Origin: Paraflavitalea sp. CAU 1676
GTDB lineage: Bacteria; Bacteroidota; Bacteroidia; Chitinophagales; Chitinophagaceae
Length of the DNA stretch: 64,000 nt
Assembly: GCF_029223285.1 (NCBI RefSeq)
Contig: NZ_JARHUJ010000005.1
Coordinates: 248,001-312,000, forward strand
Direction: 5' to 3'
Positions 1 to 64,000 of the stretch are shown here, in pieces (position 1 is the first letter of the stretch; each line of letters opens with the position of its first letter). The position numbers and the translations under genes were made by a program. The notes below the pieces were generated by a model that was not told the DNA's origin, did not search any database, and saw only the letters and a list, made by a program, of their open reading frames with translations.

Positions 1-1007
1 AGTTCGATTATGAACTGGTGATCGTGACCAACCAGGATGGCTTGGGCACGGCGGCATTTCCGGAAGATACTTTCTGGCCGCTGCACAACTTGGTGATGAA
101 GAGTCTGGAAGGAGAGGGCATTCATTTCAGCGCCACATATATTGACCGGAGTTTTCCCAAAGACAATGCGCCTACCCGTAAGCCCGGTACCGGTATGCTT
201 ACGCAATACCTCAATAATCCGGCTTATGATATCGCCAACTCTTTCGTGATCGGCGACCGTATTACCGATGTACAATTGGCCAAGAACATGGGCTGCAAAG
301 CCATCTGGTTGAACAATGATGCCACGTTGGGTTCCGGAGAGATCAAAGACAAGGTGGCCGAGCTGCAGCCTGTTATTGCTCTGGAAACAACCCTCTGGAG
401 CGATATCTACAAGTTCCTGAAACTGGGCCTGCGCCAGGTAATACACGAACGCAATACCAATGAAACGCAGATCAAGATCGAGCTCAACGTAGATGGCAGC
501 GGAAGGGCGCAGATCGTGACCGGACTGGGTTTCTTCGATCATATGCTGGATCAGATAGCCCGTCATGGTAAAATGGATCTCACCATCCGTTCAAACGGCG
601 ACCTGCACATCGATGAACACCATACCATTGAAGATACCGGCATTGCGTTGGGCGAAGCCTTTGCGCTGGCATTGGCCGATAAGCGGGGCATGGAGCGTTA
701 TGGATTTGCGTTGCCCATGGATGAGGCGGATGCGAAAGTACTGATCGACTTCGGCGGGCGCAACTGGATCGTATGGAATACAGAGTTCAAACGCGAATAT
801 GTGGGCGATATGCCAACCGAGATGTTCTTCCATTTCTTCAAGTCATTCTCCGATGCGGCGAAATGCAACCTAAACATAGAATGCCATGGCGATAATGAGC
901 ATCACAAGATAGAAGCGATCTTCAAGGCCTTTGCAAAAGCCATTAAGATGGCGGTGAAGCGCGATCCGCTCAGCAATTACCTGCCCAGTACAAAGGGGGT
1001 GTTGTAA
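1..1007 (+). CDS. hisB: Bifunctional histidinol-phosphatase / imidazoleglycerol-phosphate dehydratase HisB (5'-truncated by window)
   Basis: Catalyses two histidine-pathway steps: dehydration of imidazoleglycerol phosphate and dephosphorylation of histidinol phosphate. The gene is open at the left edge; codons run in frame from base 3. The visible part starts inside the HAD-type phosphatase domain (VTNQDGLGT, then [14 protein letters not shown]), followed by the dehydratase domain from about ERNTNETQ, with both metal-binding motifs, HHTIEDTG and NEHHKIEA, intact. The N-terminal DxD nucleophile motif lies outside the window. It would normally be followed by hisH, but here the transcription unit ends at a hairpin and hisHAFI lie about 9 kb away behind trpA. 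Identity is secure. Confidence 0.97.
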
Positions 1008-1085
1008 GCGCGGGCATCTTTTCGGGGAAGCAATTCCGGCCGTGCGTCTTGCCCAATGGCCAGACGTCGCGGTTACTGTATACAG

Positions 1086-1141
1086 AAATAGCCTTTAACT
1101 GAAAGCGGACGATGGTGTCCAGTACCAGTTAAAGGCTATTT
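1086..1141. terminator. Strong inverted repeat, probable bidirectional terminator after hisB
   Basis: A 16-bp perfect stem (1086-1101 with 1126-1141) encloses a 24-nt loop. It is followed by a T-rich run on the + strand and preceded by A-rich sequence, so it could terminate both hisB and the convergent GNAT gene. Confidence 0.75.
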
Positions 1142-1160
1142 TATTTTTAGTACCTGATGG

Positions 1161-1442
1161 TCAGGCCAGCACGTCCTGCCATTCTGGTGTGCGGTCCAAT
1201 ACTTTTTTAGCGAAAGGGCAGAGGGGAACGATCTTCAGGTTATTGGTGCGGGCAAATTCCACGCCGGCATACACCAGTTGTTTGCCTACTCCCTTGCCGC
1301 CCAGCGATTCATCTACCTCGGTATGTTCAATGACCATCTTATTGGGCGAAGGTTTGGAATACACCATTTCTGCCAGTATTTTTCCATCCTCTTCCACATA
1401 GAACATGCTCTTAACTTTTCCTTCCTTGTGCTTGATCAACAT
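1161..1442 (-). CDS. Small GNAT N-acetyltransferase (COG2388/YjdJ-like)
   Basis: A 93-residue minimal GCN5-type acetyltransferase. The acetyl-CoA pyrophosphate loop is visible as LGGKGVGKQLV (residues about 47-57), followed by the PLCPFAK segment typical of the short COG2388/NATD1 subgroup. The substrate is unknown. It is convergent with hisB across the hairpin at 1086-1141 and heads a short reverse-strand group lying between hisB and the trp operon. The family assignment is firm, the biological role is not. Confidence 0.85.
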   Translation of the reverse strand: MLIKHKEGKVKSMFYVEEDGKILAEMVYSKPSPNKMVIEHTEVDESLGGKGVGKQLVYAGVEFARTNNLKIVPLCPFAKKVLDRTPEWQDVLA

Positions 1443-1486
1443 GCGACATCATTTGGGTGAATAATCATTTGCGTTGAACGTGCAAT

Positions 1487-2014
1487 TTAATACAATTGCT
1501 TCAGCAGGGCCATGCCTTCGGGCCATAAGCCCAGGTTGGAGGTGCTATTGATATGCCCGTAATCGCCAACATTTACCAGGCGGCTGCCCCAGGCGTCGGC
1601 AAACTGTTGTGCCCTTTCGATGCTCACATACTCGTCGTTGGTGCTGGCTACCGTAATGGACGGAAAGGGCAGCTTATGGAGCGGCATCGGCATAAAGCCA
1701 GTGGTGCCGGGCGGATAACTGGGGGCTTCTACATCGCTGGGGCCTACCAGTAAGGCGCCCTTGATGGTGCGGTCGTAGGCTGTTGCCCATCGTACAATGG
1801 TGCTGCACGCAAGACTATGCCCCACCAGGATCACTTGGTCAAGCGGTTGCTGAGATACTATGCCATCGATTGTTTGGAGCCAGTCCGCGCACACGGGCGT
1901 ATCCCAATCCCGTTGCCGGATGCGGGTAAAGCCGTAGGTCTGTTCCCAATGTGTTTGCCAGTGCTGAGGGCCCGAGTCGTAAAGGCCAGGAAGGATAAAA
2001 ACGATAGGGTTCAT
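1487..2014 (-). CDS. RBBP9/YdeN-family alpha/beta hydrolase
   Basis: A 175-residue serine hydrolase of the RBBP9/YdeN (DUF1234-like) family. The nucleophile elbow is GHSLA (Ser67), with a likely acid at Asp127 (TNDEYV) and His154 (DYGHINS) completing the triad. The N-terminus has the family's ILPGLYDSGPQHWQ stretch. It has no signal peptide and is probably cytoplasmic. Its start codon overlaps the stop of the upstream lipoprotein gene by 4 nt, so the two are probably co-translated. Natural substrate unknown. Confidence 0.85.
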   Translation of the reverse strand: MNPIVFILPGLYDSGPQHWQTHWEQTYGFTRIRQRDWDTPVCADWLQTIDGIVSQQPLDQVILVGHSLACSTIVRWATAYDRTIKGALLVGPSDVEAPSYPPGTTGFMPMPLHKLPFPSITVASTNDEYVSIERAQQFADAWGSRLVNVGDYGHINSTSNLGLWPEGMALLKQLY

Positions 2015-2490
2015 TGCCTAAAGGTAAATCCTTTGGGGGCTTTGAGATCGCCGGCGTCGTACATATTAATGAAAAGGATCACTGGTTTGTCCTGACCTTC
2101 CCAGGTCACTTCATATTTGTCCAGCAGTCCTCCATCGCCCAGTAGCCCATTTTTCGTTTTGAATGGGCAGCAGCTCCCCAGTCGATGGTAACTGATGGTT
2201 TCCCCATTGGGGCCTTGTAAGCCATTTAAGTAGCGTTGTTCGTTTGCTGCCCCATTCATGAGGCCGCCGCCTACCATGATGGGGCTTTTGACGGTGTACC
2301 CATAGGTCGAATCGTCCGTAATTGCGGTGAGTTTAAACGATTTATCGTCGAGCATGGCATAGTCGCGGCTACCAGGGAGTTTCGGATAGCTACTACCTCC
2401 TGCAGATTCGATTTGTGTCTTTTTAGCGCTGCTACAGGCAGTGGCGACCAGCAGCATGGCGAGGGCAATTGTTGTGAGGTTAATTTTCAT
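2011..2490 (-). CDS. Small lipoprotein, conserved Bacteroidota family of unknown function
   Basis: A 159-residue protein with a lipoprotein signal peptide (hydrophobic stretch, then VATAC with the lipidated Cys at residue 19). The mature domain has a GSCCPFKTKNGL motif and ends in a PVILFINMYDAGDLKAP segment. I recognise this as a recurrent Bacteroidota family but know no established function. It is coupled by a 4-nt overlap to the downstream hydrolase. The two vicinal Cys residues could be a disulfide or metal site (inference). Confidence 0.7.
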   Translation of the reverse strand: MKINLTTIALAMLLVATACSSAKKTQIESAGGSSYPKLPGSRDYAMLDDKSFKLTAITDDSTYGYTVKSPIMVGGGLMNGAANEQRYLNGLQGPNGETISYHRLGSCCPFKTKNGLLGDGGLLDKYEVTWEGQDKPVILFINMYDAGDLKAPKGFTFRQ

Positions 2491-2625
2491 GTAAGGTGTG
2501 TTTAGGTGTATAGATGCAGTATCCGGGTAATTTACATAACGCTGATACCAGTTTATTCTGCGGTGATAGTCTATCGATCTTGTATTTTTTTTGGAATAAT
2601 CGATTTGCTACCGCATATTTGCAAT

Positions 2626-2688
2626 ATGGTACTGAACAAACAAAATAATCAGTGGTGGTGGCATACAAACTCTATCCGGGGCTTGTAA
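2626..2688 (+). CDS. trpL: trp operon leader peptide
   Basis: A 20-codon ORF reading MVLNKQNNQWWWHTNSIRGL. Trp is codons 10-12, three consecutive TGG at 2653-2661. It ends 106 nt before trpE and just upstream of a terminator hairpin, exactly as expected for a ribosome-stalling leader peptide. The last codons (Arg-Gly-Leu) contain the CGGGGC element that can pair with the left arm of the terminator. Too short for ordinary gene callers. Three Trp codons in a 20-residue ORF at this position are very unlikely by chance. Confidence 0.88.
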   Translation: MVLNKQNNQWWWHTNSIRGL

Positions 2689-2722
2689 CGCTGCTATTGT
2701 TGTTTATGACACTATATTCAGG

Positions 2723-2749
2723 GCCCCGATGTACAATCGGGGCTTTTTT
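2723..2749 (+). terminator. Intrinsic terminator of the trp attenuator
   Basis: An 8-bp perfect stem (2723-2730 with 2736-2743), a 5-nt loop (GTACA) and six T residues at 2744-2749. It lies between the leader peptide stop and the trpE start, so it acts ahead of the operon rather than behind a gene. Confidence 0.88.
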
Positions 2750-2794
2750 ATTTTATTCTTTATCAATCATTAATTTCTTTTCGAGGGACCAGGC

Positions 2795-4213
2795 ATGAAA
2801 AAAATAGCTATTCAGACGAACTGTAAAAAAATGCTGGCCGATGTGTACACTCCTGTTGGTATCTACCTGCGTGTGCGGGATCGATTCAGGGATACCGTGC
2901 TGCTGGAAAGCACCGATCACCATGCGGCCGATAACAGTTATTCCTTCATTTGTATCAATGCCATCGCGGGTATGGAGATCACTTCCACCCGTAGCATCGA
3001 ATTCAAGTGGCCTGGCGAAAAACCCGAAAAGATAGCCGTGAACAATGTACAGGAAGTGCCGCAATTGCTGTGGAACTTCATGCAGCGCTTTGAAGTAAGC
3101 GGCGCCTCCACCAAGGAAAGCCGTTTTGCCCAGGGCCTGTACGGCTACACTACTTTCGATGCCGTTCAGTTCTTCGATACCATCGGGTTGAAATCGGGCG
3201 CCACGACGCCGGATATTCCTCTGATGCGCTATCGCCTGTACCAATACGTGATCGTTATCAATCATTACAAAGACGAGCTGTTCATTTGTGAGAATGTGGT
3301 CAATGGGCTCGATAGCGAACTGTCGGTGGTAGAATCCCTGATCCGTAGCAAGGACGTTCCGGTCTATCCCTTTAAGCCATTGGGCGAGGAGATCTCGAAT
3401 ATGACCGATGAAGCTTACCGCGACATGGTGACCAAAGGTATCCAGAGCTGCTTCCGGGGCGATGTGTTCCAGATCGTATTGAGCCGTCGCTTCCAGCAAT
3501 CCTTCCGGGGTGATGAGTTCAATGTATATCGCGCGCTTCGCAGCATCAACCCTTCTCCTTATCTCTTCTTCTTCGATTACGGCGATTATAAACTACTCGG
3601 CTCTTCTCCCGAATCACAGATACTTATTCAACAGGGCAGAGCGGTGGTACACCCCATTGCAGGCACCTTCAAACGTACCGGCGATGATGAGACCGATAAG
3701 CTGGAAGCCGACCGTTTGCTGAAAGATGCCAAAGAGAACGCTGAACACGTGATGCTGGTTGACCTGGCACGCAATGACCTCAGCCGAGTTTGTGATGAGG
3801 TGGTCGTAGAGCATTACCGCGAAGTACAATATTACAGTCACGTGATCCACCTGGTGAGTGAAGTGACGGGAAAAGTGCGGCCCAACGCCAATCCTTTTGA
3901 ACTGATGGCGAAGACCTTCCCGGCTGGTACGCTTAGTGGTGCGCCTAAGTTCAGGGCGATGGAGCTCATCGATTCGTATGAGCCCACTACCCGCAGCTAT
4001 TACGGAGGTGCTATTGGCTTTATGGGCTTCGATGGAACCTGTGTGCACGCGATCATGATCCGCACCTTCCTGAGCCGGCAGAACACACTGTTTTACCAGG
4101 CAGGTGCAGGCGTGGTAGCTGCCAGCAAACCCGAAAGCGAATTGCAGGAAGTAAATAACAAACTGGGAGCTTTAAAGAAAGCGATCGTTTTTGCGGAAGA
4201 GATCTCGAAGTAA
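2795..4213 (+). CDS. trpE: Anthranilate synthase component I
   Basis: Converts chorismate and ammonia (from TrpG) to anthranilate, the committed step of tryptophan synthesis. The 472-residue length is normal. It shows the N-terminal LLES motif (residues 36-39) of the Trp feedback site, then chorismate-binding core motifs: GSSPES, PIAGTFKRTGDD, DLARNDLSRV and FPAGTLSGAPK. The PIAGT and LSGAPK motifs separate it from aminodeoxychorismate synthase less well than context does, but trpG-D-C-F follow directly. The ATG at 2795 gives the family-typical N-terminus. It is first in the operon, under the attenuator. Confidence 0.97.
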   Translation: MKKIAIQTNCKKMLADVYTPVGIYLRVRDRFRDTVLLESTDHHAADNSYSFICINAIAGMEITSTRSIEFKWPGEKPEKIAVNNVQEVPQLLWNFMQRFEVSGASTKESRFAQGLYGYTTFDAVQFFDTIGLKSGATTPDIPLMRYRLYQYVIVINHYKDELFICENVVNGLDSELSVVESLIRSKDVPVYPFKPLGEEISNMTDEAYRDMVTKGIQSCFRGDVFQIVLSRRFQQSFRGDEFNVYRALRSINPSPYLFFFDYGDYKLLGSSPESQILIQQGRAVVHPIAGTFKRTGDDETDKLEADRLLKDAKENAEHVMLVDLARNDLSRVCDEVVVEHYREVQYYSHVIHLVSEVTGKVRPNANPFELMAKTFPAGTLSGAPKFRAMELIDSYEPTTRSYYGGAIGFMGFDGTCVHAIMIRTFLSRQNTLFYQAGAGVVAASKPESELQEVNNKLGALKKAIVFAEEISK

Positions 4214-4307
4214 TGGCTGTATACAACCCGCAGCAACGGATTAAATGAAAGAGGCAGCAGGAACAGGAGAGGAGCAGGCAGTACTAAACATTTAAAAAAC
4301 TCAAACA

Positions 4308-4880
4308 TTGGCCCGGATATTAGTTTTTGACAATTACGATTCTTTCACCTACAACCTGGTGCACCTGGTAGAAAAGATACTGCACCAGAAAGTAGAGGTG
4401 TTTCGCAATGACCAGATCCCTTTGGAGAAAGTAAAAGATTACGATAAGATCATTCTTTCACCCGGTCCGGGTATACCGGAAGAAGCCGGCTTGTTGCTGC
4501 CGCTCCTGAAAGAGTACGCAGCCACCAAATCCATCCTGGGTGTATGCCTTGGGCACCAGGCCATCGGCCAATCCTTTGGCGGCAAGCTGGTGAACCTGAG
4601 TACCGTGTACCATGGCGTAGCTACACCCTGCCAGATCATCGACGCCAAGGCGCCGTTGTTCAAAGACATGCCTGCTGAAATTGAAGTGGGCCGTTATCAC
4701 AGCTGGGTGATCAGCGAAGAAGGTTTCCCAAAAGAACTGGAGGTTACTGCGCGCGATGCCAACAATTTCATCATGGCGCTGCAGCATAAGCAATACGATG
4801 TACAGGGCGTGCAGTTCCATCCCGAAAGTGTATTGACCCCCATGGGCGAACAAATATTACGTAACTGGTTGAAAAACTAA
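4308..4880 (+). CDS. trpG: Anthranilate synthase component II (glutamine amidotransferase)
   Basis: A class I glutamine amidotransferase supplying ammonia to TrpE. The triad is visible: Cys80 in GVCLGHQ, His171 and Glu173 in VQFHPES. The SPGPGIPEEAG oxyanion-region motif is also present. It is 190 residues, a stand-alone subunit not fused to TrpD. The start is a TTG at 4308; no in-frame ATG lies at the conserved N-terminus (ARILVFDNYDSFTYNLV), so TTG is the best choice. Only 2 nt separate its stop from trpD. TrpG could also serve aminodeoxychorismate synthase, as in some bacteria (inference). Confidence 0.96.
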   Translation: MARILVFDNYDSFTYNLVHLVEKILHQKVEVFRNDQIPLEKVKDYDKIILSPGPGIPEEAGLLLPLLKEYAATKSILGVCLGHQAIGQSFGGKLVNLSTVYHGVATPCQIIDAKAPLFKDMPAEIEVGRYHSWVISEEGFPKELEVTARDANNFIMALQHKQYDVQGVQFHPESVLTPMGEQILRNWLKN

Positions 4881-4882
4881 GT

Positions 4883-5875
4883 ATGAAAAAGATACTACAA
4901 CTGTTGTTTGAACACAAGACGCTCAGCCGGGCCACTGCTAAAGAAGTGCTGGTGAATATCGGTAAGGGGATATACAACGAGCATGAAGTAACGGCCTTCA
5001 TGACCGTATACCTGATGCGCAGCATCACCATCGAAGAACTGCAGGGTTTTCAGGATGCCTTGCTCGAGTTGTGTGTGCCGGTCGATCTCAACGGACATGC
5101 TACCATCGATATCGTAGGTACCGGCGGCGATGGCAAGAATACGTTCAATATCTCTACCCTGGCCTGTTTTATCGTGGCTGGTACTGGTCAAAAGGTGTCC
5201 AAGCACGGCAACTACGGCGCTACTTCCATCAGCGGTGCATCGAATGTGATGGAACAGCTGGGTTATAAATTCAAGAACGATCCGGCACAACTGAAACGGG
5301 AAGTAGAGGAAGCAAACATATGTTTCTTACACGCGCCCCTGTTTCATCCCGCATTGAAAACGGTAGCCCCCATCCGTAAAAACCTGGGTGTGCGTACCTT
5401 CTTCAATATGCTGGGGCCAATGGTGAACCCCGCCGCCCCCGCCTTTCAACTGGTAGGTGTGTACAGCCTCGAGATGGCGCGCATCTACAACTACCTGTTG
5501 CAGCAAAACGACAAAGCCTTTACGATCATCCATGGTCTGGATGGTTACGATGAAATATCCCTTACCAATGATACCAAAGTGATCACCAATGCCGGTGAGC
5601 GGGTGATGACGCCCGAACAACTGGGCAAGCGCATGGTATCGGCAACTGATATATTGGGTGGCAATTCAGTAGAGGAGAGTGCCAAAATATTCCTGACGAT
5701 ACTGGATGGCAAAGGCAGCTGGGCACAAAATGCCGTGGTGCTGGCCAATGCCGCGATGGCACTGCACTGTACCGGTAACTTCAAGAAGTATGATGATGCC
5801 TATGCGGCGGCGGTCGATAGCCTGGAAAGCGGCAAGGCAAGGGCCGCATTGAGCAAACTGGTAGCTTTGCAATAA
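4883..5875 (+). CDS. trpD: Anthranilate phosphoribosyltransferase
   Basis: Transfers the phosphoribosyl group of PRPP to anthranilate. The PRPP-binding motif GTGGDGKNTFNIST is at residues 79-92, followed by KHGNYGATSISGASNVMEQLG, which is diagnostic of TrpD. The length of 330 residues is typical of monofunctional TrpD. It starts 2 nt after trpG, consistent with translational coupling of the pair. It is cytoplasmic. No anomalies were seen. Confidence 0.97.
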   Translation: MKKILQLLFEHKTLSRATAKEVLVNIGKGIYNEHEVTAFMTVYLMRSITIEELQGFQDALLELCVPVDLNGHATIDIVGTGGDGKNTFNISTLACFIVAGTGQKVSKHGNYGATSISGASNVMEQLGYKFKNDPAQLKREVEEANICFLHAPLFHPALKTVAPIRKNLGVRTFFNMLGPMVNPAAPAFQLVGVYSLEMARIYNYLLQQNDKAFTIIHGLDGYDEISLTNDTKVITNAGERVMTPEQLGKRMVSATDILGGNSVEESAKIFLTILDGKGSWAQNAVVLANAAMALHCTGNFKKYDDAYAAAVDSLESGKARAALSKLVALQ

Positions 5876-5922
5876 AATGCCGGCGCGTTGAGCCCCGGTT
5901 AATACATACAACACACGGATTC

Positions 5923-6702
5923 ATGAATATTCTGGACAAGATCATAGCGCACAAAAGAATAGAGGTAGCGGAAAGGAAGAAAGCCATGAGTACGGCCGAA
6001 CTGGAGAAGAGCCCTGCATTTACCCGCCGGGTATTGTCACTGAAAGAGTTTCTGTTGAATGATGAGAAGACGGGCATCATTGCTGAATTCAAGCGTAAGT
6101 CGCCCTCGAAGGGAGTGATCAATGGAAACGCCGATGTAGTGGAAGTAACCAGCGCTTACACAAAGTTTGGCGCATCGGGTTTGTCGGTGCTGACAGATAC
6201 CGAATTCTTTGGCGGCAGTACGGAAGACCTGATCAAGGCACGGGTGAACCAGATCCCCATCCTGAGAAAGGAGTTTATCATTGACGAATACCAGATCGTA
6301 GAAGCAAGGGCCATGGGAGCCGATGTGATATTGCTGATCGCAGCCTGCCTGACACCAGCTGACGTGAAGCGATTGGCTACTTTTGCCCAAAGCCTGCAAC
6401 TGGAAGTATTGCTCGAACTGCACGATGAAGAAGAGTTGGGCCATATTTGCGATGAAACGGAGCTGGTAGGTATCAATAACCGCAACCTCAAGACCTTTGT
6501 GGTGGATATTGAAAGAAGCCTGGCTATGGCGCAACGCATCCCCACCGGGAAAGTGAAAGTGGCCGAAAGCGGGATCTCTTCGGTAGAGAACATCCGGCTG
6601 TTCCGCGACAACGGTTTCCGGGGTTTCCTGATCGGGGAGAATTTTATGAAAGAACCTAACCCCGCCAAGGCATTTGAGCAGTTTGTGCAGTCGATGTACT
6701 AA
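5923..6702 (+). CDS. trpC: Indole-3-glycerol phosphate synthase
   Basis: Closes the indole ring from carboxyphenylamino-deoxyribulose phosphate. It is a (beta/alpha)8 barrel of 259 residues with the family motifs IIAEFKRKSPSKG (residues 52-64), LRKEFIID with the catalytic Lys, LVGINNRNLKTF, VAESGI and GFLIGENFM near the C-terminus. It is monofunctional, not fused to TrpF. A 47-nt spacer precedes it and 68 nt follow before trpF, with no terminator hairpin visible in either. Confidence 0.97.
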   Translation: MNILDKIIAHKRIEVAERKKAMSTAELEKSPAFTRRVLSLKEFLLNDEKTGIIAEFKRKSPSKGVINGNADVVEVTSAYTKFGASGLSVLTDTEFFGGSTEDLIKARVNQIPILRKEFIIDEYQIVEARAMGADVILLIAACLTPADVKRLATFAQSLQLEVLLELHDEEELGHICDETELVGINNRNLKTFVVDIERSLAMAQRIPTGKVKVAESGISSVENIRLFRDNGFRGFLIGENFMKEPNPAKAFEQFVQSMY

Positions 6703-6770
6703 ATGATGGAACACCGCATGCAGACGCGGTTGTTTGCCGATTAACACTAACACTTAAAATCGAATGACCC

Positions 6771-7403
6771 ATGAGAGTAAAAGTCTGCGGTATGACGCAA
6801 CCCGACCAGGTAGATCAGCTGGCTGGTTTGGGAGCAACGTTTGCCGGCTTTATTTTTTATCCTAAGAGTCCGCGGTATGTGTTCAAGCACATGACGATTA
6901 CACAGATCCGCAAGGTGAACAACATCAATAAAGTAGGGGTGTTTGTCAACTCGTCGATCGAGGAAGTACTGCACCTGGTAGATGAATGCCGCCTGCACAT
7001 GGTGCAGCTGCATGGCGATGAATCGCCGAAGTTCTGTGAAAAGATCGCCGACTATGTTTCGGTGGTCAAAGCCTTCAGATTGAGCGACAACGATAGTGTA
7101 GACTGGATGATCCGCCCTTATATGGATGTATGCGATATGTTCATGTTCGACACCATGGGAGCCGGCTATGGCGGCACCGGCAAGAAATTCGATTGGAGCG
7201 TGTTGAAGAACAGTTCCATCGGCAAACCCTTCTTCCTCAGCGGCGGTATTGAGCCAGGCGATGAAGCAGAGTTGAAAGCCTTTGAACAACAACCTGTAGC
7301 CAAAGCCTTATTTGCCATCGATATCAACAGCAAGTTCGAAGTAAGTCCCGGTGTCAAGGACATGGAAAAGCTGCGGCCTTTTATCGAACACATGAAGCAG
7401 TAA
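6771..7403 (+). CDS. trpF: Phosphoribosylanthranilate isomerase
   Basis: Amadori isomerisation of phosphoribosylanthranilate. The family start KVCGMT carries the catalytic Cys6, and the general acid Asp127 sits in MFDTMGAGYGGTGKKFDW. VGVFVNSS and MVQLHGDESP are also present, and a C-terminal SPGVKD segment closes the phosphate site. It is 210 residues and monofunctional. It lies fifth in the operon. Its mechanistic relative HisA lies in the same transcription unit, four kilobases downstream. Confidence 0.97.
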   Translation: MRVKVCGMTQPDQVDQLAGLGATFAGFIFYPKSPRYVFKHMTITQIRKVNNINKVGVFVNSSIEEVLHLVDECRLHMVQLHGDESPKFCEKIADYVSVVKAFRLSDNDSVDWMIRPYMDVCDMFMFDTMGAGYGGTGKKFDWSVLKNSSIGKPFFLSGGIEPGDEAELKAFEQQPVAKALFAIDINSKFEVSPGVKDMEKLRPFIEHMKQ

Positions 7404-7428
7404 TAAGAACCGGGCAACAAAATAAATT

Positions 7429-7947
7429 ATGATCAGCATTCGGATAGCGGAGGAAACAGACCTCCCGGAAATATTGACGATCTACAATGACATTATTGTA
7501 AACACCACAGCCGTGTATGATTACAACGCCCATACGCCGGCCATGCGCAAGCAGTGGTGGGATACCAAAGTGCAGCAGGGCTTCCCTGTTTTTGTAGCCG
7601 TGGAAGATGGAAAAGTAGTAGGATTTAGTTCGATCGGTCCCTTCAGGGCCTGGGCGGCCTACAAATATTCAGTAGAGAACTCGATATATGTGGCGGCCGA
7701 TCAGCGTGGTAAAGGAATTGGCAAGCTGCTGATGCCACCACTCATCGAAGCAGCCCGCCAACTGAATATGCATACCATCCTGGCCGGCATCGATGCCAGC
7801 AATGACGCGAGTGTTAAACTGCATGAAAGTTTCGGATTTAAAGAAGTGGCGCTGTTCAGGGAAGTGGGATACAAGTTTGGCAAGTGGCTCGACCTGAAAT
7901 TCCTCCAGCTGGTATTGGAAACACCGGCAAACCCCATCGAACAGTAA
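7429..7947 (+). CDS. GNAT acetyltransferase (phosphinothricin acetyltransferase/YncA-like) inside the trp operon
   Basis: A 172-residue GCN5-type acetyltransferase of the PAT/YncA subgroup. It has the N-terminal IRIAEETDLPEILTIYNDII, the acetyl-CoA loop ADQRGKGIGKLLM, and a C-terminal ASNDASVKLHESFGF segment in which the ligand-binding Asn and Ser are conserved. Relatives acetylate phosphinothricin, methionine sulfoximine or amino-acid analogues. It starts 25 nt after trpF and is followed by trpB on the same strand, so it is a true operon member. A role in tryptophan physiology is unproven; detoxification of an amino compound is the family default. Confidence 0.85.
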   Translation: MISIRIAEETDLPEILTIYNDIIVNTTAVYDYNAHTPAMRKQWWDTKVQQGFPVFVAVEDGKVVGFSSIGPFRAWAAYKYSVENSIYVAADQRGKGIGKLLMPPLIEAARQLNMHTILAGIDASNDASVKLHESFGFKEVALFREVGYKFGKWLDLKFLQLVLETPANPIEQ

Positions 7948-8049
7948 CCGACGCATATTTGATAACGATAGCTGTGTTTCGACGTTGCAGCCAGGGTGAT
8001 CAGAAGCCCATTGTAACGACCAGGCGCAGGAACAATAAATAGTTGAATC

Positions 8050-9276
8050 ATGATCAATCGCAAAATGCCCCTGGCCCAATATAAGGGCACGTATCAGCAG
8101 CCCAATATATTCGGGTACTATGGCAATTTCGGTGGTGCTTATATTCCCGAAATGCTGCACCGCAATGTGGAAGAGTTAAAGAACCGATATATACAGATCA
8201 TGTATGAGGAGTCTTTCCAGAAAGAGTTCCATGCACTGCTGAAAGATTATGTCGGGCGTCCTACGCCCTTGTACCTCGCCAAGAGGCTCAGTGCTCAATA
8301 CAATACGAAGATCTACCTCAAGCGCGAGGACCTGTGTCATACGGGCGCCCATAAGATCAACAATACCATTGGACAGATACTGCTGGCCGAAAAGCTGGGT
8401 AAGAAGCGGATCATCGCCGAAACCGGCGCCGGACAACATGGTGTTGCCACCGCCACCGTTTGTGCATTGAAGGGCATTCAGTGTATCGTGTACATGGGTG
8501 AAAAAGACATCGAACGCCAGGCGCCCAACGTGGCACGCATGAAGATGCTGGGGGCGACGGTGATCCCTGCCACCAGTGGCAGCAAAACCTTGAAGGATGC
8601 TACCAACGAAGCGATCCGCGACTGGATCAACAATCCCGAAGATACCCATTACATCATTGGCAGTGTGGTAGGTCCGCATCCTTACCCCGATATGGTAGCC
8701 CGCTTTCAAAGCGTGATCAGTGAAGAGATCCGCAAGCAATTGAAGGAAGAGACTGGCAGTGAATTTCCTGCGTACGTGCTGGCCTGTGTGGGTGGCGGCA
8801 GTAATGCAGCCGGCGCTTTTTACCATTTTCTCGAAGAGTTTTCCGTGAATCTCGTTGCCATCGAAGCGGCAGGTCATGGTGTACATAGCGGCCTTAGCGC
8901 TGCCACTACCCAATTGGGCAAACCCGGTGTGTTGCATGGCAGCAAAAGCCTGGTGATGCAAACAGCCGACGGACAGGTGGTAGAGCCGCACAGTATTTCT
9001 GCGGGGCTCGATTATCCGGGTATCGGACCGTTGCATGCGCATTTGTATGAAACCGGTCGTGCTACCTTCTTAAGTGCTACCGATGAAGAAGCCCTTGATG
9101 CTGCCTTCAACCTGGCCAGGATGGAAGGGATCATTCCGGCGCTGGAATCGGCCCATGCCTTATCGGCTTTGAAACAATTATCCTTCAAGCCATCCGACGT
9201 AGTGGTGCTTTGCCTCTCGGGCCGCGGCGACAAGGACCTGGCCACCTATATGAAGGCCATGGAGGAGCGCGGTTAA
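8050..9276 (+). CDS. trpB: Tryptophan synthase beta chain
   Basis: A PLP enzyme condensing indole with serine. It shows the Schiff-base Lys102 in HTGAHKINN, the catalytic Glu124 in [14 protein letters not shown], the PLP phosphate loop GGGSNAAG, and CLSGRGDKD near the C-terminus. At 408 residues it is the canonical TrpB1 type expected to complex with TrpA. The first ATG (8050) adds a few residues ahead of the conserved start; ATG at 8065 is an alternative. Forty nt separate it from trpA. Confidence 0.97.
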
Positions 9277-9315
9277 ACCAATTTAAAGACAACAACAAGT
9301 ATACAAGCATCTATC

Positions 9316-10101
9316 ATGAGCAGGATACAGGACCTATTCAACCGGAAAAAAGATCATGTGCTCAATATCTACTGTACAGCAGGTTATCCGAAGCTAAACA
9401 GTACCCTGGAGGTAATGCGGGCCTTGCAGAACAATGGCGCCGATCTCATCGAGCTTGGAATGCCTTACAGCGACCCGCTGGCGGATGGGCCGGTGATCCA
9501 GGCCAGCAGCACCGTTGCACTGGCCAATGGCATGACGATCCAGACCTTATTCGAACAATTAAAGGAAATGCGCAGCAGCGCAGGCGAGGAGCCCATCCGC
9601 GTGCCGGTGATACTGATGGGATACATGAATCCCGTATTGCAATACGGCTTTGAGAAGTTCTGTGCCGATGCGGCAGCCGCCGGCGTCGACGGACTGATAT
9701 TGCCCGACCTGCCCGAATACGAGTTTGAGACAGAATATGGTGCGGTCATAAAGAAGTACGGACTTGATTTTATCTTCCTCGTAACCCCCGAAACTTCGGT
9801 AGAGCGCGTCAAGCGCCTAGATGCATTGAGCACGGGTTTTCTATACGCCGTATCTTCTTCTTCCACAACGGGTAAGGATAAGGATATGGGAGATGTGAGT
9901 GCTTACCTGCAAAAGCTGCAGGACCTGAAACTGAAGAACTCCGTACTCGTAGGGTTTGGTATTAAAGACAAGGCCAGTTTCGAAGCCGCCTGTAAACATG
10001 CCCAGGGTGCTATCATCGGAACAGCTTTTATCAAAGCGCTCGATGGGCAGGAGGACGTAAAGGGTACTGTACAACAATTTTTGAAAAAGGTGTTACAATA
10101 A
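9316..10101 (+). CDS. trpA: Tryptophan synthase alpha chain
   Basis: Cleaves indole-3-glycerol phosphate to indole, which is channelled to TrpB. The catalytic pair is visible: Glu46 (LIELGMPYSDPLADGP) and Asp57 in the same motif. MGYMNPVLQYG, DGLILPDLPEYE and AVSSSSTTG of the phosphate site follow. It is 261 residues. It ends the trp set, but hisH begins only 5 nt after its stop, with no room for a terminator or promoter. Confidence 0.97.
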   Translation: MSRIQDLFNRKKDHVLNIYCTAGYPKLNSTLEVMRALQNNGADLIELGMPYSDPLADGPVIQASSTVALANGMTIQTLFEQLKEMRSSAGEEPIRVPVILMGYMNPVLQYGFEKFCADAAAAGVDGLILPDLPEYEFETEYGAVIKKYGLDFIFLVTPETSVERVKRLDALSTGFLYAVSSSSTTGKDKDMGDVSAYLQKLQDLKLKNSVLVGFGIKDKASFEAACKHAQGAIIGTAFIKALDGQEDVKGTVQQFLKKVLQ

Positions 10102-10106
10102 TACGT

Positions 10107-10700
10107 ATGAGTTTAGTGATCGTTAAATACAATGCGGGCAATATCCAATCTGTATTGTATGCGTTGGAAAGGATCGGTGTGGAGGCTGTGGTAACGGATG
10201 ACCATGAGCAGATCCGCAACGCGGGCAAAGTCATTTTTCCCGGAGTAGGGGAGGCCAGCAGTGCCATGCGCTACCTCAAAGAGCGCGGTCTCGATGAGGT
10301 GATCAGGCAATTGGAGCAGCCCGTGCTGGGCATCTGCCTGGGTATGCAGTTGATGTGTGCTTACAGTGAGGAGAACGATACAACATGCCTGGGCATCTTT
10401 CCGGAACACGTAAAGCAGTTCAGGCCCCAGGCTGGCAGCGCACTCAAAGTGCCCCAGATAGGATGGAACTCGATCTACAACCTGAAGACGGACCTCACAA
10501 AAGACGTGGCGGAGAACAGCTACTGCTATTTTGTGCATGGGTTTTATGCGGCGCTCGGTGAACATACCATCGCTACCACCGATTATGTGCAGCCTTACAG
10601 CGCCGGCCTGCACAAAGACAATTTCTATGGACTGCAGTTTCACCCCGAGAAAAGTGCCAAGGTGGGTGAGCAATTATTAAAAAACTTTCTGAGCCTGTAA
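10107..10700 (+). CDS. hisH: Imidazole glycerol phosphate synthase, glutaminase subunit
   Basis: The glutaminase half of IGP synthase, feeding ammonia to HisF. The triad is Cys77 in GICLGMQLM with His179 and Glu181 in LQFHPEKS. The N-terminal YNAGNIQSV and PGVGEASSAM motifs are HisH-specific and separate it from TrpG. It is 197 residues. It starts 5 nt after trpA and stops 1 nt before the next gene, so it is embedded in a continuous trp-his transcription unit. Confidence 0.97.
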   Translation: MSLVIVKYNAGNIQSVLYALERIGVEAVVTDDHEQIRNAGKVIFPGVGEASSAMRYLKERGLDEVIRQLEQPVLGICLGMQLMCAYSEENDTTCLGIFPEHVKQFRPQAGSALKVPQIGWNSIYNLKTDLTKDVAENSYCYFVHGFYAALGEHTIATTDYVQPYSAGLHKDNFYGLQFHPEKSAKVGEQLLKNFLSL

Positions 10701-10701
10701 T

Positions 10702-11826
10702 ATGGAGATCAAAAATGTCCCTTTGCCCGATGTGTGGCATATGCGCCAAGCAGTGATGTATCCCAGCGAGTCGATCGACTTCGTGAAGCTCGATCTCGAT
10801 GAGCATGGCATGCATTGGGGCGTGTATGAAAAGAGCGAACTGGTATCGGTAATATCGGTGTTCGTTGAGGGGAAGCAGGTGCAATTCCGCAAGTTTGCTA
10901 CCAGCGTGCATCATCAGGGAAAAGGTTATGGGTCGACCCTGTTGCAGTATGTGATCGACTGGGCCAGGCATCATGGCATGCACTCCATGTGGTGCAACGC
11001 GCGCCTGAATGCCACATCCATCTACAAGAAATTTGGTATGCAGGCTACCGGCGCCACCTGGCACAAGTATGGCCTCGAATTCATTAAAATGGAAAAACAG
11101 TTACAGCGAACCATGCAGATCATCCCTGCCATCGATATTATTGACGGAAAATGTGTACGCCTTACCCAGGGTGATTACGAACGAAAGAAAATATACAATG
11201 AGCATCCGCTCGAAGTAGCGCTCGAATTCCAGGATGCCGGTTTAAAAAGGTTGCACCTGGTTGACCTCGACGGTGCCAAGGCCGGTGCAGTAAAGAACTG
11301 GAAAGTGCTGGAAACCATCGCGGCAAAAACCAGTATGGTCATTGATTTTGGTGGCGGCATCAAGACCGACAAGGACGTGAACATTGTTTTCAACTCCGGT
11401 GCCGCTTTGGCAACGGTGGGTAGCATTGCTGTCAAGAACGAACAGGAGTTCGTAAAGTGGCTGCTGACCTATGGGGCCGATAAGTTCCTGCTGGGCGCCG
11501 ATGTGAAAGACGAAAAGATCGCCGTAGCCGGCTGGCTCGAAACCACCGATGTATGGATCTATGATTTCATTCAGAAATATATCGGGCATGGCGTGCAGCA
11601 GCTATTCTGCACCGACGTGAGCAAAGACGGTTTATTGCAGGGACCTTCTATCGATCTCTACAAGAACATCATTACCAAATTCCCCGACCTGCATTTCATA
11701 GCCAGCGGCGGCGTCAGCAATATGGACGATGTATTGGAGTTGAAAGCGATCGGCTGCAGTGGCGTCATCATTGGCAAAGCGATCTATGAAGGCCGTATCA
11801 CGATCAAGGATCTGGCTACATTATAA
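10702..11826 (+). CDS. hisA: GNAT acetyltransferase-HisA fusion (ProFAR isomerase)
   Basis: One uninterrupted 374-codon frame encodes two domains. Residues 1 to about 130 are a GCN5-type acetyltransferase with the acetyl-CoA loop HHQGKGYGSTLL (residues 70-81). From Met138 follows a complete HisA barrel: IIPAIDIIDGKCVRL (first catalytic Asp145), VDLDGA, DFGGGIK, CTDVSKDG (second Asp305) and ASGGVSN. The linker is only about 7 residues (KQLQRT). HisA might also be made alone from the internal ATG at 11113. HisA isomerises the aminotimidazole ribotide ProFAR. Fusion to a GNAT domain is not a standard HisA architecture. Confidence 0.93.
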   Translation: MEIKNVPLPDVWHMRQAVMYPSESIDFVKLDLDEHGMHWGVYEKSELVSVISVFVEGKQVQFRKFATSVHHQGKGYGSTLLQYVIDWARHHGMHSMWCNARLNATSIYKKFGMQATGATWHKYGLEFIKMEKQLQRTMQIIPAIDIIDGKCVRLTQGDYERKKIYNEHPLEVALEFQDAGLKRLHLVDLDGAKAGAVKNWKVLETIAAKTSMVIDFGGGIKTDKDVNIVFNSGAALATVGSIAVKNEQEFVKWLLTYGADKFLLGADVKDEKIAVAGWLETTDVWIYDFIQKYIGHGVQQLFCTDVSKDGLLQGPSIDLYKNIITKFPDLHFIASGGVSNMDDVLELKAIGCSGVIIGKAIYEGRITIKDLATL

Positions 11827-11844
11827 GACCATAAAACGAATAAG

Positions 11845-12606
11845 GTGTTAACAAAGCGTATTATCCCCTGCCTCGATATCAAGGACGGTCGTACCGTGAA
11901 GGGAACCAATTTTGTGAACTTAAGAGATGCCGGTGATCCCGTGGAGTTGGGAGCATTGTATGCGCAGCAGGGTGCGGATGAGCTGGTGTTTCTCGATATC
12001 ACGGCCACCAACGAGCGTCGTAAGACGCTGAGCGAACTGGTGAACCGCATTTCGCACCATATCAATATTCCCTTTACTGTGGGCGGTGGCATCAGCAGCG
12101 TGGAAGACGTGCAGGTGTTGTTGCAGAACGGAGCCGACAAGATATCGGTGAACACGGCAGCCTTTAAACGTCCGGAACTGATCGGCGAGCTGGCCAAAGA
12201 GTTTGGAAGCCAATGCGTGGTACTGGCCATCGATACCCGCCTGGAAGCCGACGGGGAGTGGTATGTGTACCTTAATGGCGGTCGCGTAAAGACCGAAGCG
12301 AAATGCTTCGATTGGGCCAGGCAGGGCGTGGAGCTCGGCGCTGGGGAGATTCTGCTTACCTCCATGAACCATGATGGTACCAAACAAGGCTTTGCGCTCG
12401 ATATTACCCGCAGGCTGGCAGAAGCCCTGCCGGTGCCGGTGATCGCCAGTGGCGGCGGTGGCACCATGGAGCATTTTGTGGATGTATTTGGCCAGGGCAA
12501 AGCCGACGCTGCATTGGCCGCCAGCATCTTCCATTTTAAGGAGATCAGTATTCCGGAATTAAAGGGATATTTGCAGGGCAAACAAATAGCCATCAGGCCT
12601 GCATGA
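11845..12606 (+). CDS. hisF: Imidazole glycerol phosphate synthase, cyclase subunit
   Basis: The cyclase/lyase half of IGP synthase. The catalytic pair is Asp11 ([11 protein letters not shown]) and Asp130 (VVLAIDTR). [16 protein letters not shown] and [10 protein letters not shown] phosphate-site motifs are present. It has 253 residues. The start is GTG at 11845, 18 nt after hisA; no ATG is available at the conserved N-terminus. Its TGA stop overlaps the ATG of a 53-codon gene by 4 nt. Confidence 0.97.
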
Positions 12607-12764
12607 TCCTCATCGAACTCATAGTGGCTCTTTACTTGTTTTTTTGCATGAAAAATAAACAAGCCGACCGCGAACGCATCCGACGTGCCCGCCTTCTGGA
12701 AAAGCAGGAGGAATTGATGGAATCACTAAAGGCCAGGAAAGCCGATAAAGGAAACGAACAATGA
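12603..12764 (+). CDS. 53-residue single-pass membrane microprotein between hisF and hisIE
   Basis: A short ORF whose ATG overlaps the hisF stop (ATGA, 12603-12606) and whose TGA overlaps the hisIE start (ATGA, 12761-12764). The product has an N-terminal membrane helix ([14 protein letters not shown]) followed by a charged, Arg/Glu/Lys-rich helix (about residues 17-47) with coiled-coil character. The double 4-nt overlap indicates translational coupling with both neighbours, strong evidence that it is translated. No family is recognised. It could tether His enzymes to the membrane or simply be a coupling element; both are speculation. Confidence 0.75.
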
Positions 12765-13363
12765 TGAAAGTAGATTATAAGAAATATGCCGACGGACTCG
12801 TACCTGCCATTGTGCAGGACTTCAAGACCCATAAAGTTTTGATGCTGGGTTTCATGAATGAAGAGGCGGTTAAAAAAACTATGTCCGAGGGCAAGGTTAC
12901 TTTTTTTAGCCGCAGCAAGCAACGCCTGTGGACGAAAGGCGAGGAGAGTGGCAACCACCTGCTGGTAAAGGAAATACTGTCCGATTGCGACGACGACACC
13001 ATTCTCATTAAAGCACAGCCACTGGGGCCTACCTGCCACACGGGGGCTGATACCTGCTGGAGCGAACGCAACCATTCGGAAGATTTTCTTTACTACCTGG
13101 AAGATATCATCGAACTGCGTAAGAAGAGCAGTGATGAGAAATCATACGTGCGTTCCCTCTTTGGCAAAGGGATCAACAAGATTGCCCAGAAAGTAGGGGA
13201 GGAAGCCGTGGAAACCGTGATCGAGGCTAAGGACAACAACGACGAACTGTTCCTGAACGAAGCGGCCGATCTCCTGTTCCATTATTTGATTTTACTTAAC
13301 GCAAAAGGTCATAATTTACAGTCGGTTGTAAATATCCTACAGCAAAGACATTCAAATAAGTAG
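12761..13363 (+). CDS. hisIE: Bifunctional phosphoribosyl-AMP cyclohydrolase / phosphoribosyl-ATP pyrophosphatase
   Basis: Catalyses the second and third steps of histidine synthesis. The N-terminal HisI domain (about 1-105) has the metal-binding set DCDDDTILIK (Cys76) and GPTCHTGADTCW (Cys92, Cys99). The C-terminal HisE domain has KVGEEAVETVIEAK and NEAADLLFHYLILL, the MazG-like metal site. It is 200 residues, normal for the fused form. ATG at 12761 overlaps the upstream microprotein by 4 nt. It completes the distal his cluster. Confidence 0.96.
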   Translation: MMKVDYKKYADGLVPAIVQDFKTHKVLMLGFMNEEAVKKTMSEGKVTFFSRSKQRLWTKGEESGNHLLVKEILSDCDDDTILIKAQPLGPTCHTGADTCWSERNHSEDFLYYLEDIIELRKKSSDEKSYVRSLFGKGINKIAQKVGEEAVETVIEAKDNNDELFLNEAADLLFHYLILLNAKGHNLQSVVNILQQRHSNK

Positions 13364-13369
13364 TTCTCT

Positions 13370-14455
13370 ATGAAGCAGTTACTGGTACTGATAGCATTAT
13401 TGCCCTTGGGCTTACTGGCGCAAACCGGGTTTGTGATCAAAGGAAAAGTGACGGGGCTGCCCGAAGCTTCGAAAGTAACGCTTACCGATGTCAATAACCC
13501 CACGGATACTTTGTCGCGCGGCAAGGTCGTTCATGGCGGTTTCGAACTGAAAGGAACTATCAAAGAAGCTAACCTCTATCAGTTGAACTTCGATGGCGTT
13601 CAAAAAAAGGCCATGCTGTTCATCGGTAACGACCAGGTAACTGTAGAAGGAAATATAGAGCAGGTGCAGCAGCTGGACATCAAAGGCTCATCCATTCACA
13701 ATGATTTTGTGGCCTTCCAGAATACCTTCAATCCGCTTTTCCGTAAGCTTACAGAAATGAACCAGCAATTGTATGCAAAGCCCAATGTACAGCCTGGTGA
13801 TTCGATCATGGTGGCCTATATGGCCCATGTAAATTCCATCAAGGCTACGTTGGAACAATTCGTGACCGAGCGAAAGACATCGCCGGTGGCTCCTTTCGTG
13901 CTGGTGGTTACCAGCGAGCTGGAACAGGACATCTCCGTGCTGGAAAAAAACTACAACCTGTTGGCGGAAACCGGAAAGGAGGGCTTCTACGGAAAGATCT
14001 TGAAACAACGCATCGACGATAATAAGATTGGTGCCATCGGTTCGGATGCGATGGATTTTACACAAGCCGACACAACCGGCAAGCCGGTTACGCTGGCCTC
14101 CTTCCGTGGCAAATATGTATTGATCGATTTTTGGGCCAGCTGGTGCCGCCCGTGCCGGGTGGAGAACCCCAACGTGGTCAATGCTTTCAATAAGTTCAAG
14201 GATAAAAACTTCACCGTGCTGGGCGTTTCGCTCGACCGCGAAAAGCAACCTTGGTTGCAGGCTATCAAGGACGATAACCTTACCTGGACGCATGTCAGCG
14301 ACCTCAAGTTCTGGAGCAATGAAGTAGCACAGATGTATCGCGTGCAAGGCATACCGCAAAACTTCCTCATCGATCCCAATGGCAAGATCATCGGTAAGAA
14401 CCTGCGTGGCGAAGGCCTGCAAGCGAAGCTGTGTGAGCTCCTGGGCTGCAATTAA
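13370..14455 (+). CDS. Exported TlpA-like thiol:disulfide oxidoreductase with DUF4369-type N-terminus
   Basis: A 361-residue protein with a signal peptide (residues 1-17, ending LLAQ). An N-terminal beta-rich region resembles DUF4369 (about 20-110), and a C-terminal thioredoxin/AhpC-TSA domain has the redox motif WCRPC (Cys259, Cys262) in DFWASWCRPC. It is expected in the periplasm or surface-anchored, acting on disulfides. It starts 6 nt after hisIE, so it is probably the last gene of the trp-his unit, although its function has no evident link to amino-acid synthesis. The family is common and highly paralogous in this phylum. Confidence 0.88.
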   Translation: MKQLLVLIALLPLGLLAQTGFVIKGKVTGLPEASKVTLTDVNNPTDTLSRGKVVHGGFELKGTIKEANLYQLNFDGVQKKAMLFIGNDQVTVEGNIEQVQQLDIKGSSIHNDFVAFQNTFNPLFRKLTEMNQQLYAKPNVQPGDSIMVAYMAHVNSIKATLEQFVTERKTSPVAPFVLVVTSELEQDISVLEKNYNLLAETGKEGFYGKILKQRIDDNKIGAIGSDAMDFTQADTTGKPVTLASFRGKYVLIDFWASWCRPCRVENPNVVNAFNKFKDKNFTVLGVSLDREKQPWLQAIKDDNLTWTHVSDLKFWSNEVAQMYRVQGIPQNFLIDPNGKIIGKNLRGEGLQAKLCELLGCN

Positions 14456-14465
14456 AAGATACAAA

Positions 14466-14499
14466 CCTTGCCCGGAGGCGCTAGGCCCGCCAGGCAAGG
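14466..14499. repeat. GC-rich interrupted palindrome at the end of the trp-his operon
   Basis: CCTTGCC (14466-14472) pairs with GGCAAGG (14493-14499) and an inner GGCG/CGCC pair continues the stem. There is no T-run on either side, so it is not a classic terminator. It lies 11 nt after the TlpA gene stop. It could be a dispersed palindromic repeat or an mRNA 3'-end stabiliser. Confidence 0.5.
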
Positions 14500-14512
14500 C
14501 GATCCTTCTCTG

Positions 14513-15625
14513 TTAGTTCACGTCTTTACCTTCCTGCAGCAGCAGGAGCATTCTCTGTACATTATCTTTATTGACTTTATCAGGCGCCTGCGGCAACGCT
14601 TTCTGCGCATACTCTGCGGCTTTCTTATAATTGGCCAGGGCCGAGTACCCCCGCATCATACCCATATTGGTCGTAAATACATTGGGCGTTTTATCGTAAT
14701 TCAATTTAAAGGCATCGAAAGCCTCTTTGTACTTCTTCTGTTGTAATAACTGGCGTGCATAGTTGTGTATCTGTGGAGCAGTACCCAAAGGCAACGCCTC
14801 TTTCATCAGGGCATCAGCTTCGGCCTGCCGGTTGAGCTTCGAAAGTATCTGTGCTTTGGTCGAGAGTGTATTGAAATTGCTGGTGCCCACGAACGGCCCG
14901 CTGATCGCCTGATCGGCCCAGGCGAGGGCTTCTTTCAGGTTAACGTTGTTGACTACACAATAAGCGGCGGCCTGGTTCCAGTTTTGCCATCCGCTCGAGA
15001 AACTCTTTTCGCTGCGCAATTCATTGCGGAAGGAAGCAAGTTGCAGGTTGATGTGGTCTGTTTCCACACGGAACGGAAACCGTAGTTTTTCCCACTCCAG
15101 GGCTATTGTTGCCGATGAGTCGGTTTGATCGAGAAACTCGAACCTGAGCCATTCTACGCTCTTATCCAGCGATACTGGTTGAATGGGGATGCGGAGTGCA
15201 TCTTCTTTATCATCGTAAAAGAAACTGCCCCAGGAGGTATGGTTCTTTGATAATATCAGGGTGGAGCTGAGTGAATCATACGCAATGAACAATCCATACT
15301 GGCCGGCCGGGAGTGGCTTGCCCTGTATCATCACCGGGGTAGAAAATTCAATGACGGTATTCTCGTTGGCCCCTGCCCGCCAGGGAGCGTGCTTACTGGT
15401 ACCAAAGCCAAGGTCGGCATATCCCTTGTGCACGAGCTGTCCCCAGATCTTGCCTTCGCGGCCTTTTACACCTGGCCGGCAGTATTCAATAGAGACGTCG
15501 GTAACGCCTATGTTTTCGCTGATGGATGCTTTCTTGTTACCTCCTTCGGGGGCGGTTGTAAGTTGCGCCTGTCCGTTAATATGAAGGCATAACAGCAAGG
15601 TTGCTGTGAGTAGTTGGCATTTCAT
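14513..15625 (-). CDS. Exported DUF2911 domain protein with TPR-like C-terminus
   Basis: A 370-residue protein with a Sec signal peptide (cleavage near GQA-Q, residue 20). The DUF2911 domain (about residues 30-175) carries the hallmark APWRAGANENTVIEF. The remainder is helical with tetratricopeptide-like repeats (residues about 235-360). DUF2911 proteins are abundant in Bacteroidota and functionally undefined. The gene is convergent with the trp-his unit. A TAGCTTTA sequence upstream (reverse strand, 15654-15647) is one base off the phylum's -7 box. Confidence 0.85.
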   Translation of the reverse strand: MKCQLLTATLLLCLHINGQAQLTTAPEGGNKKASISENIGVTDVSIEYCRPGVKGREGKIWGQLVHKGYADLGFGTSKHAPWRAGANENTVIEFSTPVMIQGKPLPAGQYGLFIAYDSLSSTLILSKNHTSWGSFFYDDKEDALRIPIQPVSLDKSVEWLRFEFLDQTDSSATIALEWEKLRFPFRVETDHINLQLASFRNELRSEKSFSSGWQNWNQAAAYCVVNNVNLKEALAWADQAISGPFVGTSNFNTLSTKAQILSKLNRQAEADALMKEALPLGTAPQIHNYARQLLQQKKYKEAFDAFKLNYDKTPNVFTTNMGMMRGYSALANYKKAAEYAQKALPQAPDKVNKDNVQRMLLLLQEGKDVN

Positions 15626-15965
15626 GCAGTTTTGTTTTAGTGTTACTAAAGCTATCCTATTTAGAGACGGAAGGGAAGGGAATTGGGACCTTCTGTCGAA
15701 ACCGCAGGATGAACTGACTTAATCATTGACCTGAGGTAAATGCCTCGGGAAGTATTCTTGAATGATGTGTATGCTATTGATTATCAGCGGAAACAGTTGC
15801 TTGTTAGCCGGCACTGGCCATTCGGCGGCCGGAACCTGTTGTTAATAGACGTTGGCCGCCCCCGCTGCAATTCATAGGTCGTTTGCTACCATTCATTAAA
15901 TAAACGGCACTGTTCACTAAGTGGGTTTTAAATAGGGAGGTGAGCCTGCTTTACTTTGCAGTGGA
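15626..15965. other. Intergenic region between divergent genes
   Basis: About 340 bp separating two divergently transcribed genes, so it should hold both promoters. I see no small ORF, strong hairpin or repeat in it. The only candidate signal is the near-consensus -7 box for the leftward gene. Confidence 0.5.
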
Positions 15966-16607
15966 ATGATATTACGAAGTTTCATATCGAGGGTGTTGAT
16001 CACCCTGCTATTATTTCCCACTCTGCATCTGCAGGGACAAAAAACTTTATCTATGACTGGTGAGTATTATCTGCGGGGTGTGATGGAAGTCGCTTCCGGC
16101 TTCAAGCTGAATGCTGATTCTTCTTTTCAATTCTTCTTTTCTTATGGTGCACTGGACCGTTATGGAACCGGTCAATGGCAGGTGAAGGATGGAAAGCTGA
16201 TCTTCAACAGCCGGCCGCAGCCCGCGAAGGATTTTGCGCTGGTTACCAGCAAAGCGGTACCGGGCAATCATACCACGATCCGCATCATCGACAGCAATGC
16301 TTTTTTGCTGTCTTATGTGCATGCGAAGTTCTCTCCCGGAAGCGATCAATCCCTGATGACCGACAAAAAAGGCATGATCGTATTGCCGAAGCTACGCCTG
16401 GACTCAGTCTCCTTGCTGTTCGAATTCTGCCCCGAGCGTTATTCTACTTTTCCTGTTGCGGATAGTACGCATAATTTTTTCGAGTTCAGGTTCGAGCCCT
16501 GGCTCATGGAAGTGTTTTTCAACAACTTCTCGCTGCAGGTCGATGAAAATGGACTGTTGGGCAGGCACCCGCTGATGAAGGGTGCGGAATTCAGGTATAA
16601 TAAATAA
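15966..16607 (+). CDS. Secreted hypothetical protein
   Basis: A 213-residue protein with a Sec signal peptide (hydrophobic residues about 8-22, cleavage near LQG-Q). The mature part is rich in aromatic and beta-forming stretches (TGEYYLRGVMEV, GTGQWQVKDGKLIF) reminiscent of lipocalin-like or copper-resistance-like small beta domains, but I cannot assign a family. It stands alone between divergent and convergent neighbours. Real coding is supported by length, signal peptide and codon pattern. Confidence 0.7.
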   Translation: MILRSFISRVLITLLLFPTLHLQGQKTLSMTGEYYLRGVMEVASGFKLNADSSFQFFFSYGALDRYGTGQWQVKDGKLIFNSRPQPAKDFALVTSKAVPGNHTTIRIIDSNAFLLSYVHAKFSPGSDQSLMTDKKGMIVLPKLRLDSVSLLFEFCPERYSTFPVADSTHNFFEFRFEPWLMEVFFNNFSLQVDENGLLGRHPLMKGAEFRYNK

Positions 16608-16665
16608 CAGCGCTCATCGTTATGAGGCTGGTTCCCATTTACTAACCCCCTATTTATAACTGTTT

Positions 16666-16743
16666 ATGTGGCTGTCATTTGTACTGTATATGGCCGTAAC
16701 CTTTGCCCTGTTGATCTTTCAATTGCGGCGTAAAGGGGCTTAA
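16666..16743 (+). CDS. Possible 25-residue membrane microprotein
   Basis: A short ORF encoding one hydrophobic helix ending in QLRRKGA, a positive-inside pattern. It sits 58 nt after the preceding gene and directly before a strong terminator hairpin, so it would be the last cistron of that transcript. Evidence is limited to its composition and position; it may be fortuitous. Confidence 0.3.
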   Translation: MWLSFVLYMAVTFALLIFQLRRKGA

Positions 16744-16756
16744 TACAGCAACCCAT

Positions 16757-16801
16757 TAAAAGCAAAGGCCCGGTAACATTGTTGCCGGGCCTTTGCTTTA
16801 T
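16757..16801. terminator. Bidirectional terminator between convergent genes
   Basis: A 15-bp perfect stem (16759-16773 with 16785-16799), an 11-nt loop and short T or A runs on each side. It lies between the rightward hypothetical gene and the leftward PBP1A gene. Confidence 0.85.
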
Positions 16802-16818
16802 GTCAAGAGTTTTAACTG

Positions 16819-19245
16819 TTACTGTTTGTTGGGATCCTTGTCTTTTTTACCGCCGAAGATGCGACGGAAGAGTCCCTTTTTTTTTTGTTCGTCGGTCTTC
16901 ACTTCTTCTTTGGCTGGTTCATCTTTCTTCACCGGCACCTGGTTTTTGGGCTTAACGGCTTCTTCCAATATCTTTTGTTCTTCTATCGCCTGTTTGGAGT
17001 CGGTAGGGATGTTCTGCGTATCTGGCGTGCTGAGGTATTCATCGGCGGTACCATTGCCTACATTCTCGCCTTCAGCGCCGGGATCGGGCGTGCGGTCGGC
17101 TAAGTTATATCCATCATAAAGACCTTCGCTACGCATGTTCTCAGGTTGCACGAAACGGGCTTGTTTATCGAGGCCAAGTGTTTTATCGGCATACACTTTT
17201 TGGAAGAAGTATTCCCAGATAGGCCTTGCGGCACGTCCACCTTCACCAAGACCACCATCGAGGCGCACGAAACGGTCATCACAACCGATCCAGGTTCCTG
17301 CCATCAACTGAGGTGTAAATCCGAAGAACCAGGCATCGGAGTTGTCGTTGGTAGTACCTGTTTTACCACCCATTTCTGCGGCGCCTAGCCGTGCACGCAA
17401 ACCGGCGGCAGTACCGTAGTCAACAGGTCCCTGCATCATCCGGGCCATGGTATAGGCTGTTGTTTGGCTGATCACTTCCTTGCGCTCCGCATTGAACAGC
17501 TCCAGCACATTTCCGTTCTTGTCTTCGATACGGGTAATGTAAATGGGTTTGGTGCTGAAACCACCCGAAGGGAACATGGTATAGCCCCACATCATCTCGT
17601 ACAACGAAAGATCGGTGGTACCGAGACAAATAGAGGGGAAGGGTTCTACTTTGGTAGGTATGTTGATCTGCTTGAGGAAGTCGGCAAATCGTTGTGGTGT
17701 AGTTTGCTTGATGATATAAGCCGCTACTTCATTGACCGACCAGGCCAGTCCGCTGGCCATGGTGCGGGTACCCGTGCGGCCCCTGTTCTTGGCGGGCACA
17801 TATCCCGACCCGGGGAAATATTGCTGCGTGTTCTCACACTGTGTTTCGGGGGTAAAACCATATTCTTCTACCGCCAGGGCGTAGAGGAATGGCTTAATCG
17901 ATGAACCCACCTGGCGTTTGGTGCGCAGGTTTACGTGGTCGTATTTATAGTTCTTGAAATCGATACCGCCTACCCAGGCTTTCACTTGTCCGCTCAACGG
18001 ATCCATCACCATAAAGGAGGCCTGCATCATTTCGCGGTTGTATTTGATAGAGTCCATCGGTGTCATCACCGTGTCTTTCTCGCGCTTGGGATTCCAGGCA
18101 AATACCTTCATTTGGGTCTTTTGGTAGAAGGTCTTCTTGATCTCGGCATCGCTCAGGCCGTCCTCTTTCAGATTCCTCCACCGCTGGCTGCTCTTCATAT
18201 AGCCCTCGAGGATCTTTTCATGGCCTTTCCATACCGCATCTGTTTTAAGCGAGCGTTGAGCTGCCAATGCGCGCTGCAATACGGGCAGGTGTTTGGCTAC
18301 GGCTTCCTCGGCATAGATCTGCATGCGCGGGTTGATAGAAGTATAGATGTGCAGACCATCTGCATAGATATCGTATTCATCGCCGTTGGGCTTCTTATGG
18401 TCTTTCGCCCATTTCTTCAATTCTTCGCGGATCACATCGAGGAAGTAAGGAGCGATACCATTGTTCTCATCCATTTTTTTATAGTTGAGGCGAATGGGCT
18501 CTTTCTTCAACCTGGCGGCTTCGCCTTCTGTGATCTTACTGTTCCGCGCCATCAGCTCCAGTACGGTGTTGCGGCGATCAAAGGCGGCTTTGTAATTTGT
18601 TCTTGGATTATAGGTGCCGGTTGCTTTTTGCATACCCACCAACACCGCAGCTTCTTCGATGGTGAGGCGATCGGGTTCTTTCGAGAAGAAAGTGCGGGAA
18701 GCGTTGCGGATACCGTATACGTTATCACTGAAAGGAACCGTATTGAGGTAAAGCGCTATGATCTCCTGTTTGGTGAAGTTGCGCTCGAGCTTAATGGCGA
18801 TGATGTTTTCCTTGAGCTTTTGCAGCACCCGGCTAACTGGGTTGGTGGCCCGCTCATCGAACATGTTCAGGGCAAGCTGCTGGGAGATGGTGCTCGCACC
18901 ACCGTCACGGCCAAGCGTAGTGACGGCTTTAGCGAGGCGGATACCGTCTATGCCAGAGTGTTCGTAAAAGCGTTTATCTTCCGTGGCCACCAGGGCGTCG
19001 ATCACGTGTTTGGAGATATCGTTGTATTTAACGTAGCTCCGGTTGCCGCGCTCGCGATAGTATTTGCCCATAGGTGTACCATCGTCACCAAACACCTCGG
19101 AGGCGAGGGTGATGGAGGGGTTCTCCAACTCGGCCAGGGAAGGCATTTTGCCAAAAACGCCCCAGTTGATGAGCAGGAAGAACAATACGATGGCAAGTGT
19201 GCCATACAGGAATATGCGCCAGAAGATCTTGACAGGACGGGTCAT
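16819..19245 (-). CDS. mrcA: Penicillin-binding protein 1A (bifunctional transglycosylase/transpeptidase)
   Basis: Polymerises and cross-links peptidoglycan. It is an 808-residue class A PBP anchored by one N-terminal membrane helix (about residues 9-28). The glycosyltransferase 51 domain has ATEDKRFYEHSGID (catalytic Glu89) and GASTISQQLALNMF. The transpeptidase domain shows SSIK (nucleophile Ser448), SVN (503-505) and KTGT (628-631). The C-terminal tail (about 720-808) is Lys/Glu-rich and low in complexity. It is a single gene with its own terminator downstream. Confidence 0.95.
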   Translation of the reverse strand: MTRPVKIFWRIFLYGTLAIVLFFLLINWGVFGKMPSLAELENPSITLASEVFGDDGTPMGKYYRERGNRSYVKYNDISKHVIDALVATEDKRFYEHSGIDGIRLAKAVTTLGRDGGASTISQQLALNMFDERATNPVSRVLQKLKENIIAIKLERNFTKQEIIALYLNTVPFSDNVYGIRNASRTFFSKEPDRLTIEEAAVLVGMQKATGTYNPRTNYKAAFDRRNTVLELMARNSKITEGEAARLKKEPIRLNYKKMDENNGIAPYFLDVIREELKKWAKDHKKPNGDEYDIYADGLHIYTSINPRMQIYAEEAVAKHLPVLQRALAAQRSLKTDAVWKGHEKILEGYMKSSQRWRNLKEDGLSDAEIKKTFYQKTQMKVFAWNPKREKDTVMTPMDSIKYNREMMQASFMVMDPLSGQVKAWVGGIDFKNYKYDHVNLRTKRQVGSSIKPFLYALAVEEYGFTPETQCENTQQYFPGSGYVPAKNRGRTGTRTMASGLAWSVNEVAAYIIKQTTPQRFADFLKQINIPTKVEPFPSICLGTTDLSLYEMMWGYTMFPSGGFSTKPIYITRIEDKNGNVLELFNAERKEVISQTTAYTMARMMQGPVDYGTAAGLRARLGAAEMGGKTGTTNDNSDAWFFGFTPQLMAGTWIGCDDRFVRLDGGLGEGGRAARPIWEYFFQKVYADKTLGLDKQARFVQPENMRSEGLYDGYNLADRTPDPGAEGENVGNGTADEYLSTPDTQNIPTDSKQAIEEQKILEEAVKPKNQVPVKKDEPAKEEVKTDEQKKKGLFRRIFGGKKDKDPNKQ

Positions 19246-19407
19246 ATGATATATAATCTTTTAGTAAGGGTTGCTGATCTGGATGCAAAAATCGTACTTA
19301 AAGTAAAACAGGAAAAACAGTCAGTTATCGGCTAATTTATAATTCTTTGTTTATCAAAGCAAGTTTGCGTCAAACGTACGTAATGGAACTGTTAAAACTT
19401 CATTTTA

Positions 19408-22400
19408 TCAGAATTTTCCGGGGAACATCTGCTGCAGGAACAACCGGTAAGTTTCCACGTCTTTGGTGCTCACCAGGGTTCCCAGGTTGGCATCGGTAAG
19501 GATCACGAAGCTGTATTTGGCCGCCGGTAGCCAGGGGATGAGGTCGGCAGGGGCCGATTTCTTCGCCTTCTCCATGTACTCGATCGCTGCCTGGGCGTTC
19601 TCAAAGCTGTTGATGGTCATCATCCTTACCGTATCGGACATAGGCACATTGCCAATCTGGTAGGTCTTGTTGTAATATTTCTCCTTGTTGTAACGGTTGA
19701 AGGCATTGCGTGCTTCGGTAATGTACACAGGATCCACCTTGGTAAGCAGGAGCACCACCATGTGCGTGGCATTAGGGTCATACAGGAAGGCTGGTTTGCC
19801 CGGGGCAACGATAACCTCCCTGGCCCTTACCACGCTGTCTTTTACAGGCGCTACGGGATCCTTGCGCACACTATCCACAGCTGGTTGCTGGGGGATAGGG
19901 GTAGCGGTAACGACCAACGGGTTGCCTTTGATTTTGTCGGTAGCAATAGGAGTCTTGCCCTGGTTTTGCGGGGCATCGGGTTTCACCGTACTGGCTTTGG
20001 TGGTGGTTTCAATGATACGGGCCTGTTCTTCTTTTACCACGGCAGCAGAATCTACGGCTGGTTTAGCGACCACTACAGGCTGCACCGGCGAGTCATCGAT
20101 CACCGTCAGGCTATCATCTTTCGGACGTTCGATCTGTAATTTGGTCAGGTAGTCCTCGATCTGTGCGCGGCGGCTCAATACATCGATCATCGTCTTTGCC
20201 TTTTCGGCCATTGGCGTATTGGCATACATGTTCACGATATGCGTAAGCGCTACTTTGGCCGAGTCGTCGAGCCGTTGGCGGATAAAATATACAGACTGGA
20301 TATACAACAACTGGGGCGTCCAGTAATTGGTGCCATAGAGGCTATCGGCCAGTTTCTTTTGGGAAAGCGCTTCGGTAAAATTACCCTCGATGAAAAGGTT
20401 GTACACATGCTCGTACTGGCGTGTCATGGCAGCTTTGGCAGCGTTATCCGCGGGACTGCCCTTCGGATTGGTCACCGCCTGTTCGAACTGCGTACCGGAG
20501 TATTTCAGCTTCAACTCCGCAGCTACCTTTTCGGCGCTGGCAGTGAGGCCCATTTTGGTATAGCAATAATAGAGGTGGAACAAGGCTTCCGCACGCTGGC
20601 TGCTATAACCGAAACGCTCCAGAAATCCTTCCAGTACCGAGATGGCGGTGGCATACTCTTCCAGGCCTTCGATATAAGCGATGCCTAAAGCCAGTTGCGC
20701 TCTTTCGATCGAATCGTTGGAGGCAGCCATTTTCTTATCATCTAGCGGCAGGTTACCGATCAACCCTTCATAACTGAGATCATTGGGCGCGGCGCCATCT
20801 GCACCGGTATTGCCGGTGGCCGGGTCGCCGGTGATGGGCTCGTTGCTGTTGGTTTGAATACCATTCTGGCGAACCGATGCCATGCGGCGCCAGTTGTCGA
20901 CATTGGGCCTGGTGCCCCATAAACGCCTGAAATCCGTATAGCCTTTTGATTTCAGACCGGCATTGTTGAAATACCAGTCGCCCTTGGTATCATTACTGCC
21001 AAAGAGATCGGGCAGGGGAGCGTTATTGCGGGTAAGGTCGCGGTTATCGGTGCCGCCGGTGGCGCCGCCGTTGTCCTCTTCCTTGAGGCCCTGCTGCTTG
21101 CGGAACTGCTTGGCAAGCTTACGTACATAAGCCTCCCTGTCAGCTTCGGGCATGTTGGCAATTCGTTGCAGGCTATCCTGTCTTTCAATGATATTTAATT
21201 GATGTACCACGCGTGTCAACGCCGTTTTACGGGTGTCGAACAATTGCTGGCTCAGCATACTGGAGTCGAGTACCGATACGCTGTCGTAATAATTCTTGGC
21301 GTCTTTGAATTGCTTGCCGACGTACGAGAGATTTCCCAGCATCAAAAAGGCTTTCGACTTGTTGACATTGTCGCCGTTGGGATTGGCCGACCGGGTAGCT
21401 TTCAGCAACAGCGCTTTGGCGCCGGCGACATTGTTGCGCTCCAGTTCCATCTGCGCCGCCGCGAAATAGATAATATCGCGGTAGTTCACATATTTATCGC
21501 GACGGGCCATCTTAACCAGGTCGTTGATGTTTTCCTGGATGGCTTTTTCATCACCTTTGTTCTGGCGGATGCTATTGAGGCGCGCATATACGTCTAATAC
21601 CGGATTGTAAGTATGAGCGCTGGCGCGGTCGTAAAACTCCTTCGCCTTTTCGTGATCCTTTGAACGCTCGTATAGTTGAGCGATCAAATATTCCCAGCGT
21701 GCCTGCTCCTGGTTGTTTTCGGCATTGGGTAAAGCCTTTTCCAGGTAAACAGCTGCACTATCATACAATTGTTGTTTATAGAAATACAGGGCCTGCATTT
21801 CGTACAGGTCGGTTTCCAGCCTGTCGGGAAAATTGGGATCGTGCTTCAGCGTTTCTATGAGTCCGGCTGCTTCCGGTGTTTCATCTTTCGCGAGGTATGT
21901 CCTTATTTGCCAGATGAACGACTCGTTGCGGCTGGGCGGACGGCTCCAGGCCTTGTGCAGCAGATCGTTCTTTTCTTTTGTAGAGATGGAGAACGCATTA
22001 CCGCCTTCGGTGGCATTACTGCCGATGGGAATATCGTAACCGTCTTTTTCGCGGGGCGAAAAGATATAGTTGATGTATTGAAAGGTCTGGTGGGCGGTAT
22101 CTAGAATGTTCTTATAATAATAGGCCTTGCCCATGAGCATGTACAGGTTGTCGGTCCAGGAGGTGCGGAGGTCATGGATGAGGATACCGGTATTAACCTT
22201 ATAAATGACAGAATCGAGGTCTTTATCCTGTGAAGTTTGCTGGAGGCTGTAGTTGTAAAAGGTAAGTAATTGTGTGAAATCGTCTTTATAACCCAGTTTG
22301 GCGCGCTCGATGATCTCTTCGAGGCGGGCTTGGGCATTGAAGTGCCAATTGAACTTGGTAACGGTATTTTGAGTAAAGGTCCGGGGGAACTTCCACTTCT

Positions 22401-22578
22401 TATCGCCCGTCTTTTCGGAGCGTAACTTTTTGTCTTCGTACTTCTTGGGTTTACCTTTCAGGTCAAAAGAAAGTAAGGGCTGCTGGCCAGCACATTCCGG
22501 CAACCAGGCATACGCCAAAAACAGGAGTAAAATGATCCTTTTTAATACCGTCATTGATCCGCAAACTAAACCCTTCAT
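19408..22578 (-). CDS. sprE: SprE/PorW-like TPR protein (gliding/type IX secretion)
   Basis: A 1056-residue exported protein. An N-terminal FNWHFNAQARLEEIIERAK segment precedes a long series of tetratricopeptide repeats, including KAYYYKNILDTAHQTFQYI. A low-complexity Val/Pro/Lys/Asp region (about 840-935) follows, then a C-terminal domain beginning near THMVVLLLTKVDP. This order matches SprE/PorW, a component of the type IX secretion and gliding apparatus. SprE homologues are lipoproteins, but here the signal peptide (from an internal Met at 22554) ends near PECAG without a clean lipobox. The ATG at 22554 may be the true start. The assignment rests on architecture and remembered C-terminal similarity. 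Confidence 0.7.
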   Translation of the reverse strand: MKGLVCGSMTVLKRIILLLFLAYAWLPECAGQQPLLSFDLKGKPKKYEDKKLRSEKTGDKKWKFPRTFTQNTVTKFNWHFNAQARLEEIIERAKLGYKDDFTQLLTFYNYSLQQTSQDKDLDSVIYKVNTGILIHDLRTSWTDNLYMLMGKAYYYKNILDTAHQTFQYINYIFSPREKDGYDIPIGSNATEGGNAFSISTKEKNDLLHKAWSRPPSRNESFIWQIRTYLAKDETPEAAGLIETLKHDPNFPDRLETDLYEMQALYFYKQQLYDSAAVYLEKALPNAENNQEQARWEYLIAQLYERSKDHEKAKEFYDRASAHTYNPVLDVYARLNSIRQNKGDEKAIQENINDLVKMARRDKYVNYRDIIYFAAAQMELERNNVAGAKALLLKATRSANPNGDNVNKSKAFLMLGNLSYVGKQFKDAKNYYDSVSVLDSSMLSQQLFDTRKTALTRVVHQLNIIERQDSLQRIANMPEADREAYVRKLAKQFRKQQGLKEEDNGGATGGTDNRDLTRNNAPLPDLFGSNDTKGDWYFNNAGLKSKGYTDFRRLWGTRPNVDNWRRMASVRQNGIQTNSNEPITGDPATGNTGADGAAPNDLSYEGLIGNLPLDDKKMAASNDSIERAQLALGIAYIEGLEEYATAISVLEGFLERFGYSSQRAEALFHLYYCYTKMGLTASAEKVAAELKLKYSGTQFEQAVTNPKGSPADNAAKAAMTRQYEHVYNLFIEGNFTEALSQKKLADSLYGTNYWTPQLLYIQSVYFIRQRLDDSAKVALTHIVNMYANTPMAEKAKTMIDVLSRRAQIEDYLTKLQIERPKDDSLTVIDDSPVQPVVVAKPAVDSAAVVKEEQARIIETTTKASTVKPDAPQNQGKTPIATDKIKGNPLVVTATPIPQQPAVDSVRKDPVAPVKDSVVRAREVIVAPGKPAFLYDPNATHMVVLLLTKVDPVYITEARNAFNRYNKEKYYNKTYQIGNVPMSDTVRMMTINSFENAQAAIEYMEKAKKSAPADLIPWLPAAKYSFVILTDANLGTLVSTKDVETYRLFLQQMFPGKF

Positions 22579-22688
22579 AACTGATTTTCAAGAATAATAT
22601 TGTCGAAAGTAGACTTTATTTTTTTGTTCACACGTTGGTGTGCTTTTCCGTCTATCTTGTTACCTTTAAAGCGCTGAAAAACCTCTGT

Positions 22689-23084
22689 ATGGCCAAATTC
22701 GATGCCAATTCCACTTTAAAAAGACTACAAAACCGCTACCGCCTGGTAGTGATGAACGATGATACTTACGAAGAGGTTGTTACGTTTAAGTTATCACGCC
22801 TCAGCGTTTATGTACTTCTTAGCACCATTTTTGTATTAGTGACGGGCCTTACCGTGGCACTGATCGTTTTTACCCCGCTCAGGATGTACATACCGGGGTA
22901 TGGCGATGTGAATGCCACACGTGAGTTGCGGGAGCTGAAAATGAGGACCGATTCGCTGGAGCAGGTAATGCACCAGCGCGGCCAATACCTGGAGAATGTG
23001 AAGAGCGTGTTGCAGGGCAACGTGACCGTGAAGCTCGATACCACAGCGCTTGATATTCCCAAGCCGGAAACGATCGACGAATAG
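22689..23084 (+). CDS. Inner-membrane coiled-coil protein resembling an M23 peptidase N-terminus, catalytic domain absent
   Basis: A 131-residue protein (start ATG 22689; an upstream GTG-type start is less likely) with LKRLQNRYRLVVMNDDTYEE, one membrane helix (about residues 38-60), FTPLRMYIPGYGD, and a short coiled coil (RELRELKMRTDSLEQV). This is the membrane anchor and linker found at the N-terminus of Bacteroidota M23 metallopeptidases, but the frame ends in TIDE-stop and no peptidase sequence follows in any frame before the next gene. The next gene, 97 nt downstream, is a bactofilin. It may serve as a bactofilin-associated envelope anchor (inference). Confidence 0.7.
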   Translation: MAKFDANSTLKRLQNRYRLVVMNDDTYEEVVTFKLSRLSVYVLLSTIFVLVTGLTVALIVFTPLRMYIPGYGDVNATRELRELKMRTDSLEQVMHQRGQYLENVKSVLQGNVTVKLDTTALDIPKPETIDE

Positions 23085-23181
23085 AGTGCGGAACGAATTG
23101 TGCAGCTAGCTGGCAGCCAGTTTATTGAGAAATTGTAGTTCGACTTACTGATATATCCAAACTCATTAAAAACCAGTTCAT

Positions 23182-23625
23182 ATGTTCAACCAAAAGTCCA
23201 AATCCGAGACCTCCCCAGAAACGCCCACACCAAGCGGCGCCAGCATCATTGCAGCCGGCACTACCCTCAAAGGCGACATCAACAGCAGTGGCGACATCCG
23301 CATCGATGGTGTTTTACAAGGTAATATCAATTGCACCGCCAAGGTGGTAATTGGTTCCAACGGCGTCGTGAATGGCGATATCGCCGGTCAGCAAGCCGAC
23401 ATCATGGGCAAGGTAACGGGTACCATCCGCGTAAAAGAATTGCTGCAGCTCAAAGGTGGCAGCCAGGTAAACGGCAACCTCCATGCAGGCAAACTGCAAA
23501 TTGAGCCCAGCGCCAACTTCAATGGCCAGTGCCATATGACCGGCGCGGAACCAGTTGCACCACAAGCATCCTCCAACGGCAGGGCCGACAAACAAACCGA
23601 AAAGGCTGTACTGGCCGGCGCCTGA
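23182..23625 (+). CDS. Bactofilin
   Basis: A 147-residue polymer-forming cytoskeletal protein. A central right-handed beta-helix (about residues 20-115) is flanked by short disordered tails. It begins IIAAGTTLKGDINSSGDIRIDG, with the regular Gly-spaced rungs typical of bactofilins (DUF583), each rung 16-18 residues. Bactofilins assemble on the inner membrane and commonly recruit M23 peptidases that shape the cell wall. Here the adjacent upstream gene is an M23-like anchor lacking the enzyme domain, which makes the pair unusual. Confidence 0.93.
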   Translation: MFNQKSKSETSPETPTPSGASIIAAGTTLKGDINSSGDIRIDGVLQGNINCTAKVVIGSNGVVNGDIAGQQADIMGKVTGTIRVKELLQLKGGSQVNGNLHAGKLQIEPSANFNGQCHMTGAEPVAPQASSNGRADKQTEKAVLAGA

Positions 23626-23715
23626 TAGCTCATTTAGTTTGTTGGTCATATGAACCCCTCATTTTGAATGAAATAGCGGGGACGGGATATTATTTTCCTG
23701 TTCCACGCTGCTCAT

Positions 23716-23723
23716 TACCTTTG
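23716..23723 (+). promoter_or_regulatory. Consensus Bacteroidota -7 box (TACCTTTG)
   Basis: An exact match to TAnnTTTG, 7 nt ahead of the first ATG of the membrane-protein gene at 23731. No clear -33 TTTG is seen. If used, the transcript would be nearly leaderless for the ATG at 23731 and would have a 15-nt leader for the ATG at 23746. Confidence 0.45.
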
Positions 23724-23730
23724 CAGGCAA

Positions 23731-24150
23731 ATGAGCAGTGCTATTATGGATAATAAAACAGCGACAAAGGCTTTTTTACCGATTACGATCATATTTCTCC
23801 TCACCAGCGCATTCTTCGTTTTGGGCCGGTCGCTGCTGGCCAAATGGAATGTGGATGCCGATATCCTCATCGCAGGCAATATCCTGCTGGTGATACTCAC
23901 GGCTTTTTCTTTCTACCAGCACACCCGTGCGTTGAAGAATAAGAACATCCATGCTTTTCTGCGTGCGTTGAAAGGCAGTATGCTCATCAAGATGGCCGTA
24001 TGCGGCGTGGCAGCATTAATTTATATTGTGTCATCCGGCAAGGAAGTTAACTCGGGCGGCGTACTTGGTTTTATGGGCCTGTATTTCTTATACACCCTTA
24101 CCGAGGCTTCTATAGCCATGAAACTCAGCAAGCAGAACAAGAATGCCTAA
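23731..24150 (+). CDS. Four-helix integral membrane protein, AtpI-like size
   Basis: A 139-residue protein with four predicted membrane helices (about residues 15-32, 45-62, 85-101, 110-127) and short charged loops. The size and topology resemble ATP synthase accessory subunit I, and in this phylum such a gene commonly sits near bactofilin, but no ATP synthase genes are in the window, so the function is unassigned. An alternative ATG at 23746 fits the upstream -7 box better. Its end overlaps the SprT-like gene by 8 nt. Confidence 0.75.
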   Translation: MSSAIMDNKTATKAFLPITIIFLLTSAFFVLGRSLLAKWNVDADILIAGNILLVILTAFSFYQHTRALKNKNIHAFLRALKGSMLIKMAVCGVAALIYIVSSGKEVNSGGVLGFMGLYFLYTLTEASIAMKLSKQNKNA

Positions 24151-24760
24151 ACAGGAAGCCCCACTTGATTACCTGCGCCGTTTCATTCCCGAAACGGCGG
24201 TACATAAAGTGTTGGATTATCTTCATCAGTACAATGTTCACCTCACGATCACCCAGGAGCGTAAGTCGGTGCTGGGCGATTACCGCCATGCCACGCAATA
24301 CAAAACGCACCGCATCAGCGTCAATGGCACCCTCAACCCTTATGCATTCCTGATCACCCTGGTGCACGAGCTTGCCCACCTCGTTACATTTACCCAATAC
24401 GGCAACAAAGTACAATCGCATGGCCGCGAATGGAAGAGTCTATATGCCACCTTGCTGGCCGAGTTCCTGAAAGAAGGGATCTTCCCGGCCGATATACAAC
24501 AGGCCATCGGTAAGTCGCTGCACGACCTGCCGGCAAGCAGTTGCGCCGATGAGAACCTGATGCGGGTATTGCGGAAATACGACCGTAGCAATGGACTGGT
24601 GTTGGTGGAAGAAGTACCCGAAGGGCAATTGTTCGACATCGGAGAGGGGCGCATCTTTAAGAAAGGCAAGAAGCTGCGCAAGCGCTACCAGTGCCAGGAA
24701 GTGAGCACCGGCAAAATGTATCTTTTCAGTCCCATCTATGAAGTGAAAGTAAGTGCCTGA
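24143..24760 (+). CDS. SprT-like zinc metalloprotease domain protein
   Basis: A 205-residue protein with the metal site LVHELAHLVTF (His75, Glu76, His79) and a third ligand in HGREWK (His93), the SprT/Spartan pattern. Spartan relatives cleave DNA-protein crosslinks. The C-terminus has a short beta region (RYQCQEVSTGKMYLFSP), which lacks the usual Cys pairs of a zinc ribbon. It overlaps the upstream membrane protein by 8 nt, implying co-translation. A protease role is plausible but untested for this subgroup. Confidence 0.85.
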   Translation: MPKQEAPLDYLRRFIPETAVHKVLDYLHQYNVHLTITQERKSVLGDYRHATQYKTHRISVNGTLNPYAFLITLVHELAHLVTFTQYGNKVQSHGREWKSLYATLLAEFLKEGIFPADIQQAIGKSLHDLPASSCADENLMRVLRKYDRSNGLVLVEEVPEGQLFDIGEGRIFKKGKKLRKRYQCQEVSTGKMYLFSPIYEVKVSA

Positions 24761-24820
24761 GTGGCGCCCGGGATAGGCTCCTGTTAACCCAACGAACGAT
24801 CCCGCCTGCCGTGAAAGTTC

Positions 24821-25306
24821 CTACAACTCCTTCAGCATCCAGATATCGCACCCAAAATGCCCCGTATTGCCAAGTGGGCCATCGAGGTAGCGGAACCCGA
24901 ATTTCTCATACACACTGACTGCTTTACTGAGCTCGGGCATAGTTTCGAGGTAAACCTGTTGGTAGCCAGCTTCTTTCGCAAAGGCGAGGGCTTCCTCTAT
25001 CAGCTGTTTGCCCAGCCCCAGGCCCCGTGCCTCGGTCACGAGGTACATTTTCACCAGTTCGCAGGTGCCTGCCGGCAATCCTTCGGAGGGAAAGATGCCT
25101 GCTCCGCCAAGGAGCTGTCCGTCGCGGCTGGCGACAAAATAGGAACTGCCAGGTGTTTGGAATAACTCAAATAAGGCATCAGTGGTGCTGTCGTAATAAA
25201 CGGTACCGGGATGGTTAGCGCCAAATTCGGTGAGGGTATTGCGAATGATGATGGCCAGTGCCGGATTATCGGCCGGTTGAATGGTCCTGATCTGGATAGG
25301 AAGCAT
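24821..25306 (-). CDS. GNAT N-acetyltransferase
   Basis: A 161-residue GCN5-type acetyltransferase. The acetyl-CoA loop is ARGLGLGKQLIEEALAFA, followed by YLETMPELSKAVSVYEKFGF, a typical motif B region. A CGAAGATA on the + strand at 25311-25318 gives TATCTTCG on the coding strand, a near-consensus -7 box only 4 nt before the ATG, which would make the mRNA essentially leaderless. Substrate unknown. Confidence 0.85.
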   Translation of the reverse strand: MLPIQIRTIQPADNPALAIIIRNTLTEFGANHPGTVYYDSTTDALFELFQTPGSSYFVASRDGQLLGGAGIFPSEGLPAGTCELVKMYLVTEARGLGLGKQLIEEALAFAKEAGYQQVYLETMPELSKAVSVYEKFGFRYLDGPLGNTGHFGCDIWMLKEL

Positions 25307-25310
25307 ACAA

Positions 25311-25318
25311 CGAAGATA
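25311..25318 (-). promoter_or_regulatory. Near-consensus -7 box (TATCTTCG)
   Basis: One base off TAnnTTTG, directly upstream of the GNAT gene start. The same octamer occurs ahead of punA, which supports it as a real variant. Confidence 0.3.
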
Positions 25319-25364
25319 CGCAGGCTGTTAACAACAGCATGCTGAAACTGGCAACCCAGACCCC

Positions 25365-25448
25365 TTAGCTGATGAGTGCCATGATGCTGTACAACAGGAT
25401 GTAGCTAACGAAGAGGATACCAAAGAAGATCTTGACTGGGCTTTTCAT
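25365..25448 (-). CDS. 27-residue membrane microprotein
   Basis: A short reverse-strand ORF starting MKSPVKIFFGILFVSYILL and continuing as a single hydrophobic helix to the stop. A basic N-terminus before one helix suggests an inner-membrane peptide with its C-terminus outside. It lies 58 nt upstream of the GNAT gene on the same strand, in an otherwise empty 376-bp gap (25307-25682). No family is known to me; the well-formed topology argues for coding. Confidence 0.45.
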   Translation of the reverse strand: MKSPVKIFFGILFVSYILLYSIMALIS

Positions 25449-25682
25449 ACGGCAATGAGTGGTTTATGTTGACTAATGGATACTGTAGAGCAGTAACGAA
25501 AAACGGATGCATCGTATTTTGTCCGCAGGATGATTTTCGGGCAAATATCTATTAAAGCAGGCCAGGCGTATACCTTGCCCAACCCCCAACAGGATAAGCA
25601 GGCCAAACCACCTGTAAAGCCCTGTGTGCAGTCATGCATATATTTGTGAAAAATATCAATTGTTTTTCTACCTTGTAGTAGC

Positions 25683-26165
25683 ATGCGATATCTCCTCTTC
25701 ATATTGCTGATCCAGTGCAGTGTAGCGGTAGCACAGTTGCCACGCAACGGCGCCGACCAATACGAATACAATCAGCAGATATCGCTGAGCGTTCCCGATA
25801 CCCTGCTCACTCAACGGGCCAAAGCATTCTTCCTCCTGCCTTTTATTGTTCATTGGGATTCAGTGGCATTTATAGATGCCGTGCATACCGCCAAAGGCCA
25901 TATCATCGTTCGGCTCTCGCACGGGCTTTCGGGCTTCAATGTGCCGGTGGCCCTGCAAATGGACATCGCGGTGAAGCCCGAAGGATACCAGTTTGTTATC
26001 CGCCAGCTGGAGGCCGATAAAAAAGACAGTAAATACACCTTCCCCCTCGAGCAAAAGCCTGCCGCGGTACAGCCTGCAGTCTATGAACAACTACTTCAAA
26101 AGACCCATCGCTACATGGGCTCAGTGATCAGCCTGCTGAAACGCCATATGGGCGGCGATCTGTAA
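25683..26165 (+). CDS. Secreted hypothetical protein, possibly DUF4468-like
   Basis: A 160-residue protein with a short Sec signal peptide (residues 1-18, cleavage after VAVA-Q). The mature region has an alternating beta pattern with GHIIVRLSHGLSGFNVPVALQMDI, which resembles the TBP-like fold of DUF4468 proteins of Bacteroidota. It ends in a helical tail (QLLQKTHRYMGSVISLLKRHM). No partner is obvious; the neighbours are transcribed differently or lie over 100 nt away. Moderate confidence that it is coding, low on family. Confidence 0.65.
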   Translation: MRYLLFILLIQCSVAVAQLPRNGADQYEYNQQISLSVPDTLLTQRAKAFFLLPFIVHWDSVAFIDAVHTAKGHIIVRLSHGLSGFNVPVALQMDIAVKPEGYQFVIRQLEADKKDSKYTFPLEQKPAAVQPAVYEQLLQKTHRYMGSVISLLKRHMGGDL

Positions 26166-26280
26166 GCCGCTTATACTACCAAAGTGGTATTGTCACGTAT
26201 GCTTAATTGCGTTAGCTTTAATTAGTCGAATCTTCCGTCTTGGACGCTCCGTACCGGCCATTGGTCTCAATCTCCATGTT

Positions 26281-27159
26281 ATGCCGGGTAAACGCAATAT
26301 CGCCTTCTTGTTGGCAGTCTTTTTATTATTTGCCTGCTTCTTAAGTCTGTACTATTTCTATTATATCCCATCACAAAGGAGTGCACTTCATCAATATGGA
26401 TTTTCCCTGCTCAGGCGGATCCAGACCAATGTGCAAACGGGAAACACCAACTTACGCCGGTTGTATGGCACTTCCATCCGGAAGCTTCAGGAAAAGGAAA
26501 ATGATTTGGCACTGCAAGAGCAGCTTAAGCGCCTGACGCCTGCGGGAACGATGTTGCCCGAGCCTGTTCATGTAGATACGCTGGTGGAAAAAAGAGCGGG
26601 CGAACCTATTCCATTAACCGATACGTCTGCCTATTTCATGTACGCCGGAGCCTGGCAAATAGTATACCCTATCTACGATGCCATTCACACGAGAATAGTG
26701 GAGGTTTCCACGCCCATCAGCAGTTTGCTCGACCCCTGCCTCGGTTACCGGAAAGAATTTTTTGAAGGCTTCCTGTTGGTAAATACCGGCCAGCAAAATG
26801 GTTTGGTACTATATGGCGGGGAGGAGTTCGGGATGTTGGAAAAGTTGAATGGAGATAGCCTGCTCCTGTTGCAAAAGGGAGGCGGTTTTCCCCAGATCAC
26901 CGATGTTGCGTTAAAAGGAGTTCCGTACAAGCTCTTTGCCTGGTCGGTGATGCTGGAGCGGCAGGAGGTTATACTTTGCGGGGTGGTAAGAGAGAGTACT
27001 TACCATGCTCAGATCAACACCATTCCTGTAAAAATAGTATACCCGGTTATCATCCTGCTGCTGCTGTTGGTACTCGGTCTTCCCTTCCTGAAATTGTATT
27101 TCATGAACCGGAAAGAGACCCTCCGGTCCCGGGATTTTACCCTGGGGCTATTTCGGTAG
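26281..27159 (+). CDS. N-terminal part of a frameshifted giant membrane protein
   Basis: A 292-codon frame: one membrane helix (about residues 5-30), an extracytoplasmic domain of about 210 residues, a second helix (about 250-272), then cytoplasmic residues ending RSRDFTLGLFR-stop. The stop falls where the -1 frame continues smoothly into another membrane helix (GAISVAIGMAMIALIIVHV). A -1 shift at GGGG (27144-27147) would join both frames into one 1227-residue product. I interpret this as the 5' part of a single gene, interrupted by mutation, assembly error or programmed slippage. Function unknown; the layout is sensor-like. Confidence 0.7.
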   Translation: MPGKRNIAFLLAVFLLFACFLSLYYFYYIPSQRSALHQYGFSLLRRIQTNVQTGNTNLRRLYGTSIRKLQEKENDLALQEQLKRLTPAGTMLPEPVHVDTLVEKRAGEPIPLTDTSAYFMYAGAWQIVYPIYDAIHTRIVEVSTPISSLLDPCLGYRKEFFEGFLLVNTGQQNGLVLYGGEEFGMLEKLNGDSLLLLQKGGGFPQITDVALKGVPYKLFAWSVMLERQEVILCGVVRESTYHAQINTIPVKIVYPVIILLLLLVLGLPFLKLYFMNRKETLRSRDFTLGLFR

Positions 27160-29963
27160 CCATTGGAATGGCCATGATCGCACTGATCATTGTACACGTG
27201 TTATTATTGATGCGCTCTGATAAAGAGATTGCCGGGGGACTCAGGAAGTTGTCGGGCCAGATAGAAAACAGCCTGCAGCACGAGCTGGAGATGGCTGGCG
27301 ACCAAATGGCTTTTTTTGACCGGCAGCTGGATAGTGCAGTAGCCGGCAAACAATACCCTCCTGGTCAACCTATGTTGGAGTTGCGCAAAGAGACCGGTTC
27401 GGTTTACCATATGCCCTGGTGGGACAGTGCGCTCTCCAACGGAAAGGTGAAAGCAGGACGCGATAATACCTATGCCTATTTTAACCGGATGAGCTGGATC
27501 GACCGGGAGGGTAAGCAAACATTGAAAGTGCAGATCGATGAACCATGGTCTATTAAGTTTATCAAAGTAAGCGACCGCCGTTATTATCAGGCATTCAAAG
27601 GCAACCGCCCCGATGATACCTTATTGCTGGCCATGGAGCCGGTGAACAGCTGGACCAATGGAGACTTCGAAATAAACCTCTCCATCAGAAGCCGGACTGC
27701 TTACCAGGTTTTGGCCATGAGTACTCACCTGTATTCATTGCAGCAGGTGATCATGTCTTCCGGATATAGTTACTGCCTCATGGATAGTGCGGGTAGCATG
27801 TACACGCACTCGGACCTTCGAAAAGCCCTGAAAGACAATTTTATTGAGGAAACTGGTGCACGCAGGCCCGTGCTGGAAGCCATTGCCGGTCACCAGGATA
27901 CGGTATTGCGTAATATATTGCTGTACAGCAGACCCCATTCTATTTTCATACATCCCTTGAAAAGCAGTTCCCTCTTCCTGGTTACGATGTATGATGAAAG
28001 CTATTACATAGCCGTACACCTGCGTATACTGGCTTTTGCGTTGTTGTGTTTGCCTGTCTGTGCGGCAATGGTGATCCTGGGCATGTTGGTGTTATACTGG
28101 ATTCCCAACCGGCATGTACTGTTTTCACCGGCCGAATATGCCCAATGGATGTTGCCCAGATCGGGCTTAAGGCCCTATTACAAAGCGGGATGCTTATTCA
28201 TGGTCCTATACCAGGCCTTATTCTGGCTTTGGCTGAATGGGGCAGATGCCTATCTGCTATTCTTTATCGGTTGTCTTACACCGTTGAATGTGCTGGCGGT
28301 GCTGGCTGCGCTTCGTTCCTATTACAATACCATACTGAAGCAGGAACAGGATATACTTCACATACGAATTGTTGCGATTATTGTGTTGCAAGGTGCAGGT
28401 ACGCTGGCGGTAGGCTACTGTGCCGGTATACCCGTAGGTGCCGGATGGTCCTTCTTTCTGTTTCAGGCTTGTGTTTGTGCACTGGCATTGGTATTGACCG
28501 ATCGTAAGGGGAGGGTTGAACAACTTTACTACAGCCTATTTCCAGTCAGTCCGCCATGGCGGTTCAACAGGTTCGGTCGTATTCTCCGGCAGATATCCTG
28601 GTGGCCGGTTTGGCGGTGGATGAAGTGGGATTACCTGTACTGGCACGCGATCTTTATATTCCTGCTTACCCAATGCATCTCCTCCCTGCCGGCTATTTTA
28701 TTTACCTGGTATGCCCAAAACCACGAGATCAGGCAATCTGTAAAGAAGGAACAATTATACCTTGCTTCAAAACTGCAGAACAGGAAGCCCTCCATATACC
28801 ACTTTCTGCAAAGCCATGATGTCAACGTTGTCAGCCATCGTTACATTGATACTATCGCTTATGCCAGGGGAATTTATACGCTCTATGATGAAAAGGTCAG
28901 CAGGCCAGCCATCGGCGCCGCACAGGTTACCAGGCAGGATGCGGCCATTCTGAATAACAAAGCGGAGAACTTCTATCTTGAAATGGTCAACGGAATTATC
29001 GCCAACAAAAAAGACCCGTTGAATTATCCGGCACTACGCAATTTGTCTTCCGACAGGCAATGGAGCTGGGACAACAGGCTGAAAGATACGCTTGAGTTCC
29101 TGTGGCATCCTTCGCGGGAAGCGATGTTTGCCAGAAAGGATACAACGGTTGATCCGTTGCTGATTCGATCAAAGATGCCAGACCGGTATGTGATGGTCCA
29201 GCGCCCCGTCATCAAGTTCCTGCTCATGGTGATCGGGTTTCTGATCGCGTACGGTATCATCGCCCTCATCAGGATGACCATTTATCGTTTCTTCTCGCTG
29301 AGGTTTGTTCATTGGCAGGAAAAGGGGCGGGCAGCCGGAAGTCCTTTCCCTCCCATTAGGGACAGTGAATTTCTGCAACAATGTTATGATCGCAACAGGT
29401 ATTTGGAAAAGATCGAGACCGGCGGGCATGCCTGCCTGCGGGACTATTTCAGGGCTGGTTATTCCAGGAATGACGGCCGGTTATCGACCAATAAGGCTGA
29501 ATTAATGGAAGCGCAGATCATGAATCAGGCCGACAGTTGCAAGGTGTTCTTTGGAGAATTATGGAAATCGTGCAGCAATGAGGATAAACTATTGTTGATG
29601 AACCTGGCACAGTATGGGGTCGTGAATTATAAGAATACAGAGGGTATATTCAGGCTGCTTAAACGCGAGTTGGTGATCGTTTATGATGGACGAATTCACA
29701 TGTTGAGTCCGGCGTTTCGTTATTTTATCCTCAACCGGGCTGAGCAGCCGGAAGAACAGGAACTCAGGAAACAGTCATTGAAGGCCGGCAGATGGCAACA
29801 GGTAAGAATGGTGTTGCTCCTGCTGATGCTGCTGACAGGCATATTCCTGTTCATTACGCAGGAGGAGGCATTCAAGCGGGTGGGAGCGGTGCTCACGAGT
29901 GTCACCGGCGTTGTATCCCTGTTGATGAAGTTTGTGTCAGATGCTTCGCCCGCAAAAAAATAG
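27147..29963 (+). CDS. C-terminal part of a frameshifted giant membrane protein
   Basis: About 938 codons in the -1 frame relative to the preceding ORF. If translated alone, the first good start is ATG 27168. Topology: a first helix, an extracytoplasmic domain of about 240 residues, a bundle of about six helices, another periplasmic segment (about 150 residues), a helix near KFLLMVIGFLIAYGIIALI, a cytoplasmic stretch with a winged-helix-like pattern (LLLMNLAQYGVVNYKNTEGI to HMLSPAFRYFIL), and two C-terminal helices. The open frame extends upstream to 26976, but that part overlaps coding sequence of the other frame. No catalytic motif was recognised. Confidence 0.72.
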   Translation, partial: AISVAIGMAMIALIIVHVLLLMRSDKEIAGGLRKLSGQIENSLQHELEMAGDQMAFFDRQLDSAVAGKQYPPGQPMLELRKETGSVYHMPWWDSALSNGKVKAGRDNTYAYFNRMSWIDREGKQTLKVQIDEPWSIKFIKVSDRRYYQAFKGNRPDDTLLLAMEPVNSWTNGDFEINLSIRSRTAYQVLAMSTHLYSLQQVIMSSGYSYCLMDSAGSMYTHSDLRKALKDNFIEETGARRPVLEAIAGHQDTVLRNILLYSRPHSIFIHPLKSSSLFLVTMYDESYYIAVHLRILAFALLCLPVCAAMVILGMLVLYWIPNRHVLFSPAEYAQWMLPRSGLRPYYKAGCLFMVLYQALFWLWLNGADAYLLFFIGCLTPLNVLAVLAALRSYYNTILKQEQDILHIRIVAIIVLQGAGTLAVGYCAGIPVGAGWSFFLFQACVCALALVLTDRKGRVEQLYYSLFPVSPPWRFNRFGRILRQISWWPVWRWMKWDYLYWHAIFIFLLTQCISSLPAILFTWYAQNHEIRQSVKKEQLYLASKLQNRKPSIYHFLQSHDVNVVSHRYIDTIAYARGIYTLYDEKVSRPAIGAAQVTRQDAAILNNKAENFYLEMVNGIIANKKDPLNYPALRNLSSDRQWSWDNRLKDTLEFLWHPSREAMFARKDTTVDPLLIRSKMPDRYVMVQRPVIKFLLMVIGFLIAYGIIALIRMTIYRFFSLRFVHWQEKGRAAGSPFPPIRDSEFLQQCYDRNRYLEKIETGGHACLRDYFRAGYSRNDGRLSTNKAELMEAQIMNQADSCKVFFGELWKSCSNEDKLLLMNLAQYGVVNYKNTEGIFRLLKRELVIVYDGRIHMLSPAFRYFILNRAEQPEEQELRKQSLKAGRWQQVRMVLLLLMLLTGIFLFITQEEAFKRVGAVLTSVTGVVSLLMKFVSDASPAKK

Positions 29964-29990
29964 CCGGCCGGGGCCTGTCGCAAACCTATC

Positions 29991-30024
29991 TAAAAAAGAA
30001 GGTCGCCGGAAACCAGCGACCTTC
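29991..30024 (-). terminator. Intrinsic terminator downstream of sucC
   Basis: A 9-bp perfect stem (29998-30006 with 30016-30024) and a 9-nt loop. On the reverse strand it is followed by a T-run (complement of AAAAAA at 29992-29997), so it terminates the leftward sucC transcript, 23 nt after its stop. Confidence 0.85.
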
Positions 30025-30046
30025 AGATAATTTATACCGGGAAAGA

Positions 30047-31258
30047 TTAAGCAACTGCTTTGCCCACCAGGGCTGCCGCTTCACTGAGCAGAATAGCAGA
30101 CTGTACTTTCAGGCCGCTTTCTTCGATCAGCTTCTTGGCTTCTTCTGCATTGGTTCCTTGCAAACGTACGATGATCGGAACTTCGATATTGCCGATGGAT
30201 TTGTACGCATCGATAACACCCTGCGCCACACGATCGCAACGAACGATACCGCCGAAGATATTGATGAGGATGGCTTTTACCTTGGGATCTTTCAGGATGA
30301 TACGGAAACCTGCTTCAACCGTTGTGGCATTGGCAGTACCACCTACGTCGAGGAAGTTGGCTGGTTCACCACCACTCAGCTTGATCATATCCATAGTCGC
30401 CATGGCGAGGCCCGCGCCGTTAACCATACAACCTACGTTACCATCGAGCTTTACGAAGTTCAGGTTGAACTTACCGGCTTCTACTTCAGTAGGATCTTCT
30501 TCGCTGATGTCGCGCATTGCCTCGAGTTCGGGGTGGCGCATCAGGGAATTGTCGTCGAGATTCATCTTACAATCCACCGCGATGATCTTTTCATCGGAAG
30601 TTTTGAAGAGAGGGTTGATCTCGAGCATGCTGCAATCGAGACCCACATAAGCGTTGTATAAGTTGGTAACGAACTTAACGCAGTTCTTGAAGGCTTCACC
30701 TTTCAGTCCCAGGTTGAAAGCGATCTTACGGGCCTGGAAGGCCTGGAGGCCGCCACCGGGATGTACCCACTCTTTGAAGATCTTCTCGGGGGTATTGTGC
30801 GCCACTTCTTCAATGTCCATACCGCCTTCGGTGCTGTACATGATCACATTCTGGCCACGACCGCGGTCGAGCAGGATAGACAGGTAGAATTCTTTAATGG
30901 GGTTGGGGCCAGGATAGTAAACGTCCTGTGCAACCAATACTTTGTTGACGAGTTTACCGGCAGCACCAGTTTGAATGGTTACCAGGGTACCACCCAGGAT
31001 ATTGGAAGCGATCTGCTTGACCTCTTCTGCACTCTTACCAACGGCTACACCGCGTTGCTCGGTACCCTGGATCTTACCCTTACCGCGCCCGCCGGCGTGG
31101 ATCTGGGCTTTCACCACAGCGAAAGCGTTGCCAAACTGGACCTTGAGATTCTTATAAGCTTCTTCAGCCGCATCAGCTCTGTCGACGGGGATACCTTCCT
31201 GTACAGGAACATTGTATTTCTTGAGTAACTCTTTAGCCTGGTATTCGTGGAGATTCAT
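30047..31258 (-). CDS. sucC: Succinyl-CoA synthetase (ADP-forming) beta subunit
   Basis: TCA-cycle enzyme subunit that forms succinate and ATP/GTP from succinyl-CoA with SucD. It is 403 residues, beginning MNLHEYQAKELLKKYNVPV. The ATP-grasp domain includes AQIHAGGRGKGK, and the C-terminal half has CMVNGAGLAMATMD, FLDVGGTA and INIFGGIVRCD with IIVRLQGTNAEE. sucD is not adjacent; the gene appears monocistronic, with its own terminator and a TATTTTCG -7-like box at 31282-31275. Confidence 0.97.
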   Translation of the reverse strand: MNLHEYQAKELLKKYNVPVQEGIPVDRADAAEEAYKNLKVQFGNAFAVVKAQIHAGGRGKGKIQGTEQRGVAVGKSAEEVKQIASNILGGTLVTIQTGAAGKLVNKVLVAQDVYYPGPNPIKEFYLSILLDRGRGQNVIMYSTEGGMDIEEVAHNTPEKIFKEWVHPGGGLQAFQARKIAFNLGLKGEAFKNCVKFVTNLYNAYVGLDCSMLEINPLFKTSDEKIIAVDCKMNLDDNSLMRHPELEAMRDISEEDPTEVEAGKFNLNFVKLDGNVGCMVNGAGLAMATMDMIKLSGGEPANFLDVGGTANATTVEAGFRIILKDPKVKAILINIFGGIVRCDRVAQGVIDAYKSIGNIEVPIIVRLQGTNAEEAKKLIEESGLKVQSAILLSEAAALVGKAVA

Positions 31259-31274
31259 GCAGAAAAAATTTTGG

Positions 31275-31282
31275 CGAAAATA
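31275..31282 (-). promoter_or_regulatory. Near-consensus -7 box (TATTTTCG) for sucC
   Basis: One base off TAnnTTTG, 16 nt ahead of the sucC ATG, in the only intergenic space upstream of the gene. No clear -33 element at the usual spacing. Confidence 0.3.
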
Positions 31283-31397
31283 GGTCAGAAAGGGGGAATA
31301 TAAAAATCACAAATATCCTGATCATGCAGTTCGATTACCTTTCTATTTCCCTGATATTCCCATCTTAGCGCGCTATTCAACCTGCATGGTCCCACAT

Positions 31398-32201
31398 ATG
31401 AATAAATTAATAATTGGTGTTTTGATTTTAATGGCGTCCTGTCGCAGCAACCAATACATCACCATCCCGGTGCGTCCTGCAGACGGCCTCACCGGCTCGG
31501 CATTTTACCAAAAGGTTATCCCGATGAGCCGGGAAGACCGCGAAGTGCTGGCTGTACGCGAAGTGTTGTCGGGCAATATTCCGCCCTTTCTGAAGCACTT
31601 CATAAAAGTAAAGGCTGAAGTGGTCGATTCGTTGGGGCAGGCGCACCAGGCCGTTTATTATGTGGCGCCTGATTATTTATCCATCGGCAGCAATGCCGAC
31701 TTTGCCCGTATACCATTAACCCCTATGGCAGCCCAGCTGATCGCAGACGGACTACATTGCTTTCTGCCTACCCGGAAGATGGTCAATAATATTTACTTAC
31801 AATCGACCGTCCAATTGGAGCCAATACCCTTGTTTGCCTACCGCGATAGCGTCGTTACGTTCTGGCATCACCACCTCATGATCGAAGGGCAGCGGCGCCA
31901 GCGGCCCGGGTTGATCGGGGGCATCAAAAAAGACGTGGTGATCTCGGGCAAAGTACCGCGCGACCCGCGCCCGCACCGCGTAGCGATCTATGGCTGGCAT
32001 AAGCCGGATGGCACGCCGATACAGCCGCTTTATACGGGACATGTGGATTGGTATGTCGATTACAGCCACGGAATCAGGCTGGTATACCGCAAAATAAGGG
32101 TCGATGGCCGTTGGATGGACTACCAGGATGTTCTGAAGCATCCGCTGCTACGGGGCCTCCTCTGTGATGAGGAGTTTTGTGACTTTTATAGGTATGAATA
32201 G
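31398..32201 (+). CDS. Conserved hypothetical lipoprotein
   Basis: A 267-residue protein (ATG 31398 preferred over 31386 because it directly begins a lipoprotein signal MNKLIIGVLILMASC, lipidated Cys15). The mature domain contains GSNADFARIPLTPMAAQLIAD, LPTRKMVNNIY, KDVVISG and GHVDWYVDYSHGIRLV, a conserved pattern I have seen in hypothetical proteins of several phyla, which suggests a defined enzyme-like fold, but no function is known to me. The next gene, punA, starts 39 nt downstream. Confidence 0.75.
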   Translation: MNKLIIGVLILMASCRSNQYITIPVRPADGLTGSAFYQKVIPMSREDREVLAVREVLSGNIPPFLKHFIKVKAEVVDSLGQAHQAVYYVAPDYLSIGSNADFARIPLTPMAAQLIADGLHCFLPTRKMVNNIYLQSTVQLEPIPLFAYRDSVVTFWHHHLMIEGQRRQRPGLIGGIKKDVVISGKVPRDPRPHRVAIYGWHKPDGTPIQPLYTGHVDWYVDYSHGIRLVYRKIRVDGRWMDYQDVLKHPLLRGLLCDEEFCDFYRYE

Positions 32202-32224
32202 CAAGCTGATCATCGATTTCGAAC

Positions 32225-32232
32225 TATCTTCG
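32225..32232 (+). promoter_or_regulatory. Near-consensus -7 box (TATCTTCG) for punA
   Basis: One base off TAnnTTTG, 8 nt ahead of the punA ATG. It is identical to the octamer ahead of the GNAT gene at 24821-25306. It implies punA is transcribed with almost no leader. Confidence 0.35.
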
Positions 32233-32240
32233 CGGCCATT

Positions 32241-33062
32241 ATGGCTGATTTAATCCAACAGTTACGCGAAACGACGGCATTCATTCAACAGCATTATCCG
32301 CATACCCCCGAAGCTGGAATTGTACTCGGCAGTGGTTTGGGCAATTTTGCCAATGAGATGGAAGTGGAGAAAGAAATACCCTACGCCAATATCCCGCACT
32401 TTCCCGTGTCGACCGTGGAAGGCCATTCGGGCAAGCTGCTCTTCGGCAAATTGAACGGCCGTCGGGTAGTGGCCATGGCAGGACGCTTTCACTTTTATGA
32501 AGGCTATACGGCCGAACAGGTCACTTATCCCATCCGCACGATGAAGTTCCTCGGCATTCAGCACCTGCTGATATCGAATGCGGCAGGCGGAGTAAACCCA
32601 AACTTCAGGGTGGGCGACCTGATGTTGATCACCGATCATATCAGCCTGGCCATTATAAACCCGTTGCTGGGTAAAAACCATGGCGACCTGGGGCCGCGCT
32701 TTCCGGATATGAGCGAACCTTACAGTAAAGCACTTCAACAAAAGGTTAAAAATATTGCTGACTCCCTGCAGGTGCCCCTGCAGCAGGGTGTTTATTTCGG
32801 TGTAACCGGACCTACCTTCGAAACCAGGGCCGAATACAAGATGATCCATGCCCTGGGCGGCGATGCGGTGGGTATGAGTACCGTGCAGGAAGTGATCGTC
32901 GCTATCCATATGGGATTGCCGGTGGTAGCCATTAGTATCATCACCGATCTGGGCATCCGGGAAGAAGACAATGTGATCACCCACCAGGAGGTATTGGAAG
33001 CTGCCGCTGCGGCAGAACCGAAATTGTCGGCCATCTTTAAACAATTAGTGGCGGCATTGTAA
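32241..33062 (+). CDS. punA: Purine nucleoside phosphorylase (trimeric type)
   Basis: Phosphorolysis of inosine/guanosine in purine salvage. The 273-residue length fits the trimeric PNP family. Motifs: LGSGLGNFA and VEGHSGKLLFG (phosphate site), GRFHFYEGY, SNAAGG, GPTFETRAEYKM (purine site Glu) and DAVGMSTVQE. It is cytoplasmic. The porin gene begins 74 nt later on the same strand, an arrangement recurrent in this phylum that suggests coupled nucleoside uptake and salvage (inference). Confidence 0.96.
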   Translation: MADLIQQLRETTAFIQQHYPHTPEAGIVLGSGLGNFANEMEVEKEIPYANIPHFPVSTVEGHSGKLLFGKLNGRRVVAMAGRFHFYEGYTAEQVTYPIRTMKFLGIQHLLISNAAGGVNPNFRVGDLMLITDHISLAIINPLLGKNHGDLGPRFPDMSEPYSKALQQKVKNIADSLQVPLQQGVYFGVTGPTFETRAEYKMIHALGGDAVGMSTVQEVIVAIHMGLPVVAISIITDLGIREEDNVITHQEVLEAAAAAEPKLSAIFKQLVAAL

Positions 33063-33136
33063 CAACAGGTTTAACTTTTGTATAACCGGCAGGCCGGTAT
33101 TAATCAGTAATTTGATCCCCAAATTTTAAGGCACCA

Positions 33137-35173
33137 GTGGCGAGGATAATTATCATATTTATTGGAATAGCCCTCTTAACGGCCGGATTGGTGACTACTG
33201 CCCGGGCCCAGGGTGGGGCCATTGACAGGCTGAAAGGAATGGGCTCCAATTTTGCCGGCGCTGGCAGAGGGGGCGGTGGCGATAGCGTAATTCACCGGAC
33301 CGGGTTGGAAGATTCCATCACCATCAGTTTCCGCTACCTCGATTCGAGCCGCATGCGGGGATTCGATTCGGTGATCTACGACTTCTCCCGCAAAGTGCCT
33401 TTGCCCTGGTACAATCAGCACCTCGGCAATATCGGAAACGCTTCCCGCAGTCTGCTGTTTACGCCCAATATGCAATCGGGCTGGGATCATGGATTCCATG
33501 CCTATGATAATTACAACTTCAACATTGCCGAAACCAGGTTCTTCAACACCACCCGGCCTTATACGGAACTGCATTATGTATTGGGATCGAGGGCCGAGCA
33601 GCTCATCAACGTGTTTCACACGCAAAACCTGAAGCCCAACTGGAACCTGAGCTTTCAATACAGGCTCATCAACTCGCTGGGCCTGTTCCAGAACCAGAGC
33701 ACCAATCACAACAACTACCGCTTTACCTCCTGGTACCAGACGAAAAATAAACGGTACACCAATTATATTGCTATAGCAGGGAACAAATTGCAGTCGGGAG
33801 AAAGCGGGGGCATCGCCACCGACAAGAATTACCTGGATGCCACCGGTTACGAAGAGCGCTCCAATATTCCTACCAAGATTGGTCAGCAAACGGTGAACAG
33901 CCGCAACTTTTTCAATTATTCGATCGCAACGGGAGCGTTTTTCACGAATGCCACCTACCTCATGCGGCAACAGTATGATCTGGTGGGACAGAAAGATTCA
34001 ATCGTTACAGATAGCTCTGTGATAAAGCTTTTTTATCCGCGCTTAAGGTTGGAACATACCATCAGTTACAGTACTTATAAGTACAGGTTCAAAGACCAGG
34101 GCATCACTGATTCAGCTTATTATAAGAACAATTATGATCTGATCGTTCCGAAAGACACCTTCTTTATTCAGGATTACTGGAAAGACCTGGTGAATGATTT
34201 TTCGATTTATTCGTTTCCCGATGCAAAGAACTCCCAGCAATTCGTAAAAGTAGGCGCCGCCCTGCAGTTGTTGCAGGGCAACCTCGACTCGGGCAGGTCA
34301 ACCCCCCGGGAGCAGAACATCTGGATACACGGCGAATACCGCAATCGTACCAGAAATAAGAAATGGGATATCGAATTGGCCGGAAAGTTTTATGTAAGTG
34401 GCTTCAACGCCGGCGATTACGATGCACTGGCGAGCCTGCAGCGTTACCTGGGCCCCAAGGTCGGTTACCTGCGCGTTGGCTTTCAGAATACCAACCGCAC
34501 ACCCTCTTTCGTGTATGACCAGGCTAGCAGTTTTTACCTGCCGGGGGCAGAGGCCCGGACATTTAACAAAGAAAATATCACGCACATCTTTGCATCGCTC
34601 GATCAGCCTCGTTACAAGCTGCGTTTATCGGGCAGCTATTATCTTGTTACCAACCTCTCGTATTTCTCTTCCTATTTGCAACCGGCGCAATCATCTTCCT
34701 TGTTCAACCTGTTGCGGATAACCGGCGAAAAACAGATCATGCTGGGCCGCCGCGGCTGGAACTGGCGCATCTGGCTCATATTACAGCAAAGGGCAGGGGA
34801 TGGTCCTGTAAACGTACCGCTCATAACCACGCGTAACATGATCGGGTACGATGGCAACCTGGGGTTCAAGAACCTGAACATCGCCTTTGGCCTGGAGGCT
34901 AAATATTTCACCGGCTACAAGGCACCCAATTATTCACCCTTGCTGGGGCAGTATTTCTACCAGGACAATCTTACTGTAAAGCTGAATACGCCCGAAATGG
35001 CTGCATACATGCACTTCCGCATCAAGAGCTTCAATGCTTATATACGGGCCGAAAACCTCAATACCTTCAATTGGTCCGAGGGAGGTTTCACCAAAAACAA
35101 TATACCCACCATCGACTATCCCTATCCGGGATTGCATATCAGGGTGGGTATATTCTGGAGTTTCGTGAACTAA
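33137..35173 (+). CDS. Putative outer-membrane porin (PF14121-type)
   Basis: A 678-residue outer-membrane beta-barrel. The signal peptide spans residues 1-24 (ending ARAQ), followed by a Gly-rich linker (AGAGRGGGGD). The body is alternating amphipathic strands with many aromatics, ending in VGIFWSFVN, a typical barrel terminus. FNIAETRFFNTTRPYTELHY near residue 130 is the family hallmark. The start is GTG at 33137. Substrate unknown; the link with punA suggests nucleosides (inference). Confidence 0.85.
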   Translation: MARIIIIFIGIALLTAGLVTTARAQGGAIDRLKGMGSNFAGAGRGGGGDSVIHRTGLEDSITISFRYLDSSRMRGFDSVIYDFSRKVPLPWYNQHLGNIGNASRSLLFTPNMQSGWDHGFHAYDNYNFNIAETRFFNTTRPYTELHYVLGSRAEQLINVFHTQNLKPNWNLSFQYRLINSLGLFQNQSTNHNNYRFTSWYQTKNKRYTNYIAIAGNKLQSGESGGIATDKNYLDATGYEERSNIPTKIGQQTVNSRNFFNYSIATGAFFTNATYLMRQQYDLVGQKDSIVTDSSVIKLFYPRLRLEHTISYSTYKYRFKDQGITDSAYYKNNYDLIVPKDTFFIQDYWKDLVNDFSIYSFPDAKNSQQFVKVGAALQLLQGNLDSGRSTPREQNIWIHGEYRNRTRNKKWDIELAGKFYVSGFNAGDYDALASLQRYLGPKVGYLRVGFQNTNRTPSFVYDQASSFYLPGAEARTFNKENITHIFASLDQPRYKLRLSGSYYLVTNLSYFSSYLQPAQSSSLFNLLRITGEKQIMLGRRGWNWRIWLILQQRAGDGPVNVPLITTRNMIGYDGNLGFKNLNIAFGLEAKYFTGYKAPNYSPLLGQYFYQDNLTVKLNTPEMAAYMHFRIKSFNAYIRAENLNTFNWSEGGFTKNNIPTIDYPYPGLHIRVGIFWSFVN

Positions 35174-35266
35174 TATTTACAGCGCGAAATGTATCTCCTA
35201 TAATAAAAGGGGCATCTCTGCTTGTTGTATCAGGCAACAACGGCGGCCATTGATGATGCCCGCAGC

Positions 35267-35857
35267 TTAAGCGTTTACAGCGGCAGGCTGTGCCGTAACC
35301 GGCTTTGGCGTCGTTTGATGCCAGTAACGGTTTTCCAGATCAGCAAGAATGCCTTTGTTCCTCGCCTTCCTGGCACGGTATAACAGGAACGGGATGATGA
35401 GACCGTATATGCCGGTAAGCCGTGTGTTGGTAAGGTCAAGTAATACGGCGAGGTGATCCAGTTTTTTGGGAATGCCGTGTTTGTTGGTAAGGCCATCGGT
35501 AGCCAGGCCATAGCCAATCGCAAGCCCCTTTTCAAACTCGACCGATCCTGGCACCAGTTTTACTTCAAATCGGATGGTACTGTTACTGGCATTATAAAAT
35601 CGGTGAAGCTGGTCGATGCGGGCAAGTGCTTTTTCACCCGGCTTCAGGTGCAGGTTGCTTTTGCCAAAACCAATACTTACCGTGCCTTCAATGGCCGTGA
35701 ACTCTTCGGTAAAGCTGGTGTGGTAATGCAGGTCATTGCCGCCCCCGGCCAGCAACTCTACTTCCACCAGGGTGTAGGCGCCGTTGGTTTCTTCGCTGCT
35801 TTTGAGAAGGGTAACCTTGTCTTTGATCAGTGGGTTTTCAAATACTCTTCTTTCCAT
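35267..35857 (-). CDS. Cupin-domain protein
   Basis: A 196-residue protein (ATG 35857; the longer frame to 35944 would run through the promoter). A cupin barrel occupies about residues 20-110, with the metal-binding His/Glu set in HYHTSFTEEFTAIEGTVSIGFG and a second His in DQLHRFYNAS. The C-terminal region has one hydrophobic segment (GIYGLIIPFLLYRARK) that may be a membrane anchor, unusual for a cupin. TACATTCG on the coding strand at 35884-35877 is a plausible -7 box. Substrate unknown. Confidence 0.82.
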   Translation of the reverse strand: MERRVFENPLIKDKVTLLKSSEETNGAYTLVEVELLAGGGNDLHYHTSFTEEFTAIEGTVSIGFGKSNLHLKPGEKALARIDQLHRFYNASNSTIRFEVKLVPGSVEFEKGLAIGYGLATDGLTNKHGIPKKLDHLAVLLDLTNTRLTGIYGLIIPFLLYRARKARNKGILADLENRYWHQTTPKPVTAQPAAVNA

Positions 35858-35876
35858 GGCATATAAATTATAAGAA

Positions 35877-35884
35877 CGAATGTA
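35877..35884 (-). promoter_or_regulatory. Near-consensus -7 box (TACATTCG) for the cupin gene
   Basis: One base off TAnnTTTG, 19 nt ahead of the preferred ATG (35857). It lies inside the longer open frame and therefore favours the shorter protein. Confidence 0.3.
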
Positions 35885-36058
35885 GAAATAGCAGCAGGCC
35901 CTGGAAAGGCATATTGGTACAATATGCCACAAACCGGCCACCAATTGTTATAATAAGAGTTGAGGTGCAGCGTTTTTTCCGGGTGTTTATCCGGGCTGTT
36001 GCTTTTGGAGCATAATTTGCATATTGTTGTATAATATCACTTACGAAAAATGATAAAT

Positions 36059-36553
36059 ATGAAAAACAAAGGGATTCTTTCCGTTACAGCCTTTTCATTG
36101 CTGCTTTTAATTTTCAGCGCTTGCTCTACCAGCAAGGTAGCTGCACCCGATGGCGGTGGTAAGGTAAAGGTGAGCGGCAACTGGACGGTACAGAATATCG
36201 ATTTCGAGGGCATCTCCAGTAAAGGATTTAAGGTTACCGTATTTGATGATGCACCTTATAGTTGCTTTGTCGGCAGTCAGTGGAATCTCGTTGCCAGCGG
36301 CAACGGCACCTACACATTGCCTGCGGGACAGGATTGTGTTGCTGGTGAACGACCCATTTTCTGGGGCGTGGCCACAGAAAATGGAGTACCCACTTTTTCC
36401 TTCAAGAAAATGCCCGGCGGTGTAAAGCCAGCCAAGATCACCGATGGTTATAAACTCACCATTAAATCAGTGACCGACAATTCACTGGTGCTGCAGGACG
36501 ATATCTATTTTGAAGGGAAGACCATCTATATCAACTATCACCTTACGAAGTAA
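36059..36553 (+). CDS. Lipocalin-like small lipoprotein
   Basis: A 164-residue lipoprotein (ATG 36059 begins the signal MKNKGILSVTAF; a frame-extending ATG lies at 36050). The lipobox is FSACS. The mature domain begins KVSGNWTVQNIDFEGI and continues with alternating beta strands and WNLVASGNGTY, a pattern typical of the lipocalin-like domains of Bacteroidota lipoproteins. It contains two Cys besides the lipidated one (SCFVG, QDCVAG). Ligand unknown. Confidence 0.75.
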   Translation: MKNKGILSVTAFSLLLLIFSACSTSKVAAPDGGGKVKVSGNWTVQNIDFEGISSKGFKVTVFDDAPYSCFVGSQWNLVASGNGTYTLPAGQDCVAGERPIFWGVATENGVPTFSFKKMPGGVKPAKITDGYKLTIKSVTDNSLVLQDDIYFEGKTIYINYHLTK

Positions 36554-36716
36554 GCGATACCGAAGGTAGTTCCCCCGAAGCAGGGTTATTGACGAACCAG
36601 CTGTCTGTTGACTAATCAATTGTTGGCCAGCAGTTAATAAAGACCTAAAGATGTGGTTTTTATGTTAAAGCAGAGGTTCGGCAACAACCCTGCTTCCTTT
36701 TTAGGAAATTACGCGG

Positions 36717-36724
36717 TACATTTG
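36717..36724 (+). promoter_or_regulatory. Consensus Bacteroidota -7 box (TACATTTG)
   Basis: An exact TAnnTTTG match 8 nt ahead of the ATG at 36733, at the head of the metal-handling gene group. It would give a nearly leaderless mRNA. Confidence 0.45.
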
Positions 36725-36732
36725 TAACCTGA

Positions 36733-37119
36733 ATGAAGAAGGCCATCATCGCCATATTAGCCATTTTGTATGTAACCATCGCCAGTGGGGTAGTGGTGAA
36801 CATACATTATTGCATGGGGCGGATCGCCTCGGTAGAAGTAGGCTATGATGACCATGATGTGTGTGGCAAGTGTGGTATGTCGGCTACAAAAAAGGGCTGC
36901 TGCCATACGGAATACAAACTCGTAAAGCTGCAGGACGAGCACCGTCTGGTACAGGCGCAGGTGGCCTTGATGGCAACACCTGCTGAAGTGCCTGTAACCA
37001 CTTCCAGCTACCATTTACCTTCCGCTGGCGAAGACCACTACCGGTCTTTACAATACCATTCTCCGCCCAACGGGCGACTCAACGAAGTCTATCTCCGCAA
37101 TTGCGTTTTCAGGATTTGA
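36733..37119 (+). CDS. HYC_CC_PP family Cys-rich protein
   Basis: A 128-residue protein with an N-terminal signal or anchor helix (residues 3-22) leading directly into VNIHYCMGRIASVEVG. CGKCGM, GCCHTEYK and a downstream Pro-containing segment give the 'HYC...CC...PP' signature. The clustered Cys/His suggest metal binding. The family is found next to heavy-metal resistance genes in Bacteroidota, and here it opens a row of HMA-domain, TlpA and TonB-receptor genes. Exact function unknown. Confidence 0.8.
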   Translation: MKKAIIAILAILYVTIASGVVVNIHYCMGRIASVEVGYDDHDVCGKCGMSATKKGCCHTEYKLVKLQDEHRLVQAQVALMATPAEVPVTTSSYHLPSAGEDHYRSLQYHSPPNGRLNEVYLRNCVFRI

Positions 37120-37225
37120 TGCTGGTTAACCTCATGCACCTATAAGCTGCGCCACAGCTTCCTGGTGAAATGGCTATTTAGGTCTACTATAATTCTATTC
37201 ATCAAATTCACTTAATTGAACAATT

Positions 37226-37633
37226 ATGAAAACGCAACATATTGTACTCTCCCTATTATTTGTAGTATTCGCCTCCTTCAGTGTAAACGCCCAGAAAAAG
37301 ACCGATCCCCTGGTCAAAAAAGAAACCTTTAAAGTATGGGGCGAATGCGGCATGTGCAAAAAGACGATTGAAAAAGCTGCCAAAGATTCCGGCGCTACTG
37401 CCGCTTCCTGGGATGTCGACAGCAAGAAATTGACCGTGTCTTATAGCACAGCGAAAAGCAGCAACGAAAAGATCCAGCAGGCCATTGCCGCTGCTGGTTA
37501 CGATACCCGTGACCTTACTGCCGATGATGCCGCTTACGACAAGCTGCATGAATGCTGCAAGTACGACCGCAAGGCCGCTGCTGCCAAAGCCGCGGAAAAA
37601 GAAGCGCAGAAAGAATCCAACCACCATCATTAA
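37226..37633 (+). CDS. Exported heavy-metal-associated domain protein with His-rich tail
   Basis: A 135-residue protein with a Sec signal peptide (residues 1-22, VNA-Q). The HMA/ferredoxin-like fold has the metal site WGECGMCKKTIEKAAKD, matching the CxxC of copper chaperones. A charged Ala/Lys/Glu helix and a terminal HHH follow, plus a second Cys pair (HECCKYD). Unlike cytosolic CopZ-type chaperones it should act in the periplasm. It is 20 nt upstream of a second exported HMA protein. Confidence 0.88.
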   Translation: MKTQHIVLSLLFVVFASFSVNAQKKTDPLVKKETFKVWGECGMCKKTIEKAAKDSGATAASWDVDSKKLTVSYSTAKSSNEKIQQAIAAAGYDTRDLTADDAAYDKLHECCKYDRKAAAAKAAEKEAQKESNHHH

Positions 37634-37653
37634 TCCACCATAAATTAAGTTGT

Positions 37654-38199
37654 ATGAAAAGAATGCTCTTAGTACTGGTGGTGGTGCTGGCAGGTATAAG
37701 CTCACAGGCACAGTTCAAAAACGCCAGTTTACAGGCCGCAGGGTTAACCTGCGCCATGTGTACCAAAGCGATCAACAAAGCATTGGAACAGGTAGCCTTT
37801 GTACAAAGTGTAAAGGTCGATATAAAGACCTCCTCCTTCCTGGTTGAATTCAAAGACGGGGTGTCTGTAGACTTCGATGTCATGAAGAAAGCGGTGGAAG
37901 ACGCCGGCTTCTCAGTGGCTAAATTGAAAGTGACGGGTGTATTCGACAAAGTAGATGTGCAAAATGATGCCCATGTGCAGATCGATGGCAAAACCTTTCA
38001 CTTCCTCAATATAGGCAAGCAAACCTTGCAGGGAGAAAAGGCCATCACGCTTGTGGACAAGGATTTTGTAACAGCGAAGGAGTTCAAAAAGTACAGTGCT
38101 GCTACCAGCATGAGCTGTGTAAAGACCGGTAAGGCGCAAGCCTGCTGCACGAAAGAAGGCATCGCTGCCGACAGCCGTATTTACCACGTTACTATTTAA
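37654..38199 (+). CDS. Exported heavy-metal-associated domain protein
   Basis: A 181-residue protein (ATG 37654; the open frame upstream overlaps the preceding gene). Signal peptide ending SSQAQ, then an HMA domain with AGLTCAMCTKAINKALEQV. Its C-terminal half (about 95-181) is a small beta domain with further Cys (MSCVKTGKAQACC). Two dissimilar exported HMA proteins in tandem suggest sequential metal handling in the periplasm (inference). Confidence 0.87.
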   Translation: MKRMLLVLVVVLAGISSQAQFKNASLQAAGLTCAMCTKAINKALEQVAFVQSVKVDIKTSSFLVEFKDGVSVDFDVMKKAVEDAGFSVAKLKVTGVFDKVDVQNDAHVQIDGKTFHFLNIGKQTLQGEKAITLVDKDFVTAKEFKKYSAATSMSCVKTGKAQACCTKEGIAADSRIYHVTI

Positions 38200-38208
38200 T
38201 GATATTTA

Positions 38209-38253
38209 CCTGTCTTGCGCACCAGGGCGATGTACCTGTTTGCGCAAGGCAGG
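38209..38253 (+). repeat. Long hairpin between the second HMA gene and the TlpA gene
   Basis: 13-nt arms (38209-38221 with 38241-38253) pair with a single G-T wobble, and an inner CAGG/CCTG pair extends the stem. There is no T-run. It begins 9 nt after the HMA stop and ends 16 nt before the TlpA ATG, so it could be an intercistronic processing or stability element. Confidence 0.55.
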
Positions 38254-38269
38254 TTCAACTTATTTCCCC

Positions 38270-38749
38270 ATGAAGCAATTATTATTCGTTTGTTTGATCA
38301 TAGCGGGAGCGGTTTCAACAGCCAAAGCCCAACCGAAGAAAGGCGATCAGGCACCAACCGTTGCCATCCCCAACGCCCAGGGAAAACTGGTAAAATTAGC
38401 CGACCTCAAAGGCAAAGTTGTACTGGTTGATTTTTGGGCATCCTGGTGCGGTCCCTGCCGTAAGGCAATGCCCGGACTTCGTAAAGCCTACGGTGCTTAT
38501 AAAACCAAAGGCTTTGAGATCTACGGCATCAGCCTCGATGAAGACAAGAAGGCCTGGAAAAAGGCCGTAGCGGCCGATCAGATCACCTGGATACAGGTAA
38601 ATGAGCCCGGTGGCTGGGAAGGTAAAACGGCCGTGGCCTGGAATATCGAAGCGCTGCCTTCCGCATTCCTGCTGGATAAGCAAGGCAAGGTGATCGCCAT
38701 AGATCCAACCGAAGCGGAACTGAACAAACTACTTGAATCAAACCTGTAA
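38270..38749 (+). CDS. TlpA/ResA-like periplasmic thioredoxin
   Basis: A 159-residue protein (ATG 38270). Signal peptide ending AKAQ, then a compact thioredoxin fold with VDFWASWCGPCRKAMPGLRKAY; the WCGPC motif is classical. The ISLDEDKKAWKKAV and EALPSAFLLDKQGKV (cis-Pro region) segments fit the TlpA family. In this context it may keep the Cys residues of the neighbouring metal proteins reduced (inference). The next gene starts 12 nt later. Confidence 0.92.
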   Translation: MKQLLFVCLIIAGAVSTAKAQPKKGDQAPTVAIPNAQGKLVKLADLKGKVVLVDFWASWCGPCRKAMPGLRKAYGAYKTKGFEIYGISLDEDKKAWKKAVAADQITWIQVNEPGGWEGKTAVAWNIEALPSAFLLDKQGKVIAIDPTEAELNKLLESNL

Positions 38750-38761
38750 AACCAGCCGCCC

Positions 38762-39589
38762 ATGAAGAGATCATTGTTCGTGACGATAATGGCTGTGCTG
38801 GTATCGGTAGCCGGGCATACGCAGGAGCTGTATGTGTTTAGTGAGCCGGCTTCGAATATGCCGGCAAAATCGATCAGCGCGAAATGGAGTACGAAGTGGT
38901 TGAGAAGCCTGCACAGCGACCGTGTAGAGCAACGCCATACACCAGAGGTCATGTTGGGCCTCAACAAACAGTGGATGGTGCATGTGGCGGGTACATTCTC
39001 CGACATGTACTCCACGAATGTTCGCTGGGAAAGTGTAAGGCTGTATACCAAGTACCGTTTCCTGTCCATCGATGATGTGCACCAGCATTTCAGGATGGCG
39101 GCCTTTGCTGAAGCTACGCACAGCGTCAATCCGGCGGTATATGAGGAAGTATCGCTCGATGGCGACCAGAGCGGCGTGATGGGCGGTATTATCGTTACCC
39201 AGTTGTGGGATAAGCTGGCAATTTCCGGTACCGGAAGTTTTGCGCAGGTAACCACGAAGAAACCGAAATACATCGGGGAGGCCTATCCCTGGCAGGCGTT
39301 GAATTATAGCCTGTCGGCCGGGTACCTGGTATTGCCCCGTGAATACACCAGTTACAAGCAGGTCAACCTCAATGTGTATGTTGAACTGTTGGGGCAGCAA
39401 ACCCTCGACCGCAAGCAGCATTACCTCGACCTGGCGCCTGCCGTGCAGCTGATCTTCAACAGCAATGCTAAACTGAATGTGGGGCATCGTTTTCAGTTGA
39501 ATGGCGATATGCACCGCATGGCCGAAAAGAGCTGGCTGGTAGCCTTCGAGTATGTGTTTCTCAATGCCTTGCAGAAGAAACGTTCCTGA
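38762..39589 (+). CDS. Outer-membrane beta-barrel-like hypothetical protein
   Basis: A 275-residue protein with a Sec signal peptide (cleavage near GHT-Q) and a body of alternating strands rich in aromatics (TKYRFLSI, LNVYVELLGQQ), ending FEYVFLNALQKKRS. It resembles transporter-type outer-membrane proteins that accompany metal TonB receptors in Bacteroidota. It is coupled (12 nt) to the TlpA gene and is the last of the row before a 743-bp regulatory gap. No specific function is known. Confidence 0.75.
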   Translation: MKRSLFVTIMAVLVSVAGHTQELYVFSEPASNMPAKSISAKWSTKWLRSLHSDRVEQRHTPEVMLGLNKQWMVHVAGTFSDMYSTNVRWESVRLYTKYRFLSIDDVHQHFRMAAFAEATHSVNPAVYEEVSLDGDQSGVMGGIIVTQLWDKLAISGTGSFAQVTTKKPKYIGEAYPWQALNYSLSAGYLVLPREYTSYKQVNLNVYVELLGQQTLDRKQHYLDLAPAVQLIFNSNAKLNVGHRFQLNGDMHRMAEKSWLVAFEYVFLNALQKKRS

Positions 39590-39612
39590 GCAATGGATAA
39601 GTAAGATAATTT

Positions 39613-39652
39613 ACGCCGCGCGGCTCCCGGGTTCCCGGGACCCGCGCGGCGT
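39613..39652. terminator. GC-rich hairpin after the outer-membrane protein gene
   Basis: An 11-bp perfect stem (39613-39623 with 39642-39652) with an inner self-complementary CCCGGG pair. It is 23 nt after the gene stop. Only a short TTT follows, so termination is plausible but not textbook. Confidence 0.55.
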
Positions 39653-40208
39653 TTAGGCGCTTGTTGCGTTATGAAGCGATGGTTATCGATAGGCCGTGTT
39701 GTATGTACGCGGACTCCATGTGAAACTCTATGGATATTGCCTGCAAACCGCACTGATCCCTAGGGAAACCCGCACTGGAGTTGCCTGAACAGTGCCATTC
39801 GGGTTATTTACCGGTGCTGCCAGCATAGAGGTACCAGGGTATCTATCAGGGAGTTGTCGTGCATTATCCGCGAATACTGCGAAAACCTCAGTGCCATTCT
39901 GCACGAAATATCCCCTCGCAACTCGTTAAATATCTGCGGTTTAAGTGAGAAATAACAATATAAAAAGTGCCGGCAGGCTTTGCTTCTGCGCTAAATTCCA
40001 GCGCCTGACCTGTCCCCGGCCCCGAAACTGGTCCGATCCGTTCCTTGATTTACCACGCGCTAAACGGCCCCCGGCTTTACTCCCCCCACTGATTTAAAAA
40101 TACCACTCTGCCGCCGGGAGGCTTATCCCGGAAGAAGCCGTTTTACAGCACCCCCGGCAATTTCCTGCATTTGCTTTTTGCTTATTCTAATATTATTATT
40201 AAATTTGA

Positions 40209-40246
40209 CTAAACTAAAATTTAGACAAGACTAAAAATATGTTTAG
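40209..40246 (+). promoter_or_regulatory. Phased CTAAA/TTTAG half-site array (candidate operator)
   Basis: CTAAA at 40209 and 40231 and TTTAG at 40220 and 40242 form three consecutive inverted pairs, each with an exact 11-bp step and 6-bp spacers. An extra CTAAA lies at 40214. The 11-bp step puts all sites on one face of the helix. It lies 87 nt ahead of the TonB receptor ATG. Regulator unknown. Confidence 0.6.
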
Positions 40247-40332
40247 GTGATGATAAAGAATGAGAAGAGTGAAGCATAGTGGACAGGGAATAAAAAGTTT
40301 CACGTTTTAAAGTATAGCATAAAAGTATAGGC

Positions 40333-42657
40333 ATGAAAAAATGGTTCTACACAGGGTTATCTTGTTTACTGGTGATGGTCGTGCAGGGGCAGGAAACTGC
40401 CCTGCACGGCATTGTCCGAGACAAAAGCAGCGGCGAAACGCTGGCCGGAGCCACCGTAGTGGCAGGCACGCAAAAAGCGATCACCGGCCGTGACGGCCGG
40501 TTTACCTTTGGCCGCACGGAATTTCCCGTTTCCGTGATCGTTAGTATGATCGGTTTTAAGGCCGATACGCTCCTGGTCAACGATGGAAGTAAGGCACTCT
40601 ACATCAACCTCTCCACCAATAGTGGCGTACTGTCGGATGTGGTGGTAACCGGCACCATGAAGGCGGTGCAGAAAATGGCAAGCCCCGTTCCCGTAGAGGT
40701 TTATACCCCGCAATTCTTTCGCCGCAATCCTACGCCCTCCATCTTCGATGCGTTGCAACAGGTAAACGGCGTACGACCTCAGTTGAACTGTAATATTTGC
40801 AACACGGGTGATATACATATCAACGGACTTGAAGGTCCCTACACGATGGTGCTCATCGATGGTATGCCCATCGTAAGTAGTTTGTCGTCGGTATACGGAC
40901 TATCGGGTATTCCGAATTCGCTGGTAGAAAGAATCGAAGTAGTGAAAGGCCCGGCTTCCTCCCTATATGGTTCAGAAGCCATCGGTGGCCTCATCAACGT
41001 GATCACAAAAAATCCCGCCAAAGCTCCGTTGGTCTCCATTGACCTGTCCTCTACCACCTGGAATGAATACAATATCGATGCAGCCGTCAAATTCAAACCC
41101 TCGAAAAAGGTGACCTCTTTGCTCGGCGTAAACTATTTCAACTATACCCATCCATACGATAAGAATGGGGATGGCTTCACTGATGTAACCCTCCAAAACC
41201 GGATATCGGCATTCAACAAGTATGCATTTCAACGCCGGGAGGGCAGGGTGGCCAATATTGCCCTGCGCTATGTATATGAAGATCGCTGGGGTGGTGATAT
41301 GCGGTGGAACAAAAGCTTTCGCGGCGGCGACAGTTTGTATGCAGAAAGCATTTATACCTCGCGGATAGAACTCATCGGCAATTACCAGTTGCCGGTAAAG
41401 GAGAAGCTGTTATTCTCCTATTCCTTCAATTCCCACACCCAACGTTCCGTGTATGGAACTACGGCCTACAATGCTGGTCAGCAGGTGGGCTTTGGACAGC
41501 TCACCTGGGATAAAACGCTGGGCAACCACGACCTCCTGGCCGGCGCGGTATTCCGGTACACCTATTATGATGACAATACGCCGGCTACACTCGACCAGGC
41601 TGGCTATACCAATAAACCGGAGCGTACCGCCTTGCCTGGTGTGTTGCTGCAGGATGAGATATCGCTTAACGGCGGCCATACCTTGTTGCTGGGCGCCCGC
41701 TGGGATTATCACCCGGTGCATGGAAATATCTTTACCCCAAGAGGCGCCTGGAAATACACCATTGGGCCCAATGATGTGCTTCGCCTCAATGCAGGGACCG
41801 GCTTCAGGGTGGTAAATCTTTTCACCGAAGACCACGCAGCGCTCACCGGCGCCCGCAAGGTGGTGATAGAAGGCGAACTCAAGCCCGAAAGGAGCTACAA
41901 TGTAAACCTCAACTACGTTAAGAAGATCTACACACCGGGCTTCTGGATCAACATCGACGCCTCGCTCTGGTATACGCATTTCACCAACCGGATATTACCC
42001 GATTATTCCAATCCCGATGAGATCCGTTACAGCAACCTGCGGGGTTATTCCATATCGCAGGGCGGAAGTGTGAATGCCGAATTCGGATTCACCAATTCAT
42101 TGCGCGGTCATGTCGGGGTTACCCGGCAGGATGTTACGATTGTGGAAAAAGATGCTTCGGGTGTGAAAGAACGTAAGCAACAACTGCTCACGGAAAAGTG
42201 GAGTGGGAATTGGTCATTGTCATATACATTGCCACGTGGCGGTTGGGTAATGGACTACACAGGAAATATCTATGGTCCGATGGATCTGCCCCTGCTGTCG
42301 AATACCGATCCGCGCAGTCCACGCTCGCCGGTATGGAGCATTCAGAATATTCAGCTTACCAAAAAGCTTGGTCACGGCGTAGAAATATATGGAGGTATCA
42401 AAAACCTGTTGAACTGGACGCCGGCGCGCAATGCGCCCTTCCTGATCGCCAGGTCGCACGATCCGTTCGATAAGAACGTACAGTACGGTCCTGGTCAGCC
42501 CATACCCAACCCGGTACCCGGCCAGCCCGATATACCTACCACAGTAGTGCTACAAACGCCAGAGAACCCCTATGGGCTCACTTTCGACCCCAACTATGTA
42601 TACGCACCCAACCAGGGCATACGGGGCTTCCTGGGCGTCCGTTGGACGTTAAACTGA
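40333..42657 (+). CDS. TonB-dependent receptor (metal-type, with carboxypeptidase-like N-domain)
   Basis: A 774-residue outer-membrane transporter. Signal peptide (ending VQGQ), a carboxypeptidase-regulatory-like domain (about residues 22-100, HGIVRDKSSGETLAGATV), a plug with VVVTGTMKAVQKM as TonB-box-like region and MVLIDGMPIV, then a barrel ending GVRWTLN. The plug carries NCNICNTGD, a CxxC seen in receptors linked to heavy-metal efflux loci. It sits downstream of the HMA/TlpA group and behind the phased operator array. A copper or other metal complex is the likely ligand (inference). Confidence 0.9.
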   Translation: MKKWFYTGLSCLLVMVVQGQETALHGIVRDKSSGETLAGATVVAGTQKAITGRDGRFTFGRTEFPVSVIVSMIGFKADTLLVNDGSKALYINLSTNSGVLSDVVVTGTMKAVQKMASPVPVEVYTPQFFRRNPTPSIFDALQQVNGVRPQLNCNICNTGDIHINGLEGPYTMVLIDGMPIVSSLSSVYGLSGIPNSLVERIEVVKGPASSLYGSEAIGGLINVITKNPAKAPLVSIDLSSTTWNEYNIDAAVKFKPSKKVTSLLGVNYFNYTHPYDKNGDGFTDVTLQNRISAFNKYAFQRREGRVANIALRYVYEDRWGGDMRWNKSFRGGDSLYAESIYTSRIELIGNYQLPVKEKLLFSYSFNSHTQRSVYGTTAYNAGQQVGFGQLTWDKTLGNHDLLAGAVFRYTYYDDNTPATLDQAGYTNKPERTALPGVLLQDEISLNGGHTLLLGARWDYHPVHGNIFTPRGAWKYTIGPNDVLRLNAGTGFRVVNLFTEDHAALTGARKVVIEGELKPERSYNVNLNYVKKIYTPGFWINIDASLWYTHFTNRILPDYSNPDEIRYSNLRGYSISQGGSVNAEFGFTNSLRGHVGVTRQDVTIVEKDASGVKERKQQLLTEKWSGNWSLSYTLPRGGWVMDYTGNIYGPMDLPLLSNTDPRSPRSPVWSIQNIQLTKKLGHGVEIYGGIKNLLNWTPARNAPFLIARSHDPFDKNVQYGPGQPIPNPVPGQPDIPTTVVLQTPENPYGLTFDPNYVYAPNQGIRGFLGVRWTLN

Positions 42658-42664
42658 GGAATCC

Positions 42665-43003
42665 TTACAAGATTTCAAGATCAGAGAAAGAGATGGGCTT
42701 GATTAACACTTCATAGGAGAACCCCGGGATATTGGGGAAGGTAGGCGGGTAACCACTCATCAGGAAAAGCCGCAAAGCAGGGTTTACAGCCAGGAAGCGT
42801 TCTACGCTCGTCCAGCCGATCCCATCGGGGAGGTTGTTGTCGAGAAAGAGGATGTCTGGCTGCACCTGTTGCATTTGCGTAAGCCCTTCTTTGAGGTTGG
42901 ACGCGCTGTATACATCATAATCCTTTTTCACGAAGTACGACTTCATCAACAGGCAGAGATCTTGTTCGTCATCAATGATCAATATCTTCTTCTTAGTAGC
43001 CAA
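42665..43003 (-). CDS. Single-domain response regulator
   Basis: A 112-residue CheY-like receiver with no output domain. Acidic pair DDEQD (residues 11-12), phosphoacceptor Asp55 in LFLDNNLPDG, conserved Ser83 in MSG, and Lys102 in LIKPIS. It is convergent with the TonB receptor gene (7 nt between stops). The partner kinase is not adjacent. Confidence 0.9.
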   Translation of the reverse strand: MATKKKILIIDDEQDLCLLMKSYFVKKDYDVYSASNLKEGLTQMQQVQPDILFLDNNLPDGIGWTSVERFLAVNPALRLFLMSGYPPTFPNIPGFSYEVLIKPISFSDLEIL

Positions 43004-43153
43004 TGCCAGGTTATTGATTTAATTAGTAAGGTATTGTAACGAAAAAGAGTGCCGGAAAGTTGTGTGGATTATTCTCCCCGATAGATTGGTTGTCGGTGGG
43101 CGGCATTCTTTTTACTAATATAAACATCATTCAATAATCTAAAACTATTTAAA

Positions 43154-43390
43154 ATGACTACAACAACAAAAGTATTATTAGGTATTGTGGGTGCCGCTGC
43201 CGCCGGCGTAGTGATTGGAATGTTAGTAGCTCCCGATAAAGGTAGTGAACTCAGAAAGAAAATAAAAAGCAATTGCGGCGATTGGGCCAATACCCTGGGC
43301 GACCTGTTCAATGCTGGCAAAGAAAAAGCTGAAGATCTTGCTGCAGAAGCAGGCAACAAGTATAACAGGGTAAAAGAGAATCTCGGTTAA
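43154..43390 (+). CDS. YtxH-domain small envelope-stress protein
   Basis: A 78-residue protein: an N-terminal Ala/Gly-rich membrane helix (VLLGIVGAAAAGVVIGMLV) followed by APDKGSELRKKIK, the YtxH signature, and an amphipathic helix to the end. YtxH proteins are general-stress proteins of unclear mechanism. It is first of three small membrane-associated genes in a row. Confidence 0.85.
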   Translation: MTTTTKVLLGIVGAAAAGVVIGMLVAPDKGSELRKKIKSNCGDWANTLGDLFNAGKEKAEDLAAEAGNKYNRVKENLG

Positions 43391-43434
43391 GCCTTGCGCT
43401 ACCAGGATTTCATTGATCTAAAAAAAGACCAGCT

Positions 43435-43806
43435 ATGCGCCAAAAAACAGAGGACATACAATACGCAGAAGTGAAGGACACCGAGGCCAGCGATAACCTG
43501 GCCGACAATGTCATGGATTTCCTTGAAACTTACTATAAGCTTACTCTGGTAAACATCACTGATAAAGGGTCGGGTGTTGCGTCTTCGGTGGTCACCTTCA
43601 TGGCCGTTTTCATCATCGGTATATTTGTGATCCTCTTTATTGGCCTGGCAATAGGTACCTGGCTGGGCCAGTTGCTGAACAGCACCATTGCAGGATATTT
43701 CCTGGTAGCTGGTCTTTTTTTATTGTCGATGGTATTGATCTGGTTATTCCGCAAAAAGCTAATGATTGGTTTCAGGAACTTTATTATCCGCAAAGTGTAT
43801 GAGTAA
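43435..43806 (+). CDS. Holin-superfamily III / YqjE-like membrane protein
   Basis: A 123-residue protein with two membrane helices (about residues 49-72 and 80-103), an acidic N-terminus and a basic C-terminus (RKKLMIGFRNFIIRKVYE), the Phage_holin_3_6/YqjE layout. In bacteria with YtxH neighbours it is a chromosomal stress protein, not a phage lysis gene. It overlaps the next gene by 8 nt. Confidence 0.8.
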   Translation: MRQKTEDIQYAEVKDTEASDNLADNVMDFLETYYKLTLVNITDKGSGVASSVVTFMAVFIIGIFVILFIGLAIGTWLGQLLNSTIAGYFLVAGLFLLSMVLIWLFRKKLMIGFRNFIIRKVYE

Positions 43807-44194
43807 ACCGGTGATCAATAATTATGAAGATCTGATACGCGAGCAAGAGCGGTTGCGTAAACAGCTCGATGTAAAGAAACAGGAGTTGAATGGCAGGATT
43901 AGGGAAGTAAAGGAAAAGTTGGCGCCGGTAGGGACCATCCTTTCGGCCATTGGCGGCATCACAGCCCTGGGCGCTAAAAATCCCGCGATCAAAACAGGGA
44001 TAGGACTGGCTGTAGATATGCTGGTAAAGAAGAAACTATTTAAAGGAAGCGGCCTGCTCACTGGTTTGATCGGCAGTTTCCTGGTTAGGAATGTCGCGAC
44101 CCGTGTTGCTGCTGGTGCAGCGGGTGTGATCATTGGCGGACTGGTAAAAAAGTTTGCGTCCCGTAAAAAAGAGCCGACGGCTAAGCCGGAATAG
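43799..44194 (+). CDS. Small membrane-associated protein, third of the YtxH-holin group
   Basis: A 131-residue protein (ATG 43799, overlapping the previous stop). An N-terminal coiled coil (about residues 8-40, EQERLRKQLDVKKQEL) is followed by two Gly/Ala-rich hydrophobic segments (about 47-65 and 90-115) and a basic tail. No named family is known to me; the gene order YtxH, YqjE-like, coiled-coil/GlyAla protein recalls the E. coli yqjCDEK stress cluster. It converges with the response-regulator gene, overlapping by 14 nt. Confidence 0.75.
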   Translation: MSKPVINNYEDLIREQERLRKQLDVKKQELNGRIREVKEKLAPVGTILSAIGGITALGAKNPAIKTGIGLAVDMLVKKKLFKGSGLLTGLIGSFLVRNVATRVAAGAAGVIIGGLVKKFASRKKEPTAKPE

Positions 44195-44612
44195 ACGCCG
44201 TGTTGAACCAATAACTCCTGATCTCCCGGATCACTCTCACCAGGGCATCGAAGCTTACCGGCTTTACCACATAGGTATTGGCGCCCAACTCGTAACAACG
44301 TTTTATTTCATGCTCATTTTTGGTGGTCGTAAAAATGATCACCGGAATCTTCTTCAATTCAGGATGTTGTTTGATCTCCTTCAACACCTCCCTGCCATCT
44401 TTCTTTGGCATGTTCAGATCAAGCAGTATGAAACCCGGATAGTGTATGTCGAGCGTTTTTTGCTTCGACAAATTGGATAGGTATTCAATCAATTCGATCC
44501 CGTTCTCTACAAATTCGAGTGTATCGGTAAAGCCGTTCTCCTCAAAGGCCGTTTGTAATAAGAATCGATCATCTGCATCATCTTCTGCGATGAGGATAAA
44601 AAATTTCTGCAT
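44181..44612 (-). CDS. Rcp1-like single-domain response regulator
   Basis: A 143-residue receiver-only protein. EDDADD acidic cluster (residues 10-15), phosphoacceptor Asp65 in LLDLNMPKKDG, Thr95-97 and Lys117 in VVKPVS. The extended loop between beta2 and beta3 (SKQKTLDIHYPG) fits the Rcp1/phytochrome-associated response regulator class. A consensus -7 box (TACATTTG) lies at 44642-44635. No kinase is adjacent. Confidence 0.9.
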   Translation of the reverse strand: MQKFFILIAEDDADDRFLLQTAFEENGFTDTLEFVENGIELIEYLSNLSKQKTLDIHYPGFILLDLNMPKKDGREVLKEIKQHPELKKIPVIIFTTTKNEHEIKRCYELGANTYVVKPVSFDALVRVIREIRSYWFNTASIPA

Positions 44613-44634
44613 GGCGGTGGTGATACATTTTAGA

Positions 44635-44642
44635 CAAATGTA
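44635..44642 (-). promoter_or_regulatory. Consensus -7 box (TACATTTG) with adjacent palindrome
   Basis: An exact TAnnTTTG on the reverse strand, 22 nt ahead of the response-regulator ATG. A perfect 12-bp palindrome, GCCTTTAAAGGC, occupies 44651-44662, within the spacer expected between -7 and -33, and could be an operator. Confidence 0.5.
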
Positions 44643-44983
44643 GAGAATGGGCCTTTAAAGGCTCTAAAAATCAACAAATTCCTGCCAGTTTTTTAAGAGC
44701 GGTGGATCCCTGTTTCGGAAAATACGGTAGCTGGTCAACATGAGCTGCGCCCGCGGCTGCGTGCAGGAAGCCCTACAGGTGGATAATACTGAGGTAGGGA
44801 AGGGCTGTAGAATTGCGGCCACGGATTACCGGCTTTCTATAATGCATGTGGAATAATGACCCGGCAAAAAGGCCGTACTGGGGAATGTTTTCCCGGCCTG
44901 GCGTTGCCATCGACCGGTATGGTTTTTTTGACCTTCCCTATTGTGACAGTGACTCTATAATCTTCATCATTCAATTATTAGTT
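44643..44983. other. Intergenic region between divergent genes
   Basis: About 340 bp between the Rcp1-like gene and the hydrophilic protein gene. Apart from the palindrome at 44651-44662 I see no ORF, hairpin or repeat. An in-frame extension of the rightward gene back to 44846 looks non-coding. Confidence 0.45.
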
Positions 44984-45385
44984 ATGGTTATAAAAGATCC
45001 GAAATCGAAGACAAAACAAGATAAATCGCCTCAAACCGTCCAACAAGGTAAGAGCAGCGATCAGCGCCCTTCGGATAAGCAGGAGAAGAGATCAACAGCT
45101 TTTGATCCGGGGGTAACCAACAATGCAAACACGCAGGCCGGCACCGCCCAAAGTGGATACGATGAAAAGAATCCAAAACATCCGGGCGGCAAGCAGCAGC
45201 ACAATCCGAAAGTAACCAACCAGGAAAATGACATCACGAACAGTGAAGCACAAAATAAATGGAGCGAGGAACCGGTAGACGAACAATCATCGGGTAATTC
45301 AACGCAAAGAACAGATCCCGAGATCGATTCTCCGATCCCAGATTCGGAAAGAACGGAAAAGAAGATACCGAAAGATTCGCTGTAA
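44984..45385 (+). CDS. Highly hydrophilic, disordered protein
   Basis: A 133-residue protein (ATG 44984) made almost entirely of Lys, Asp, Glu, Gln, Asn, Ser, Pro and Gly, with no hydrophobic core, for example KTKQDKSPQTVQQGKSSDQ. It is probably intrinsically disordered and cytoplasmic. The composition recalls hydrophilins or desiccation-stress proteins, which would fit the neighbouring YtxH/DUF1328 stress genes, but there is no motif to prove it. The downstream terminator hairpins support it as a real transcript. Confidence 0.6.
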   Translation: MVIKDPKSKTKQDKSPQTVQQGKSSDQRPSDKQEKRSTAFDPGVTNNANTQAGTAQSGYDEKNPKHPGGKQQHNPKVTNQENDITNSEAQNKWSEEPVDEQSSGNSTQRTDPEIDSPIPDSERTEKKIPKDSL

Positions 45386-45431
45386 CGACAGCTATATATT
45401 TTTTCGCGGCGGACGTTGATTTGGTTGTTTT

Positions 45432-45464
45432 AAGCCCGGTGGTGAAAACACCGGGCTTTTCTTT
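45432..45464 (+). terminator. Intrinsic terminator after the hydrophilic protein gene
   Basis: A 10-bp perfect stem (45432-45441 with 45449-45458), a 7-nt loop (GTGAAAA) and a T-rich tail, 46 nt after the stop codon. Confidence 0.85.
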
Positions 45465-45476
45465 GATAACACCATA

Positions 45477-45508
45477 AAAAAAGTGCAGTAGAAACACTGC
45501 ACTTTTTT
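45477..45508. terminator. Bidirectional terminator
   Basis: A 13-bp perfect stem (45477-45489 with 45496-45508) with a 6-nt loop and built-in A and T runs, 19 nt beyond the stop of the leftward DUF1328 gene. Confidence 0.85.
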
Positions 45509-45527
45509 ACATAGTAAGATGTACAAC

Positions 45528-45707
45528 TCAACTGTTCTTTTTAGGTTCTATATTACCAAAGGACGTTGAAAGAAAAAACATGGCGAAAAAGACAAAAAAC
45601 AGGAATTTTCCAGTTGTAGCGGTCCCTGCAGCAATGTCCCCAAATCCAAAAAGGGCAGAGATGAGCGCAATAATTAAAAAAATCACTGTCCAGCGTAGCA
45701 TACTCAT
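45528..45707 (-). CDS. DUF1328 (YtjA-like) small membrane protein
   Basis: A 59-residue protein; [20 protein letters not shown] is the DUF1328/YtjA signature. Two membrane helices (about residues 5-22 and 36-50) surround a Gly/Ala turn. The start is ATG 45707 or, two codons later, ATG 45701, which matches the family start (MLRW). The function is unknown; relatives are often stress-induced. A terminator lies directly downstream. Confidence 0.85.
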
Positions 45708-45955
45708 TGTGTTTTAATGTTTACAATGGATCAACTTCCCTTGCTGTGAGCAGCGGCTCCGTAAATAGAGGCAACTTTCTGGTTTCTGGTCCTTTCTATA
45801 GTTGCTGGTTTATTCAAGGATACCGAAAGGTCTACATGATCCGTTTCTTGTTTATGATTCTTGCGTTTTAAACAATTGTTTGCATCATTTAACGTTGTTT
45901 TAAGCCCATTGATCCGTTAAGGGCCTTCACCATTCCTGGCATAAAAACTACTGAC

Positions 45956-46525
45956 TTAGATGTTGTTGGATAAGGCTGGCTGTTCTTCCAGGATCCATAC
46001 GGATACTGATTCGCCATTTACGAGGAACTCGGCTTTTCCAAACTCGTCTGTTGTCAACTTTTCAGGCCGGTTACCGGTGATATCGGTAAAGGTTTTGTGT
46101 GCGAAACGATTTCCCAGCTCCATGACCTTGTTCCCTTCACTTCCGTTGCTTATTAAAACTGCACAACCGGATAATTTATTATCATCGGAACCTTTTCTTA
46201 CCCAACCAATTGTATTGGGATGGTCGAAGTAATCGTATTCATCACCAAAAGAAAGCAATTGACGTACCAAAATCAGCACTTCGAGCGAGGGTGTTGGTGC
46301 TATTTTTACGTTAAAATTATTTTCTTCTTTTTCAAGAGAATAGTCTGCCCCGAACAAATGCGGATAGAAAATGCCGGGAAATCCTTTTACCCGTAGCAGG
46401 ATCAATGCATAGGCGAGGGGCTGAAACAAATAATCTACATAGGACTCCAGGGATTGACCTGGCTGGCTATCGTGGTTGTCGACAAAGGTAAAGCTTTGGT
46501 CGGGTATTTCTTTCAGGACGGTATT
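45956..46525 (-). pseudogene. C-terminal remnant of a GH13 alpha-amylase
   Basis: Reading starts with the codon right after the stop of the upstream dehydrogenase and runs 189 codons. The first residues, SFTFVDNHDSQPGQSLES, are the conserved region IV of cytoplasmic alpha-amylases, followed by LAYALILLRVKGFPGIFY and a beta-sandwich-like C-terminal domain. The N-terminal two thirds of the catalytic barrel, including the nucleophile Asp and acid Glu, are absent, and nothing amylase-like precedes it. There is no ATG near the start. This is a decayed or deletion-truncated gene, not a functional enzyme. Confidence 0.85.
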
Positions 46526-47536
46526 TCATATAGCGTGTTTTGATGGTTGATCGGCGGGATAACGGATGCCTGTTTGTTCCCGTATAGCGTCGAGCGTTGT
46601 CGCGAGATCCAGGCTGAAGGAGTGACAGAACTGTTCACTGTATAGTTTATGCTGGTGGAGACAGCGATACACTTCAGCTGCTTCAAACTGTAACCCGCGC
46701 CCCGGCCATTCGCAGGGGTATTGAATAGATTCTCCATCATAAGATTCCAGTTTGATCTCTGCCGGTTTTTCATTCCAGGGAGAAGCAATATGGATGCGCC
46801 CTCTTTCGCCATAGATCGTCGCGGAACGGTCTGTTTGCGTGACCAGCGATGACTCGATGCTGGCATAGGCTGCATTGCCATACCCAAATAGTGCGATGGT
46901 GGCTTTATCGATGCTCTTATCGGATAAGATCGATCGTGCCTGTATAGTAACTGGCTTACCCAGCAGCAAATGCGCCAGGAAAATGGGATAGATGCCAAGA
47001 TCGAGCAGGGAGCCGCCACCGAGCGAGGGATCGAAGTACCGGCTTTGCGGATCTTCGGGGGCTTTATAACTCAGGTCGGCTTTGATAGATATTATCTTCC
47101 CGATGGCGTCGCAATCGATCAGGTCCAGCACTTTGTTGATGCTGGGTAGAAAACGGATCCACATGGCTTCCATCAGGAAGGTGTTGTTTGCTTCGGCCGC
47201 TTCCACCATTTCTTTCACCTGCCGGCTGTTCATGGCCATGGGTTTTTCGCACAATACCGGCAGTTTGCGCTGCAGGCAGGCAATGGTTTCCCGGTGATGC
47301 AGGGGATGCGGTGTTGCAATATAAACGGCATCCACCTTTGCATGCGTGAGGAATGATTCGAGGTGGTCGAAGTACTGCGGTGCGTTTTCCTTTTCAGCAA
47401 AATCAGCTGCCTTGTCGAGGTGGTGCGAGAGTACCGCGCCAATGCGGTGATGTACGCCTTTGAGGTGTTCCAGATCGTCAGCAAATTCAGTGGCTATATT
47501 GCCGGGGCCAATGATACCCCAGGTAAATGTTTCCAT
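46526..47536 (-). CDS. Gfo/Idh/MocA-family oxidoreductase
   Basis: A 336-residue NAD(P)-dependent dehydrogenase. N-terminal Rossmann fold with WGIIGPGNIATEFADDL, the AVYIATPHPLHHRETI segment, the catalytic-Lys motif LCEKPMAMNSRQ, and a C-terminal alpha/beta domain with SLGGGSLLDLGIYPIFLA. The length is complete for the family. It is close to the trans-1,2-dihydrobenzene-1,2-diol dehydrogenase-like group; substrate unknown. Its stop abuts the amylase remnant, marking a probable recombination junction. Confidence 0.9.
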   Translation of the reverse strand: METFTWGIIGPGNIATEFADDLEHLKGVHHRIGAVLSHHLDKAADFAEKENAPQYFDHLESFLTHAKVDAVYIATPHPLHHRETIACLQRKLPVLCEKPMAMNSRQVKEMVEAAEANNTFLMEAMWIRFLPSINKVLDLIDCDAIGKIISIKADLSYKAPEDPQSRYFDPSLGGGSLLDLGIYPIFLAHLLLGKPVTIQARSILSDKSIDKATIALFGYGNAAYASIESSLVTQTDRSATIYGERGRIHIASPWNEKPAEIKLESYDGESIQYPCEWPGRGLQFEAAEVYRCLHQHKLYSEQFCHSFSLDLATTLDAIREQTGIRYPADQPSKHAI

Positions 47537-47659
47537 GGATGAATGTTGTGTGGCCTTTCATCCAGAAGGGCAACACTTGTACCATTGAAAGCGTGGGGAT
47601 TTTGATCTACAAAGACTGCTGAAGAGGGAGCGTGTAGCGTTGTGCAGCGCGTTGTAAGC

Positions 47660-49063
47660 TTATCGCTGTAGCGGAAAATAAAGGGTGAACACGGCGCCTT
47701 CACCGGCGATGCCACTGGCTGTTACATTGCCGCCGTGATTGATCATGATGCGCTGTACCATGGGCAGGCCGATGCCTTTGCTTTGGTAAATGCCCTGGGG
47801 CGATTCAAGTTTCTGGAAAAGGTAGAACATCTTATCCACGTATTTATTGTCGAAGCCCATGCCGTTATCCGAGATCGTGATCTTGTGATACGCAGTTCCA
47901 CCCAGCAACACAGATACGATCTTTTCACTGATCTTATTGCCGGTAAGACCTTCATGCGTGATGGTAATGACCGGCGATACATCCTTCCGCGCAAACTTGA
48001 TCGAATTGTCGATCAGTTGCTCAAAGAGGATGGCCAATTGCGAAGGGATGCCCTTGATGACAGGGAGTGTATTGGTGATGACCAGCCTTGCCTGGCGAAT
48101 GGTAAGTTTTTCATCCATCTGCTCAGCCACTTTCATCAACACATAATTGAGGTCTATCTGCAGCAGCGTCTCCGATGTATTGATAAGGCTCGAGTAGCGC
48201 ACCATATCGCGGGTGAGGCCATGCATATGCCTGGCCGAAGCATCCATTTTACCCAATAGCAGGTTCACTTCTTCGGGCAGGTCCTTAAAGCGGGTGGTGA
48301 CCTGGTTCGAGAAGGTCTGGATCTTGCGCAGGGGTTCCTGCAGGTGATGCGAGGCAATGTTGGTGAGTTGCTCCAACTCGGCATTGGCCCGGTTGAGGCT
48401 GCCTACCTGCTGCTGCAACTGCTGCTGAAATTCGAGCCGTTTCGTGAGCTCGCGGATGATGAACATAAAGGAAATGGTAAGGCAGATCGCTGAGAAGATG
48501 AAGGTCGCGTATAGATAATTGGGCGCATTGCGCTGGCTGATGAGCTTTTGCGAATCGCTCGCCCTTTTGGCGGCTGTTTCGATTGCTTGCATACGCTCGT
48601 ATAGCTGTTGGTAGTCGGCCATATTCACCCTGGTTTGCAACAGCCGCTGCGACAGGTTGCCGGAGTCGGTGTTTCTGGCGGCTTTGGCGATATTGTCTTT
48701 GGCCATGCTGAGCCGGGTCGTGACGAGGCCCTCCAGTCGGGTAAGGTTCACGGCCTGCGTACTTTGTCCATTCACCAACGGTTTGAGGGAATCTATGATC
48801 GGTTTTATGCGGGCTGCACTGGTCCATACAGGCTCGAGGAGACTGCTGTCGCGGACGAGCATAAAAGCGTGCTCGGCATTGATCGCCTCTTTCAGGTAAG
48901 CGTCAACCTGCCCCAGCAGTACCATCGTTTGGTAGTTGCGCTCCACCTCATTCGATACTAAAGTTGAATCGGAAAGCCGTTTGTAAAACATCAGGGCGAG
49001 CACGGTGAGGATGCCAAATGACAGAATGAAGAGCCCGTAGATATATTGGAACCTGAATTTCAT
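47660..49063 (-). CDS. Membrane sensor histidine kinase with CHASE3-like sensor
   Basis: A 467-residue kinase (ATG 49063; the frame is open further upstream, but that stretch is the divergent promoter region). TM1 (about 10-27), a helical periplasmic CHASE3-type domain (about 30-180, with NAEHAFMLVRDSS), TM2 (about 183-204), a coiled coil, a HisKA-type box IASHHLQEPLRKIQTFSNQV (phospho-His about 239), and HATPase motifs ISDNGMGFD and GIGLPMVQRIM. It is divergent from rpoN. Its cognate regulator may be the NtrC-type protein of the same island (inference). Confidence 0.92.
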   Translation of the reverse strand: MKFRFQYIYGLFILSFGILTVLALMFYKRLSDSTLVSNEVERNYQTMVLLGQVDAYLKEAINAEHAFMLVRDSSLLEPVWTSAARIKPIIDSLKPLVNGQSTQAVNLTRLEGLVTTRLSMAKDNIAKAARNTDSGNLSQRLLQTRVNMADYQQLYERMQAIETAAKRASDSQKLISQRNAPNYLYATFIFSAICLTISFMFIIRELTKRLEFQQQLQQQVGSLNRANAELEQLTNIASHHLQEPLRKIQTFSNQVTTRFKDLPEEVNLLLGKMDASARHMHGLTRDMVRYSSLINTSETLLQIDLNYVLMKVAEQMDEKLTIRQARLVITNTLPVIKGIPSQLAILFEQLIDNSIKFARKDVSPVITITHEGLTGNKISEKIVSVLLGGTAYHKITISDNGMGFDNKYVDKMFYLFQKLESPQGIYQSKGIGLPMVQRIMINHGGNVTASGIAGEGAVFTLYFPLQR

Positions 49064-49209
49064 GCGCTGGTTTTCCCCAAATTGTGTAATTTGTTCTACA
49101 GATGGGTGGGCTTGTTTAACGGTCCAGAAACACGAAAAAACTATTGTATCCCAGTAAAATACAGCATTTACGCTGTTTTTGGAAGAAAAACTATTTTTTG
49201 GAGTAAGGC

Positions 49210-49229
49210 TTGTAGTATAAACACTACAA
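49210..49229. promoter_or_regulatory. Inverted repeat TTGTAGT-N6-ACTACAA upstream of rpoN
   Basis: 7-bp perfect arms (49210-49216 and 49223-49229) with a 6-nt spacer, 9 nt ahead of the rpoN ATG in the kinase-rpoN divergent region. It is a candidate operator for a dimeric regulator, or a 5'-UTR hairpin. Confidence 0.45.
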
Positions 49230-49238
49230 TCTTTTGAC

Positions 49239-50651
49239 ATGATCCATCAACATCTTACACAAAAGCAACAGGTCCGCATACTGCCCCAGCAGATTCAGCT
49301 GTTGAATTTGTTTCACCTGAATACGCTGGAGCTGGAGCATCGCATCGAACAGGAAATAGAAGAGAATCCATTGTTGGAGGAAACGAAGAATGATGAGAAT
49401 GCATTAAAAGACGAAAAAGAGGCGGTACAGGATTTTGCCGATTGGGAGGAGTTTGGCTACGACGATATCCCCGACTACAAAGTAGAATATGCCAATTATT
49501 TTTCGGGCGAAGATATACCTGAGCGCCCGTTGGTGCAAACAGCCGATTTCAGGCAGCAACTGAAAGAGCAATGCCGGCTGCTGCTATTGGGTGAGCAGGA
49601 ATTTTCCCGTGCCTGTTATATCATCGATTCGCTCAACGAGAGTGGTATGCTGGAACAAACATTGTCGACCCTGGCAGAAGATATGTCGTTCAAGTTTGGC
49701 GAATGGATCGAAGGCACGGACCTGGAAGCGGTGTTGAAAACGATCCAGAGCCTGGATCCGCCCGGTGTGGGAGCCCGCGACATACGGGAATGTCTGTTGC
49801 TGCAATTGGAGCGGATGAACACGGCGCAGCCGGATGTAGCAGCTGCGCTGAAATTGATCCGCGATCACTATACCGACCTGAAGAACCGTCAGCTGGAGAA
49901 GGTGCGGGAATGCCTGAAGCTGGAAGAGGACGAGTTCAGGATCATCCTCGAACTGGTGGCTTCCCTGCAGTTGCAACCTATCAATGTACGCCTCGAAGAA
50001 CCGGTAGCCAAGAACTATATCATTCCCGACTTCATCATTACCGTAGAAGGAGATAATATCGAAGTGTCGTTGGCGCGGCAGCGCTCTGCATCCCTGCACA
50101 TCAACCATTCGTGGATGGAAACGGTGAAAAGCCAGTGCGCCAAAAAGGACAAGGCAGCCGAGCAATACATGAAGAGCAAGCTGCAGGCGGCGGAATGGTT
50201 TGTGTCGGCCATCCAGCAGCGCGAAAGTACGATGCTGAAGATCATGAAGACCATCGTAAAATGGCAGTACGAGTATTTCAAAGAGGGCGATCCCTTGTTG
50301 CTGCGCCCCATGATCCTCAAGAATATCGCCCTGGAGATCGGGGTGGATATATCGACGGTATCCCGCATTACCAGCAACAAATATGCGGCTACTCCATTTG
50401 GAAATATACTGTTGAAGGACCTCTTTTCCGAAGGCATGGCCAATGTAGAAGGGGAGGTGATCAGCAACCGTATCATTCAATATGCGTTGGAAGAAGCCAT
50501 CGCAGCCGAAGATAAGAAGTCGCCCTTTACCGATCACCAGCTGGTAGTGGTGCTGGCACGCAAAGGGTACAAGATAGCGAGGAGAACGGTGGCCAAGTAC
50601 CGCGAGCTGCTCCGCATACCAACGGCCCAGATGCGGGCACTGTGGCGCTAA
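49239..50651 (+). CDS. rpoN: RNA polymerase sigma-54 factor
   Basis: A 470-residue alternative sigma factor requiring AAA+ activators. Region I is Gln/Leu-rich (KQQVRILPQQIQLLNLFHLN), followed by an acidic region II. The central core-binding domain contains LDPPGVGARDIRECLLLQL. The HTH and the RpoN box ARRTVAKYRELL (from residue 447) close the protein, all regions being present. The NtrC-type activator starts 63 nt downstream, an adjacency that is uncommon and suggests a dedicated sigma-54 regulon. Confidence 0.97.
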   Translation: MIHQHLTQKQQVRILPQQIQLLNLFHLNTLELEHRIEQEIEENPLLEETKNDENALKDEKEAVQDFADWEEFGYDDIPDYKVEYANYFSGEDIPERPLVQTADFRQQLKEQCRLLLLGEQEFSRACYIIDSLNESGMLEQTLSTLAEDMSFKFGEWIEGTDLEAVLKTIQSLDPPGVGARDIRECLLLQLERMNTAQPDVAAALKLIRDHYTDLKNRQLEKVRECLKLEEDEFRIILELVASLQLQPINVRLEEPVAKNYIIPDFIITVEGDNIEVSLARQRSASLHINHSWMETVKSQCAKKDKAAEQYMKSKLQAAEWFVSAIQQRESTMLKIMKTIVKWQYEYFKEGDPLLLRPMILKNIALEIGVDISTVSRITSNKYAATPFGNILLKDLFSEGMANVEGEVISNRIIQYALEEAIAAEDKKSPFTDHQLVVVLARKGYKIARRTVAKYRELLRIPTAQMRALWR

Positions 50652-50714
50652 ATTTATATACACAAAAGCTAAACACTCATTAATTCCTTCATTACACCAG
50701 TAAACCCACTTAAT

Positions 50715-52199
50715 ATGTCTAAAATATTAGTGATTGATGACGACCGCGACATATGCTTCTTAATGAACAAGTTCCTTACCAAGCATGGGTACGAGACGCA
50801 TGAATCATATACCGCCAAGAAGGCGCTTGAACTGCTAGATGAAATAACTGATTTTGACCTGGTGTTGTGTGATTACCGGCTGGAGGGAGTGGATGGTAAA
50901 ACCATGTTGCTGAAGATCAAGGAAAAATATCCTGCATTGCCAGTGATCATCATAACAGGCTATAATGACCTCAAGACAGCTGTTGATGTGATGAAGATGG
51001 GCGCGTATGATTATGTGACCAAGCCCCTGTTTCCCGAAGAGATCCTCAATACCATCCAATCGGCCCTGAATGCCAGCCCGGCGGCTGTGCCACCACCGGT
51101 TGGCGGCAATGGAACCGCTGCGGCGGCCGTGGATCATGTGGTGGATAAGAAGAAAGGTTTTACCTCCAACAGTGATTATATATTCGGCACGAGTGCCGTG
51201 TTTCAACAGATCATGGATCAGATCATCCTGGTAGGACCTACGGACTACAGCGTGATCATCTATGGCGAAAGTGGCAGTGGTAAAGAAGCCATTGCGCAGG
51301 AGATCCACAAGCGCAGCAAGCGGTCGGCTTTTCCGTTTGTGGCCATCGATTGCGGCGCTCTGTCGAAAGAGCTGGCCGGCAGTGAATTGTTTGGACATGA
51401 GAAAGGCGCCTTTACCGGTGCCATTAACCAGAAGTCTGGTAGTTTCGAGCTGGCCAATGGCGGAACCATCTTTCTCGATGAAATTGCGAACCTCTCTTAC
51501 GAAATACAGGTGTCGCTGCTACGGGTGATCCAGGAGCGTAAGATGCGCCGGGTAGGGGGCATCAAAGACATATCACTCGATGTGCGCATCCTCATTGCGA
51601 GTAATGAGCGCCTGTGGGATGCTGCCCAGAAAGGCAAGTTCCGGGAAGACCTTTTTCACCGGTTCAACGAGTTTACGATCGAAGTGCCACCACTGCGGCA
51701 GCGTAAAGAAGATATTATGGTCTTTGCCCGTCACTTTCTGCAAAAGGCCAATGAAAGCCTGCAGAAACGTATCCGGGGCTTCTCGCCCGAGGTGGAAGAG
51801 ATCTTCCGCAACTATGTATGGCATGGAAACCTCCGTGAATTGAAGAATGTCGTGAAGCGCGCGGCCCTGCTCACCGATGGCGAATACGTGGAAGACCGTA
51901 GCCTGCCATTTGAGATCAGCAATTACCGCAAGCTGTTGTTTGAGCACAATCCCGATGCGATCGTGGAAGCGCCCACGCCGGTAGTGCCAATACATGATAC
52001 GATCGCTACTTCTCCGTTGCGCAAGCAATTTGGAGAGAATAGCCTGAAGGAAGCCTCCATCGACCTGGAGTATGAAATGATCCTCAAAGCCCTCAAGGAA
52101 ACCAATTTCAACAAAAGCAAGGCAGCCCGTTTATTGAATATCGACCGAAAGACTTTATACAATAAGATCAAGCTTTATCAGGAGCTGAATAATCGCTAA
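50715..52199 (+). CDS. Sigma-54-dependent NtrC-type response regulator
   Basis: A 494-residue activator: receiver (1-115; Asp53, Thr81, Lys103), linker, AAA+ domain (about 155-390) with Walker A GESGSGKE (184-191), sigma-54-contacting GAFTGA (231-236) and Walker B TIFLDE (251-256), then a FIS-type HTH (NFNKSKAARLLNIDRKTLYN). All functional motifs are intact, so it should open sigma-54 promoters upon phosphorylation. It sits between rpoN and two kinases, 9 nt before the first. Confidence 0.96.
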   Translation: MSKILVIDDDRDICFLMNKFLTKHGYETHESYTAKKALELLDEITDFDLVLCDYRLEGVDGKTMLLKIKEKYPALPVIIITGYNDLKTAVDVMKMGAYDYVTKPLFPEEILNTIQSALNASPAAVPPPVGGNGTAAAAVDHVVDKKKGFTSNSDYIFGTSAVFQQIMDQIILVGPTDYSVIIYGESGSGKEAIAQEIHKRSKRSAFPFVAIDCGALSKELAGSELFGHEKGAFTGAINQKSGSFELANGGTIFLDEIANLSYEIQVSLLRVIQERKMRRVGGIKDISLDVRILIASNERLWDAAQKGKFREDLFHRFNEFTIEVPPLRQRKEDIMVFARHFLQKANESLQKRIRGFSPEVEEIFRNYVWHGNLRELKNVVKRAALLTDGEYVEDRSLPFEISNYRKLLFEHNPDAIVEAPTPVVPIHDTIATSPLRKQFGENSLKEASIDLEYEMILKALKETNFNKSKAARLLNIDRKTLYNKIKLYQELNNR

Positions 52200-52208
52200 A
52201 CCAATATC

Positions 52209-53765
52209 ATGACCCTTGAAGAAACCAGCCATATCAATAAGCTCAGGGAGTTGATGAATGATACGGAAGAACTCTTACAATTCGGTACCTGGCAGTGGGA
52301 TGTGGCAACCGATAACGTCTCTTGGTCCGAGGGGATGTACCGAATCATGGGATACGACCACCGGGCTGCGCCCCAGTTGTCAGACGAGTTTTACCTTAGT
52401 CACGTACATCCGCATGACGCGGAGGAATTCAGGCATATCCGCAGCAATGCGATTGCCACGAAGACCCCTTTTGAATATACCTACCGGATCACCACGCACC
52501 AGCATCAACAGCGCATCATCAACATTAAAATGAAATTTGTGCTGAACGGCAGCGGAGAAGTGGTAAAGGGCGTGGCGATCAACCGCGACGTTACGGAGAA
52601 AACACAGATGCTGCACGACCTCATGCACTATAAACGTATTGTGGGGCAGAAGGAAGAGTTTCTGAACGTAGGGAACTGGGAGCTCGACATGGCAACCAAC
52701 AAAATGACCTGGTCGGATGGTATGTTCCAGCTGCTGGGTTATGGCCACCATGACCGCAAGGACGGGATAGACCTATTTGAGTTTTACCGGCTGCACATGC
52801 AACCGGAAGAAGTACGTAAAGCGAATAATGCGATCCAGGAGATCATCAATAACGGCGAAACCTATGTACGACAATCGATGCTGATCACCAAAGACGGCTC
52901 CGTGAAGGCTGTGGAAGTATTTGGGAAAGTGTTGAAAGACCAGCAGGGCATGCCGGCCAAAGTGTTGGGAACGGTGCGTGATATCACGCGCCTGAAGGAG
53001 TATGAACAGGAGCTGGAAGTGAAGGTGCAGGAACTGAACCGCTCGAACCAGGAGCTGGAAGAGTTTGCCTATGTGGCATCGCATGATCTGCAGGAACCCT
53101 TGCGGAAACTAACTACCTTCGGTGAGCGCCTCAGAAACAAATGTGCCGACCAACTGACGGATGAGGGCAGTTTGTACCTCAACCGGATGATGGCATCGGC
53201 CGAGAACATGCGGATCCTGATCGAGAACCTGCTGGAGTTTTCGCGGGTTACGCGTACACAGTTCCCGTTCGAAAGGAAAAGCCTGCAGGAAATCGTGCAG
53301 GAAGTGGTAAACGACCAGGACCTGGAAGTGGATGGCGGTAAAGGTGAAGTGCAGGTACTTAACCTCCCAGTGGTGGAAGTGGTAACCACGCAAATGCGCC
53401 AGTTGTTCAGCAACCTGCTGAGCAATGCGATCAAGTTCCGCCGCCAGGATGTGCTGCCGGTGGTCACCATCAGCAGTACCCTGCTTACGCAAACGGAGAA
53501 AGAGAAACTCAAGTTGCGCAATAGCAATCCTTATTACCGGATCATGGTGGCAGACAACGGGATCGGCTTTGAAGAAGTATATGCGGAAAAGATATTCCAG
53601 CTGTTTCAGCGATTGCATGGCAAAGCTGAATATCCGGGGTCGGGAATGGGATTGGCGATCTGCCGTAAGATCACCGACAACCATAAAGGGTTGATCATGG
53701 CCTCGGGCGTACCCGGTAAGGGATCTACATTCTCTATCATTTTACCTGAAATGCAGGCCCATTAA
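52209..53765 (+). CDS. Soluble PAS-domain histidine kinase
   Basis: A 518-residue kinase with no membrane helices. Two PAS/PAC units (about 20-130 and 150-262) precede a coiled coil and an H-box VASHDLQEPLRK (His292), then the ATPase motifs VADNGIGFEE and GMGLAICRKI. PAS folds of the 'GxWxWD...W' type (FGTWQWDVATDNVSWS, VGNWELDMATNKMTWS) bind small ligands. It starts 9 nt after the NtrC-type gene and ends 9 nt before the next kinase, so all three should be one operon. Confidence 0.93.
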   Translation: MTLEETSHINKLRELMNDTEELLQFGTWQWDVATDNVSWSEGMYRIMGYDHRAAPQLSDEFYLSHVHPHDAEEFRHIRSNAIATKTPFEYTYRITTHQHQQRIINIKMKFVLNGSGEVVKGVAINRDVTEKTQMLHDLMHYKRIVGQKEEFLNVGNWELDMATNKMTWSDGMFQLLGYGHHDRKDGIDLFEFYRLHMQPEEVRKANNAIQEIINNGETYVRQSMLITKDGSVKAVEVFGKVLKDQQGMPAKVLGTVRDITRLKEYEQELEVKVQELNRSNQELEEFAYVASHDLQEPLRKLTTFGERLRNKCADQLTDEGSLYLNRMMASAENMRILIENLLEFSRVTRTQFPFERKSLQEIVQEVVNDQDLEVDGGKGEVQVLNLPVVEVVTTQMRQLFSNLLSNAIKFRRQDVLPVVTISSTLLTQTEKEKLKLRNSNPYYRIMVADNGIGFEEVYAEKIFQLFQRLHGKAEYPGSGMGLAICRKITDNHKGLIMASGVPGKGSTFSIILPEMQAH

Positions 53766-53774
53766 TATATAGCT

Positions 53775-55211
53775 ATGTTTATTTCTGCTGACCCATTGCG
53801 CATTCTGGTTGTGGACGACGATGAAGACGATTTCTTTCTGACCAACAGTATCATCAAAGATATCAACGGAGGGAACTTCATCGTAGACTGGTGTTACAAA
53901 TACCAGGAGGCATTGGATCATATCTGCCATAAACGGTACGATCTCTATTTCATAGATTATTTCCTGGGTGCTAAAACGGGGCTCGATCTGTTGCGGGAAG
54001 CCGTAGAGCGCGATTGCGAGGCCCCGATGATCCTGCTGACAGGAAAGGGCAACCATGCGGTGGATATTGAAGCCATGCGCGTTGGTGCAGCCGATTACCT
54101 GATCAAGTCGGAGCTGACCACGGAAAAAATGGAGCGCTGCATCCGCTATACGCTGGAGAAAGCTCGCTCCCTGAAGGCGCTGCGCGATAATGAACAGAAA
54201 TACCGGAATATCTTTGAGCGATCGAAAGACGCCATATTCCTGGCCGATACACAGCTACGGTTCTTTGCCGTCAATGCAGCGACTGCCTTGTTGCTGGGGT
54301 ACACCGCCGAAGAACTGACGGACATGAGTTTTTACGACCTCATGATCGAAAAGGTTGACGCTGAAACCCTGAAGCTATTACTGCAAACAGGCGAGCTGGA
54401 TGATGTGGAGACCGACCTGCTCAACAGAGACAACGAAGAGCGTACCTGCATCTTCTCGGCCACGATGATCGAGCGGCCCGACGGTTCGCAGTATGTACAG
54501 GGCATCCTGCATGATATAACAGGCCTGCGCAAGGCCGAGAAGACGGTGCTGATGGCCGAAAAGCTGGCCGCCACCGGCCGGCTCGCACGCACGCTGGCCC
54601 ATGAGATCAGGAACCCACTGACGAATATCCACCTTTCACTGGATCACCTGCGGGTAGCAGAGATCGATGAGTCGCAGGAAAATTATTACGGCATCATCCA
54701 ACGCAATGCAAAACGTATTGGCGCCATCATCTCCGAACTGCTCGATACAGCCCGCCCTTCCGAAATGATGTTGCGGCCAACCTCCTTACAGGATATCCTG
54801 GATGAAAGCATTACGGCAGCCATGGACCGCATCGTACTCAAGAACATCAAATTGCAGATCCGTTATCCAGATGATATACTGGTCATTGCAGCCGACAAGG
54901 ATAAACTGAAGATCGCCTTCCTCAATATCATCATCAATGCCGTAGAAGCGATGGAGGAAGAAGTAGGCAGACTTACGGTGGCCATGGTGGCCGATGGCAA
55001 TGCCTGTGAAGTACGCATCACGGATAATGGATCGGGTATTACGGAAGATAACCTGGAACGTTTGTTCGAACCTTATTTTACCTCCAAACGCAATGGGTTG
55101 GGCCTGGGCCTTGCCGCTACCCTCAATATATTGCAGGCCCACAATGCCGAGGTAGATGTGCATTCGGTGGTGGGCAGCGGCACCACCTTCGTGATCTCTT
55201 TTAAAGCATAA
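53775..55211 (+). CDS. Receiver-PAS-histidine kinase (NtrB-like output)
   Basis: A 478-residue soluble kinase. The N-terminal receiver (about 8-125) has DDDEDD and phosphoacceptor Asp61 (FIDYFLGAKTG). A PAS domain (about 140-255) follows, then an NtrB-type H-box LARTLAHEIRNPLTNIHLSL (His276) and HATPase motifs ITDNGSGI and GLGLGLAATL. An N-terminal receiver makes it a phosphorelay input kinase. The NtrB-like H-box fits the adjacent NtrC-type regulator as partner (inference). Confidence 0.93.
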   Translation: MFISADPLRILVVDDDEDDFFLTNSIIKDINGGNFIVDWCYKYQEALDHICHKRYDLYFIDYFLGAKTGLDLLREAVERDCEAPMILLTGKGNHAVDIEAMRVGAADYLIKSELTTEKMERCIRYTLEKARSLKALRDNEQKYRNIFERSKDAIFLADTQLRFFAVNAATALLLGYTAEELTDMSFYDLMIEKVDAETLKLLLQTGELDDVETDLLNRDNEERTCIFSATMIERPDGSQYVQGILHDITGLRKAEKTVLMAEKLAATGRLARTLAHEIRNPLTNIHLSLDHLRVAEIDESQENYYGIIQRNAKRIGAIISELLDTARPSEMMLRPTSLQDILDESITAAMDRIVLKNIKLQIRYPDDILVIAADKDKLKIAFLNIIINAVEAMEEEVGRLTVAMVADGNACEVRITDNGSGITEDNLERLFEPYFTSKRNGLGLGLAATLNILQAHNAEVDVHSVVGSGTTFVISFKA

Positions 55212-55235
55212 GTTATTAAGCACCTATAGAACTAA

Positions 55236-55272
55236 AATGGCCTGGTGGAAATTCCACCAGGCCATTTTAATT
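55236..55272. terminator. Strong bidirectional terminator
   Basis: A 16-bp perfect stem (55236-55251 with 55255-55270) and a tight 3-nt loop with A/T ends. It lies between the sigma-54 operon and the convergent outer-membrane protein gene. Confidence 0.9.
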
Positions 55273-55292
55273 GTGGGATCCGGATCGTTTGA

Positions 55293-55958
55293 TCAGAAAC
55301 CTATGCCAATGTAAAAAGTGAAGGCGCTGTTCTTGGAATTCTTTGTTGCCTGGCCGGCTACGCCGCCATCGCCAATTTCGTTGAGGCCATAGTTATACCG
55401 GGCACCCAGGGTGAAATTCTCGATGTCGAACCCAATACCGCCCACGAGACCATAATCGAAGCGTTTGAAATTGTCGGTATCGAGGTCGGCGATGTCATCG
55501 ACTTCCCCGTCTTCCGCATTGAGGCGCTTGATATTGGCCGATGTAAGGAGACTCACGTAGGGACCTGCATGGATGTTGAAGTTATTACCCAGGTTAACCA
55601 CCGCCAATACCGGCAGCTCAACATAATTGAGGTTGAAGCGGTATTCACCTTCGCCAAACAGGTTGTCGTATTTGATCTTGGCGCCTTTGCTGCTGTACAA
55701 AAGTTCGGGTTGTACAGAGAATCCTTTGGTAACCGGTATCTTGGCAAACACGCCCACGTTTACGCCGACTTTCATATTCTCGTCTTCCACATCATCGACA
55801 TACAGGTTACTGAGGTTTACGCCCCCTTTAATGCCGAATTTTGGCTGAAGCGACTTCTCCGTGGTAGTTTGTTGCTGCTGCGCCATGGCGGCACTCAATG
55901 TGCCTGTAAATGCTGCTAATAACAGTATTCGTTTTAAGCTGCTGGTTGCATTTTTCAT
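55293..55958 (-). CDS. PorT-like outer-membrane beta-barrel protein
   Basis: A 221-residue protein with a Sec signal peptide (ending AMAQ) and an eight-strand-type barrel: KFGIKGGVNLSNLY, FSVQPELLYSSKGAK, LNYVELPVLAVVN and ending AFTFYIGIGF. This is the PF13568 (outer-membrane barrel, PorT-related) pattern. Function unknown; such proteins are highly paralogous in the phylum. It is monocistronic with a strong terminator. Confidence 0.9.
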   Translation of the reverse strand: MKNATSSLKRILLLAAFTGTLSAAMAQQQQTTTEKSLQPKFGIKGGVNLSNLYVDDVEDENMKVGVNVGVFAKIPVTKGFSVQPELLYSSKGAKIKYDNLFGEGEYRFNLNYVELPVLAVVNLGNNFNIHAGPYVSLLTSANIKRLNAEDGEVDDIADLDTDNFKRFDYGLVGGIGFDIENFTLGARYNYGLNEIGDGGVAGQATKNSKNSAFTFYIGIGF

Positions 55959-56255
55959 GTTGTTCTTTTTTCGTTTTCAATCAAGTTTTTTTATTTGTGC
56001 TATTCCCTTCAGGCGATACGGCCGCTGTTGCTTTTTCTACAAGGGGTACGCGCCTGTGTGCTGTTAATCTTTAATCAATTCATATTCCTCCTGTAGTAAC
56101 TGTGGAATAAAGGCAGAATTGCCCTGGTTTGTGTAGTGGTATCTACAGTGAATCATCATTTTATGCCAAAGCTGCTGCAAATGGTCGCTGGGGGCTGGCT
56201 GTTGTGAGGAAGGGCGGCAGCATTTTTATGGTGGTATGTTCAAAAACCAATTGTT
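55959..56255. other. Intergenic region between divergent genes
   Basis: About 300 bp between the barrel gene and ku. T-rich immediately ahead of the leftward gene; otherwise no ORF, hairpin or repeat is evident. Confidence 0.4.
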
Positions 56256-57029
56256 ATGCGTGCAATATGGAGTGGTACCATCGGCTTTGGGCTGGTGAAC
56301 ATACCGATCAAATTATACAGCGCGATCCAGGAAAGCGATCTCGACCTGGATATGCTGGATAAGAAAGACCATGCGAACATTAAATTCCAACGGGTCAATG
56401 AGAAGTCGGGCAAAGTAGTGCCCTGGGCCAACATCGTGAAGGCCTATAACCTCGATGGGCGTTATGTGGTGTTGACCGATGATGATTTTAAAAAAGCAGC
56501 GCCCGAGAAAACGAAGAATATCGATATCATGGCCTTTGTGGAGGAGTCGGCCGTGGACGCGATGTTGTATGAAACGCCTTATTACATCGAGCCCGATAAG
56601 TCGGGCGCCAGGGCCTATGCTTTATTGTGGAGTGCATTGAAGAAGACCGGTCAGGCGGGATTGGGCAGCTTTGTTTTGCGCAGCAAGGAAAGTCTGTGTT
56701 TGATCAGGGCAGGGGAGGAAGTGCTGGTATTGCAGAAGATCAGGTTCGCAGAGGAAGTGCGTCGGCCCAAAGACCTCAACATACCCAAGCTCACGAGCAA
56801 GCCCACCGAATTGAAGATGGCATTGTCGCTGATCGATCAGCTTACCGAAGAGTTTGATATTTCGGCCTATAAAGATACGTATGCCGATAAGCTGATGAAG
56901 CTGATCAAGGCCAAGGCGAAGGGTCGCAAGGTGGCTGCACCTCATATGAAGGTGGTGCACTCGCGTGCCAAAGACCTGATGTCGCAACTGAAGGCCAGCC
57001 TGGAAACGAAGAAACGGAAGGCGTCGTAG
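56256..57029 (+). CDS. ku: Bacterial Ku protein (non-homologous end joining)
   Basis: Binds DNA double-strand ends and recruits LigD. It is 257 residues with the typical start MRAIWSGTIGFGLVNIPIKLYSA, the ring-forming core (ARAYALLWSALKKTGQAGLG), and a basic Lys-rich C-terminal tail (KAKAKGRKVAAPHMK) that in other Ku proteins binds DNA. A polymerase-domain gene lies 123 nt downstream. Confidence 0.97.
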   Translation: MRAIWSGTIGFGLVNIPIKLYSAIQESDLDLDMLDKKDHANIKFQRVNEKSGKVVPWANIVKAYNLDGRYVVLTDDDFKKAAPEKTKNIDIMAFVEESAVDAMLYETPYYIEPDKSGARAYALLWSALKKTGQAGLGSFVLRSKESLCLIRAGEEVLVLQKIRFAEEVRRPKDLNIPKLTSKPTELKMALSLIDQLTEEFDISAYKDTYADKLMKLIKAKAKGRKVAAPHMKVVHSRAKDLMSQLKASLETKKRKAS

Positions 57030-57152
57030 AGACCTGGTCTTATGCGCTGTCCAATAGTGGGGGCCTGCTCCATTGCTGGTAGTGGCGCTCACTCCGTACC
57101 GCACGGCCCGATTGCTGTGGGGGTTAAAGTATATCAAGCTTAAATGTGTTGT

Positions 57153-58076
57153 ATGGCAGTAAAAGAAGTTAAAGATAGTATCGTCACTATCAACCGGCGG
57201 TCGCTCAAGCTGACCAATTTGTCGAAGATCTATTTTCCGGAAGAACAGATCACCAAGGGGGATGTGATCGCGTATTATGAATCTATGGCCGATGTGATCC
57301 TTCCATACCTGAAGAACCGGCCGCTGTCGCTGAAACGGAATCCCAATGGCATCACCGATAAAGGGTTCTATCATAAAGACGCGGCAGAGGACGGGCCGGA
57401 CTGGTTGAAGTCGTACGATGTGTTTGCGGAGTCTTCACAAAAAACAGTGAACTACATCGTCTGTAACGATAAAGCCACTTTATTGTACCTGGCCAACCTG
57501 GGTTGCATCGAAATGAACCCCTGGAATTCGACAACGCGCTCACCCGACAAACCTACTTACCTCATGATCGATATCGATCCGTCGGATAAAAATACCTTCG
57601 ATCAGGTCGTGTCGGTGGCGCAGGCGGTACAGGAAGTACTGAACCGGGCAGGGGCGGTGAGCTACTGCAAAACCTCGGGCGCTACCGGACTGCATGTGTA
57701 CGTTCCATTGAACGCCCGCTATACCTATGAAATGGCGAGAGAGTTTGCGCACATCGTAGCAACGCTGGTGCAGGAGCAGTTGCCCGGTATCACATCGCTT
57801 GAACGATCTTTAAAGAAACGGGGACCTAAGATCTACGTAGATTACCTGCAAAATTCGAAAGGGCAAACGCTGGCATCTGCCTATAGCTTGCGGCCGGTGC
57901 CGGCTGCATCGGTATCTACACCTTTATTGTGGAAAGAAGTAAAGAGCGGATTGCATCCTTCGCAGTTTACCATCTACAATATTGCGAAGCGGGTGAAGAA
58001 GCTGGGCGATTTGTTCTATATGGTGCTGAAGGACGGAAACAACCTGAAAGGCTGCCTGAAGAATCTTGGATATTAA
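57153..58076 (+). CDS. Stand-alone LigD-type polymerase (PolDom) protein
   Basis: A 307-residue archaeo-eukaryotic primase-type polymerase (ATG 57153; ATG 57144 adds three residues). The metal site is MIDIDPSDK (DxD), with SGATGLHVYVPL supplying the conserved His, and later GPKIYVDYLQNSKGQTLASAYS. This matches the LigD polymerase domain, which fills ends during NHEJ, but no ligase or phosphoesterase domain is fused or adjacent. It follows ku on the same strand. A separate ATP-dependent ligase is expected elsewhere. Confidence 0.92.
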   Translation: MAVKEVKDSIVTINRRSLKLTNLSKIYFPEEQITKGDVIAYYESMADVILPYLKNRPLSLKRNPNGITDKGFYHKDAAEDGPDWLKSYDVFAESSQKTVNYIVCNDKATLLYLANLGCIEMNPWNSTTRSPDKPTYLMIDIDPSDKNTFDQVVSVAQAVQEVLNRAGAVSYCKTSGATGLHVYVPLNARYTYEMAREFAHIVATLVQEQLPGITSLERSLKKRGPKIYVDYLQNSKGQTLASAYSLRPVPAASVSTPLLWKEVKSGLHPSQFTIYNIAKRVKKLGDLFYMVLKDGNNLKGCLKNLGY

Positions 58077-58101
58077 AAGAGCTTCATAAACGGATATGAT
58101 G

Positions 58102-58130
58102 AAAGGGAAACTTGGCGGTTTCCCTTTTTT
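58102..58130. terminator. Terminator after the NHEJ genes
   Basis: A 10-bp perfect stem (58102-58111 with 58118-58127), a 6-nt loop and a T-run, 26 nt after the polymerase gene stop. Its right edge touches the stop codon of the convergent membrane-protein gene. Confidence 0.8.
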
Positions 58131-58416
58131 AGGTAACGATCTTATTGCTTTTCTGGTGCATGATGTAAAAGAGTAATCCACCCATCACAGGGACGGAGAC
58201 CGTTAGGATGAGCCAGAACATTTTCTGGTAATACTTCAGATCGGGGGCAGAGATCACGTCCCAGATGGCCCATAACCAAAAGATGCCTGCCAGCAGGAAA
58301 CCTGCATACATGATATAGGTGCCCATTTCAAAGCGTGGCATGGCCACGAGACCGATTAGTATCAAAACGGTCCCTATCATCGCCAGTATGAAAGCCGGGC
58401 GGGTTAGATTTTTCAT
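58129..58416 (-). CDS. Small PLDc_N-like membrane protein
   Basis: A 95-residue protein (ATG 58416) with three membrane helices (about residues 8-26, 35-53, 66-85). The third, FWLILTVSVPVMGGLLFYI, resembles the phospholipase D N-terminal (PLDc_N) hairpin found as stand-alone small proteins. Function unknown. It lies 29 nt downstream of the FAD oxidoreductase gene on the same strand. Confidence 0.7.
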   Translation of the reverse strand: MKNLTRPAFILAMIGTVLILIGLVAMPRFEMGTYIMYAGFLLAGIFWLWAIWDVISAPDLKYYQKMFWLILTVSVPVMGGLLFYIMHQKSNKIVT

Positions 58417-58445
58417 ATCCTTCGTTTGGAGTATGGTTACCAAAC

Positions 58446-59666
58446 CTATGCCACCCCGGCTCCTTTGCGGTCGAATTGAAAGAGCTGGCTGTTGCCGTTT
58501 TTGCGGCCTGATAATAAATCGCTGATGATCTGTGCGGCAATGAGGCTGAAGGTGATGCCGTTGCCGCCAAACCCCAGGGCAAACCAGGTATGTGGCCGCT
58601 CGGGTATGGTGCCGATCAGGGGCAAACCATCTTTTGTACTGGCAAAGGTACCTGCCCAGGCGAAGTCCGTACGCAAGGGTATCTGGGGAAAGAGCCGGGT
58701 GAAAGAGCTTTCGAGTTGTTGTGTTTTGCGGGCAATATTGGCATCGCGCCGGTTGGGGTTGTAGAACGCATCGTCCTTACCGCCCACGAGTATACGTTGA
58801 TCGGCCGAGGCGCGGATATACAAATAGGGATTGGCCGTTTCCCAGATCAGCGCGTTCTCGTGCCAGAACTCTTTGGCGAAGAAGGGTTCGCTGATGATGG
58901 CATAGGTGGAGTGCAATCGCTCAATTTTTTTCGGCAGATATTGCTGCGATTCGTAGCCGCAGGCGATGATGAGTTTCTTTGCGGTGATCTTTGATCCCCA
59001 TTCCGTTTGCAGGGTTACGCCGTGGTCTTCGTATTCCACCTGGGTCACCATGGTATTGTCGTACACGATCGCACCTTTATCCTGTGCGTGCTTGAGCAGG
59101 GCGTGCGTGAGTTCGTAGGCTTCTGTAATGGCGCCGTCGGCCGAGAGCAGGCCGCCCGGTTTGGAGAAGCCGAAAAGACGGGTGATGTCGTCGTTGCTGA
59201 GCAGCTGCAGGTTGAAGCCTGCCCGTTTGCGCAGAAAGTATTCCTTTTCGAGTTCTTTGACGTGGTTGTTGTAAGAGGCGAACTGGAAACTGGGACGCAG
59301 GATAAAGCTGGGCTGCGCCGGCAGCTGTTTGCATATCTCATGCAGGTCGTAGATGGCCTGCCTGCACAGCAGGTAGCTGAGCACGGCGTTCTTTTCGCCC
59401 ACGAGGCCGATAAGTTTGTGCAAGGGTGTGTCGATCTCGTATTGAAGCAGGGAAGTGCTGGCAGCGGTGCTGCCGGTGCCGGCGTGCCGCCGGTCGACGA
59501 TCACAGGTTGAATGCCTTGTTGTATAAGGTGCCACCCGATGAGGGCGCCTGTAATGCCTGCGCCGATGATGGCCACATCGGCTTTAATGTCTTTCCGGAT
59601 GGATGGATAAATGTGGGCCAGCCCATGCCGTAATAACGCGTATGGTTTATCGGAGCGAAGGTGCAT
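58446..59666 (-). CDS. FAD-dependent oxidoreductase (DAO family)
   Basis: A 406-residue flavoprotein (ATG 59666; the open frame continues to 59975 but only as antisense of the YihY gene). The Rossmann motif ADVAIIGAGITGALIGWHL, a catalytic-domain GSTAASTSLLQYE, and the C-terminal FAD-binding LPLIGTIPERPHTWFALGFGGNGITFS are typical of D-amino-acid-oxidase/glycine-oxidase-like enzymes. It lacks the C-terminal Rieske domain seen in some relatives. Substrate unknown; probably an amino compound. Confidence 0.9.
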   Translation of the reverse strand: MHLRSDKPYALLRHGLAHIYPSIRKDIKADVAIIGAGITGALIGWHLIQQGIQPVIVDRRHAGTGSTAASTSLLQYEIDTPLHKLIGLVGEKNAVLSYLLCRQAIYDLHEICKQLPAQPSFILRPSFQFASYNNHVKELEKEYFLRKRAGFNLQLLSNDDITRLFGFSKPGGLLSADGAITEAYELTHALLKHAQDKGAIVYDNTMVTQVEYEDHGVTLQTEWGSKITAKKLIIACGYESQQYLPKKIERLHSTYAIISEPFFAKEFWHENALIWETANPYLYIRASADQRILVGGKDDAFYNPNRRDANIARKTQQLESSFTRLFPQIPLRTDFAWAGTFASTKDGLPLIGTIPERPHTWFALGFGGNGITFSLIAAQIISDLLSGRKNGNSQLFQFDRKGAGVA

Positions 59667-59680
59667 TGTATTCAGTTGTT

Positions 59681-60604
59681 TTATGTATCGAGATACGATG
59701 GGGGAATCTCCTTGGCTTCCTGCTTCACCACAAAGACGGCGGTGTCTTTGGGTTTGATGCCCGATCCGGCTTCTACGGCGTAACACTTGGTGTATTCGGC
59801 CCCGAAGTAGAGTATTACCGATGAGTAATACACCCAGAGCAGAATGATGACGATGGTAGCGGCGGCCCCATACGTAACACCCACATTGGAACGGCTGATG
59901 TAGAAGCTGATGAGGAATTTTCCTCCCATAAAAAGGATAGCGGTAAAGAGTGAGCCTTTGATCACATCCCGCCAATGAATGGTGGCGTCGGGAAGTACTT
60001 TGAAAATGATGGCGAACAGAACGGTGATCACGGCAATCACGATGATGATGTTCAGTATATAAAAGAGCACAATGATGTCTTCGGAAAAGAACCGCTGCAG
60101 AAAACCACTGAGGGCATCGAGCGCCGTGCTGATGAGCAATGACACGAGCATGATGAATCCCATACCCACCACCAGCGAAAAGGAGAGCAGGCGGTTGATG
60201 ATGAACTTGAGCCAGCCTTTCTGTGGCTTCGCTTTGATAGACCAGATACGATTCACCGAATCCTGTATTTCGGTAAACACCCCGCTGGCGCCAAAGAGCA
60301 GCATAATGATGCCGATAACGAGGCCGGTGGTCTTGAACTGCGAGTATTCAATGTTCTTGATGATCTCCTGGAGCTGTACGGCTGCGCTGCTGCCGATAAA
60401 TCCCTTTACCTGTTCATACACCCTGCCTTGCACGGCATCACGGCCCAGAAAGATGCCCACGAGCGAGATGATAATGATGAGTATGGGGCCAATAGAGAAT
60501 ACAGTGTAGTAGGAAAGAGATGCACTTAGCTTGAAGCCATTGTCTTCGATGAAGGCGAGGGCTGCTTTCTTGAGTATCCTGAAAAATGAGCTGACGTGCT
60601 TCAT
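59681..60604 (-). CDS. YihY/BrkB-family membrane protein
   Basis: A 307-residue inner-membrane protein (ATG 60604 gives MKHVSSFFRILKKAALAFIEDNG; the longer frame is unsupported) with six predicted helices. Family hallmarks: LSASLSYYTVFSIGPILIII, LFGASGVFTEIQDSVNRIW and YGAAATIVIILLWVYYSSVILYFGAEYTK (motif split across two helices). YihY proteins are often misnamed ribonuclease BN; their function is not established. It is 14 nt upstream of the oxidoreductase gene. Confidence 0.92.
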   Translation of the reverse strand: MKHVSSFFRILKKAALAFIEDNGFKLSASLSYYTVFSIGPILIIIISLVGIFLGRDAVQGRVYEQVKGFIGSSAAVQLQEIIKNIEYSQFKTTGLVIGIIMLLFGASGVFTEIQDSVNRIWSIKAKPQKGWLKFIINRLLSFSLVVGMGFIMLVSLLISTALDALSGFLQRFFSEDIIVLFYILNIIIVIAVITVLFAIIFKVLPDATIHWRDVIKGSLFTAILFMGGKFLISFYISRSNVGVTYGAAATIVIILLWVYYSSVILYFGAEYTKCYAVEAGSGIKPKDTAVFVVKQEAKEIPPSYLDT

Positions 60605-60770
60605 AAGTATATGTGGAAAAGAAGCATGCCGTGTAAAGAATTGACCTTTGAAGGAATGTAAATAGTCAACAATTGAACATTCGTGGGGAAAAGCATCTAC
60701 AGAACTAAGAAATGTGTTACCAGGCGCCGAAGGGCGTGAGATTTTTATAGGTATTGGTAAACATTTCAAC

Positions 60771-60917
60771 ATGAGGAGTATCTTATATCTTATCGCTGTA
60801 ATCCTTGTGATAGGTTGGATCCTGGGGTTCTTCGTATACAGTGCCTCCGGGCTTATCCATATTCTGATCGTACTGGCGGTGATTTCATTATTGCTCGGTT
60901 TGATCAGAGCCAATTGA
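60771..60917 (+). CDS. lmo0937-family small membrane protein (DUF5670-like)
   Basis: A 48-residue protein (ATG 60771) starting MRSILYLIAVILVIGWILGF and ending LLLGLIRAN: two membrane helices around a short polar turn. This matches the lmo0937 family, widespread small membrane proteins of unknown function, often stress-linked. The longer open frame from 60714 reads through non-coding sequence. A terminator follows. Confidence 0.85.
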   Translation: MRSILYLIAVILVIGWILGFFVYSASGLIHILIVLAVISLLLGLIRAN

Positions 60918-60949
60918 CAATTATTAAAGGGTAACACAGACACTACACC

Positions 60950-61008
60950 ATGAGGTTGTTTCCCCGCCGGTAGTTGACCGGCTGGTTGAAACAACCTCAT
61001 TTATTATT
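60950..61008. terminator. Hairpin terminator between convergent small genes
   Basis: A 12-bp stem (60950-60961 with 60989-61000) with an inner GCCGGT/ACCGGC pairing and T-rich sequence following. It partly overlaps the stop of the leftward gene at 60997. Confidence 0.75.
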
Positions 61009-61290
61009 TCTTAAGGGGAATACAGGCGCGTTCACTAAGGTGCCTTTAAGGCCATCGATAGTTTCAATGATGCTGATCACGGCATTTTGGCCGGGGCGCG
61101 AAAGGCCTTCAAACTGGAAGGTGTTGATGATCCGGTAGGCGCCAGGCGGATAAACCTGTTGGGAGTGTTGGGCGCGCAGACCTTTTGCCACTCTCTTAAA
61201 GCTTTCGGTGTAACCTCCTGTCCTGATCTTATTCAGGCAGTTCGTGAGGCTCTTCAAATAGGGTAATTGATTGGATTGATCCTTAAGCAT
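60997..61290 (-). CDS. Small conserved hypothetical protein
   Basis: A 97-residue cytoplasmic protein. The C-terminal half, FQFEGLSRPGQNAVISIIET followed by DGLKGTLVNA, matches small Bacteroidota proteins often carrying the name 'phosphoribosylpyrophosphate synthetase', an annotation with no visible sequence basis (no PRPP loop is present). Treat as function unknown. It is convergent with the lmo0937-like gene. Confidence 0.7.
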   Translation of the reverse strand: MLKDQSNQLPYLKSLTNCLNKIRTGGYTESFKRVAKGLRAQHSQQVYPPGAYRIINTFQFEGLSRPGQNAVISIIETIDGLKGTLVNAPVFPLRNNK

Positions 61291-61605
61291 TTTCGCTTTT
61301 AGGAATGGTATAAAAAAATATTGCCATCTGTTTTTGGATGGCGGAAGTAGAGAAATGTCAACAGAATGAGGAACACCCGGTGGATGGAGTGCGCGATCGG
61401 GTGGGATGCACGGAACGGCTTTGAGAGATGCTTTACGGGCATCATTGGCTGGGTTTGAGGTAGCGTGGGGGTGATAGGCTGAGCTTCCTGTTGGGGCTGG
61501 GAAAGGCTTTTAAAGACGGTAATGGCTTGTGCAGGTGAGGAGCGGGCAAAAAGAAAGGCCGGTAGAAACCAGCCCTTGTAAAGTCCAATGTGCCTTATGA
61601 AAAAC
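61291..61605. other. Intergenic region, 315 bp
   Basis: Contains the promoter side of the small hypothetical gene and, at 61554-61577, the probable terminator of the DUF4142 gene. No ORF or repeat is evident otherwise; a short GCCATC/GATGGC hairpin lies near 61322-61341. Confidence 0.4.
61551..61577 (-). terminator. Probable terminator of the DUF4142 gene
   Basis: An imperfect stem (61554-61562 with 61569-61577) and a 6-nt loop. On the reverse strand a T-rich run follows. It lies about 30 nt after the gene stop. Confidence 0.4.
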
Positions 61606-62181
61606 TTATTTTTTAACCCTTGAGTTGATTGCCATTAACTTGTCGTGGTGGGTGCGGATAACAGGGAGCACCTTGGTGATCCAGGCCTTGATGTCTTCAT
61701 CTTTCGAGTTGTTCAATTCCTTTTCGTAATCACTGATCGTCTTTTCGTGTTTATCCATCAGTGCCTTCACCCAGTTCTTGTTGAAGTCTGCCGGCTGATC
61801 GTCGCTCAGGTCTTTGATCTGTTCTTTTGTTTTATCAGGCTCGTCCGTAGGAATGCTGATGGCCTTATTGGTGGCCAGCGTTCTCAGGTCGTTCAGTGCG
61901 GCAGTGTGGTCGGCTTCCAGCGACTTTGCGATGTCTTTGATCTCTTTGTCGGAGGATTTTTCGATCGCGAGCTGGGCCAGTTTCACTTCTGCAATATTGC
62001 CCGAAACGGCATCTACTACAAAGGCAGCCTTGTCTTCTGATGAGTCTGTCTTGAATTTATCCTCATTCTTTTCTTCTGCTACTTCTTTGCTTTCTTCAGG
62101 TTTTGATTCGTCCTGACAAGCTACTATCAAACTACCTGCCAGCATCAGAAGGAGTGTCCATTTGTGCATGTACTTTTTCAT
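61606..62181 (-). CDS. DUF4142 lipoprotein
   Basis: A 191-residue lipoprotein (signal ending SLIVAC, Cys22), then an acidic Glu/Lys-rich linker (about residues 24-50) and a helical ferritin-like DUF4142 domain (AAFVVDAVSGNIAEVKLAQLA, LEADHTAALNDL). DUF4142 proteins are periplasmic, often stress-induced and of unknown function. The neighbouring upstream gene encodes a DUF2383 four-helix protein, a frequent companion. Confidence 0.9.
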   Translation of the reverse strand: MKKYMHKWTLLLMLAGSLIVACQDESKPEESKEVAEEKNEDKFKTDSSEDKAAFVVDAVSGNIAEVKLAQLAIEKSSDKEIKDIAKSLEADHTAALNDLRTLATNKAISIPTDEPDKTKEQIKDLSDDQPADFNKNWVKALMDKHEKTISDYEKELNNSKDEDIKAWITKVLPVIRTHHDKLMAINSRVKK

Positions 62182-62230
62182 GTGTGGTTTATTTTACTGC
62201 TTGATTTGATCTCTTGTGGGTATTTCGTTG

Positions 62231-62701
62231 CTATTTATTCGCAGCCTGCATATCGCGCTGCCTTTTAATAAGGTCATGTGATTCTTTCAGGGATGCCTGT
62301 TGCTTTACAATAAGCTGGCGCACATCCGCATCCATGGTGGATTCCGATTCTAGTGCTTCCTTATAAGCTTTTTGTGCAGCATCTTCCCCGAATTCGCAGG
62401 CGGCCAGCACTGATTTGCGGTCCTTACCGGAGAATGTTGCTTTTACGCCCATCCACGCCCGGTATATCTTACCCGAGTTGGTGGTGCTGTTGGTATCGGC
62501 CCCGCCACCTTGTTTTTGCACTTCCTGTACCAGCTCGGCTTTGGCCTGGCGGCTTTGGTCGGCCATACGACGGAAGAGTGTACGGAGGTCGGCATCGATA
62601 TCCTTGGTTTCATTGATGGCTTTTTCATAACCTTCTATGCGATCGTTATTGATGCGAACAAGGTCATTCAGCACTTCTATCAGTTCTTCATTGTGTTGCA
62701 T
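62231..62701 (-). CDS. PA2169-family four-helix-bundle protein (DUF2383)
   Basis: A 156-residue cytoplasmic protein of the ferritin-like superfamily: IEVLNDLVRINNDRIEGYEKA (helix 1), LRTLFRRMADQSRQAKAEL (helix 2), and later ACEFGEDAAQKAYKEAL with ADVRQLIVKQQASLKESHDL. The Glu/His ligands of true ferritins are only partly present. It is named PA2169/DUF2383; function unknown. It is 49 nt upstream of the DUF4142 gene on the same strand, probably co-transcribed. Confidence 0.9.
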   Translation of the reverse strand: MQHNEELIEVLNDLVRINNDRIEGYEKAINETKDIDADLRTLFRRMADQSRQAKAELVQEVQKQGGGADTNSTTNSGKIYRAWMGVKATFSGKDRKSVLAACEFGEDAAQKAYKEALESESTMDADVRQLIVKQQASLKESHDLIKRQRDMQAANK

Positions 62702-62906
62702 AAATATCCTTTTTATGGTTAAACGGATAATTTAAGCAGTTAAAAACGATACCATTCCGTGAGGTGTTGAGCGCATGGGTTGATTTGTAGAAGGACTTCC
62801 TCGTAGCCACATTTCGCGATGCACAAATAATGGCGGGAAGTCATCAGATCACATTTTGAAGATGGCATGAGAATTTTATAACTAGTGTTATAAGGACACT
62901 ATTTGT

Positions 62907-63368
62907 ATGAATGCAACAGGTTTATCAAGGATTGAGGATCACGCACTGGTGCGCACTTTCTGCGGATGTTTTTCCGATATGGATCATTTGCAGGAAGAGT
63001 TGCGGGGGGAGATGAGCGCTCCCGGTAAACCGGCCATCAATATTGCGGAACTGACAGCCGGGTATATTATGGAACTGGCATTACCCGGTTATAAATCCTG
63101 CGACCTGCAGGTTTTGCTGGAAGACGATGTGCTGGTCATAAAAGGTGGTGTTAGTTGCGTTCCCGAACAATACGAAGCAGTACACCACTTTTATAAAAAG
63201 GAGTTCTGTATTGAGCCTTTTTGCCGGAGTTTCCTGTTGCCGGAAGATGTTGAATCGGCATCGGCCAGGCTTGAAGGCGGTATCCTTTTTATAGAATTGA
63301 TGAAAGGTGCTTTGCGCCGGCCGGCGGTGGATGGTTCGTGCGACCGGGTGTTGGTGCCCATTAAATAA
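62907..63368 (+). CDS. Small heat-shock protein (Hsp20/alpha-crystallin)
   Basis: A 153-residue chaperone with an alpha-crystallin domain from about residue 42 (INIAELTAGYIMELALPGYK, LEDDVLVIKGG, then RSFLLPEDVESASARLEGGILFIEL). The usual 'GxL' motif is present as GGILFIEL. The C-terminal IxI anchor is not clear (VLVPIK). It contains several Cys, unusual for Hsp20. Start ATG 62907; the two preceding codons of AT-rich sequence hold the promoter region. Stress-related neighbours fit. Confidence 0.85.
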   Translation: MNATGLSRIEDHALVRTFCGCFSDMDHLQEELRGEMSAPGKPAINIAELTAGYIMELALPGYKSCDLQVLLEDDVLVIKGGVSCVPEQYEAVHHFYKKEFCIEPFCRSFLLPEDVESASARLEGGILFIELMKGALRRPAVDGSCDRVLVPIK

Positions 63369-63378
63369 TACTGATGTT

Positions 63379-63699
63379 ATGGCTAAGTATTCAAAAGGAG
63401 CTGAGAAATCGGTGGCCAGCGCCATGCGGCGCAGAAAGAAGGGAACCTTGAAGTCGGGCCCGGGCGGCAAAGGGGGAACAGTGAAAAGTCGTGCGCAGGC
63501 AATCGCGATCGGACTTTCAGAAGCACGTGATAAAGGCGCTAAAGTCCCCACGAAAGCCAGCAGCGGGAAAAGGGCAGTTAAAAAAGCTGCCGCTAAGAAA
63601 AAAGCCGCTCCTAAAAAGAAAGCTGCTCCGAAAAAAGCCGCTAAGAAAAAGGCCGCGAAGAAAGCGCCTGCCAAAAGGAGCCGGCGCAGCAGGGCTTAA
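63379..63699 (+). CDS. Lys/Ala-rich DUF6496-like protein with histone-type tail
   Basis: A 106-residue, strongly basic protein (ATG 63379). The N-terminal part, YSKGAEKSVASAMRRRKKGT followed by VKSRAQAIAIGLSEARDKGAK, matches the DUF6496 pattern. The C-terminal 45 residues are repeats of Lys-Lys-Ala-Ala/Pro type, like histone H1 or bacterial AlgP tails. It probably binds nucleic acid non-specifically (inference). It is 10 nt after the Hsp20 gene. Confidence 0.8.
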   Translation: MAKYSKGAEKSVASAMRRRKKGTLKSGPGGKGGTVKSRAQAIAIGLSEARDKGAKVPTKASSGKRAVKKAAAKKKAAPKKKAAPKKAAKKKAAKKAPAKRSRRSRA

Positions 63700-63726
63700 T
63701 TATGTCACTATGAACATTGCTTTGAT

Positions 63727-64000
63727 ATGGAACACACGCTAGAATTACAAGTCGACGGAACTACCCAGCGGGTGGAGTTGAACGAGATGACCCATCCCGT
63801 ACACTGCATGTTTCATGCGGTGTTTGAAGACGGTTATGAGAACATCTTCTTTATGGATGTGGAAAGCGGCGAGTGGGTGGAGCAGGATGTTGGATTTACC
63901 AGTCTGGCTGCCACGATCGGCAAAAAGGTAGAACACCTCTATTTCTTCGATTGGGGTAAAAAGACGCTCACCTGGCTCGAAGAAGAAGAGAACGGCAAAC
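63727..64000 (+). CDS. Hypothetical protein, 3'-truncated by the window
   Basis: An open frame from ATG 63727 to the edge (91 codons visible). It starts MEHTLELQVDGTTQRVELNE and continues acidic and aromatic-rich (YENIFFMDVESGEWVEQD, LYFFDWGKKTLTWLEEEE). No signal peptide; the family is unknown to me. It begins 27 nt after the Lys-rich protein gene and may belong to the same operon. Confidence 0.65.
   Translation, partial: MEHTLELQVDGTTQRVELNEMTHPVHCMFHAVFEDGYENIFFMDVESGEWVEQDVGFTSLAATIGKKVEHLYFFDWGKKTLTWLEEEENGK

Follow-up and report, generated by a model that had tools for sequence, protein, structure and literature searches.

A probable Trp attenuator with a predicted near-leaderless start ahead of a combined trp-his gene cluster in Paraflavitalea and other Chitinophagaceae

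The trpE gene of Paraflavitalea sp. CAU 1676 is preceded by a short open reading frame with tandem Trp codons, the end of which can pair with the terminator that follows, and this region very probably acts as a ribosome-mediated Trp transcription attenuator, in which stalling of the leader ribosome would report on the supply of Trp. Most likely it switches on a combined trp-his cluster under Trp shortage. The parts of the attenuator are conserved among relatives, its alternative pairings co-vary, and the His codon directly behind the Trp run is associated with linkage of his genes to the trp genes. Additional sensing of His by the leader, which would then respond to His as well, is a tentative proposal that we place slightly below an even chance. 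The principle of attenuation is classical; what sets this version apart is a message that looks nearly leaderless and the possibility that His is sensed too. All positions refer to the window, the whole stretch of 64,000 nucleotides that was analysed.

Parts of the attenuator ahead of trpE

The leader open reading frame, MVLNKQNNQWWWHTNSIRGL followed by the stop codon TAA (2626-2688), is read directly from the forward strand of the window, as are the features described below. It has 20 codons, starting with ATG at 2626 and ending with TAA at 2686-2688, and contains three tandem Trp codons, TGG TGG TGG (2653-2661), followed by the His codon CAT (2662-2664), which is proposed as a second sensor codon on the grounds of conservation, linkage tests and model folds. 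Near the end of the frame lies switch segment 2 (2677-2683), made up of CGGGGC at 2677-2682 plus one base, which can form an antiterminator with 2722-2728. An intrinsic terminator hairpin made up of segments 3 and 4 (2720-2746) was obtained by folding and by a terminator scan; it holds GCCCCG at 2723-2728 and a second CGGGGC at 2738-2743, with a run of six T at 2744-2749, and the CGGGGC of the leader rivals the second copy for the 5' arm of the terminator. A further hairpin, 1:2 (2650-2699), pairs 2650-2660 with 2689-2699 according to the fold and, with modest effect, to a partner-swap test described below. Its 5' arm includes the Trp codons and its 3' arm lies directly 3' of the leader stop codon. 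A sequence-only reading that preceded this analysis had listed the frame, the TGG run, the CGGGGC and GCCCCG copies and the T run, and had all of their coordinates right. Hairpin 1:2, the promoter, the His codon beside the Trp run and the downstream his genes were added to that list here.

The fold of 2610-2752 had a z-score of -4.37, and none of 200 shuffled sequences was equally stable. A terminator scan of 2480-2800 returned one site, the attenuator terminator, against a mean of 0.3 in shuffles. The two genes directly upstream (1487-2014 and 2011-2490) are on the opposite strand, so the terminator belongs to neither. A tandem repeat search found no repeats.

A combined trp-his cluster downstream

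The first gene under control would be trpE (2795-4213, forward strand; Pfam PF00425 and PF04715), the product of which is 93% identical to TrpE of Paraflavitalea pollutisoli. It is followed on the same strand by trpG-trpD-trpC-trpF-(GNAT)-trpB-trpA (4308-10101), in which trpG, trpA and the GNAT gene were assigned by Pfam and trpD, trpC, trpF and trpB were named from sequence, with a gene order that agrees in relatives. The cluster continues past trpA with hisH, GNAT-hisA, hisF and hisIE (10107-13363, forward strand), the start of hisH lying 5 nt behind trpA. A terminator scan of 2600-14600 on both strands gave 10 sites compared with 12.3 in shuffles, and besides the attenuator the forward-strand sites before hisIE were three weak ones, all intragenic. 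The controlled unit probably comprises trpEGDCF-BA and then hisH-A-F-IE, which would be transcribed together.

The remaining his genes of this 8.84 Mb genome, hisG, hisD and hisC (named from sequence) and hisB (Pfam), lie upstream on the same contig. The his genes are thus split, with hisG, D, C and B upstream, where a His leader precedes hisG, and hisH-A-F-IE following the trp genes and their Trp leader. The hisG leader, MNIFTHIHHHHHTYPSR, which is built much like the Trp leader and in that respect favours the attenuator, is His-rich and has a terminator and a similar promoter spacing (L093 4584-4637, upstream of the window); Rfam gave no match in this region at E up to 1. The hisB frame combines a HAD-type part with IGPD and starts outside the window (window 18-1007; L093 9841-11007). 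A GNAT acetyltransferase domain precedes hisA in one open reading frame (10702-11826), and a second GNAT gene is the one located among the trp genes (7429-7947).

Proposed mode of action

The E. coli trpL leader has tandem Trp codons and three hairpins, 1:2, 2:3 and 3:4, and a ribosome at its stop codon masks segment 2. These features are common to the leader described here and the mode of action would be alike, whereas the present locus differs in its near-leaderless predicted start, its Bacteroidota-type promoter and the trp-his cluster downstream. Judging from the promoter, transcription would begin at the leader ATG or shortly ahead of it. With ample Trp the ribosome would reach the stop codon at 2686 and cover the switch at 2677-2683, and the terminator at 2720-2746 would form. 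A stall at the Trp codons (2653-2661) would leave the switch free to pair with 2722-2728 while segment 4 is still to be transcribed, allowing readthrough to trpE. If the leader is left untranslated, hairpin 1:2 would hold the switch and the terminator would again form. Under His shortage a stall at the codon at 2662 would free the whole switch, and the terminator may open too.

Model folds were calculated for the RNA that is free of the ribosome and already transcribed, with the ribosome edge assumed to lie 15 nt past the first nucleotide of the codon in the P site. Under this assumption segment 2 is free when the ribosome stalls at the Trp codons and masked when it sits at the stop codon. The core antiterminator pairs had a probability of 0.99 or more for A-site codons 9-13, which take in the Trp run and the His codon; at codon 14 (Thr) five of the six pairs were formed and from codon 15 none. 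In the model His is therefore the furthest codon where stalling would leave the whole switch free, an assignment that would shift with an error of one or two bases in the edge. With segment 4 transcribed, the terminator was always the more stable fold, which means that the choice made by the attenuator must be kinetic. The proposal of attenuation by ribosome stalling, made earlier from the classical model, gains support from the stall geometry in these folds, from the conserved Trp codons and from the co-varying pairings.

Predicted promoter and near-leaderless start

Upstream of the leader a predicted -33 element, TTTG (2590-2593), and a predicted -7 element, CATATTTG (2614-2621), are found on the forward strand, the latter with five of the six fixed bases of the consensus TAnnTTTG and the former recurring ahead of the leaders of relatives. 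The flavobacterial TAnnTTTG box is placed at -12 to -5 in a passage on promoters of Flavobacterium (PMC9723704). This position makes the A of the leader ATG (2626) the predicted +1. The Bacteroidota-type promoter is accordingly predicted to place the start at the leader ATG or 0-5 nt before it, and a near-leaderless message is likely by this sequence criterion.

In the second set of loci described below, a -7 box (TTTG or TTCG, the G lying 5-10 nt upstream of the start) was present in 141 of 154 leaders, with a mode of 8 nt, a count that is somewhat inflated as the choice of the leader start favours ATGs with such a box; the background was 1103 of 18100 ATGs with a box at this spacing. Among the leaders with a -7 element that were examined for it, 133 of 138 also had a -33 box, scored as TTG with its G 25-31 nt upstream of the -7 G. 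In another family (f3, inferred to be Sphingobacteriaceae-like) the same -7 spacing was seen in 26 of 26 counted leaders, chosen with the same preference for the start, and in f5, inferred to be Flavobacteriaceae, a box lay 5-10 nt before the start in just 11 of 29 leaders.

A competing -7 box, TCGATTTG (2600-2607), which would give a 5' UTR of 14 nt, was rejected, as its TTTG is not conserved in the close relatives L002, L083, L085 and L086. A sigma-70 scan gave one site, not above shuffles, and sigma-70 is not the promoter type of this phylum. The pattern TTTGN{3,9}ATGN{9,39}TGGTGG was unspecific in the genome itself, with 124 forward and 101 reverse matches.

Near-leaderless messages are a minority of the phylum in the literature examined: excerpts report about 3.7% of 5' UTRs shorter than 10 nt for Bacteroides thetaiotaomicron (PMC7366714) and 5.5% leaderless messages for Flavobacterium psychrophilum (PMC9723704). 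Bacteroidota are described as lacking classical Shine-Dalgarno sequences in the same excerpt on B. thetaiotaomicron (PMC7366714), and the near-leaderless start is a testable point on translation in a phylum so reported.

Conservation of the leader and co-variation of its pairings

Two sets of loci were compared, which overlap in species and for which counts are kept separate. The first set held 80 named trpE loci and five of the genus, 85 in total. The anchor was located in 83 of them, the exceptions being L079, in which the contig begins inside trpE, and L084, which was in reverse orientation and proved to have the leader too once turned. All 83 had a terminator hairpin and a duplex between leader and terminator arm of -8 kcal/mol or better, the best duplex being other than the GGGG one in a few loci such as L016, L018, L021 and L022. 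Six of the 83 (L058, L060, L067, L068, L069 and L071), all metagenome-derived records, had a single Trp codon beside His (NNGWH or NTGWH).

For the second set 98 genomes were drawn from the family, 72 of which had TrpE at an E-value of 1e-120 or better. It was composed of 71 one-per-genus loci, three of the genus, 80 chosen loci and the locus itself, 155 in total, the 80 being hand-chosen among the matches listed in a larger search, which hit 277 of 394 genomes. The leader finder requires a pair of nearby Trp codons or GGTTGGCA and places no demand on the terminator. A Trp-codon leader was found ahead of trpE in 154 of the 155 loci, the miss being L215. The Trp run had three codons in 146 leaders, two in six, four in one and one in one, lengths to be read with the demand of the finder for Trp codons in mind. 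A lack of conservation in relatives, of the TGG run or of the alternative pairings, had been named beforehand as grounds for refuting the attenuator reading; the run and the pairings are conserved. Translated-leader attenuation is extended to the majority of trpE loci sampled in an environmental family missed by the current Rfam model.

Asn at codon -3 before the Trp run occurred in most leaders (64 of 70 in the first set, 51 of 63 in the one-per-genus set), encoded by AAT and AAC 44 and 20 times in the first set, near background, and 44 and 7 times in the one-per-genus set; as these ratios differ between the sets, no claim is made on selection at the peptide level. Behind the run, Thr at +2 was encoded by ACA 47 times against ACT 4 times and Asn at +3 by AAC 50 times against AAT 0 times in the first set (42:5 and 45:2 in the one-per-genus set). 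Peptide-level selection on these two positions was considered and is unsupported, since the codons are nearly fixed.

Co-variation was analysed by a swap test, in which the duplex energy of each segment with its own partner was compared, free of register, with the energies for partners swapped between loci in 2000 permutations. This was preferred to pair counts in fixed columns because leaders that end in GVL are offset by a single base. From the 71 one-per-genus loci a regular expression recovered 69 leaders, dropping L204, with a single Trp codon, and L215; 64 of the 69 were kept, the terminator criteria leaving out L158, L180, L200, L210 and L214. In these 64 loci none of the permutations reached the energy of own partners for pairing 2:3 (-14.05 own, -11.91 swapped), 3:4 (-17.86 and -11.98) or 1:2 (-15.18 and -14.13), while a control, in which the Trp region was paired with the arm of the terminator, gave -8.93 and -8.92 and was reached in 828 of 2000. 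Since relatedness makes the sequences non-independent, the permutation count is no clean probability, although the control has equal relatedness. The own partner was better than the row median in 49 of 64 loci for 2:3, 62 for 3:4 and 37 for 1:2, the last close to the 34 of the control, which makes the effect for 1:2 weak. By sequence comparison, the mutually exclusive pairings thus appear to be kept by co-variation, clearly so for 2:3 and 3:4 and weakly for 1:2.

The letters of the switch vary by lineage yet remain complementary. Most loci have CGGGGC/GCCCCG, while AGAGGC/GCCTC occurs in L035 and L036 and TGTGTCG types in L044 and L052. More divergent switches were seen by eye in L213 (TGAATGATTGG/CCAGTCATTCA) and L218 (GAACAGCA/TGCTGTTC). 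Complementarity therefore persists while the letters turn over across lineages.

The His codon and linkage to his genes

Linkage was defined as hisH, hisA or hisF behind trpA on the same strand and could be judged in 125 of the 155 loci, 95 of which were linked and 30 unlinked. His stood directly after the Trp run in 93 of the 95 linked loci compared with 17 of the 30 unlinked ones, the two linked exceptions being L202 (WWWQH) and L206. When models were fitted to a tree of 124 TrpE sequences, from which a single short TrpE had been dropped, one in which gain and loss of His depend on linkage did better than an independent one (LR 19.1, p 7e-5; repeats 18.7 and 19.1). We propose that the leader has two inputs, the Trp run and the flanking His sensing both amino acids where his genes lie behind the trp genes, on a near-leaderless message, and that His decays where the his genes are unlinked; on balance this falls a little short of an even chance. 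If His does act as a sensor, the family would offer a readable case of operon content shaping leader codons, and a natural experiment in the co-evolution of gene order and regulation.

The strongest alternative, for and against which the evidence is about evenly poised, is that the leader is a pure Trp attenuator, that CAU simply aids hairpin 1:2, and that the association with his linkage stems from common descent or from a general decay of leaders in unlinked lineages. Several observations fit such a leader. The His codon of the leaders is CAT in 125 cases and CAC in 10, as opposed to 73:27 in trpE, an excess which suggests that RNA structure may hold the codon, and the adjoining codons for Thr +2 and Asn +3 are almost invariant in nucleotide sequence. 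Asn +3 is itself associated with linkage (LR 10.2, p 0.006). His is kept in over half of the unlinked loci and in 5 of 26 leaders of f3 (30 loci less L345, L346, L347 and L351, in which the finder saw no Trp pair), a family in which hisF was on another contig or more than 1 Mb away in all 34 genomes with trpE and hisF found. One His codon after the run is also little for sensing, and the five of six pairs left by a stall at Thr codon 14 in the model fold speak against a position reserved for His.

Against a pure Trp attenuator, His +1 had the strongest association with linkage among eight traits (LR 18.7, rising to 23.2 when +2 is included; uncorrected for multiple traits). Thr +2 (LR 4.4), Asn -3 (1.8), Gln -1 (5.5) and the switch (4.8) all had tree-based p-values of at least 0.065, Thr +2 giving p 0.003 in a Fisher test that found no support on the tree. 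A His codon at -1 occurred in 21 of the 94 linked loci but in none of the 30 unlinked ones (LR 9.0, p 0.011). Parsimony on all 124 tips assigned seven losses of His to unlinked and two to linked lineages, with one gain, in a linked lineage. The association persisted when the three most divergent TrpE were removed (His absent from 2 of the 94 linked loci and from 10 of the 27 unlinked ones; LR 15.2, p 5e-4). It was equal in a second reduced set free of lineages with divergent switches (0 of 88 and 6 of 23; LR 15.2, p 5e-4), in which the 0 of 88 is partly by construction, as the 13 hand-picked tips dropped include L202 and L206. The fitted loss rates of His were unstable, the linked rate exceeding the unlinked one in the first reduced set.

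Remaining alternatives and relation to known systems

A constitutive terminator with a chance open reading frame, trpE being transcribed from its own promoter downstream of 2749, is very improbable: the start site at this locus is a predicted one, which would suit such an arrangement, but the leader recurs in nearly every locus of the second set with co-varying pairings, the promoter elements recur before the leader, and the gap from the T run to trpE is only 45 nt. A switch that binds RNA or protein (T-box, TRAP-type or riboswitch) in place of a translated leader is more improbable still, since, structured as the 5' region ahead of the trp genes is, the Trp run is conserved in frame with a start and a stop codon, no Rfam family reached its gathering score in the window and no convincing one was found at E up to 10 in 2400-2900.

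The permissive Rfam scan of 2400-2900 gave ten matches, which were rejected, all under cut-off with a best E-value of 0.023; nine overlap the terminator and one is on the opposite strand at 2430-2456. The sequence-only reading had suggested that the leader might belong to the Bacteroid-trp RNA (RF01692), a family published by Weinberg 2010 (PMC2864571) and mentioned for F. psychrophilum in a passage of PMC6414381. A search of the leader region with this model, up to an E-value of 10, was negative: RF01692 is absent from the matches in 2400-2900. It was over its gathering cut-off of 49 bits in 0 of 147 Chitinophagaceae genomes under stricter filters, by which weak matches are lost, and its best match in the genome itself, on another contig, scored 24.8 bits. 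Five of six weak RF01692 matches in Chitinophagaceae are nevertheless leaders of the kind described here (two of them judged by eye, on the other strand), which makes a common origin with Bacteroid-trp likely; the suggestion that Bacteroid-trp covers the class is thus correct in part, the model missing this locus and having no match over cut-off in the family.

Within the phylum RF01692 was over cut-off in 11 of 148 genomes, all 11 in f5. Of 15 matches fetched, the seven on the plus strand have a WWW leader frame, and in the eight on the minus strand visual inspection shows the Trp run on the opposite strand. Bacteroid-trp and the present leader are alike in their position ahead of trpE, the WWW leader and, as judged by eye, a terminator opposed by an element at the leader stop. 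Bacteroid-trp differs in switch letters of the CGTCGTGA type, and few of the f5 leaders counted have a close -7 box. In 20 fetched operons of f5 no match to hisH, hisA, hisF or hisIE was found behind trpA within the fetched stretch, and His never followed the Trp run directly, one leader having Lys-His.

In Sinorhizobium meliloti, an excerpt on trpL/rnTrpL describes a transcript that starts from the leader ATG and an attenuator before trpE (PMC7298713). That system belongs to another phylum, and the excerpt mentions neither his genes nor a His codon (PMC7298713). For F. psychrophilum, attenuation by leader peptides before amino-acid operons has already been proposed in a passage that names neither Chitinophagaceae nor the combination of Trp and His (PMC9723704). 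A literature search, which covered few subscription journals and does not prove absence, found nothing on Trp/His or His attenuation, and nothing that linked leaderless messages with Chitinophaga. The trp leaders of f3 (L322-L351) also have a -7 box near the start, and their terminators are of the CCCGACG or CCCGGC type.
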